Assembly: GCA_017431405.1 (NCBI GenBank)
Contig: JAFRLB010000061.1
Coordinates: forward strand, 1-32,398
Length of the DNA stretch: 32,398 bases
Origin: Erysipelotrichaceae bacterium
GTDB taxonomy: Bacteria; Bacillota_I; Bacilli_A; Erysipelotrichales; Erysipelotrichaceae
Reading direction: 5' to 3'
Within the stretch, counting starts at the first letter, position 1. Each line of letters starts with the position of its first letter. The position numbers and the translations under genes are program-made. Shown here one piece after another: positions 1 to 32,398 of the stretch. The notes under the pieces were generated by a model. The model was not told the origin of the DNA. It searched no databases and saw only the letters and a program-made list of their open reading frames with translations.

Positions 1-945
1 ACACCTCTATGGATAAAACTTGCCATTGTTTTTTCAACTTTGGCCATTTTGACTGGGTTGTATTTCGCGGGAACAGGATTCTCCAATGAAGTTCCTAAAA
101 ACAAACAGAAAGATTATGTAAATTATAATGGTGCTTACTTAAGAGCCGGCGACAAGGCCTATTTAGACGTAACAGGAATAAGTGAGGCCATCAGTTACAG
201 AGACGGCAGACATTTCCATATCGTCATGGATGAAAAGATAAAAGAGGATGAATGGTATTATTATATAGTTTTATTGAATGATGAAACATTTGACAAAATG
301 ACAAAGCAGCAGAAGTTCTATGACGATGAAAACAGTGAGGCGGTTTCTTTCCGTTTATGGGGAACGATTATTTCCCCTTCCAGCGCTTTCGTCGATGAAG
401 TATGCGAATATCTCGATATGGAGTATACTGATTACTATGATACCTTTGGCGATACTTATCTGTCAGTAAACACTTCAAACGAGACTAAGGTACTGTTAGT
501 ATCCCTGATCACTTTCATCTCCTTCTTTATATTAGTTGCCTCCCTGATCATGCTGCTTTTGCATAAAACCAGAGTCAGCAAGATGATCAGAATGTTGAAG
601 ACATATCTGTTATTGGACAGGGCAGCTGATGAACTTGGCAAGGCTCCTGTCAGTAACGCAGATCCAATATTTACCAGAAACTTCCTGTTCAACCGTAAGA
701 CTGTAACAACAGCCTTCATGCCTGATGTAATAATGGTTGACCAGGTTAATAACGTCAGAGAACATATCTTAGCCGGTTACCTGCGTCAGGGCTTATATGT
801 AGCCTTAGCCGGCAAGGATGCATCCCAGTATCCTGAGATAATAAACAGAATCAGGGAATGTAACTCTGAACTGATGACCGAATACAATTCCGCAAACATG
901 CAGAAATACAGCGAAATTGTTAACGAAGGAAAAGCAACACAATAA
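1..945 (+). CDS. Partial membrane protein of unknown function (5' end outside window)
   Basis: The frame is open from base 1, so the gene starts upstream of the window; the TTG at 40 is inside it and has no ribosome binding site. The visible product begins with a hydrophobic segment (coding 10-75), followed by a roughly 130-residue polar region rich in acidic and tyrosine residues. A second strong membrane segment lies at about 480-560, then a basic and polar tail of about 115 residues. Two membrane passes with a large domain between them suggest an externally exposed middle domain and a cytoplasmic tail. I do not recognise the family. A hairpin terminator follows the stop codon directly. Its only neighbour in the window is a convergent lipoprotein gene, which gives no clue to function. 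Confidence 0.75.
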   Translation, partial: TPLWIKLAIVFSTLAILTGLYFAGTGFSNEVPKNKQKDYVNYNGAYLRAGDKAYLDVTGISEAISYRDGRHFHIVMDEKIKEDEWYYYIVLLNDETFDKMTKQQKFYDDENSEAVSFRLWGTIISPSSAFVDEVCEYLDMEYTDYYDTFGDTYLSVNTSNETKVLLVSLITFISFFILVASLIMLLLHKTRVSKMIRMLKTYLLLDRAADELGKAPVSNADPIFTRNFLFNRKTVTTAFMPDVIMVDQVNNVREHILAGYLRQGLYVALAGKDASQYPEIINRIRECNSELMTEYNSANMQKYSEIVNEGKATQ

Positions 946-953
946 TCAATCAG

Positions 954-996
954 TAAAAAAAAGAATCGCCGGAACGCTATCCGGTGATTCTTTTCA
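954..996. terminator. Bidirectional intrinsic terminator
   Basis: An inverted repeat at 961-972 and 981-992 forms a 12-bp stem (one G-U pair) with an 8-base loop. It has an A-run before it and TTTT after it, so it can end both the membrane protein transcript (+) and the convergent lipoprotein transcript (-). Confidence 0.8.
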
Positions 997-998
997 TT

Positions 999-1406
999 TT
1001 ATTTCTTTACGAGGTCAACCAGTACTTTTCCTTCAGTTCTGCCGGAAGCTGTTACCAGTATTACATAGTCACCTGCAGGCAGTTCAAATGTTTCCGTATC
1101 ATTTCCAGAAACCTTTACGGTATGTACAACATTGCCAATGCTTACGTCATCTGATGAGCTGTCTGTATCGATGAATACTGTTGCTTCTGCAAATTCCAGC
1201 TGCAGTTCACCCTTTTTCAAATCAGTAGTAATGACAATCTTTTCATCACTGTCCAATGTGAAATAAGATGATTCGCCATACTTGCCGTCATCAGCTGTAG
1301 CTTCAATGGTGACATTATTACTGCTGCCTGAAAATGTATAACTGAAACCCTTACAGCCAGTTAACAGTAACGTCATTGCGATTAATAAAGTTATAATCTT
1401 TTTCAT
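999..1406 (-). CDS. Small putative lipoprotein
   Basis: The 135-residue product has a lipoprotein signal: a basic start (MKK), a hydrophobic stretch and the lipobox LLTGC with Cys18. It should therefore be exported, lipidated at this cysteine and anchored on the outer face of the membrane. The mature part is about 115 residues, acidic and rich in Thr, Ser and Val, with alternating hydrophobic residues typical of an all-beta fold, and has no further cysteine. AAGGAG lies about 8 bases before the ATG, which supports this start. It is transcribed alone, with its own promoter (1434-1442) and a bidirectional terminator downstream. I recognise no named family, so only the lipoprotein nature is supported. 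Confidence 0.75.
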   Translation of the reverse strand: MKKIITLLIAMTLLLTGCKGFSYTFSGSSNNVTIEATADDGKYGESSYFTLDSDEKIVITTDLKKGELQLEFAEATVFIDTDSSSDDVSIGNVVHTVKVSGNDTETFELPAGDYVILVTASGRTEGKVLVDLVKK

Positions 1407-1433
1407 ATTCCATTCTCCTTATAAACCTTATCC

Positions 1434-1442
1434 ATTATAACA
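1434..1442 (-). promoter_or_regulatory. Extended -10 promoter of the lipoprotein gene
   Basis: On the minus strand TGTTATAAT (a TG-N extended -10) lies about 28 bases upstream of the ATG at 1406. No good -35 hexamer is present at 16-18 bases, which is common for extended -10 promoters. Confidence 0.5.
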
Positions 1443-1455
1443 TTATTCACACGTT

Positions 1456-1490
1456 AAAGAAAAAGACTGCAGATATTTCTGCAGTCTTTT
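1456..1490 (-). terminator. Intrinsic terminator of nifJ
   Basis: Arms at 1461-1473 and 1478-1490 form a 13-bp perfect stem with a 4-base loop. On the minus strand it is followed by TTTTTCTTT, 22 bases beyond the nifJ stop codon. Confidence 0.85.
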
Positions 1491-1511
1491 ATTGAAAAGA
1501 ATTTCTAACGA

Positions 1512-4500
1512 TTACTGAGCTTCGTATTTCTTTAATAAGTTGTTGAAACGTCTCTGAGCATCGGTCTTAGCCTTTTCATATAATTCCTCAGCCTTTGTAG
1601 GGTTAACCTTGACTAAGTTATTATATCTAGCTTCATCCATTAAGAAGTCTCTGAACTTATCGAAGTCTGGCTTCATGTAGTCGATTGTTAATGGCTTTTC
1701 GTTTCTTGGATCGTAACGGTATAATGCTACGTAACCGCACTGTACAGCTTCCTTCTGTACCTGCTGCTGCTTAGATAAGCCGCCCTTGATACCGTGTAAT
1801 TCACATGGACAGTAAGCAATGATCAGTGATGGTCCGTTGTAGCTTTCAGCTTCTTTCAGAGCCTTGATAGCCTTAACACGGTCAGCACCCATACAAATGC
1901 TTGCTACGTATACATGTCCATAGCTCATAACGATCTGGCCTAAGTCCTTCTTAGCTACAGCCTTACCGCCAGCTGCGAACTGAGCGATTGAAGCAGCCTG
2001 TGAGCTCTTAGAAGACTGTCCACCAGTGTTAGAGTAAACTTCTGTATCCAATACAAGAACGTTAACGTTCAGGTTGTTAGCCATGACATGGTCTAATCCA
2101 CCGTAACCGATATCATATGACCAGCCGTCACCACCAACGATCCATACTGATGCACTTACTAAGTCTCTGCTGTCCTTTAATAAAGGCTTAACATTTTCAT
2201 TAGCGCTGGCTTCTAAGGCCTTAACTAATGCAGGCTGTAAACGCTTTTCTTCAGCACGGTTGCCGCTGATTGATAAGTATTCTTCAAATAATGCCTTTAA
2301 TTCTGGTTCAACGTTTTCTAATTCGTCTTCCATGATCTTTAACATTGAAGCTCTCTTGTAGCTTCTAGCTAAAGCCATACCATAACCGAATTCAGCATTG
2401 TCTTCGAATAATGAGTTAGCCCAAGCAACACCGTTGCCGTCTTCATCCTTAACGAATGGAGTAGATGGTGTTGAACCGCAGTAGATTGAAGAACAACCTG
2501 TTGCGTTAGCTACTAACATGTCAGGTCCGAATAACTGTGAAACTAACTTGTAGTATGGAGCTTCACCACAACCTGGACATGAACCTGAAACTTCGAAGTA
2601 TGGTTTCAGGAACTGAGAACCCTTAGGTGTATCAGTTGAGAAGTACTGGCTCTTATATTCTGTTTCCTTATATAAGTAGTCAGCTAATGGAGCCTGAGGC
2701 AGCTGTTCCTTAACATCAACCATTGTTAATGCCTTGTTGCCAGCCTTGCCTGGACATTCCTTAGCACATAAGCCACAGCCTACACAGTTGTCTGGTGAAA
2801 CCTGAATTCTGAACTTCAGATCTTCAACGCCCTTGCCCATAGCCTTGATTGTTTCAAATTCCTGTGGAGCATTAGCGATTTCTTCATCAGTTAATAAGAA
2901 CTGTCTGATTGTTGCATGTGGACATACGAATGAACAGAAGCCACACTGGATACAGTTATCAGGATTCCACTTTGGAACGAATGCAGCGATGTTACGATGT
3001 TCATTGTAAGAAGCATTGTTTCTCATTGAACCGTTTAATACACCGTGCTTTGTGAATGCTGATACTGGCATTTCATAACCATATAAGTTACCGATCTGGT
3101 TAACATATTCATCCATGTAAGCATCGCCTGTCTTTGGTAATTCGAAGTGTGGATCTAATTCAGCCCATTCTGGCTTAACTTCAACCTGTACTAAGCCTTC
3201 GTTACCTGAGTCGATTGCCTTGTAGTTCATGTTAACTACGTCATCACCCTTACGGCCATATGACTTCTTAGCTGCAGCCTTCATCAGTTCAAGTGCCTTT
3301 TCATATGGCATGATCTGAGTATTCAGAGCGAAGAATGAAGACTGTAAGATTGTGTTAGTATGACGTCCCATACCGATTTCTGCAGCGATGTCTGTTGCAT
3401 TGATGATATAGAACTTAGCATGCTTCTTAGCTAACTGATATTTCATTCTGTTAGGTAAGTAGTCAGCGATCTGATCCTTGTCTAATGTTGTGTTCAGTAA
3501 GAATGTACCGCCATCCTTCAGATCAGCGATCAGGTCATATTTCAGAGCATATGAATCTAATGAACAAGAAACAAAGTCAATGTTTGTTACATAGTATGTA
3601 GAACGGATTGGTGTAGGGCCGAAACGTAAGTGGCTTCTTGTAACACCGCCAGCCTTACGAGAGTCATACTGGAAGTATGCCTGAGCGTATAAGTCAGTGT
3701 TATCACCAATGATCTTAACAGAAGACTTGTTAGCACTTACTGTACCATCTGAGCCTAAGCCCCAGAACAGACATGAAGTGTAATCACTTGGTACTGTGAA
3801 TGTTGGGTCAACATCTAATGACAGATGTGTAACATCATCGTTAATACCTAATGTGAATTCTTCTCTTGGGTTTTCCTTGCATAATTCATCATATACGGCC
3901 TTGATCTGGTTAGGCTGTGTATTCTTGCTTGAGATACCATAACGGCCACCGATTAATTCGATGTCGGTATTTCTTAATACGTTTAAGACATCCAGGAATA
4001 ATGGTTCACGTGTGCCCATTTCCTTTGTTCTGTCTAATACAGCGATTCTCTTAACTGTCTTTGGTAAGACATTGCAGAAGTACTTAGCTGAGAATGGACG
4101 GTATAAGTGAACCTTAACAACACCGACCTTCTGGCCTGAAGCGTTTAATGCATCAACTACTTCTTCGATTGTCTCGTTAACTGAACCCATAGCAACGATA
4201 ACTCTGTCAGCATCTGGTGCGCCATAGTATACGAATGGTTTGTATTCTCTGCCAGTGTGCTTGCTGATTTCTGCCATGTAATCATTTACGATGTCAGGAA
4301 TCTTATTGTAGTGTTCATTCTGAGCTTCTCTGCCCTGGAATGTAATGTCATCGTTTTCAGCTCCGCCTCTGGTAACTGGATTGCCATGAGGATTCATAGC
4401 ATTCTGACGGAATGCTTCTAAAGCATCCTGGTCGATTAAGCTCTTTAAATAATCATAATCCATTACTTCAACCTTCTGGATTTCATGAGATGTTCTGAAA

Positions 4501-5018
4501 CCATCGAAGAAGTGAATGAATGGTACTGAGCCCTTAATTGCTGATAAGTGAGCAACACCTGCCAAGTCCATGGCTTCCTGTACTGAGCTTGAAGCTAACA
4601 TACAAGCGCCTGTCTGACGGCATGCATAAATATCCTGGTGGTCACCGAAGATACTTAATGAACGGCTGGCCAGAGATCTTGCTGCTACGTGGATAACGCC
4701 TGGTAACAGTTCGCCGGCAAGCTTATAAATGTTAGGAATCATTAACAATAATCCCTGTGATGCAGTAAATGTTGTTGCTAAAGCACCAGCCTGTAATGTA
4801 CCGTGAACAGCACCAGCTGCACCGGCTTCTGACTGCATTTCAGCTACTTTAACAGTACTGCCAAAGACGTTCTTACGTCCCTGTGTAGCCCATTGGTCAA
4901 CTACTTCAGCCATAGTTGAACTTGGAGTAATAGGGTAAATAGCAGCAACTTCTGTAAACGCATAAGCGACATGAGCAGCAGCTGTATTACCATCCATGGA
5001 CATGAATTGTTTTGTCAT
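1512..5018 (-). CDS. nifJ: Pyruvate:ferredoxin (flavodoxin) oxidoreductase, single-chain
   Basis: This cytoplasmic enzyme oxidises pyruvate with CoA to acetyl-CoA and CO2 and passes electrons to ferredoxin or flavodoxin; it is a central step of anaerobic fermentation. The 1168 residues match the usual length of homodimeric enzymes. The order is the transketolase-like pyrimidine-binding domain (starting near YPITPSS), the gamma domain, a two-cluster ferredoxin domain (C689/C692/C695/C699 and C745/C748/C751/C755) and the thiamine-diphosphate domain with GDGWSYDIG and NTGGQSS. C814, C817, C842 and C1070 fit the ligands of the cluster next to thiamine diphosphate. GGGAGG lies 8 bases before the ATG. 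The gene is monocistronic, with a strong promoter (5048-5076) and a terminator. Confidence 0.98.
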   Translation of the reverse strand: MTKQFMSMDGNTAAAHVAYAFTEVAAIYPITPSSTMAEVVDQWATQGRKNVFGSTVKVAEMQSEAGAAGAVHGTLQAGALATTFTASQGLLLMIPNIYKLAGELLPGVIHVAARSLASRSLSIFGDHQDIYACRQTGACMLASSSVQEAMDLAGVAHLSAIKGSVPFIHFFDGFRTSHEIQKVEVMDYDYLKSLIDQDALEAFRQNAMNPHGNPVTRGGAENDDITFQGREAQNEHYNKIPDIVNDYMAEISKHTGREYKPFVYYGAPDADRVIVAMGSVNETIEEVVDALNASGQKVGVVKVHLYRPFSAKYFCNVLPKTVKRIAVLDRTKEMGTREPLFLDVLNVLRNTDIELIGGRYGISSKNTQPNQIKAVYDELCKENPREEFTLGINDDVTHLSLDVDPTFTVPSDYTSCLFWGLGSDGTVSANKSSVKIIGDNTDLYAQAYFQYDSRKAGGVTRSHLRFGPTPIRSTYYVTNIDFVSCSLDSYALKYDLIADLKDGGTFLLNTTLDKDQIADYLPNRMKYQLAKKHAKFYIINATDIAAEIGMGRHTNTILQSSFFALNTQIMPYEKALELMKAAAKKSYGRKGDDVVNMNYKAIDSGNEGLVQVEVKPEWAELDPHFELPKTGDAYMDEYVNQIGNLYGYEMPVSAFTKHGVLNGSMRNNASYNEHRNIAAFVPKWNPDNCIQCGFCSFVCPHATIRQFLLTDEEIANAPQEFETIKAMGKGVEDLKFRIQVSPDNCVGCGLCAKECPGKAGNKALTMVDVKEQLPQAPLADYLYKETEYKSQYFSTDTPKGSQFLKPYFEVSGSCPGCGEAPYYKLVSQLFGPDMLVANATGCSSIYCGSTPSTPFVKDEDGNGVAWANSLFEDNAEFGYGMALARSYKRASMLKIMEDELENVEPELKALFEEYLSISGNRAEEKRLQPALVKALEASANENVKPLLKDSRDLVSASVWIVGGDGWSYDIGYGGLDHVMANNLNVNVLVLDTEVYSNTGGQSSKSSQAASIAQFAAGGKAVAKKDLGQIVMSYGHVYVASICMGADRVKAIKALKEAESYNGPSLIIAYCPCELHGIKGGLSKQQQVQKEAVQCGYVALYRYDPRNEKPLTIDYMKPDFDKFRDFLMDEARYNNLVKVNPTKAEELYEKAKTDAQRRFNNLLKKYEAQ

Positions 5019-5047
5019 TAGTTATGCCTCCCTTGTTTTCCATCACA

Positions 5048-5076
5048 ATTATAAAACAAAATATTTTTGCACTCAA
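5048..5076 (-). promoter_or_regulatory. Sigma-A-type promoter of nifJ
   Basis: On the minus strand, -35 TTGAGT (5071-5076) and a perfect -10 TATAAT (5048-5053) are 17 bases apart, about 30 bases upstream of the nifJ start codon. No operator-like palindrome is evident. Confidence 0.75.
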
Positions 5077-5112
5077 CAACGATTATTATTTTATTTTAAC
5101 TATTTTATATAT

Positions 5113-5138
5113 TAAAAAACGCTCCTGTTACGGAGCGT
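5113..5138 (-). terminator. Intrinsic terminator of the rhomboid gene
   Basis: Arms at 5119-5125 and 5132-5138 form a GC-rich 7-bp stem with a 6-base loop. On the minus strand it is followed by six T residues, 27 bases past the rhomboid stop codon. Confidence 0.85.
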
Positions 5139-5164
5139 ATATATTATATCTATAAATATATGTT

Positions 5165-5746
5165 TTACATTGGTTCTTTGTGATAGCTTCTGAAATATAA
5201 GCCGAATGCTGCACCACATATGCCACCGGCAATGTGAGCTAACTGAGAAATGTTATCAGCTGAATATAATGCATCATATACTTCCTGGCCCAGATAGATG
5301 ACCATGACAAGGATCAGGGTCAATGGTATCTGGCCTTTTTCAAAGCTTGTGGCACTTGCCAGTACGATCATCATGAATACAACACCGCTGGCCCCACATA
5401 AGGCAATGTTAGGGAACAGTATGTTATTGGCAATACCACCAATTACTGCTGTAATCAGAATCATCTTCATCAGATTCTTGCTGCCATATTTTTCTTCGAT
5501 CATTGGTCCAAGTAACAGAATGTACATTATGTTACCAAGGAAATGATCCCAGCCGGCATGACCAAATACATATGTTACCAGTCTTAAGTAAGTTAACGGA
5601 TTAAACAGACTGTCATTATAGGTCATGAACAGTAATCTTAAACTATAACCATTTGTCGCATTAGTTAACAGTAAAACCAACAAACAGATCAAAGAGAAGG
5701 TCAGAGTAACAGGCGCATTGTAATCGATGAAAAACTTTTTCTTCAT
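5165..5746 (-). CDS. Rhomboid family intramembrane serine protease
   Basis: Rhomboids cleave transmembrane substrates within the membrane using a Ser-His dyad. The 193-residue product has about six hydrophobic segments. It shows the family signatures in order: HFLGN after the first loop, GASG with the nucleophile Ser120, and the partner His171 in HIAGG. There is no extra domain, so it is a minimal six-helix form. I chose the ATG at 5746 because AGGAAGGTGG lies 8 bases upstream; the in-frame GTG at 5758 falls inside that ribosome binding site. The gene begins 34 bases after the end of tRNA-Val, with no terminator hairpin or promoter visible between them, so the two may be co-transcribed. The substrate cannot be predicted. 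Confidence 0.9.
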   Translation of the reverse strand: MKKKFFIDYNAPVTLTFSLICLLVLLLTNATNGYSLRLLFMTYNDSLFNPLTYLRLVTYVFGHAGWDHFLGNIMYILLLGPMIEEKYGSKNLMKMILITAVIGGIANNILFPNIALCGASGVVFMMIVLASATSFEKGQIPLTLILVMVIYLGQEVYDALYSADNISQLAHIAGGICGAAFGLYFRSYHKEPM

Positions 5747-5780
5747 ATAATCAACCACCTTCCTAAAATAAAAAAAATAA

Positions 5781-5856
5781 TGGTGAGGAGTAAGGGACTC
5801 GAACCCATGACCCCTTCCACGTCAAGGAAGTGCTCTCCCAGCTGAGCTAACCCCTC
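5781..5856 (-). tRNA. tRNA-Val (GAC)
   Basis: The 76-base minus-strand cloverleaf has a 7-bp acceptor stem with one G-U pair and a D arm with GCTC/GAGC. The anticodon stem CTTCC/GGAAG encloses the loop TTGACGT (anticodon GAC), and the T loop is TTCGAGT. The T stem has one T-T mismatch. Discriminator A and an encoded CCA are present. Confidence 0.96.
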
Positions 5857-5871
5857 ACAATTATTGATACT

Positions 5872-5900
5872 ATATTACCACGTTTCTTCTATTTTGTTAA
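5872..5900 (-). promoter_or_regulatory. Promoter of tRNA-Val (and possibly the rhomboid gene)
   Basis: On the minus strand, -35 TTAACA (5895-5900) and -10 TAATAT (5872-5877) are 17 bases apart. The -35 lies in the last codons of the upstream Smr-GNAT gene, so the tRNA can be made independently of it. Confidence 0.6.
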
Positions 5901-6659
5901 TTTAAAATTAGGATGAAACAGTTTTGTTCGCTCATTATAGCTGTCATCAGTCATGACAAAGCCGTTTTTAGCCAGTATTTTACCGAAATACACATTCTCC
6001 GGATTATTGGTAGCGTCTATTTCATTGGCATCAATATAATCAAAGGCATACTGTAAAACTCTTTCAATTGCCTCACTACCAAAACCTCTATTCCAGTATT
6101 CCGGACATACATATACTTCTATTCCATATCTTTTTCTATTTCCCTTTACCGGTATTAAACCACAGGCGCCTAAAAACTCATGCTTATTGGTAAACATTGG
6201 CCAGCATTCAACATGATACTTTGACTCATTGTAGATTTGCTCGTTAAGCTTGGATACAACTTCATCATTACTGACGACATCGGCCAGATACCTGTAAACT
6301 TCCTTGTTCTGCCAAAGTCTCTTAGCCAGTAACAGGTCATTCTTTTCCCATCTGGAAAACTGAATGTTTTCTGACTTCATGAAATACTTTCTGGTATTTT
6401 CCTTATTTACGCTTTTCCTCTGCATCTCTTCCTTATTCTTTAATAAGAAAGTAGTGTCACCGGGATTAAGAGAATATACGATCTTCTTGATTCTGTCATG
6501 CTTGTATTCCTTGCGAACAAAGTCCATCAGAACATGACTGTGATAGCCATGCACAACTAAAAGCTCTGTACATTTCCATGGTAAGGAATCCAGTAAATGG
6601 TTCAGAGCTATCTTACTCTCTATAACTGTCATTTCATGAAGATCAATTCGCTGTTTCAT
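5889..6659 (-). CDS. Smr-like domain fused to a GNAT (RimJ/RimL-type) acetyltransferase
   Basis: Residues 1-72 resemble a small MutS-related (Smr) domain, known for nuclease or RNA-binding roles: IDLHEMTV stands for the usual LDLHGxTV and VVHGYHSHVL for the usual HGxG loop, ending in PGDTTFLL. Residues 95-256 form a GNAT acetyltransferase of the Acetyltransf_3 type, with the acetyl-CoA loop region NRGFGSEA and a C-terminal NPENVYFGKILAKNGF-like segment. This half should transfer acetyl from acetyl-CoA to an amine, perhaps of a protein. AAGG precedes the ATG. The first 17 bases overlap the end of the upstream phospholipase-like gene in another frame, so the pair is probably translationally coupled. 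The fusion is unusual; the GNAT call is firm, the Smr call less so. Confidence 0.85.
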   Translation of the reverse strand: MKQRIDLHEMTVIESKIALNHLLDSLPWKCTELLVVHGYHSHVLMDFVRKEYKHDRIKKIVYSLNPGDTTFLLKNKEEMQRKSVNKENTRKYFMKSENIQFSRWEKNDLLLAKRLWQNKEVYRYLADVVSNDEVVSKLNEQIYNESKYHVECWPMFTNKHEFLGACGLIPVKGNRKRYGIEVYVCPEYWNRGFGSEAIERVLQYAFDYIDANEIDATNNPENVYFGKILAKNGFVMTDDSYNERTKLFHPNFKLTK

Positions 6660-7608
6660 TTTCCTTAAAATATTTCATTTTCTTACGGTAATCCAAACCC
6701 GTATAGAAAGATTCATCATTTATGTAATTCAATAATACCTGACAATCCGTCTTCCCTTCAAGAAAACTGCCAAATAATTCCACTATCTCAACACCGGTAG
6801 CGGTTGCCTTAACTCCCAATTCATAGAAAGAATCATCAGATGTAATTTCTTCATCAGCAGGATTACGCCACTTTCTCTTACCAAAATTCATGGCATCCAT
6901 CCTGTCATCATATTTTTCAGGCAACATCATGCTTGTTGCCAGGCCATTTAAGCCCATTAAAGAATCAAGTTTACCTATGAACCCATGTTTCTTATAATCA
7001 GGATCCCACAACAGCTTATAAACATTAATGAAATCGTTGATGCTATCAACAATCAAGTTTTCACTTATGCCAGCCCCATAGCATCTATCCAACACTGTTC
7101 TGAGCAGTTTGGCGATAGCCTTCTTTTCATTTTCCTTAACCTTTATAAGCTTTTTAGGACAGTAATAACTGGTATCCAGCTTATTATCTGCAATCAGCTG
7201 TTTATCAATTTGCATTTCAAATAAGGCATGCTTATTGCCTGCTTTTTCATTTAAACTTCCGGTTTCATAGAATACATACGGATGAACAGTCTTATCTAAT
7301 GCCCAATGACAATAGTAACCGGCAACATAGGCAACCATCATATCATCATCAATACTGACATTATCCATTAAGGCCTTAAATGATTCATTGATCTTTTCAT
7401 CGTGTAACAGGTCAGCACAGCCACGTACCTTCTTTGTGTTTCTTTTACCTTGCAAAGGCAAACGGTGATACGCAATGAAAATGTCAGGTCCCTGACAGCC
7501 CAGCATGAATACCCCTCTATGCTTCTTGATAATGTTTCTTAGTCTGTCATTAAACAGTCTGGTACTGATCAAGTCACCGTACCAGCAATGAGCAATTATA
7601 TCCGGCAT
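6643..7608 (-). CDS. Zinc-dependent phospholipase C family protein
   Basis: The 321-residue product fits the zinc-dependent phospholipase C/S1-P1-like helical fold: an N-terminal metal-ligand segment (AHCWYGD), a GPD motif near residue 40 and the signature GYYCHWALDKTVHPY near residue 98, whose histidines and aspartate are predicted zinc ligands. Classical family members hydrolyse phospholipid head groups outside the cell. Here no signal peptide is visible, so the protein appears cytoplasmic and the substrate is uncertain. The start is supported by GAGAGG 6-7 bases upstream. It has a strong promoter (7642-7670) and overlaps the downstream Smr-GNAT gene by 17 bases. Confidence 0.85.
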   Translation of the reverse strand: MPDIIAHCWYGDLISTRLFNDRLRNIIKKHRGVFMLGCQGPDIFIAYHRLPLQGKRNTKKVRGCADLLHDEKINESFKALMDNVSIDDDMMVAYVAGYYCHWALDKTVHPYVFYETGSLNEKAGNKHALFEMQIDKQLIADNKLDTSYYCPKKLIKVKENEKKAIAKLLRTVLDRCYGAGISENLIVDSINDFINVYKLLWDPDYKKHGFIGKLDSLMGLNGLATSMMLPEKYDDRMDAMNFGKRKWRNPADEEITSDDSFYELGVKATATGVEIVELFGSFLEGKTDCQVLLNYINDESFYTGLDYRKKMKYFKENETAN

Positions 7609-7641
7609 TTCTACCTCTCAACTTTATATAACACATAAATA

Positions 7642-7670
7642 ATTATAAAAGGAATTTGTATTTCAGCCAA
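7642..7670 (-). promoter_or_regulatory. Promoter of the phospholipase/Smr-GNAT operon
   Basis: On the minus strand, -35 TTGGCT (7665-7670) and -10 TATAAT (7642-7647) are 17 bases apart, about 35 bases before the start codon at 7608. Confidence 0.7.
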
Positions 7671-7745
7671 CTATTGATTATTGATGAACAGAATGAATAG
7701 GGTGAGCTTATGTATGAAATATACAAAAGAAATAGTATTATTTTT

Positions 7746-7765
7746 TGATAGCATTCATGCTATCA
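7746..7765. promoter_or_regulatory. Palindromic operator candidate of the toxin-antitoxin locus
   Basis: TGATAGCAT and its exact reverse complement ATGCTATCA are separated by two bases. The palindrome ends 18 bases before the toxin start and covers the likely promoter: TTGATA at 7745-7750, with an AT-rich -10 region near 7764-7772. Antitoxins of the HigA type usually bind such sites and repress their own operon. Confidence 0.6.
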
Positions 7766-7783
7766 TAATTATGTGCAGAGGTT

Positions 7784-7972
7784 ATGAAGATATTTGAAAT
7801 AATATTTTACCAAACATCTGATGGGCACTGTGAATTCTGGGATTATTTAGGAGATGCGTTTCTTTTGCTGCATCATTTCAGAAAGAGTTCGCAAAAAACG
7901 CCTAAAATGGAGATTCTAAAAGCCCATAAGGAAATAGCCGATTATTCAAAAAGGAAGGATATACAGATATGA
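7784..7972 (+). CDS. Internally deleted HigB/RelE-type (Gp49-like) toxin remnant
   Basis: The 62-residue product joins the two ends of a Gp49/HigB-like toxin. Residues 1-22 match the usual start (EIIFYQTSDG, then DYL) and residues 25-58 match the usual end (LLLHHFRKSSQKTP and a KAHKEIADY helix). The central 50-60 residues, which hold most of the ribonuclease beta-sheet, are missing although the frame is kept. Full-length relatives cleave ribosome-bound mRNA; this form is unlikely to do so. The ATG is preceded by AGAGG at only 2 bases, a poor spacing. Its stop codon overlaps the antitoxin start (ATGA), as in an intact system. The homology is clear by motif; loss of activity is inferred. Confidence 0.7.
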   Translation: MKIFEIIFYQTSDGHCEFWDYLGDAFLLLHHFRKSSQKTPKMEILKAHKEIADYSKRKDIQI

Positions 7973-8262
7973 AGGCCTGGAAACAATACAAGCAATACTT
8001 TAAAGACATAAGCGACACTGACAAAGAAGACATGGAATATATCGACAGTATATCCTCTATCATCAGTTCAGTGATAAGCCAGAGAATGGAAACAGGTCTT
8101 TCACAGAGAAGTCTCGCAGAAATATGTCAGATTCCACAATCTACATTGGCTAGAATTGAATCATACAAGACAATACCTAACCTGGAAACGCTTCTTAAAA
8201 TAATGCGACCTCTGGGACTTACATTAACTGTATCTGCAATTAATAGTAATGCAGACATGTAA
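7969..8262 (+). CDS. XRE-family antitoxin (HigA-like)
   Basis: The 97-residue product has a helical N-terminus (1-35) and an XRE/Cro-type helix-turn-helix at about residues 37-90, with GLSQRSLAE and PQSTLARIE as turn and recognition helices. HigA-type antitoxins bind their toxin and repress their own promoter. AAGGAAGG lies about 9 bases before the ATG, and the start overlaps the toxin stop by four bases. The gene looks intact although its toxin partner has lost its core, so it may persist as a DNA-binding repressor or as an antidote to related toxins elsewhere. The probable binding site is the palindrome at 7746-7765. Confidence 0.88.
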   Translation: MKAWKQYKQYFKDISDTDKEDMEYIDSISSIISSVISQRMETGLSQRSLAEICQIPQSTLARIESYKTIPNLETLLKIMRPLGLTLTVSAINSNADM

Positions 8263-8263
8263 C

Positions 8264-8290
8264 GCAAAAAATAGTAGTGTTTCCACTACT
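8264..8290 (-). terminator. Intrinsic terminator of the P-type ATPase-like gene
   Basis: On the minus strand, AGTAGTG and CACTACT (8273-8279 and 8284-8290) enclose a GAAA tetraloop and are followed by ATTTTTT. The TAG stop codon (8286-8288) lies inside the stem. Confidence 0.8.
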
Positions 8291-10187
8291 TCAGTTTTGA
8301 GGCATTCAGTACTGCCAGTACTGTAACAATGGCATCTATGCAATAGATCAGCCATAACGGTATCATTTCAATGAAACCGAGTACTATCAGTACTATTTTT
8401 ATTAAGGCACATAAGAGTATTGTCCAGGTAACATTTCTGCATGTTCTTCTGGCAATCTTACGTCCCTTTACCAGTCCTTCCAGTGATTCATACATCAGTA
8501 TTACATTACTGTTGGCAAAGGCACTGGCTGAATTCTTAACACCCATTGATATGCCCAATGTTGCGGTATCAAGAATCGGCTTATCCTTTTCACTTTCACC
8601 AACATAGGCAACATCTCTGCCCTGTCTTTCAAACAGCACGATCTTATCGATCTTATCCTGCTGGCTCATCTCACCAAATACGGCACTTAAGTTATAAACC
8701 TTCTTATAGCTTTCCAGTTCTTCCTGACTGTCAGCGCCAAATAAGGCAATGTTATTAACTTCCTGTTTCTTTAAGTCATTGACATGCTTGACAGCTTCTT
8801 CCTGACTGTTGTCTTCAAATAATACTGCACCAAGGTAGTTTTCCCTGTCACATACATAAACGGCGTTCTCCAGACTTTCATCAAGATTCTTTACCTTTAA
8901 CTGCTTCATGTATCTTAAGTTACCGATATGATACTGCTTACGGCCATATCTGGCACTTACACCCAGACCTGGCTCAACGGTAAAGTTATGAACCTTGGAA
9001 GGATCATAATTAATGTTCTGACTTTCAACAATTGCCTTGGCTAATTCATGATCACTATAGCTTTCAATTGCCGTAACGATGGTCATGAATTCATTCTCAT
9101 CCATCTCGGTCTTGATTTCTCTGACAATATACTTATCCTTTTTCAGGGTATCATTCTTATCAATGACCAGATAGTCAAATTCATTTAACAGTTCCAGATA
9201 TCTGGCTCCCTTAACCAATACACCGTTAGTCGCTGCCTTGCTGGTTCCGCAATAGAATGCCAGCGGGATAGAAAGTAACAGAGCCAATGGATAACTTATT
9301 GCCAGTAAGCAACAGGAGGCAAAGATGCTTTGCTGGTAAGTGGTATTCATGGCTGTAGGGCCTAATATTGAGTATCCTATTGCCACTATAACAACTGTCG
9401 GCGCAAAGAACTTATTGAACTTATGCAGGATCTCTTCAGCCTTGCTGTGAGACATCTTGCATTCACTTACTACTTCATTAATACGGCTGATGGTTGATTC
9501 TTCAAGTGTTCTGATGGCTTTAACAGTAATGGTATTACCGACGTTAACACTGCCGCCGGTAAGTACATCACCAACATGCACTTCTACTGGTTTCTTCTTA
9601 TTGTTCAGACTTCTGACGGAAATGATGGTATCACCTTCTGTGATGATACTGTCTACCGGTATTCTTTCATTATTATTAACCTGCAGTAACATTCCTTCAG
9701 TGATCTTATCATTACCAATGTTCATAATCTGGCCATCCTTTGACCAGTGAGCAGCAAACTTTACAGGTGTACTATTTAAGTTGATTTTATTCTTTATACC
9801 GGTAATAAACGTTCTGCAGAAATACTGGCACAGGCGGTATAACCAGATGACGATTACGGCGTCAAATCCCTTATCAATGTAGAAACAAGGCAAGGTAGCC
9901 AGCGAAATAAGTACTGAGCCTCTGTTAAGTCTGAACTTGATAATTGATTCATAGGCATCGATGATGATGTCATAGCCGCTTAGCATGTAACTTACAGCCA
10001 TGGCAATGTTATAAAAGTCACCTTCTAAGAAGAATACGGCCACCAGGAAAAAGATTACCGCAATAAGTAACCTTATTATTACTCCATCATTTTCAACAGT
10101 TACTTCATTATCAAATGACAAAAAGTCAATTGAACTGTTTTTTTCAATTTTCTGTGTCATTTCTGAAGTGTTTACCTGTTCTGTCAT
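8286..10187 (-). CDS. P-type (P1B-like) ATPase homologue with degenerate catalytic motifs
   Basis: The 633-residue product has heavy-metal P-type ATPase architecture: paired N-terminal helices, actuator domain (about 135-235), two central helices, phosphorylation/nucleotide domain (about 335-560) and two C-terminal helices. It lacks a metal-binding N-domain. The catalytic motifs differ from consensus. DKTGT is DKNDT (D343 kept), the actuator TGE is NNK (195-197), the CPC ion site is YPL (299-301), the HP of the nucleotide domain is HE (380-381), and GDGxND is GESEKD (530-535). GLGV and HIGN are kept. The frame is intact and the gene has its own promoter and terminator, so it is probably a functional protein with altered or no pumping. 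I chose the ATG at 10187 because GGAG lies 8 bases upstream; the TTG at 10211 precedes that site. Confidence 0.88.
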   Translation of the reverse strand: MTEQVNTSEMTQKIEKNSSIDFLSFDNEVTVENDGVIIRLLIAVIFFLVAVFFLEGDFYNIAMAVSYMLSGYDIIIDAYESIIKFRLNRGSVLISLATLPCFYIDKGFDAVIVIWLYRLCQYFCRTFITGIKNKINLNSTPVKFAAHWSKDGQIMNIGNDKITEGMLLQVNNNERIPVDSIITEGDTIISVRSLNNKKKPVEVHVGDVLTGGSVNVGNTITVKAIRTLEESTISRINEVVSECKMSHSKAEEILHKFNKFFAPTVVIVAIGYSILGPTAMNTTYQQSIFASCCLLAISYPLALLLSIPLAFYCGTSKAATNGVLVKGARYLELLNEFDYLVIDKNDTLKKDKYIVREIKTEMDENEFMTIVTAIESYSDHELAKAIVESQNINYDPSKVHNFTVEPGLGVSARYGRKQYHIGNLRYMKQLKVKNLDESLENAVYVCDRENYLGAVLFEDNSQEEAVKHVNDLKKQEVNNIALFGADSQEELESYKKVYNLSAVFGEMSQQDKIDKIVLFERQGRDVAYVGESEKDKPILDTATLGISMGVKNSASAFANSNVILMYESLEGLVKGRKIARRTCRNVTWTILLCALIKIVLIVLGFIEMIPLWLIYCIDAIVTVLAVLNASKLK

Positions 10188-10217
10188 TGTAGTAACTCCA
10201 ACCTCTGTCAATTTTAA

Positions 10218-10246
10218 ATGATATAGTATTATTCAAATCTTTGCAA
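10218..10246 (-). promoter_or_regulatory. Promoter of the P-type ATPase-like gene
   Basis: On the minus strand, -35 TTGCAA (10241-10246) and -10 TATCAT (10218-10223) are 17 bases apart, about 30 bases before the ATG at 10187. Confidence 0.6.
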
Positions 10247-10247
10247 C

Positions 10248-10278
10248 TAAAAGAGCTGTAAGCACTTGCCTACAGCTC
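10248..10278 (-). terminator. Intrinsic terminator of the nitroreductase gene
   Basis: On the minus strand GAGCTGTA and TACAGCTC (10271-10278 and 10253-10260) form an 8-bp stem extended by three inner pairs, followed by TTTT. The TAG stop codon (10270-10272) is part of the hairpin. Confidence 0.8.
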
Positions 10279-10785
10279 CTTAAACATCTCTTCTCTTGGA
10301 ATTCTCTTGGTATGATTGGGTGCCGGAACACTTGTTTCTGCAGCGTAACCTACTGGTAATAACATTATAACCTGTTCATTTTCCGGTAATTCAAATGCTT
10401 CATGAGCCTTGCTTGGTGCAAACCAGCCAACCCAGACACTGCCTAAGCCTAAACTTGCAGCTTCAAGCATCATGTGGTCACAAACGATTGATGCATCCTG
10501 AGTGCCTGAAGTAATTTCTTCTTCCAGATCATTATGCCATTCCTTATTCTTATCAACGGCGATCATGAATACGACAGGAGCGTTGTAGGCACATCTGGTA
10601 ACGTCTCTGATCTTCTGAATTGCTTCTTCACTCTTTAAGACATAGACTTTTACAGGCTGGAAATTCTTAGCTGAAGGAGCTGCCATTCCTGCCGCAATGA
10701 TCTTGTCCAGTTTTTCCTGTTCAACAGGTTTGTCTGCGAAATTTCTTACTGAATATCTTTCCTTTAACAGTTCTAATAATTCCAT
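10270..10785 (-). CDS. Nitroreductase family FMN-dependent oxidoreductase
   Basis: The 171-residue product is a small nitroreductase-like flavoprotein that should bind FMN and use NAD(P)H to reduce nitro groups, quinones or similar acceptors. The N-terminal FMN phosphate motif is present as R10, S12 and R14 (ERYSVRNF), followed by MAAPSAKNFQP. The helix SIVCDHMMLEAASLGLGSVWVGW is split by the usual AA-x-LGLG pattern, and PVGY lies near the C-terminus. Its length is at the short end of the family. AAAGGA precedes the ATG. It is monocistronic, ends in a hairpin terminator, and its probable -10 overlaps that of the divergent tRNA-Thr. The physiological substrate cannot be read from sequence. Confidence 0.92.
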   Translation of the reverse strand: MELLELLKERYSVRNFADKPVEQEKLDKIIAAGMAAPSAKNFQPVKVYVLKSEEAIQKIRDVTRCAYNAPVVFMIAVDKNKEWHNDLEEEITSGTQDASIVCDHMMLEAASLGLGSVWVGWFAPSKAHEAFELPENEQVIMLLPVGYAAETSVPAPNHTKRIPREEMFKEL

Positions 10786-10810
10786 CTTCTCTTTTCCTTT
10801 CGTTTTTCTA

Positions 10811-10839
10811 TTTACAGAAAACAGTTTTTTAATTATACT
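10811..10839 (+). promoter_or_regulatory. Promoter of tRNA-Thr
   Basis: -35 TTTACA (10811-10816) and -10 TATACT (10834-10839) are 17 bases apart and end 9 bases before the mature tRNA 5' end. A minus-strand TATAAT (10832-10837), suitable for the nitroreductase gene, overlaps this -10. Confidence 0.75.
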
Positions 10840-10848
10840 AAATGTACT

Positions 10849-10923
10849 GCCGGTTTAGCTCAGTGGTAGAGCACACCCTTGGTAGGGGTGGGGTCGTGAG
10901 TCCAATTCTCACATCCGGCACCA
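10849..10923 (+). tRNA. tRNA-Thr (GGT)
   Basis: The 75-base cloverleaf has acceptor GCCGGTT/ATCCGGC (one T-T mismatch at pair 6), a GCTC/GAGC D arm with loop AGTGGTA, anticodon stem CACCC/GGGTG with loop TTGGTAG (anticodon GGT), T stem GTGAG/CTCAC, discriminator A and encoded CCA. The T loop is TCCAATT, so the near-universal T55 is C, and position 38 is G. It has a clean promoter and a terminator, so it is likely expressed. Confidence 0.93.
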
Positions 10924-10933
10924 CTTGTACATG

Positions 10934-10955
10934 AACACACTTCGGTGTGTTTTTT
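10934..10955 (+). terminator. Intrinsic terminator of tRNA-Thr
   Basis: AACACAC and GTGTGTT (10934-10940, 10945-10951) enclose a TTCG tetraloop and run into T residues, 11 bases after the tRNA. On the minus strand no T-run follows, so it does not clearly end the convergent bcp transcript. Confidence 0.88.
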
Positions 10956-11409
10956 ATTTTATTTCATTCAGCATCTGCTCTGGATTGTCAGATGCATTTA
11001 CCATTTCAAAAGCCTTTATGATGATGCCGTTTTCATCGATCAGATATGTGCTTCTGACGATTCCGAAGTACTTACGGCCATACATGCTCTTTTCCTGCCA
11101 GGCACCATAAGCCTCAATTACCTCATGGTTTTCATCTGACAGAAGTGTAAATGGTAAGCCATATTTCTCTTCAAACTTCTTATGAGAAGCAACACTGTCC
11201 TTACTTACACCAAGTACTACTGCTCCCTTTTCCATGAACTGTGGATATAATGAAGCAAAGTTACAGGCCTGCTTTGTACAGCCTGAAGTATTATCCTTTG
11301 GATAGAAATACAGAATTACCTTCTTACCACGGTAATCTTCCAAAGAATGCATTTTGCCATTCTGATCAGGCAAGGTAAATGACGGTGCCTTTGTGTTCAA
11401 TTCCAACAT
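10954..11409 (-). CDS. bcp: Thioredoxin-dependent peroxiredoxin, Bcp/PrxQ type
   Basis: This cytoplasmic thiol peroxidase reduces hydrogen peroxide and organic hydroperoxides with thioredoxin as donor. The 151 residues match the family length. The active site is PKDNTSGCTKQAC, with the peroxidatic Cys44 and the resolving Cys49 five residues later, typical of the two-cysteine PrxQ subgroup. The start is the ATG at 11409, with AAAGGAAA upstream; an in-frame TTG at 11430 would extend into the preceding gene and lacks a site. It is the last gene of a four-gene minus-strand operon and begins one base after the stop of the DUF3842-like gene. Its TAA lies at the edge of the convergent tRNA-Thr terminator. 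Confidence 0.95.
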   Translation of the reverse strand: MLELNTKAPSFTLPDQNGKMHSLEDYRGKKVILYFYPKDNTSGCTKQACNFASLYPQFMEKGAVVLGVSKDSVASHKKFEEKYGLPFTLLSDENHEVIEAYGAWQEKSMYGRKYFGIVRSTYLIDENGIIIKAFEMVNASDNPEQMLNEIK

Positions 11410-11410
11410 C

Positions 11411-11818
11411 TTACTGTTTCCTTTCCGCAAGTATCAGATCACAAGCTTCCTTGATGTATTCAGTTACTGTTCTTTCCTCAACTCCAACAATGGCTATGTT
11501 GCACTTGTTCATTGGAATTAAGATTTTCCTGGCACCACTTTCGGAAACTGCCATGGCCATATTCGGGGTTATTTCACCCAATAAGGAATTGGCAGCGATG
11601 ATGCCCATTGGTCCAACAATGTAATCAGCGTTACGGCTGTTTACCACCACCGGATTTTCACCTGTAGCGGCCTGCACCCCTGTTTTCAACATGGCAGCCG
11701 TAGCTATGGCATTAGTGCCAATCGCGATAACCTCTTCACCAAAACCTGACTTTACCAGCTGTTCACAGACAGCCTTGCCGATCTTGCCGCCCTGTCCATC
11801 TATTACGACGATTTTCAT
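11411..11818 (-). CDS. DUF3842-like protein with Rossmann-type N-terminus
   Basis: The 135-residue product begins with MKIVVIDGQGGKIGK, a beta strand followed by a glycine-rich turn that suggests nucleotide or phosphate binding. A second strand EVIAIGTN and a conserved-looking GPMGIIAANSLLGE follow. It matches my memory of the DUF3842 family of anaerobic Firmicutes, which has no established function. There is no signal peptide or membrane segment, so it is cytoplasmic. It is packed tightly in its operon: the start is 2 bases after the stop of the NIF3-like gene and the stop is 1 base before bcp. This indicates co-expression, but I cannot assign a reaction. Confidence 0.8.
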   Translation of the reverse strand: MKIVVIDGQGGKIGKAVCEQLVKSGFGEEVIAIGTNAIATAAMLKTGVQAATGENPVVVNSRNADYIVGPMGIIAANSLLGEITPNMAMAVSESGARKILIPMNKCNIAIVGVEERTVTEYIKEACDLILAERKQ

Positions 11819-11820
11819 GA

Positions 11821-12672
11821 TTAATTCCTTCTTGTTAACATGGTGTAAGAGTCACCGGCCTGAATGAAGCTTACCTTTAAGTCAGCCGGTAAGATGGTTG
11901 GTAAGAATACTTCACCAAACCACTTCATGCCAGGTTCCTCAACATTGAAGTGGCCTGGAACCAGTATCTTTCTGTTCTGACCCAACATTGCCCCGTCACG
12001 CATGAAGATGGCAACTGTAAAGTCGGTGATTTCCATGGCCATGATGGTATCGATATTGTTTTCTTCAACGAACTGTAACATCTGATTATCCTGAGGTCCG
12101 ATCAAATGAGTTGGAATGAAGATACGTTTGGTCATGCCATCAAGATTACCCATTGTCTTCATACCGTTCAGATTCATTTTTTCCATTAAGTACTGTGCTA
12201 CTTCTCTGGTAGGAGTTTCCGGTATTTCAAATATCATCGGTCTTTCCTTATCGCCAACAATATAGTCAACCCAGCCTAACTCAGTAGCCAGGCCATAGAA
12301 GATGCCATCTTCTCTTCTGCCATTCCAGTCAACACCGGCATGAATGTGATCATGGTCACGCCATACCGTAATGCCTGTTTCATCAAGTAATGCCTTCTTA
12401 TATTTGAATGTACTGTTATTAGCCAGCCAGTCGGTATGGTCACCATGGTTCCAGAACAGTGATTCATGAGCCACGATCAGATTAGCCCCTGCCTTGGCAG
12501 CCTTTCTGATTACATCAACACTGGCATAGATGGTTGTTACTACGCCTGTACATTCCTTATCAACATCACCATATAAAACCTTGTCTCTGGTTGTTTCCGG
12601 TTTAATGACATTGCCATTCCATTCCTTATAGTGATGGTCCTTAATTAACTGAATAACTTCACTGATTTTCAT
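11821..12672 (-). CDS. NIF3-like dinuclear metal centre protein
   Basis: The 283-residue cytoplasmic protein resembles the NIF3 / GTP cyclohydrolase I type 2 family, which builds toroidal hexamers with a two-metal site in each subunit. Candidate metal ligands are H69 and E70 in AHESLFW, the histidine-rich RDHDHIHAG at 105-113, and GHFNVEE near residue 237, which corresponds to the family's C-terminal GHxxxE element. It departs from classical members in the first motif, which is usually HHP. The biochemical role of the family is unsettled. GGGAG lies about 9 bases before the ATG. It is the second gene of the operon, 22 bases after the beta-lactamase/NUDIX fusion. Confidence 0.85.
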   Translation of the reverse strand: MKISEVIQLIKDHHYKEWNGNVIKPETTRDKVLYGDVDKECTGVVTTIYASVDVIRKAAKAGANLIVAHESLFWNHGDHTDWLANNSTFKYKKALLDETGITVWRDHDHIHAGVDWNGRREDGIFYGLATELGWVDYIVGDKERPMIFEIPETPTREVAQYLMEKMNLNGMKTMGNLDGMTKRIFIPTHLIGPQDNQMLQFVEENNIDTIMAMEITDFTVAIFMRDGAMLGQNRKILVPGHFNVEEPGMKWFGEVFLPTILPADLKVSFIQAGDSYTMLTRRN

Positions 12673-12694
12673 ATTATACTTCTCCCTTATATTC

Positions 12695-13861
12695 TTATTT
12701 TATACTATTATTCCCTGATTCTCTTAACTTTTGAACCAGAATTCTATCAGCCGGACATAATTCCATTTTTTCTGCCTCATCTAAGCTTACCCATCTGGCA
12801 TCATTATGTTCCCTGAGCCTGTAATAATCATTTTCAAAATGACAGCCATATAAACTCAGGTGTACCTTCAAGTCAGGATACTGATAGTAACAGTCACATA
12901 GCTTATCATCAACAATAGTTACGGCATCAAGTTCCTCACTTAATTCTCGTTTCAACGCTTCACCACCGGTTTCACCCTTTTCAATCTTACCTCCAGGAAA
13001 CTCCCATCCTAGGCCTCTGGCCTTATAAAATGGTCTCTGACACAACAGGAACTTATTATCCTTACGAATGTAGCCGGCAACTACTTCTAATGGGATATCC
13101 TTTAGATGATCATAGATGATCTTGCCTATCTTACCTGCTTCACTGTCGCCATCATCTTCCTTAGGGAAGTCATAAACACTTACTCCTGCATAATATACGT
13201 GTCCGTTAATGACGATAATACCACAGTCATGATTAATGTGATCAAGTCCGCCTGTCTTATGATAGAAACGTACATTATCTGTAACATGTCTTAAAAACAG
13301 ACTTCTGTCCCGCTGTTTCAGAAGTATGTCCAGAGCCAGTTCACATAACTCTTTGGTCAGTATTTCCTTCTTATATAACCACTCATATACCTTACAGATG
13401 TCTTCATGACTCATGTAATTGTTTCGGCCGTTTTCAATTGCCTCATAGTCCATCATCTTTCTTTCAACAGCCGTATTTCTTAAGTCAAGAGATTTCAGAT
13501 ACTCATTTATGTTCTGAATGCCAAAGTATTCCAGTATTACATTGGTTGCGGTATTGTCAGAGTTTATGATCATCCAGGTTAATAACTCCTGTAATGAGTA
13601 CTCCCTTTCACCATATTCAAATACCCTGGTATCATCCAGTATTTCTTCCTTTCTGACCAGAAGCATCTGATCAAGAGAAACATTTCCCTTTTTAACCTCA
13701 TTAAGTACATAAACCATGACCGGAACCTTAATGATGGAAGCTGACACCAGTCTTGCATCATACAAGACATTTAATAATACGCTGCCATCAGTCAGATCCT
13801 TAACATATGCGGCGTATTCATACTGACGCTCCAATTCATTTATTCTTTCAATTAATTCCAT
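12695..13861 (-). CDS. Class A beta-lactamase-like serine hydrolase fused to a NUDIX hydrolase
   Basis: Residues 1-250 form a penicillin-recognising, class A beta-lactamase-like domain. SxxK is S42-I-I-K45, SDN is 101-103 and KTG is 202-204, so the serine acylation site is complete; a candidate for the deacylation glutamate is E140. Residues 258-380 form a MutT-like NUDIX domain with the box at G291, E297, R305, E306, E309 and E310 (RELSEEL), close to enzymes that hydrolyse damaged or surplus nucleoside triphosphates. There is no signal peptide, so both domains are predicted to be cytoplasmic, away from peptidoglycan. One continuous frame crosses the junction near residue 253. GGGAG lies 9 bases before the ATG. 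It is the first gene of an operon with NIF3-like, DUF3842-like and Bcp proteins. Confidence 0.92.
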   Translation of the reverse strand: MELIERINELERQYEYAAYVKDLTDGSVLLNVLYDARLVSASIIKVPVMVYVLNEVKKGNVSLDQMLLVRKEEILDDTRVFEYGEREYSLQELLTWMIINSDNTATNVILEYFGIQNINEYLKSLDLRNTAVERKMMDYEAIENGRNNYMSHEDICKVYEWLYKKEILTKELCELALDILLKQRDRSLFLRHVTDNVRFYHKTGGLDHINHDCGIIVINGHVYYAGVSVYDFPKEDDGDSEAGKIGKIIYDHLKDIPLEVVAGYIRKDNKFLLCQRPFYKARGLGWEFPGGKIEKGETGGEALKRELSEELDAVTIVDDKLCDCYYQYPDLKVHLSLYGCHFENDYYRLREHNDARWVSLDEAEKMELCPADRILVQKLRESGNNSIK

Positions 13862-13882
13862 GATTGCTAACTCCCTGAAATC

Positions 13883-13912
13883 ATTTTAGTCGAATCAAAC
13901 ATTTCATTTCAA
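13883..13912 (-). promoter_or_regulatory. Promoter of the beta-lactamase/NUDIX operon
   Basis: On the minus strand, -35 TTGAAA (13907-13912) and -10 TAAAAT (13883-13888) are 18 bases apart, about 21 bases before the ATG at 13861. Confidence 0.65.
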
Positions 13913-13944
13913 CATCTACAGTAAACAACACGAGGATACTCATA

Positions 13945-13973
13945 TTGTCTGGCAAAGGCTTCTTTGTTACAAT
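13945..13973 (+). promoter_or_regulatory. Promoter of the phosphatase/Pnkp-like/YhhN/CHAP operon
   Basis: -35 TTGTCT (13945-13950) and -10 TACAAT (13968-13973) are 17 bases apart, 48 bases before the ATG at 14022. It is divergent from the beta-lactamase/NUDIX operon promoter, with 32 bases between the two -35 boxes. Confidence 0.7.
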
Positions 13974-14021
13974 GAAGTTAGAATAAATACAAACATAATA
14001 AAAAAACAAAGGAGGATCAGC

Positions 14022-15485
14022 ATGGCTATCAGAAAGCTTACCATTCTCCATTCAAATGACATGCATGGAGACTTTCTCGCCGAAGCAAAGGACAACAAGG
14101 ACGTCGGTGGCGTCTCTCTTTTGTCCGGATACATTAATGAAGTAAGAAAGGAAGAAGACGATGTCATCTATGCCATTGCCGGTGACATGTTCAGAGGCTC
14201 AATAATTGACAGTGAGTACAAGGGCTTCTCAACCATTGAGTTAATGAACTTTCTCAACCCTGACGTTGTTACACTCGGCAATCATGAAGTTGACTATGGT
14301 CTGGCTCACTTATTGTTCCTGGAAAAGTGTGCCAAGTTCCCAATTGTCAATGCCAACATGTACATCAAGACAAATCATGTCCGTCTGTTCAAACCGCATA
14401 AGATCATAACATTAAACGGTCTGAATATTCTTTTTGTCGGCATCATTACCGAAGAAGTTCTGGCTTCTACTAAATCAGAGGAAATTATCGGAACCTTCGT
14501 TGACGTGTGGGATGCCGCCAAACAGGTTGGCACCATCATTGACAACTACAAGACCACCAAGATTGACTTAACGGTCTTACTTACCCACATCGGTTTTGAA
14601 GAAGATATACAACTGGCGAATCTATTAGACCCTAACTGGGGTGTAGACATCATCATTGGCGGTCACTCGCATACTCTTCTGACAAAACCAAAAGTAGTGA
14701 ATAACGTTCCGATAGTTCAGGTTGGTGTAGGCACTGATCAGATCGGACGCTTTGACATTACCATTGATACCGATGAACATAAGATGATCGACTATACCTG
14801 GAAAGTCGTACCTATCAACAGCGATACCGCTCCTGTCGATCCGATATTGGAAGACATCATTGCTTCATATAAGAAGGAAACAGACCGTAAGTATTCAAGA
14901 ATATTAACAACCTTTGAAAGAGAACTTACCCACCCTTCCAGATGTGAGGAAACTGAATTAGGAAACCTGTTCGCTGATCTGATGCAGGTAGACTCAAGTT
15001 TTGATGTCATGTTAATGGGAACAGGCTCCATCAGAAAGAAAAAACTGGGACCAATTGTCCAGTATCAGGACTTAAAGGAGTGCATTCCATTCGTTGGCCA
15101 GATCCACATGTTATCGGTAACCGGGGAACAGTTCAGGACCATGTGCCACAACTATCTGCGTAACAGTGTGGAAACCAAGGGTTCTTCAGAGTTCTACGCC
15201 GTAAGTAAGGGTGTAAAGCTGGTGTATGATTATTCCACTGATACCCTGGAAACATGTTCAATAAATGAACGTGAAGTGGAAAAAGCCGACATTATCAAGA
15301 TAGCTCTGCAGGATTTCCATTATAATAACTTTACAGAGTTCTTTGGTGTTCCATTTGATGAAGTAATCAAGAATGCCAAGCCAAGAGTAGTAGTCACAAA
15401 TGACTTCTCAATTTATGAAGAACTTTTAGTCAACTCAAATAAGATGGATTCACATGTAGAAGGAAGAATCATCATTAAGAAATGA
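14022..15485 (+). CDS. Cytoplasmic 5'-nucleotidase/2',3'-cyclic phosphodiesterase-type metallophosphatase
   Basis: The 487-residue product has the UshA-like two-domain layout: an N-terminal calcineurin-like metallophosphatase with D13-x-H15, G55-D56, GNHE (87-90), TH (189-190) and GHSH (215-218), and a C-terminal 5'-nucleotidase domain from about residue 290. Family members hydrolyse nucleoside monophosphates, UDP-sugars or cyclic nucleotides, usually in the periplasm or on the surface. Here there is no signal peptide or anchor, so it should act in the cytoplasm. AAAGGAGG lies 6 bases before the ATG. Its last four bases overlap the start of the Pnkp-like gene (ATGA), so the two are translationally coupled. 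The exact substrate is unknown. Confidence 0.92.
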   Translation: MAIRKLTILHSNDMHGDFLAEAKDNKDVGGVSLLSGYINEVRKEEDDVIYAIAGDMFRGSIIDSEYKGFSTIELMNFLNPDVVTLGNHEVDYGLAHLLFLEKCAKFPIVNANMYIKTNHVRLFKPHKIITLNGLNILFVGIITEEVLASTKSEEIIGTFVDVWDAAKQVGTIIDNYKTTKIDLTVLLTHIGFEEDIQLANLLDPNWGVDIIIGGHSHTLLTKPKVVNNVPIVQVGVGTDQIGRFDITIDTDEHKMIDYTWKVVPINSDTAPVDPILEDIIASYKKETDRKYSRILTTFERELTHPSRCEETELGNLFADLMQVDSSFDVMLMGTGSIRKKKLGPIVQYQDLKECIPFVGQIHMLSVTGEQFRTMCHNYLRNSVETKGSSEFYAVSKGVKLVYDYSTDTLETCSINEREVEKADIIKIALQDFHYNNFTEFFGVPFDEVIKNAKPRVVVTNDFSIYEELLVNSNKMDSHVEGRIIIKK

Positions 15486-16597
15486 GAATAGAAGTCAAGG
15501 ATTACAGTCTGATACTTTTAATAGGTGTTTCATCATGCGGCAAAACAGAATTTGCCGAGAAACACTTCTTTAATTATGAAATAAACCATACAGACGATCC
15601 TGATTTCACGAAGACGTTACAGGTAATGGACGGTAACTGGCTTGAGACGGATAAAAGACAGGCCGTCTTAAAACAGGCCAAGATCAATCACTTCCGTAAG
15701 GTCGCCATAGTCTTTCATCTTCAGCCTGAAGAATTACCACATTGTGACAAGACTGAGTTACAGGCTATGACTAACATTGAAAGAAGAATCAATGAAGAAG
15801 GTTTTGATGAAAAATACTATCTTAATTCCCTTAAGGAAATGGAAGAAGTTAGTCTGGTAAGAACAAAGTTACCGTTAGATGAAAGAAATGAACACGGTCC
15901 TTTTGACATTATTGGTGATATTCACGGCTGTTATGGGGAATTAACCAAGCTGATCAGAATACGCGGCTATAAGCAAGATGAAAACGGTAAGTATCATCAT
16001 GAAGAAAACAGGAATCTGGTTTTTGTGGGCGATGTGGTAGACAGAGGTGAAGCCAGTATTCCAACCTTAAAGCTTATCATGAAGTTATGCAGAGATGACA
16101 TCGCCTACATGGTCTTGGGAAACCATGATGACAGATTATTAAGATATCTGAAAGGCAATGCGGTTGAAGTAAAGCACGGCTTGGAGACGACCGCAGCCGA
16201 GCTGGAAAAGGAAGATGAAGAAACAAAGAAAGACATTCTATCCTTCTTAGAAAGCTTACCGGCCTACTATCTCTTTGATGATGGAAAGCTGGCTTGTGTA
16301 CACGCAGGAATAAAGGAAGAATATCTTGGCAAATATACAAGATCAATTAAACAGTTCTGTCTTTATGGCATGACAACCGGGGAAATCAATGAAATGGGAA
16401 TGCCGGTGCGCCTGGATTGGGCAGATGGCTATAAGGGAGATACTGTCATTGTTTACGGTCATACCCCTTTCCTTTACGTCTACAAGCGTAACAATGCCTA
16501 TTGCGTTGATACGGGATGCGTATTCTATAACAGGCTAAGCGCCTTAAGATACCCGGAAATGACCGTTGTCGATGTCAGAAAGAGAAAGGTTAAATAA
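15482..16597 (+). CDS. Pnkp-like polynucleotide kinase-phosphatase without the ligase domain
   Basis: The 371 residues match the first two modules of bacterial Pnkp, an RNA-end repair enzyme. Residues 8-130 are kinase-like, with the P-loop GVSSCGKT (15-22). The phosphatase module from about 137 opens with EHGPFDIIGDIHGCY and has GDVVDRG (183-189), GNHD (213-216), VHAG (273-276), GHTP (326-329) and the Pnkp-typical VDTGCVF and LSALRYPE near the end. The kinase is short: the segment after the P-loop that usually carries the SSDxxR-type residues, and part of the later lid, are missing. The protein stops where the ligase domain would start, and no Hen1 partner is nearby. The phosphatase is probably active; kinase activity is doubtful. 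Confidence 0.85.
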   Translation: MRIEVKDYSLILLIGVSSCGKTEFAEKHFFNYEINHTDDPDFTKTLQVMDGNWLETDKRQAVLKQAKINHFRKVAIVFHLQPEELPHCDKTELQAMTNIERRINEEGFDEKYYLNSLKEMEEVSLVRTKLPLDERNEHGPFDIIGDIHGCYGELTKLIRIRGYKQDENGKYHHEENRNLVFVGDVVDRGEASIPTLKLIMKLCRDDIAYMVLGNHDDRLLRYLKGNAVEVKHGLETTAAELEKEDEETKKDILSFLESLPAYYLFDDGKLACVHAGIKEEYLGKYTRSIKQFCLYGMTTGEINEMGMPVRLDWADGYKGDTVIVYGHTPFLYVYKRNNAYCVDTGCVFYNRLSALRYPEMTVVDVRKRKVK

Positions 16598-16620
16598 TAC
16601 ATCCACAGGAGGAACAAGAA

Positions 16621-17334
16621 ATGAATACTACAGTATATTGTCTGATGGCAGTCGGTTTCATTATTCAGTGCCTTTTCATTACCGTTGAACATAAGGAAAA
16701 ATTCGTACTGGCTGACATTCTGAAAGGAACAGCTGCCCTGATGTTTGTCATCATCGGCTATTTAGGCATGAAAACCGGTTATAATCCGGGCTTTGCGGAA
16801 AAGATATTTGCCGGGCTTATCTGCGGCATGGTTGGTGACATATTATTGAATCTGCGTTTTGTCTTTGAAAAACAGGGTCAGAAGATTTTCTTAGCCGGCA
16901 TTGCGGCCTTCTTAGCCGGTCACATTCTTTACCTTGTCGCCTTGATACCGCATGCCAGACATCTATTATTGAGTGTAATAATCGGTGCAGTATTAGCCGC
17001 TGCCCTTTTAGCCTACATATTTAAAACCATGGATGTTAAGCCGGCCTTCAAGGCCTTTGGCATCATTTATCTGGGAGCGGTAATCATCATGACCTGCATT
17101 GCCATTGACAGTGCCATTTTCTCCCTGCCATTAATGATCTCAGGAGCACCTATAGTTGGTAAACTTTCTGCGGTCATCTATGCCATAGGTGCAGTATTAT
17201 TTACTGCCAGTGACATCGTATTGATATTCAATACCTTCTCAGGTACGACCAGATTCTCATTAAGAATAACCAACCTTACCCTTTATTACATTGGTCAGCT
17301 GCTGATTGCTGCATCACTGTTTTATCCAAGATAA
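16621..17334 (+). CDS. YhhN family (lysoplasmalogenase-like) membrane protein
   Basis: The 237-residue product has about eight hydrophobic segments and the spacing of the YhhN/TMEM86 family. GDILLNLRFV near residue 80 precedes a segment with AGHILYL, and ASDIVLIFN and YYIGQLLIAAS lie near the C-terminus. The buried aspartates are typical of the family. Characterised members hydrolyse the vinyl ether bond of lysoplasmalogens, which fits an anaerobe since many anaerobic bacteria make plasmalogens; activity here is inferred from family only. AGGAGG lies about 8 bases before the ATG. It is the third gene of the operon, 23 bases after the Pnkp-like gene. Confidence 0.88.
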   Translation: MNTTVYCLMAVGFIIQCLFITVEHKEKFVLADILKGTAALMFVIIGYLGMKTGYNPGFAEKIFAGLICGMVGDILLNLRFVFEKQGQKIFLAGIAAFLAGHILYLVALIPHARHLLLSVIIGAVLAAALLAYIFKTMDVKPAFKAFGIIYLGAVIIMTCIAIDSAIFSLPLMISGAPIVGKLSAVIYAIGAVLFTASDIVLIFNTFSGTTRFSLRITNLTLYYIGQLLIAASLFYPR

Positions 17335-17370
17335 TTAATATTTATAATACTATCAGGAGGACTTGTTCAG

Positions 17371-17985
17371 ATGGCAGTTCAGATTAACGAAAAGGACTTT
17401 CCAGTATATTCTCTGGATTTTGTGAAGACTAACCTGCACTGGATCTCTGCATATGGCGGCTTTGAAGGACTTTCACCGTATTATGCCGAAGATGCCAAAA
17501 CTGGTTTGACCCTACCAAACTGCGTTCCCTTTGTCTACGGTTACTGGCACTGCCTTGGTAACTGCACAAAGCCAAAGGAATTACGGCTTTCGCCAGGCAA
17601 TGCCAATTCATTCTACGGCTACAATGACGGTTATGAGAGAAGTACGACAGTGCCAAAGGTAGGTTCGATTATCTGCTGGAGTGGCGGTTCAGATGGCTAT
17701 GGCCATGTCGCCATCGTAACAAAGGTCAAACATAATAAAAACGGCACCTATACGATCAAGACCTTGAACAGTGCCTATAAATCAACAATGTATTATGAAA
17801 GAGAATTAACAAGTCCCTTTAACTTCAAAAGCTACACTTGCCAGGGGTTCATCTACTGCCCGTTTGTTAATGATGGCGAAGCGGTAGACAATTCAGAGAT
17901 CACCGTCTGGGATCTTGTTGGCTTTGGCATCAAGCTCGTTGAAAAGATAATCAATTACAGTAAAGAAAAGAATAAAGAGTCCTGA
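17371..17985 (+). CDS. CHAP-domain peptidoglycan hydrolase-like protein (phage-lysin type)
   Basis: The 204-residue product has a CHAP (NlpC/P60-like) domain in its first 170 residues: catalytic cysteine in NCVPFVYGYW (about residue 51), a PGNANSFYGYNDGYER stretch, the VGSIICWSGGSDGYGHVAIV element with the catalytic histidine (about 112), and a following NSAY. This pattern resembles phage endolysins that cut peptide bonds in peptidoglycan. The last 30 residues form an amphipathic, lysine-rich tail. There is no signal peptide, so it needs a holin, lysis or another route to reach the wall; no holin gene is visible. AGGAGG precedes the ATG. It is the last gene of the operon, and its stop codon lies in the terminator loop. 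It may be a domesticated lysin. Confidence 0.87.
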   Translation: MAVQINEKDFPVYSLDFVKTNLHWISAYGGFEGLSPYYAEDAKTGLTLPNCVPFVYGYWHCLGNCTKPKELRLSPGNANSFYGYNDGYERSTTVPKVGSIICWSGGSDGYGHVAIVTKVKHNKNGTYTIKTLNSAYKSTMYYERELTSPFNFKSYTCQGFIYCPFVNDGEAVDNSEITVWDLVGFGIKLVEKIINYSKEKNKES

Positions 17986-17996
17986 CGGACTCTTTT
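17974..17996. terminator. Bidirectional intrinsic terminator
   Basis: AAAGAGTCC and GGACTCTTT (17974-17982, 17987-17995) form a 9-bp stem with a TGAC loop. The loop contains the TGA stop of the CHAP gene (17983-17985). TTTT follows on the plus strand and a T-rich run on the minus strand, so it can also end the convergent gene. Confidence 0.88.
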
Positions 17997-18009
17997 GATT
18001 ATTCAGTTT

Positions 18010-18945
18010 TTACCAGTCGACCGCAATGTCGATCTGATAGATATTATTGGTCGCAAAGCCACCTGTATCACAGACTAGGCCGGTACCAAGGCTTGTTTCT
18101 ACCAATGTGCCACGCGGATGGATCTCCAGATTTGCGGCTACCATGATGTAGTCGCCTAACATCTTGACCCCGTCTTCTCTTACCCAGTACTCGTCGGTAT
18201 TACCCATTCTTCTCATGATGGCCACTACCCCACCCATTGGTAAGTTATAGTAGGTTTCCTTGCCACTAGGACCATAGATGGTTCCCAGACGCGGTGTTAA
18301 TACCGTGCCATCCCAGACATGATTATAAGTATCTCTTCTGACCTGAACGGTATAACTCTTTGAATCGGTATTGCCGTTGATATCCATGGCGTCTACCGTT
18401 ACCGTATAAGTTCCCAATGTGCCGTTATCAACATCTGAAGAAATGGTATAGGTACCAGGTTCAAGCGTTTCAGACAGGATCAGATCACCATCTACTGCAT
18501 CCATTACTGAAGTAATATTATCTTCAGCATCGAATTCTTCATTCAGTTTTATGTCAATGGTTTCTGCATCCAGAGATATCTCCGGATTTACAGTGTCGTG
18601 GACAAAGACATTTCTGACATATTCCTTCTGAGCTTCCTGTCCATATTTATCGGTTGCGCTGACAGTATAGGTAATGGTTTCATAACCTACCTTTTCCGTA
18701 GAAACTTCAGCCTGAGAAATCTCGAGTTCGCCATTTGAAACTGACTTGACGATCGTCATGGTATCAAGACTTTCAGAGCCGTATTCCAAAGGTTCATACT
18801 CGTTAAAAGTCACAGCTAAAGCACCTCTGGTTTCTTCCAGGCTGTTTTTCTTGTCAATTTTCAGATATTCGGTGTAACCAGAATCTACTTCCGTTCCAAA
18901 CAGGATCAGCGCAAATACCGTTACAACTACAGCGATTCTATGCAT
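18010..18945 (-). CDS. Exported envelope protein with Ig-like region and C-terminal 3D/double-psi barrel domain
   Basis: Residues 1-18 form an N-terminal hydrophobic signal or anchor without a lipobox. Residues 30-115 are beta-rich, and about 118-205 read as an Ig/cadherin-like domain (DTVNPEISLD at its start, DINGNTDSKSYTVQV at its end), common in Firmicute surface proteins. Residues 215-311 end in a segment like the 3D domain of YabE/Rpf-type and MltA-like proteins, with three candidate aspartates (D265, D293, D306) and the pattern HPRGTLVE then DTGG. Such domains act on peptidoglycan glycan strands. A wall-modifying role is likely but inferred. GGAGG lies 4-5 bases before the ATG. The gene has its own promoter, with a palindrome between the -35 and -10. 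Confidence 0.8.
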   Translation of the reverse strand: MHRIAVVVTVFALILFGTEVDSGYTEYLKIDKKNSLEETRGALAVTFNEYEPLEYGSESLDTMTIVKSVSNGELEISQAEVSTEKVGYETITYTVSATDKYGQEAQKEYVRNVFVHDTVNPEISLDAETIDIKLNEEFDAEDNITSVMDAVDGDLILSETLEPGTYTISSDVDNGTLGTYTVTVDAMDINGNTDSKSYTVQVRRDTYNHVWDGTVLTPRLGTIYGPSGKETYYNLPMGGVVAIMRRMGNTDEYWVREDGVKMLGDYIMVAANLEIHPRGTLVETSLGTGLVCDTGGFATNNIYQIDIAVDW

Positions 18946-18985
18946 TTTACCTCCTGATCAGGCTTCTTACCTGAAGGTGAGTACA

Positions 18986-19015
18986 ATTATACTATAATAA
19001 TTACTTATTATGCAA
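18986..19015 (-). promoter_or_regulatory. Promoter of the 3D-domain envelope gene with spacer palindrome
   Basis: On the minus strand, -35 TTGCAT (19010-19015) and a perfect -10 TATAAT (18986-18991) are 18 bases apart. The spacer holds the perfect inverted repeat ATAATAA-TTAC-TTATTAT (18994-19011), a possible operator. Confidence 0.7.
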
Positions 19016-19023
19016 ATTTCCCC

Positions 19024-20679
19024 TTATTTCACAATGACACTGCCGCCGATGAATTCACGGATTATTGAGTTATTCGGGATCCTTGATTCATCATAGATAC
19101 AGTCAAAATACTTTAAGAACGCCAACATTCTCTGGGCTTCCGCATACTCAGGTTCTTCTCTTCTGACTCTCTTTAAAAGATGCTCGGCATACTTCTTCAG
19201 TACTGCCAGTTCATATATGCAGTTAGAATTAAAGAATACATCAGCCTTGGAAATGAATGGGAAGATGTTTACGTCTTCACTTCTTCTTACTTTCGGCCAG
19301 CTCTTGATCGTATCTCTGGCATCACTGTTACGGAACTTGTAATCTCTTACCAGTCTTCTTAACATTCTGGCATCAGTAGCGGAAATACGGTTATGATGAT
19401 CAATGGCTATTGGAGTAAAAGGTGAAATGTAGATTTTAAACTCTTCTGCATCATCTATTTCTGCCAGTAACAGGTCATTCATGGCATGTATGCCTTCAAT
19501 GACGATCAGCTGGTTCTTTTCCAGTTTGGTTATTCGCTGGCCATAAACCTTCATTGTCTTGCCAAAGTCAAACTTAGGCAGATCTACTTCCTTGCCATCC
19601 AACAGGTCTCTGATGTTTCTGCCAAACAGGGAAACATCAATTGCCCTGATGCTTTCAAGGTCAGGTTCCCCGTTTTCATCATATACTCTTTCGCTTTTTT
19701 CCTTATAATAGTCATCCGTTCCCAGATACAAGGTCTTAAAGCCGTTTACTCCCAAATGAATGCACAGTCTCTTGGCAAAAGTCGTCTTACCGCTGCTGCT
19801 AGGGCCGCAGATAAGTACGACTCTGGCCTTCCTTTCAACAATCATATCTGCAATGTCACTGATTCTCTTTTCATGCAGTGCTTCCTGCATCAGGAACAGA
19901 TCATCCAGGTTTTCATAAATGATTCTTTCATTTAAGTCAGTTACGAAATTTGTTTCCATTAACTGGCCCCACTTAGTAGCTTCTGAATAAGCATCATACA
20001 TCTTCTTCTGCTCTTCATATTCAGCTACCTTGCCCGGGTCCCCGGCATGCGGATATCTTAAGATCAGACCGTTATGATAGATCTTGATGTCAAATAAAGT
20101 GATATAGCCTGTTGAAGGTACCATCTGGTTATAGAAGATCTGGGTTTCATCTTCCAGGGAATATATTTCAACATCATCAATGTTGGTAATGCTGTGAAGC
20201 ATTTCAAAAGTTTCCTTTTGTTTCAGTTTTATAGCCAGCTTCTGGGCAGCGTCCTTGGTCATGTGTTCCTTCTTAATGATAATGTTCTGATCTACCAGCT
20301 CATGCATACGCTTCAGCACATCTTCAACCAACTGACTGTTTACTTTGGTAGTGATGGTAATGTATAAGCCTTTGTTAAGGGCATTATTAACCGTTATCAG
20401 GACCTTCTTACCGCACACGTCATGTACTGCCTTTATGAAAATCAGGACAAGCGAATTCTGATAGACTAAGCCTGCTTCCTGATTGCTTAAGTCCAAAAAT
20501 TCCAAGGTACCGTCATGATGAACTTCATGAGTTAAGGCGCGGTAGGCATTATCGTACTTGGCAATGATGGCCGGATATTTCAGGTCTTTCTCTACTTTCT
20601 TAAGTATTGTTTCTATGGTTGTTCCTTCTTCACATTCAACAACCGTGTTCGTATTTAAAACATTTAATCTTATGCTCAT
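19024..20679 (-). CDS. Nucleoside (uridine-type) kinase with N-terminal TGS and ThrRS-like domains
   Basis: The 551-residue protein has a TGS-like N-terminus (1-60), a threonyl-tRNA-synthetase second-additional-domain-like region (about 60-235) and a phosphoribulokinase/uridine kinase domain (about 285-495) with the P-loop GPSSSGKT at 292-299, followed by YLGTDDYYKE and VIEGIHAMN elements. This architecture is widespread in Firmicutes and Thermotogae and is taken to phosphorylate nucleosides, probably pyrimidines, with ATP. The ThrRS-like editing motif is not clearly conserved, so that module is probably not an editing domain. I chose the ATG at 20679 because GAGGA lies about 6 bases upstream; an in-frame TTG at 20697 is in front of that site. 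The next gene's promoter starts just after its stop. Confidence 0.93.
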   Translation of the reverse strand: MSIRLNVLNTNTVVECEEGTTIETILKKVEKDLKYPAIIAKYDNAYRALTHEVHHDGTLEFLDLSNQEAGLVYQNSLVLIFIKAVHDVCGKKVLITVNNALNKGLYITITTKVNSQLVEDVLKRMHELVDQNIIIKKEHMTKDAAQKLAIKLKQKETFEMLHSITNIDDVEIYSLEDETQIFYNQMVPSTGYITLFDIKIYHNGLILRYPHAGDPGKVAEYEEQKKMYDAYSEATKWGQLMETNFVTDLNERIIYENLDDLFLMQEALHEKRISDIADMIVERKARVVLICGPSSSGKTTFAKRLCIHLGVNGFKTLYLGTDDYYKEKSERVYDENGEPDLESIRAIDVSLFGRNIRDLLDGKEVDLPKFDFGKTMKVYGQRITKLEKNQLIVIEGIHAMNDLLLAEIDDAEEFKIYISPFTPIAIDHHNRISATDARMLRRLVRDYKFRNSDARDTIKSWPKVRRSEDVNIFPFISKADVFFNSNCIYELAVLKKYAEHLLKRVRREEPEYAEAQRMLAFLKYFDCIYDESRIPNNSIIREFIGGSVIVK

Positions 20680-20726
20680 ATAAAATCCTCTATTCAAATG
20701 GTTATGGTTTTGATTCAGCTAATAAG

Positions 20727-20755
20727 ATTATACCATAAGAAGACATTAACCCCAA
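20727..20755 (-). promoter_or_regulatory. Promoter of the nucleoside kinase gene
   Basis: On the minus strand, -35 TTGGGG (20750-20755) and a perfect -10 TATAAT (20727-20732) are 17 bases apart, about 48 bases before the start codon at 20679. Confidence 0.6.
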
Positions 20756-20762
20756 ATCAACA

Positions 20763-20787
20763 GAAAACGATGCCTGTCAGGCATCGT
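20763..20787 (-). terminator. Intrinsic terminator of the regulator/repeat-protein operon
   Basis: ACGATGCC and GGCATCGT (20767-20774, 20780-20787) form an 8-bp stem; TTTTCTGTT follows on the minus strand. The TGA stop of the repeat protein (20777-20779) sits in the loop region. Confidence 0.78.
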
Positions 20788-21427
20788 CATTCATTCTTGC
20801 TTTTCTGATTTCAAATTTGAACAGTCGCTTTATGTCGTCACTGTCCATGAACTGATAGGCTTCATCAAAGTCAAATTCAACTTCCCCAGCCATGTACAGT
20901 TTCAATAACTTATGCCAGCCGTCATCACTGACAAACGGGTAACATCCCTTTTCATTTCGTCCTCTTCTGACCAATTCAATGAATCCCTCATCAATGTCAT
21001 CTTCATCCATGAATGGCATGTAGGCTGTGACACTTTCATTTCTTTCAACAGCCTTCCAGAATGCTCTTGCGGCAACATTTTCACCGACAAACGGTAGAAT
21101 CGCAACTGATAAATCTTCATCATTAAAGGCTTCATCCGGCAAGTCCTCCAGATCATCTTCATCCATGAACGGTAAGAGGTCCACAATACTGTCACCGTTA
21201 TTGATCAGGGCGTAAGCCAGATCTTTTATTCCATCTTCGGAAAGAAACGGCAGAATCGCACTGTATTTTCCGGTTCGGTTATAGTATTCAACAACCAGTT
21301 CATCAAGATCGTCATCATCCATGAAAGGAGCGTATTGAGCCAGCTCTTCAATATCTAAAGAACCTTCTTCAATGAGTTCTCTGATTTCATCACTGTCCAG
21401 GTGTCTTATTATTTTCTTAAAATTCAT
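20777..21427 (-). CDS. Acidic protein of eight 26-residue PFMDEDD repeats
   Basis: The 216-residue product is almost entirely tandem repeats. Pro-Phe pairs fall at residues 34, 60, 86, 112, 138 and 164, an exact 26-residue period, with a degenerate first unit near residue 8 and a last one near 192 (QF). The consensus unit is roughly PFMDEDDLDEL, a helix of 8-10 residues, then a short linker. This suggests a helical solenoid, very acidic in the first half of each unit, suited to protein binding. It is cytoplasmic and has no catalytic motif. AAAGGAGA precedes the ATG, and the first 11 bases overlap the end of the XRE regulator gene in another frame. A role as partner or modulator of that regulator is inferred. 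I know no named family. Confidence 0.8.
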   Translation of the reverse strand: MNFKKIIRHLDSDEIRELIEEGSLDIEELAQYAPFMDDDDLDELVVEYYNRTGKYSAILPFLSEDGIKDLAYALINNGDSIVDLLPFMDEDDLEDLPDEAFNDEDLSVAILPFVGENVAARAFWKAVERNESVTAYMPFMDEDDIDEGFIELVRRGRNEKGCYPFVSDDGWHKLLKLYMAGEVEFDFDEAYQFMDSDDIKRLFKFEIRKARMNDDA

Positions 21428-21848
21428 CTGTCATGTCTCCTTTCTTTAACAAATACTCTCTTTCCATCTTATTACAGTATGGTATTATCTCTTCAATTTC
21501 ATAACTAACCGTTCCATTTCTCACAGCCTTTACGATTTTCCACCTTTCAGACGGCGACAGCTTATACATGACATCTCCAATGTCTATATCTTCTTTGCAA
21601 TCCATTATTCTTCTTACCAGTTCAGCATTTTCACTGGTATCAGATAAGCATAACAGTTCATCAAGGGTTGTTTCATACAGATCAAGCAACATGATGCAGG
21701 AAGTAATTGAAGGAAGTGATGATCCCATTTCCCAGCTGCTGACAGCCTGACGGGAAACATAGACGCTGTTAGCTACATCATCCTGAGTTAATCCCTTATC
21801 AACCCTTAACTGTTTTAATCTGATTGCTACTTTTCTAACATCTAACAT
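21417..21848 (-). CDS. XRE-family transcriptional regulator
   Basis: The 143-residue protein has an N-terminal Cro/CI-type helix-turn-helix (about residues 7-62), with LTQDDVANSV, VSRQAVSSWEMG and LPSITSCIML in the usual positions. The remaining 80 residues carry LSPSERWKIVKAVRNG and no known ligand domain. It should bind DNA as a dimer. AAGGAG lies 6 bases before the ATG. It overlaps the repeat-protein gene by 11 bases and is divergent from the esterase gene, with a 132-base gap that contains several short palindromes. Control of its own operon and of the esterase is a reasonable inference. A TATAAT at 21870-21875 (minus strand) may be its -10, without a clear -35. Confidence 0.9.
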   Translation of the reverse strand: MLDVRKVAIRLKQLRVDKGLTQDDVANSVYVSRQAVSSWEMGSSLPSITSCIMLLDLYETTLDELLCLSDTSENAELVRRIMDCKEDIDIGDVMYKLSPSERWKIVKAVRNGTVSYEIEEIIPYCNKMEREYLLKKGDMTDEF

Positions 21849-21945
21849 ACCAGGCTCCTTTCAATCATTATTATACTTATCTGCTTCATAATTACACGCA
21901 AGTGCTGCTTGCCTGCTACTTCTATTATCGGCAATTGTAAGTCAT

Positions 21946-21974
21946 TTGCCAAATGAATTTCATTGCGGTAAGAT
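21946..21974 (+). promoter_or_regulatory. Promoter of the esterase gene with spacer palindrome
   Basis: -35 TTGCCA (21946-21951) and -10 TAAGAT (21969-21974) are 17 bases apart. The spacer carries the perfect palindrome AATGAA-T-TTCATT (21952-21964). A further inverted repeat GCAAG-N5-CTTGC lies at 21898-21912. Both are candidate sites for the divergent XRE regulator. Confidence 0.6.
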
Positions 21975-21980
21975 AACCAT

Positions 21981-22883
21981 ATGACAAGAGCAACACGTTC
22001 AACAAAGGCAGCCTTAATGGAGAAGCTGGCAAAGAGAATCATCATTCCCAAGGGTCAGACCATGACTGAAGTCTTAATGGAATACAAGAAGTTCAAGGCC
22101 CATGACAAGAAGTATTCTCTGCCGTTATTTGTAAAAATGCTTGATTCCTATGAATCAAACCGTTTTTATGATGTTCAGACCTACTATATTAACGAAAACA
22201 GTGATAAGGACTATACGGTCTTCTATCTTCATGGCGGTGCCTACGTCAGTAACATGAACTTCTTTCACTGGATCCTACTGGATAAACTGGCCAAGGGACT
22301 GGAATGCCTAATGATAATACCTGACTACCCTCTTGCTCCTATCCATACCTATGAAGAATCATATGACAAACTGACAAAGATGTATGTTGAATATGTTGAA
22401 AGATTCCCAAATCAGAAAATCATCCTGATGGGTGATTCAGCCGGCGGCGGCTTGGCCTTAGGCTTAGCCGAATACTTTGCCAAAAATAACATTAAACAGC
22501 CTGACAAGCTGATCTTATTATCACCATGGGTTGACATAACCATGGAAAACAGAGACATTGACAAGTACATTGACATAGATCCAACACTCAAGAAAAATGA
22601 ACTGATAATAGATGGCTTATATTGGGCCAATAAGACAAACCCAAAGGACTACCGTTTATCTCCTATCTATGGTGATGTCTCCAAGTTAAAGGATGTAACA
22701 TTATTCGTCGGTACCCATGAAATGTTCTACCCGGACATCGTAAAACTCTATCATAAGCTTTTGGACAATGGCGTCAAGGCGGAACTAAACATCGGTGAGG
22801 GATTAGACCATGTATACCCGGCCTTCCCGATTCCGGAGGCTGATGAAGCCGTTGCTCACATTATAGAAATCATTAGACAATAG
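21981..22883 (+). CDS. Alpha/beta hydrolase, HSL-type (fold-3) esterase
   Basis: The 300-residue product belongs to the hormone-sensitive-lipase group of carboxylesterases: oxyanion-hole motif HGGAY (about residue 85), nucleophile elbow GDSAGG (about 150), an aspartate region in LFVGTHEMFYPD and the catalytic histidine in LDHVYPAFP near the C-terminus. It should hydrolyse short acyl esters in the cytoplasm. The ATG at 21981 lies only 6 bases after the -10 and lacks a ribosome binding site, so its mRNA would be leaderless. The in-frame ATG at 22017 has AAAGG 8 bases upstream and may be the true start (288 residues). It is divergent from an XRE regulator and ends in a shared terminator. Confidence 0.92.
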   Translation: MTRATRSTKAALMEKLAKRIIIPKGQTMTEVLMEYKKFKAHDKKYSLPLFVKMLDSYESNRFYDVQTYYINENSDKDYTVFYLHGGAYVSNMNFFHWILLDKLAKGLECLMIIPDYPLAPIHTYEESYDKLTKMYVEYVERFPNQKIILMGDSAGGGLALGLAEYFAKNNIKQPDKLILLSPWVDITMENRDIDKYIDIDPTLKKNELIIDGLYWANKTNPKDYRLSPIYGDVSKLKDVTLFVGTHEMFYPDIVKLYHKLLDNGVKAELNIGEGLDHVYPAFPIPEADEAVAHIIEIIRQ

Positions 22884-22911
22884 AAAGGATAAGCTTACTG
22901 CTTATCCTTTT
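22884..22911. terminator. Bidirectional intrinsic terminator
   Basis: AAAGGATAAGC and GCTTATCCTTT (22884-22894, 22900-22910) form an 11-bp perfect stem directly after the esterase stop codon. The TAA stop of the convergent ABC gene (22895-22897) lies in the 5-base loop. The T-run is short on both strands. Confidence 0.8.
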
Positions 22912-24733
22912 CACTCATTTGTTTTAAAGCCTTGGAGAACTGAGTCTCATATAATTCAGTATATACTCCTCCAGCCTTTACCAGCTCATCATGAACGCCT
23001 CTTTCCACGATCTGGCCATCCTTTACAACTAAAATTTCATCAGCTGACAGGATGGTTGATAATCTATGAGCAATCAGAATGCTGGTTCTTGATTCAATCA
23101 ACGGATCAATGGCTTCCTGAATCTTACTTTCAGAAATTGAGTCCAGAGCACTTGTTGCTTCATCAAATATCAACAATGCCGGATCTCTTAATAAGATTCT
23201 GGCGATGGAGATTCTCTGCTTCTCACCACCTGATAATTTCAGACCTCTGTTACCTACCATGGTATCTAATTTGTTTTCCTGGCTCATGACAAAGTCATAG
23301 ATGTTGGCCTTCTTTAATGCTTCTTCTATTTCCGCATCTGTTGCATCAGGTTTGGCATATAACAGGTTCTCCTTAATTGTGCCGTTGAATAAATATGTTT
23401 CCTGAGTAACAACACCGACATTACTCCTTAAGTAACCTAAGTCCAGATCTCTGACATCAACACCATCGAATTTAACACTTCCACCGGTAACATCATAGAG
23501 ACGAGGGATCAGATTTACCATGGTGCTCTTACCTGAGCCTGAAGGACCAACAATGGCAACACTGTTACCGCTCTTTAATTCAAAGCTGACATTCTTTAAG
23601 ATCTGTCTGGTTTCATCGTATGAGAAGTCTACATTTTCAAAAACGACATTGCCATAGGCCTTTTCCGGTATGACAGGATTCTCCTTGTTCTTTACTTCAA
23701 CAGGCATGTCATAGTATTCGAAGATTCTGGTAAATAAAGCCATTGATCTGATCCACTCAACCTGAATGTTGAGCAGTGAGTTTACCGGTCCATACATTCT
23801 GCCTAATAATGATACTAAGACGGTAATGTCACCTACGGTCAGATCAGCGTCATATTTCATCATTAAAATGCCGCCAACCAGATATAAAGCCATAGGTCCG
23901 ACTGATGATAAGGTACTTAAGACAACTCTGAACCATCTGCCGGCCATGCTCTCCTTAATGTTGAGTTTTACCATCCTGCCATTGGCAGCTTCATATTTCT
24001 CATATTCATATTTTTCCTTGCCAAACAGTTTTACCAGCAACTGCCCACTGACAGATAATGTTTCATTTAACAGGCCATTAACTTCATCATTAACTTCCTG
24101 TGCTTCTCTGGTTAATTCCCATCTGGTCTTTCCAGCACTTCTGGTTGGAATCGTAAATAAAGGAACAATTAAGATACCAATGGTAGCCAGAACCCAGTTT
24201 TTCTGATACATGGCAATTACTGCCACAATTAAAGTCATTGAATTAGATAATATGCTGGAGAAGGTATTGGCTATGGTTGACTGCACACCGGAAATATCTG
24301 AAGTCATTCTGGTAATGATGTCACCCTGATTATTAGTAGTAAAGAAGCGCTGGGACATCTGCTGTAAATGAGCATACATCTTATTACGCATGTCATAGGT
24401 AATGTGCTGGGCGATCCAGCTGTTCAGATAGCTTTCCAGAACACCGATTACTTCTGCACCAACGGTTACTGCCAAAAACAGTATTATCAGTTTGACCAGT
24501 ATGTCAAGATCTCTGCCAATGAGACCTTCATCTATGATTCTACCGGTAAGAACTGTCGGTAGTAATCTTAGGGCAGATGAAATGAGAATACAGCCCAAAG
24601 CCAGTATGAGCTGTTTCCAATATGGTTTAAGATAACTGAAAACACGTATCAGCAACTCCTTTGTTACTTTCGGTTTATTGGCCTTTTCTTCCTCGGTCAG
24701 ATAACCGCCTCTCATTCCTCTTGGTCCTGGCAT
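22895..24733 (-). CDS. ABC exporter, fused membrane and ATPase domains
   Basis: The 612-residue protein is a type IV (MsbA/BmrA-like) half transporter: six membrane helices (about 40-340) followed by an ATPase domain with Walker A GPSGSGKST, signature LSGGEKQR, Walker B LLIFDEATSALD with the catalytic glutamate, and the switch histidine in IAHRLST. All motifs are canonical, so a homodimer can be active. The start at 24733 has GAGGAGA upstream; the open frame reaches 24910, but that part lies over the preceding gene and has no site. It follows the BmrC/BmrD-like pair after 67 bases that include a terminator, so it is expressed either by read-through or from an unseen promoter. Substrate unknown, probably a drug or lipid. 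Confidence 0.93.
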   Translation of the reverse strand: MPGPRGMRGGYLTEEEKANKPKVTKELLIRVFSYLKPYWKQLILALGCILISSALRLLPTVLTGRIIDEGLIGRDLDILVKLIILFLAVTVGAEVIGVLESYLNSWIAQHITYDMRNKMYAHLQQMSQRFFTTNNQGDIITRMTSDISGVQSTIANTFSSILSNSMTLIVAVIAMYQKNWVLATIGILIVPLFTIPTRSAGKTRWELTREAQEVNDEVNGLLNETLSVSGQLLVKLFGKEKYEYEKYEAANGRMVKLNIKESMAGRWFRVVLSTLSSVGPMALYLVGGILMMKYDADLTVGDITVLVSLLGRMYGPVNSLLNIQVEWIRSMALFTRIFEYYDMPVEVKNKENPVIPEKAYGNVVFENVDFSYDETRQILKNVSFELKSGNSVAIVGPSGSGKSTMVNLIPRLYDVTGGSVKFDGVDVRDLDLGYLRSNVGVVTQETYLFNGTIKENLLYAKPDATDAEIEEALKKANIYDFVMSQENKLDTMVGNRGLKLSGGEKQRISIARILLRDPALLIFDEATSALDSISESKIQEAIDPLIESRTSILIAHRLSTILSADEILVVKDGQIVERGVHDELVKAGGVYTELYETQFSKALKQMSEKDKQ

Positions 24734-24776
24734 AATTGTATCTCCTCGTTTTTTGTTTCTATTTAAATACATTTTA

Positions 24777-24803
24777 ACAAAAAAAGGCTGTAAAACAGCC
24801 TTA
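24777..24803 (-). terminator. Intrinsic terminator between the ABC genes
   Basis: AAGGCTGT and ACAGCCTT (24784-24791, 24795-24802) form an 8-bp stem; seven T residues follow on the minus strand. The TAA stop of the upstream gene (24801-24803) overlaps the base of the stem. Confidence 0.82.
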
Positions 24804-26879
24804 ATTATTTGAATATAACTGTAATTCGTACAGTTTTTTGTAAATGCCATCCTGAGCAAGTAACTGCTGATGGGTTCCGCTTTCTCTGATTTTACCCTTA
24901 TGCATGACAATTATGTTGTCGGCATGCTGAATGGTTGATAGACGGTGAGCGACCATGATGGTGGTTCTGCCTTCCATCATTGTCTTCAGTGCTTTCTGGA
25001 TCAGCTGTTCGGTTTCCGTATCAATGTTAGCGGTTGCCTCATCCATTACCAGGATCTTAGGATCAATCGCCAATGTTCTGGCAAAGCTTAACAGCTGACG
25101 CTGACCGGCTGACAAGGTTGAACCTCTTTCCGTAACAGCCTCATCATATTTATTCGGCAGACGGTCAATGAAGTGGTTCGCATTTACCGCAATGCTTGAT
25201 TCAACGATCTTCTGATCGCTGATATTTTCATTTAACAGACGGATGTTTGACTTGATGTCACCGGTAAAGATGAAGACATCCTGCTGAACCTGACCGATTG
25301 CTCTTCTGATCTGTTCAGTTGAAAGTTCCTTGATGTTGACATCGTCAATCAGGATCTCACCCTTCTGAATTTCGTAGTATCTACCAATCAGATTCAGAAT
25401 TGAAGACTTTCCAGCACCTGTTGCCCCAACAAAGGCAACCTTTTCACCCGGATTAATGATGAATGATACATCTCTTAAGACATATTCTTCATCATCATAG
25501 GCAAACCAGACATGTCTGAATTCGATCTTGCCCTTTACTTCAGGTAAAATTACAGGTTCATCCAGTTCCTTGATTGGATTTGTTTCATCCATCAGGGTAA
25601 AGATCTTTTCCGCAGATGCGAAGGCATTCTGTAAAGTTGAGAACTGTTCTGTTAATTCCTGAATAGGTTCAAAGAATGAACGGATGTAACTTGTAAAGAT
25701 ATACAGTGTACCAACCGTCAGGGCTCCTTCCAGTACTGAATGAGCTCCCTTATACAGCACGATTGCCAAAGCAAAGTTGGCCGTAAAGTTAATTAATGGA
25801 CGGAAGATCGCAAATACCATGATCTCTCTCATTCTGCTTCTGAACAAGTCTTCAGTGCTTTCAGAGAACTGTCTGTATTTTTCCTCTTCTCTGGCAAAGA
25901 TCTGAATCAGCTTCATGCCGGAAATGTGTTCACTTAAGAAAGTGTTCAGGGCTGAAACCTTGGTTCTGATCATACGGTAAGTCTTACGGCTTATCTTGGT
26001 AAATAAGGCAGTAATAACTACCACAAACGGTAATAATGCCATAGAAACCAGAGCCAGCTTGAAGTTCAGGGAAAACATGACAGTGGCATAGCCAATGATC
26101 ATGACCGTATTTCTGACCAGGTTTACGATGACATTGGAATACATCATGTTTAATGATTCAACGTCATTGGTAACTCTGGTTACGATTTGGCCTACCGGAT
26201 GAGTATCAAAGAATCTCAAAGGCAGGGAGTGAATGTGCTCAAAGATCTCGTTACGGATGTTATAGATGATTCTCTGACCGGCTGACTGTAAGATCAGGGT
26301 CTGAGCAATGTTACATAAGGCGTTTACCAGTAATACGACCGCATATAATATTGCGATGCGCTTTACACCATCATAGTCAGTCTGTCTTAACAGCTTCAGT
26401 TCTTCCTTATCCAGAACCTTGCCGGTGTACTGGTTTCCCTTTTCACTGACAACTGTCAGAGTTTTATCATCCTGACTTACAATGTTAAGTTCATCATCAC
26501 TTACAGCCTGTAATTCGGCGGACTTCTCTTTGGTCAAGTCAGTATACAGATAGTACTTATCGCCATCATATAACATCTGGGCATAGCTGTCATAGTTACT
26601 GTTTTCAAAGTCTATGCTCTTGCTCAGATACAGACCATTGTATTCAATTTCAGCCTCTTCCTTACTTACATAGGCATATGGTAAATCGTAGCCTTCAATG
26701 TAGGTGTCCATTGCCCGGGCAATGAGCATTGGCTGAATCAGGGCAAAGCCTGATACTAACAGTACCAGAAGCAGTGCAATAATGAAGTTCTTAAGGTAAG
26801 GCTTCATGTAGGCAAATAATCTGGAATACAGCTTGCCGTGATAAGAGGTAATGACTTGTTCTTTTTCAATCTTAGCCAT
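24801..26879 (-). CDS. Heterodimeric ABC multidrug exporter subunit, BmrD/YheH-like, with extracellular insert
   Basis: The 692-residue half transporter has six membrane helices and a C-terminal ATPase domain with Walker A (485-492), signature LSAGQRQL (589 on), Walker B ILVMDEATANID with catalytic E614 and HRLST. Between helices 1 and 2 there is an extra 100 or so residues (about 64-163), polar and rich in Tyr, Asp and Lys. In the Bacillus heterodimer BmrCD, subunit BmrD carries such an extracellular domain, and its variant signature LSAGQ pairs with the degenerate site of the partner; both features are seen here. GGAGG lies 7 bases before the ATG at 26879; the GTG at 26885 is too close to it. 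It starts 11 bases after the BmrC-like gene. Confidence 0.93.
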   Translation of the reverse strand: MAKIEKEQVITSYHGKLYSRLFAYMKPYLKNFIIALLLVLLVSGFALIQPMLIARAMDTYIEGYDLPYAYVSKEEAEIEYNGLYLSKSIDFENSNYDSYAQMLYDGDKYYLYTDLTKEKSAELQAVSDDELNIVSQDDKTLTVVSEKGNQYTGKVLDKEELKLLRQTDYDGVKRIAILYAVVLLVNALCNIAQTLILQSAGQRIIYNIRNEIFEHIHSLPLRFFDTHPVGQIVTRVTNDVESLNMMYSNVIVNLVRNTVMIIGYATVMFSLNFKLALVSMALLPFVVVITALFTKISRKTYRMIRTKVSALNTFLSEHISGMKLIQIFAREEEKYRQFSESTEDLFRSRMREIMVFAIFRPLINFTANFALAIVLYKGAHSVLEGALTVGTLYIFTSYIRSFFEPIQELTEQFSTLQNAFASAEKIFTLMDETNPIKELDEPVILPEVKGKIEFRHVWFAYDDEEYVLRDVSFIINPGEKVAFVGATGAGKSSILNLIGRYYEIQKGEILIDDVNIKELSTEQIRRAIGQVQQDVFIFTGDIKSNIRLLNENISDQKIVESSIAVNANHFIDRLPNKYDEAVTERGSTLSAGQRQLLSFARTLAIDPKILVMDEATANIDTETEQLIQKALKTMMEGRTTIMVAHRLSTIQHADNIIVMHKGKIRESGTHQQLLAQDGIYKKLYELQLYSNN

Positions 26880-26890
26880 GTTCACACCTC

Positions 26891-28657
26891 CTAGTTAGCC
26901 TGAGCCAGCTGTTTTTCCAGCTGCTGCTTACGTACCATGCGGGCAAACTGACCGTTCAGGGCAACTAATTCATCATAGGTACCGTATTCGATCATCTTAC
27001 CATTATCCAGAACAATGATGTGATCAGCGCTCTGAACCGTAGAAACACGGTGAGCGATCATGATCGTTGTCTTGCCCTGTCTTATCTGTTTCAGGTTATG
27101 AAGAATGTTATCCTCAGTATCCGTATCAACGGCACTTAAGGAGTCATCCATGATCAGTATCGGGCTGTCCTTTAGGATGGCTCTGGCAATTGAAGCTCTC
27201 TGCTTCTGACCACCTGATAAGGTAACGCCTCTTTCACCAACCATGGTTTCATACTTTAATGGGAAGTCAGCGATGTTATCGTGAACATCGGCAACTTTAC
27301 ATGCCTCAATTATTTCATCCATCGTAGCGTCCAGCTTACCGAATGAAATGTTCTGCTTCAATGTTTCAGAGAACAGGAAGTTATCCTGAGGAACATAGGC
27401 AATGTTTTCTCTTAACACTTTTAATGGAATCTGCTTTATGTTGTGGCCGTCAAAACTGATGGAACCATCCGTAACGTCAAACAGTCTGGTCATGAGATTT
27501 ACCATCGTTGTCTTACCGGCACCGGTACGTCCCATGATGGCGAATGTCTCACCCTGCTTTATTTCAACGTTGATATCTTCCAAAGCATATGGGAAGTCTT
27601 CACGGTATCTGAAATCAACGTTTTCAAACTTTATTTCACCCTTTAACTCTGTTACATCATCAGGATGTTCGCTGTCAACGATCTCAGGAATCTCATTAAA
27701 GGCGTTATTGATACGCTTCATGCCGGCGTAACCTAAGGTAAATGTAGTAATACAGTCACCGAATGCCAACATTGGCCATACCAGTGTACCAACATAGCTT
27801 GAGAAGGTTACCATCTTACCTAAGGTAATTTCACCTATTAAGCAATAGTAGCCGCCAAATAAGATGGCGATGACGAAGGCAACGCCAATGAATATTTCCA
27901 TTACCGGCCAGGCATACGCTCTTAATCTTACAACCTTCATGTTGATCTGACGGTTGGATTCGTTGGCCTTCTTGAAGTTTTCCAGCTGTTCCTCTTCCTG
28001 AACAAAGGCCTTTATTACTCTTTCAGCAGAAATGCTTTCCTGAACAACATCACTTAACTTGGCAAATGATTCCTGCCTCATTTCAAAATGCTTGTCAAAG
28101 GCCTTGAAGATGTTATAGCCGTAAATGCCGACACCGATCATTGGCAAAATGGTATATAAGGTCAGAGTAACACTTACATATGTCATCATTCTGTAAAGAC
28201 ACATGATGGTCAATACGATCGCATCAAAGGCTGAGATGATGCTCCAGCCAATTGCTTCTCTGATGGCGTCAAGGTCGTTTGTGAAATAAGCCATTAAGTC
28301 ACCGGTCTTGTTCTCATTGTAGAAACGCTGAGACAAGGTTTCCAGTTTGGCAAAGATGTCATTCTGTAAGGCATGTTCGATTTTTCTGGATGTACCAATG
28401 ACAAAATACCTGTACGCAAAACGTCCCAAGGACAAGGCAGCGGCACAGGCCAACATTTTCAATATAATTGATCCTATCTCCTCTGAATTAATGGTATGGG
28501 AAGCCAGGCCATCGGTTATCTCGCCGGTAAACTGCGGCAGATAGAGGTTAAGATAGTCTACGATAAGCAGTATGACAATACCTATGAAATACAGGTGCTT
28601 GTATTTCCACAGATAATGGAATAATCTGTTTGGTTCCTTCTTTTTATTCACAAACAT
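26891..28657 (-). CDS. Heterodimeric ABC multidrug exporter subunit, BmrC/YheI-like, with degenerate ATP site
   Basis: The 588-residue half transporter has six membrane helices (about 20-310), Walker A GRTGAGKTT (376-384), canonical signature LSGGQKQR (480 on) and Walker B LIMDDSLSAVD, where the catalytic glutamate is replaced by D505. This is the hallmark of the non-hydrolysing site in heterodimeric exporters such as BmrC, LmrC and TM287. It should pair with the product of the next gene. The ATG at 28657 directly abuts GGGGG; the GTG two codons later (28651) has that site at 6 bases and may be the true start. No BmrB-like leader peptide or attenuator is seen in the 93 bases upstream. Confidence 0.93.
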   Translation of the reverse strand: MFVNKKKEPNRLFHYLWKYKHLYFIGIVILLIVDYLNLYLPQFTGEITDGLASHTINSEEIGSIILKMLACAAALSLGRFAYRYFVIGTSRKIEHALQNDIFAKLETLSQRFYNENKTGDLMAYFTNDLDAIREAIGWSIISAFDAIVLTIMCLYRMMTYVSVTLTLYTILPMIGVGIYGYNIFKAFDKHFEMRQESFAKLSDVVQESISAERVIKAFVQEEEQLENFKKANESNRQINMKVVRLRAYAWPVMEIFIGVAFVIAILFGGYYCLIGEITLGKMVTFSSYVGTLVWPMLAFGDCITTFTLGYAGMKRINNAFNEIPEIVDSEHPDDVTELKGEIKFENVDFRYREDFPYALEDINVEIKQGETFAIMGRTGAGKTTMVNLMTRLFDVTDGSISFDGHNIKQIPLKVLRENIAYVPQDNFLFSETLKQNISFGKLDATMDEIIEACKVADVHDNIADFPLKYETMVGERGVTLSGGQKQRASIARAILKDSPILIMDDSLSAVDTDTEDNILHNLKQIRQGKTTIMIAHRVSTVQSADHIIVLDNGKMIEYGTYDELVALNGQFARMVRKQQLEKQLAQAN

Positions 28658-28721
28658 CCCCCAAAATATACAACGACTATTTTATACTATACTAATTCTA
28701 ATTTCTATATTTTTAACCACT

Positions 28722-28748
28722 AAAAAGGCGGTTGCTGAGCAACTGCCT
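28722..28748 (-). terminator. Intrinsic terminator of the glutaredoxin-like gene
   Basis: AGGC-N-GTTGC and GCAAC-N-GCCT (28726-28735, 28739-28748 on the plus strand, one internal mismatch) form the stem. TTTTT follows on the minus strand, just past the TAG stop. Confidence 0.8.
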
Positions 28749-28750
28749 GA

Positions 28751-29071
28751 CTAACATCCTTCCCCGTCTATTGAACAGACCGTTTTCTGATTTCCTTCCT
28801 TGTAAAGTACCGGCAAATCATGTTTTGTCAGGTAACTTTCCCAGTCAAGAATCACGGTTCCATCCTCATCAACTATTGCAGGAATTCCAATGTTATTGAT
28901 TTCCTTGGTATGATCAAATACCGGCAAGCTGTCTCTCAGTTTCAGGAAATCTTTCAAATCACGCAGGCTCTTGTTGATATCAACATATTCATATTCAATA
29001 TTATTCATATCAAAGTTTATCTTGCACTCGCGGCAATCCGGGCACATGTCACTGCCAAATATCTTTAACAT
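28751..29071 (-). CDS. Glutaredoxin-like protein with CPDC motif
   Basis: The 106-residue cytoplasmic protein has a glutaredoxin/thioredoxin-like start: KIFGSDMCPDCREC, with the redox pair C10 and C13 and a further C16. It then has a helix, a YVDINKSL strand-loop, IGIPAIVDEDG with the cis-proline element of the fold, and a short tail with two more cysteines (VCSIDGEGC). It should carry out thiol-disulfide exchange; a glutathione-independent role is plausible in an anaerobe. GGAGG lies 8 bases before the ATG at 29071; the in-frame GTG at 29080 is too close to it. It is monocistronic and divergent from the RluA/glycerate kinase operon. Confidence 0.88.
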   Translation of the reverse strand: MLKIFGSDMCPDCRECKINFDMNNIEYEYVDINKSLRDLKDFLKLRDSLPVFDHTKEINNIGIPAIVDEDGTVILDWESYLTKHDLPVLYKEGNQKTVCSIDGEGC

Positions 29072-29114
29072 TAGTTTCACCTCCTGTTGCCATTAATTCT
29101 ACTATAGTTTTAGG

Positions 29115-29143
29115 TTGGAAACCAGCACTTTAATACTTATAAT
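29115..29143 (+). promoter_or_regulatory. Promoter of the RluA/glycerate kinase operon
   Basis: -35 TTGGAA (29115-29120) and a perfect -10 TATAAT (29138-29143) are 17 bases apart, 18 bases before the ATG at 29162, so the 5' leader is very short. Confidence 0.75.
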
Positions 29144-29161
29144 TAAATTGAGGTTTATTAA

Positions 29162-30055
29162 ATGAAATATCGCATTAATCATGAAAGAATTGACATAATC
29201 ATCAATCAGCAGTTTTCCGGTAAGAGCCTGGCTGATTTTTTAAATCATTATTACATAAGTGAAAAGACAAGAAATAATCTTTTGAATAAAAAGAACATTC
29301 TTATTAACCATGTACCGGTAGAAAGTTTTGAACTGGTTCTCAATAAGCATGATACCCTTTCCATCATTACAGAAGAAAAGGAAGTTGATTATCCATTAGC
29401 CGATAAGGAATGTCAGGTAGTCTATGAAGATGACTTCGTCTATGTTGCCCATAAGGATGCCGGAATAATCATTCACGACGATGAAAGTAAGGACACTCTT
29501 GCTTCACAAGCTGCCCTTTACCAATATAACCACAACATCAATGCCCCAGTCAGATACATTCACAGACTGGACAAGGATACCAGAGGACTGGTTCTGTTTG
29601 TTAAATACCCATTATTCCAGCCATACTTCGACGAAATGCTGAAACAGAGGAAGATCTCCCGCAGCTATTTAGCCATAACAACAGGTAGTGGCAAGGTAGG
29701 CCAGAAGTTTACCTTCAATCAGAAGATCGGCAAGGACCGTCACATTAATAACCGTTACCGCGTATCCAAAACCGGTAAGGAAGCCTTAACCAAGGCAACG
29801 ATCATTGATAAATACAGGGATTACCTCTTATTTGAGTGCAAGCTGTTCACCGGACGTACTCATCAGATCAGGGTCCATCTTTCCAACAGCCGTCATCCAA
29901 TCGTTAATGACGAAATATATGGTGATCCTTCAGCAGACTTTAAGGGAATGGGTTTATGGGCCAACAAACTTACCTTCCATAATCCTTTGACTGATGAAGA
30001 AATAACAGTCAGAGACATTAATGATCCTGACTACAGGAAATTCAGAAACATATGA
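29162..30055 (+). CDS. RluA family RNA pseudouridine synthase
   Basis: The 297-residue enzyme isomerises uridine to pseudouridine in rRNA or tRNA. Residues 10-72 form an S4-like RNA-binding region (SLADFLNHYY, then KNILINH). The catalytic domain has the RluA motif HRLDKDTRG (about residue 137) with the catalytic aspartate, and the second signature LFTGRTHQIRVHL (about residue 225). Which position it modifies cannot be told. GAGG lies 9 bases before the ATG. Its stop overlaps the glycerate kinase start (ATGA), so the two are translationally coupled although the functions look unrelated. Confidence 0.95.
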   Translation: MKYRINHERIDIIINQQFSGKSLADFLNHYYISEKTRNNLLNKKNILINHVPVESFELVLNKHDTLSIITEEKEVDYPLADKECQVVYEDDFVYVAHKDAGIIIHDDESKDTLASQAALYQYNHNINAPVRYIHRLDKDTRGLVLFVKYPLFQPYFDEMLKQRKISRSYLAITTGSGKVGQKFTFNQKIGKDRHINNRYRVSKTGKEALTKATIIDKYRDYLLFECKLFTGRTHQIRVHLSNSRHPIVNDEIYGDPSADFKGMGLWANKLTFHNPLTDEEITVRDINDPDYRKFRNI

Positions 30056-31278
30056 ACTTAAGACAGGACGCAAACTACATCATAAGTGAATCTATAAAAT
30101 CAATGTTGCCGGATTCAGCTGTTAAAAGTGCGCTGAAGCATTTTACTGCGCCTAAAGGAAATGTTTATCTTTTAGCTGTAGGCAAGGCTGCCTGGCAAAT
30201 GGCCAGAACTGCCTTGGAAGAGATCCCTGAAATAACCAGAGGAATCATCATTACTAAAACAGGCCATTCAAATGGAAAACTGAATAAAACTGATTGTTAC
30301 GAAGCAGGCCATCCGATAACTGATGATGCAGGAATATCAGCTACCAGAAAAGCCATTGAAATGGTAAGAAGTCTCAAGAAGGAAGACAAGTTAATATTTC
30401 TATTGTCCGGTGGTGCCAGTGCCCTTTTTGAAGATCCTTTAATTCCATTTTCAGAATATCAGAGCATCAATGAACAATTGTTACAATGTGGCGCTGACAT
30501 TCACGAGATAAATACAATTCGAAAAAGAATCAGCAACGTCAAAGGCGGTAAGCTGGCCAAGATGTGCAAAGCTAAGATCTTCAACATTTTTCTCAGTGAC
30601 ATCATCGACAATCAGATCGACATGATTGGCAGCGGCCCAACCTGTCCTGATACTTCAACCTGCCAACAGGCCTTGGATATCGTTAATAAATATGACCTGC
30701 ACTTTAGTGATGAAGTATTAAAACTGCTTAATCAGGAAACAGTAAAACAGCTGGATAATATTGAAACACATGTCAGCGGCAGTGTTACTGAATTATGTAA
30801 TGTTGCTTCAGAAATATGTAAGAAACTAGGCTATCAAGCAGAGATAGTTACTACCCAGCTTACCGGCGAAGCTTCAGAAGTTGGTAAAATGATTGGTAAA
30901 AGAATAAAAGAAACCAAGGTTACTTCCCCTGTCGCATTAATATACGGTGGCGAGACTACAGTCACGGTTAGAGGCAATGGTAAGGGAGGAAGAAACCAGG
31001 AACTTGTTCTTTCCGCTATACCTTATCTAGAAGAAACCAATGCCCTGTTATTTTCGGTAGGCAGTGACGGCACTGATGGACCGACAGATGCAGCTGGCGG
31101 TATGGTAGATTCAAACAGTATTAGTAAGTTAAAAGAAAAGAACATCATTATTGATGATGTTCTGTATAATAATGACTCTTATAGCGCTCTGAAAGCGATT
31201 GATGCATTAGTTTTTACCGGACCTACCGGTACCAATGTTAATGATCTTACTGTCGCTCTTATAAATCCAACAGAATAG
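30052..31278 (+). CDS. Glycerate 2-kinase, MOFRL family (GckA/TtuD-like)
   Basis: The 408-residue cytoplasmic kinase belongs to the GckA/TtuD group that phosphorylates glycerate at position 2 with ATP, feeding 2-phosphoglycerate into glycolysis. The N-terminal domain shows AVGKAA, the GHPITD motif, LLSGGASAL and SDIIDNQIDMIGSGPT. The C-terminal MOFRL domain (about 290-400) has GGETTVTVRGNGKGGRNQE, SDGTDGPTDAAGG and FTGPTGTNVNDL. Its length is typical of the family, though many bacterial members are slightly longer. It overlaps the RluA-type gene by four bases. After the stop, a T7 run at about 31305 is not preceded by a clear hairpin, so its terminator is not obvious. Confidence 0.95.
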   Translation: MNLRQDANYIISESIKSMLPDSAVKSALKHFTAPKGNVYLLAVGKAAWQMARTALEEIPEITRGIIITKTGHSNGKLNKTDCYEAGHPITDDAGISATRKAIEMVRSLKKEDKLIFLLSGGASALFEDPLIPFSEYQSINEQLLQCGADIHEINTIRKRISNVKGGKLAKMCKAKIFNIFLSDIIDNQIDMIGSGPTCPDTSTCQQALDIVNKYDLHFSDEVLKLLNQETVKQLDNIETHVSGSVTELCNVASEICKKLGYQAEIVTTQLTGEASEVGKMIGKRIKETKVTSPVALIYGGETTVTVRGNGKGGRNQELVLSAIPYLEETNALLFSVGSDGTDGPTDAAGGMVDSNSISKLKEKNIIIDDVLYNNDSYSALKAIDALVFTGPTGTNVNDLTVALINPTE

Positions 31279-31394
31279 TTCCTTTCTTGGTTGTTTTTTT
31301 ACTACTTATTATTTTGCTTATATTCAACGTACACTAAACTGTGATTCAAAACCATCATATGCCCACCCATGCTTCTTACATTTTTCCTACCACT

Positions 31395-32398
31395 TCATTT
31401 ATTATTATACATTGAGCGTATGATTCTACGGAAAACTGGAAATGCTGCTGTAAAAATGCCTAATATCGTCAGTAGTGTAATAAGATACCACTCACCACTA
31501 TATGAATAACGGTTAGTCACAAATGGTTGAACCATAAACAAGTATGAAAAAACCATAACTGTTACCATAATATATATGATTTGTGTTATGATAAGTTGAT
31601 TATTTACCGGTTCTTTTTCTTTCTTAGCAAACACTTTATGAAAGTGCATGAAATGATTCAATATCAGCATAATAAATGGAATCAAACATGCCGAAAAGTA
31701 TTCAAGAGAAATTATTTCATTTATTGGTAACCCAAAACGCATTGGATAGTTTGCGATACATGCCAGAATATGAACGAGGGCAACATCTGTTAGAACATAG
31801 ATTATTACATTTCCTGTTCTTGCCCAAAGACATAGCAAAGGGCAGAGCAGTAAGCTTACATAACCAAATGTAAGTATGATTCCATGATATGAATCATTAT
31901 TTGAATAATTACCATACCATTCGGGTTTTCTTTCAACAAATGATTCAAGAAGAAACTTAGAACTTACACCATTGTTGATGACAGGGACAAAGCAGACAAA
32001 TATCACTAAAATAACTGCTAAAGAAAACAGTATCAGATGGCTGTTTTTGTTATCAATTGAATGCAGTTTTAACTTTTCGATGTTGATCCTAGCATTTCCT
32101 GAAGAAAACAAATTGTGATGGACAACCATGAGTCCCAAAGCATAGAGTATTGAAAGAACTGGAACCGGTGTAATTTTACGCATATTGCCTGCTTGTATTT
32201 CAAGAGGCTTTATTAGGATAAGATTACTAATAAGAAGAAAAACAATGCCGATCAACAACACATAGCTAACCACACTGATAAAACTTATCTTCTGATCACA
32301 CAAATTTGTTGAAATACCATACAAAGTCAATAACACAATCATTATCCAGAAATTTGAATCAGGGAGCATAGGCAGACTTATAAACAGGCCACGTTCTA
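31395..32398 (-). CDS. Partial multipass membrane protein of unknown function
   Basis: The minus-strand frame is open to the last base of the window, so the 5' end is missing; the ATG at 32369 has no ribosome binding site and is probably internal. The visible 330 or so residues contain about nine hydrophobic segments in short alternation with basic loops (FAKKEKEP, FRRIIRSMYNNK at the end), so the C-terminus is likely cytoplasmic. One longer polar loop near the middle (about residues 132-160, with many Asn and Ser) may face outside. I do not recognise the family and see no catalytic motif. The segment is more AT-rich than the rest of the window by eye. The 116 bases to the glycerate kinase gene hold no clear terminator. 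Confidence 0.75.
   Translation of the reverse strand, partial: ERGLFISLPMLPDSNFWIMIVLLTLYGISTNLCDQKISFISVVSYVLLIGIVFLLISNLILIKPLEIQAGNMRKITPVPVLSILYALGLMVVHHNLFSSGNARINIEKLKLHSIDNKNSHLILFSLAVILVIFVCFVPVINNGVSSKFLLESFVERKPEWYGNYSNNDSYHGIILTFGYVSLLLCPLLCLWARTGNVIIYVLTDVALVHILACIANYPMRFGLPINEIISLEYFSACLIPFIMLILNHFMHFHKVFAKKEKEPVNNQLIITQIIYIMVTVMVFSYLFMVQPFVTNRYSYSGEWYLITLLTILGIFTAAFPVFRRIIRSMYNNK

Follow-up and report, generated by a model that had tools for sequence, protein, structure and literature searches.

The 32,398-nucleotide stretch of DNA analysed here (the window), from an uncultured relative within the Erysipelotrichaceae, encodes on its reverse strand (8286..10187) a 633-residue P1B-type ATPase that has lost its dephosphorylation glutamate and metal-binding cysteines and is nonetheless maintained under purifying selection. 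We consider it probable that this protein is a maintained pseudo-pump: a nucleotide-binding and possibly autophosphorylating membrane regulator or sensor, or a partner subunit. The components of this reading differ in strength; from sequence comparison, nucleotide binding is likely, autophosphorylation is possible, transport is unlikely and the case for excluding metal pumping is strong, and it is the specific role as a membrane regulator or sensor that we infer from the overall pattern. Underlying it are a full-length reading frame, conserved synteny, losses that are shared between diverged lineages, purifying selection, a predicted P-type fold, a retained nucleotide pocket and phosphorylation core, and a shift of constraint to the nucleotide-binding (N) domain.

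The gene boundaries in the original prediction (8286-10187) hold, as the whole reading frame (8286..10211, reverse strand) is open and the preferred start is the ATG at 10187, with a GGAG approximately 10 nucleotides upstream. E1-E2_ATPase is the sole Pfam domain to pass in the product (E 3.3e-27), and the best NCBIfam model, TIGR01525 (heavy-metal P-type ATPase), scores 291 bits, below its cut-off of 346. The expectation of an intact fold is borne out by an AF2 model (mean pLDDT 81.5, pTM 0.71), confident except for the first 32 residues, which together with Pfam predicts a P-type fold comprising the A, P, N and M domains. P1B pumps are its best matches in the PDB (7r0g at the top, Z 33.4 over 596 residues, rmsd 10.3; 4umv, Z 23.2 over 550 residues, rmsd 9.1); these best matches include E1 states, and the predicted conformation was left out of the evidence. 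That the promoter and terminator are intact, as had also been proposed, is not established because neither scan beats shuffled sequence: a terminator-like 7-bp hairpin and T-run lie by the stop codon at the 3′ end (8273..8290, reverse strand) and a promoter-like TTGCAA-17-TATCAT lies upstream (10218..10246, reverse strand), the latter a mere consensus match, and in both scans such sites are no more numerous than in the shuffled controls.

Orthologues were found solely within the organism's own genus of gut bacteria (Erysipelotrichaceae MAGs); wider searches, of 273 genomes from the family, 316 from the order and 392 from the phylum, brought no clear addition. The degenerate form is known from four MAG-derived genomes that fall into two close pairs, the lineages being 49–50% identical: this genome (G000) with G007 (a match to a roe deer jejunum MAG; 96% identical to the 633-residue protein), and G005 with G006 (both ~50% identical to it). 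A further entry, L034 (JAFUCG010000059.1), apparently duplicates the G007 genome, and the two were counted once. Normal-motif orthologues, 35–38% identical, occupy the same syntenic site in G002, G003, G004 and G008. Both forms share the gene order nitroreductase, ATPase, Zn_dep_PLPC and Smr/GNAT, anchored on the reverse strand of the window by the nitroreductase upstream (10270..10785), the Zn_dep_PLPC-family protein downstream (6643..7608) and the Smr/GNAT protein (5889..6659), the last of which is an anchor in all nine genus members; this synteny covers the downstream side alone for G002 and G003, and the downstream side of G007 lies on another contig. An assembly or contamination artefact is ruled out, given that four genomes share the degenerate gene in this syntenic position. 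The site is closed in G001, where the nitroreductase and PLPC genes lie 18 nucleotides apart and the ATPase is absent. An ArsR-family gene directly precedes the pump in G003, G004 and G008, and none lies between the nitroreductase and ATPase genes of the pseudo-pump genomes, in which a regulator missed by annotation was also ruled out. Two of the normal-motif loci encode a pump with a strongly His-rich N-terminus, and the G002 contig is cut just upstream.

Among the 273 family genomes, the sole matches from outside the genus to pass at 1e-80 (G100, G131, G151, G253 and G254) share 28–30% identity, no closer than the canonical paralogue described below, and those that entered the tree were placed outside the clade of pseudo-pumps and orthologues. 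The window also contains a toxin–antitoxin-like pair (7784-8262, forward strand) between the pseudo-pump and the Zn_dep_PLPC gene; its toxin-like gene (Gp49-like in G007, L062 530-901) is shortened here by an in-frame internal deletion of 61 residues, and its HTH partner is intact. Further along (22895-28657, reverse strand) are three successive genes, each encoding both an ABC transmembrane domain and an ATPase domain.

In the phylogeny, the pseudo-pumps and the normal-locus proteins form one clade (100/100) in which the four pseudo-pumps constitute a single branch (100/100) on a long stem; the tree program warns that long branches may mislead, and synteny agrees with the tree. This combination of shared synteny and clade membership with normal-motif orthologues supports descent from P1B-2-like pumps. 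Given that an IleS tree likewise groups the four pseudo-pump genomes (89/97), a single origin of the pseudo-pump within the genus is the simplest reading. The isoleucyl-tRNA synthetase frame of G001 (L065, ~5078-7834) is interrupted by an in-frame TAG, a candidate assembly error or a real interruption.

The original prediction called for a search for a canonical paralogue, and one was found: in all four genomes with the degenerate form, a separate contig encodes a canonical zinc/cadmium-type P1B ATPase and an ArsR regulator, flanked by ileS on one side and by an rRNA methyltransferase-like gene on the other. That site is present without an ATPase in G004 and G008; the absence of a second ATPase is weaker in G002 and G003, because both genomes are incomplete. 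Since the degenerate form and the canonical ATPase–ArsR pair coincide in four of four genomes, redundancy is a plausible trigger for the loss of the pumping motifs. We propose that, in the ancestor of these genomes, the native Zn/Cd-type ATPase would have been redundant beside the second ATPase–ArsR pair encoded elsewhere, would then have lost its own ArsR regulator together with the elements that metal transport and dephosphorylation require, and would have been retained in degenerate form for a different job.

Every altered motif named in the original prediction is present when the protein is aligned to canonical pumps. The actuator TGE, the dephosphorylation motif of P-type pumps (PMC5428812, PMC8880997), is NNK (residues 195–197; 9597..9605, reverse strand, as are all positions in this paragraph) and is NGV in the G005/G006 lineage; the CPC metal site is YPL in all four pseudo-pumps (299–301; 9285..9293); DKTGT is DKNDT (343–347; 9147..9161), which has lost TG and retains T347 and the phosphorylatable D343; HP is HE, with the His retained (380–381; 9045..9050); and GDGxND is GESEKD (530–535; 8583..8600), in which the first Asp is Glu and the second, D535, is retained. 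Beyond that list, SGD/TGD is GAD, PxxK is QxxK with the catalytic K512 retained (8652..8654), and the metal-entry glutamates are lost. In ZntA-type pumps zinc is bound by C392, C394 and D714, E184 and E214 form the entry funnel, E202 aids release and K693 serves as the counterion (PMC6305203, PMC8880997); the pseudo-pump lacks the equivalents of E184 and E214, has Asp and not a neutral residue at the E202 position, and retains K597 (8397..8399; the K693 equivalent, a built-in counterion) and D618 (8334..8336; the D714 equivalent). The conserved catalytic motifs of the P-type superfamily (DKTGT, TGE and GDGxND) and the M4 CPC of P1B-2 pumps are therefore all missing in intact form, and the M5 Lys and M6 Asp of P1B-2 pumps are present. 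Derived states common to both pseudo-pump lineages include C299Y, C301L, A101C, T293C and G532S. In three of the four normal-motif orthologues (L038, L039 and L041) the actuator loop reads NGE at the TGE position, possibly a first stage of erosion or a change that is tolerated.

What survives is equally specific. The protein retains D343, T347, K512, D535, E375, H380, G407, G409, G422, N423, K597 and D618, including the pocket glycines and Asn of GLGV ... GN (407–423; 8919..8969, reverse strand), and D343, T347, K512, D535, E375, S378, H380, G407, G409, G422, K597 and D618 are invariant in all 31 aligned proteins. The losses first described are thus real, but the statement that most signatures had gone is too strong in view of the 12 named residues that are kept. 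All six of the nucleotide-pocket residues checked survive, in contrast to the metal cysteines and the dephosphorylation Glu. Ten of 11 core ATP and phosphorylation residues are kept, versus two of nine dephosphorylation and metal-path residues (p 0.005), although these sets are a choice: the former omits K344, T345, G346, G485, D486 and P381, which are changed in one or both lineages and whose inclusion weakens the contrast. The pseudo-pump would thus still bind nucleotide and may autophosphorylate on D343, and it would be unable to finish the transport cycle because the TGE glutamate and CPC cysteines are gone.

Motif loss, a long stem branch, redundancy with a canonical paralogue and the complete absence of the ATPase from the corresponding site of G001 are what might be expected of a decaying pseudogene whose frame has not yet broken. 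We regard this explanation as very improbable, however, and it is already contradicted by the dN/dS values, which are 0.059 (95% CI 0.034–0.091) for the G000–G007 pair and 0.065 (0.040–0.098) for the G005–G006 pair, well below 1. The canonical, active-type paralogue has values of 0.057 and 0.041, with overlapping confidence limits. Neither of these independent pairs shows a stop or an indel at an observed dS of 0.28–0.36, whereas in neutral simulations at 0.05 substitutions per site a stop arises in 95% of runs; moreover, the core is conserved across the two lineages despite their divergence. Normal-motif homologues in close relatives, combined with neutral evolution, had been named as the signature of decay: the relatives do have normal motifs, yet evolution here is not neutral. 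The proposal of a maintained pseudo-ATPase is accordingly upheld as to its maintenance, and its inactivity is deduced from the residues lost.

The distribution of constraint along the protein has also shifted. The N domain (~residues 361–454; 8826..9107, reverse strand) is the best-conserved part between the pseudo-pump lineages, at 66% identity versus 48% for the rest of the protein, whereas it is the less conserved part in canonical pairs (67% versus 80% elsewhere for the second ATPase; 45% versus 58% and 60% versus 71% for normal orthologue pairs). The interaction p-values range from 2.4e-5 to 1.1e-4, for a comparison that was picked after viewing the data and that assumes independent columns. 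Preservation of the ATP-binding domain above all, together with loss of the pumping parts, points away from a decaying gene and towards a probable role as a membrane regulator or sensor, and the evidence favours retention for a function that centres on the cytosolic headpiece. The metal or redox sensor first suggested is not established, the conserved part being the nucleotide-binding domain. More tentatively, and with somewhat less than even confidence, we suggest that a former P1B metal pump now serves as a membrane signalling protein that depends on nucleotide or on phosphorylation, in which the headpiece would have become the functional part and the ion path would be freed from constraint.

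Part of the permeation path does survive, in the form of K597, D618 and the Asp that takes the place of E202, which raises the alternative of a pump with altered chemistry, in which D343 is phosphorylated, dephosphorylation is slow or proceeds via another residue, and YPL with D109, K597 and D618 carries another substrate, such as H+ or a small molecule. Retention of D343, K512 and D535 and the very low dN/dS of the M3–M4 segment containing YPL within the pseudo-pump pairs (0.009 and 0.024) are compatible with this idea. We nevertheless judge it unlikely, and the original suggestion of a pump with a new mechanism is disfavoured, because both lineages have lost the dephosphorylating glutamate and the metal cysteines without a shared acidic or thiol replacement; in addition, SGD is lost, the first hinge Asp is Glu in the G000/G007 lineage, and M5–M6 identity between the lineages is only 26%, whereas the canonical paralogue has 89%, and a conserved transport site would not be expected to diverge in this way.

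On the favoured reading, the pseudo-pump would act as a membrane-anchored switch that depends on nucleotide or phosphorylation; alternatively, it may be a partner subunit that touches another protein through its N and P domains. No partner gene emerged, and the genes around the locus occur in every lineage, even in G001, which lacks the ATPase. As a special case of the pseudoenzyme reading, the protein might be a partner that regulates or inhibits the cell's own canonical Zn/Cd-type ATPase, which is present in all four pseudo-pump genomes. P1B pumps are generally considered to function as monomers, however, and G001 has a related canonical ATPase without a pseudo-pump, and we give this version a low probability. 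In its favour, dead paralogues that regulate active ones are described for other enzyme families (PMC5201418, PMC3663545).

Taken together, a single locus in one genus offers a natural series comprising a normal pump, a maintained pseudo-pump in two diverged lineages and a clean loss. It shows what a P-type ATPase can do without, and what it retains, once pumping is dropped, and is directly testable. Pseudoenzymes are well documented among kinases, proteases and other enzymes. In one open library, we found no paper that names a pseudoenzyme among the P-type ATPases, nor any in which the terms "P-type ATPase" and "pseudoenzyme" occur together. The closest known systems are the P1B-2 (Zn/Cd) ATPases, such as Shigella ZntA (4umv/4umw) and CadA, with which the pseudo-pump shares fold, domain order, the M5 Lys and M6 Asp, the phosphorylatable Asp and the nucleotide-pocket residues; unlike them, it lacks CPC, TGE and SGD, has a degenerate GDGxND and scores under the family cut-offs. 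The normal-motif orthologues of G002, G003, G004 and G008 share its synteny and clade, but have canonical motifs. Regulatory pseudoenzymes such as the prozyme of AdoMetDC (PMC5201418) and the iRhoms (PMC3149277) resemble it in having lost catalytic residues and kept the fold, often beside an active paralogue, although they belong to enzyme families unrelated to P-type ATPases. The P4-ATPase-like domain of Plasmodium GC-alpha (PMC7858053) is likewise a P-type ATPase module tied to signalling, but it is of the eukaryotic P4 type, is fused to a cyclase and is reported to need its catalytic Asp (PMC7858053).
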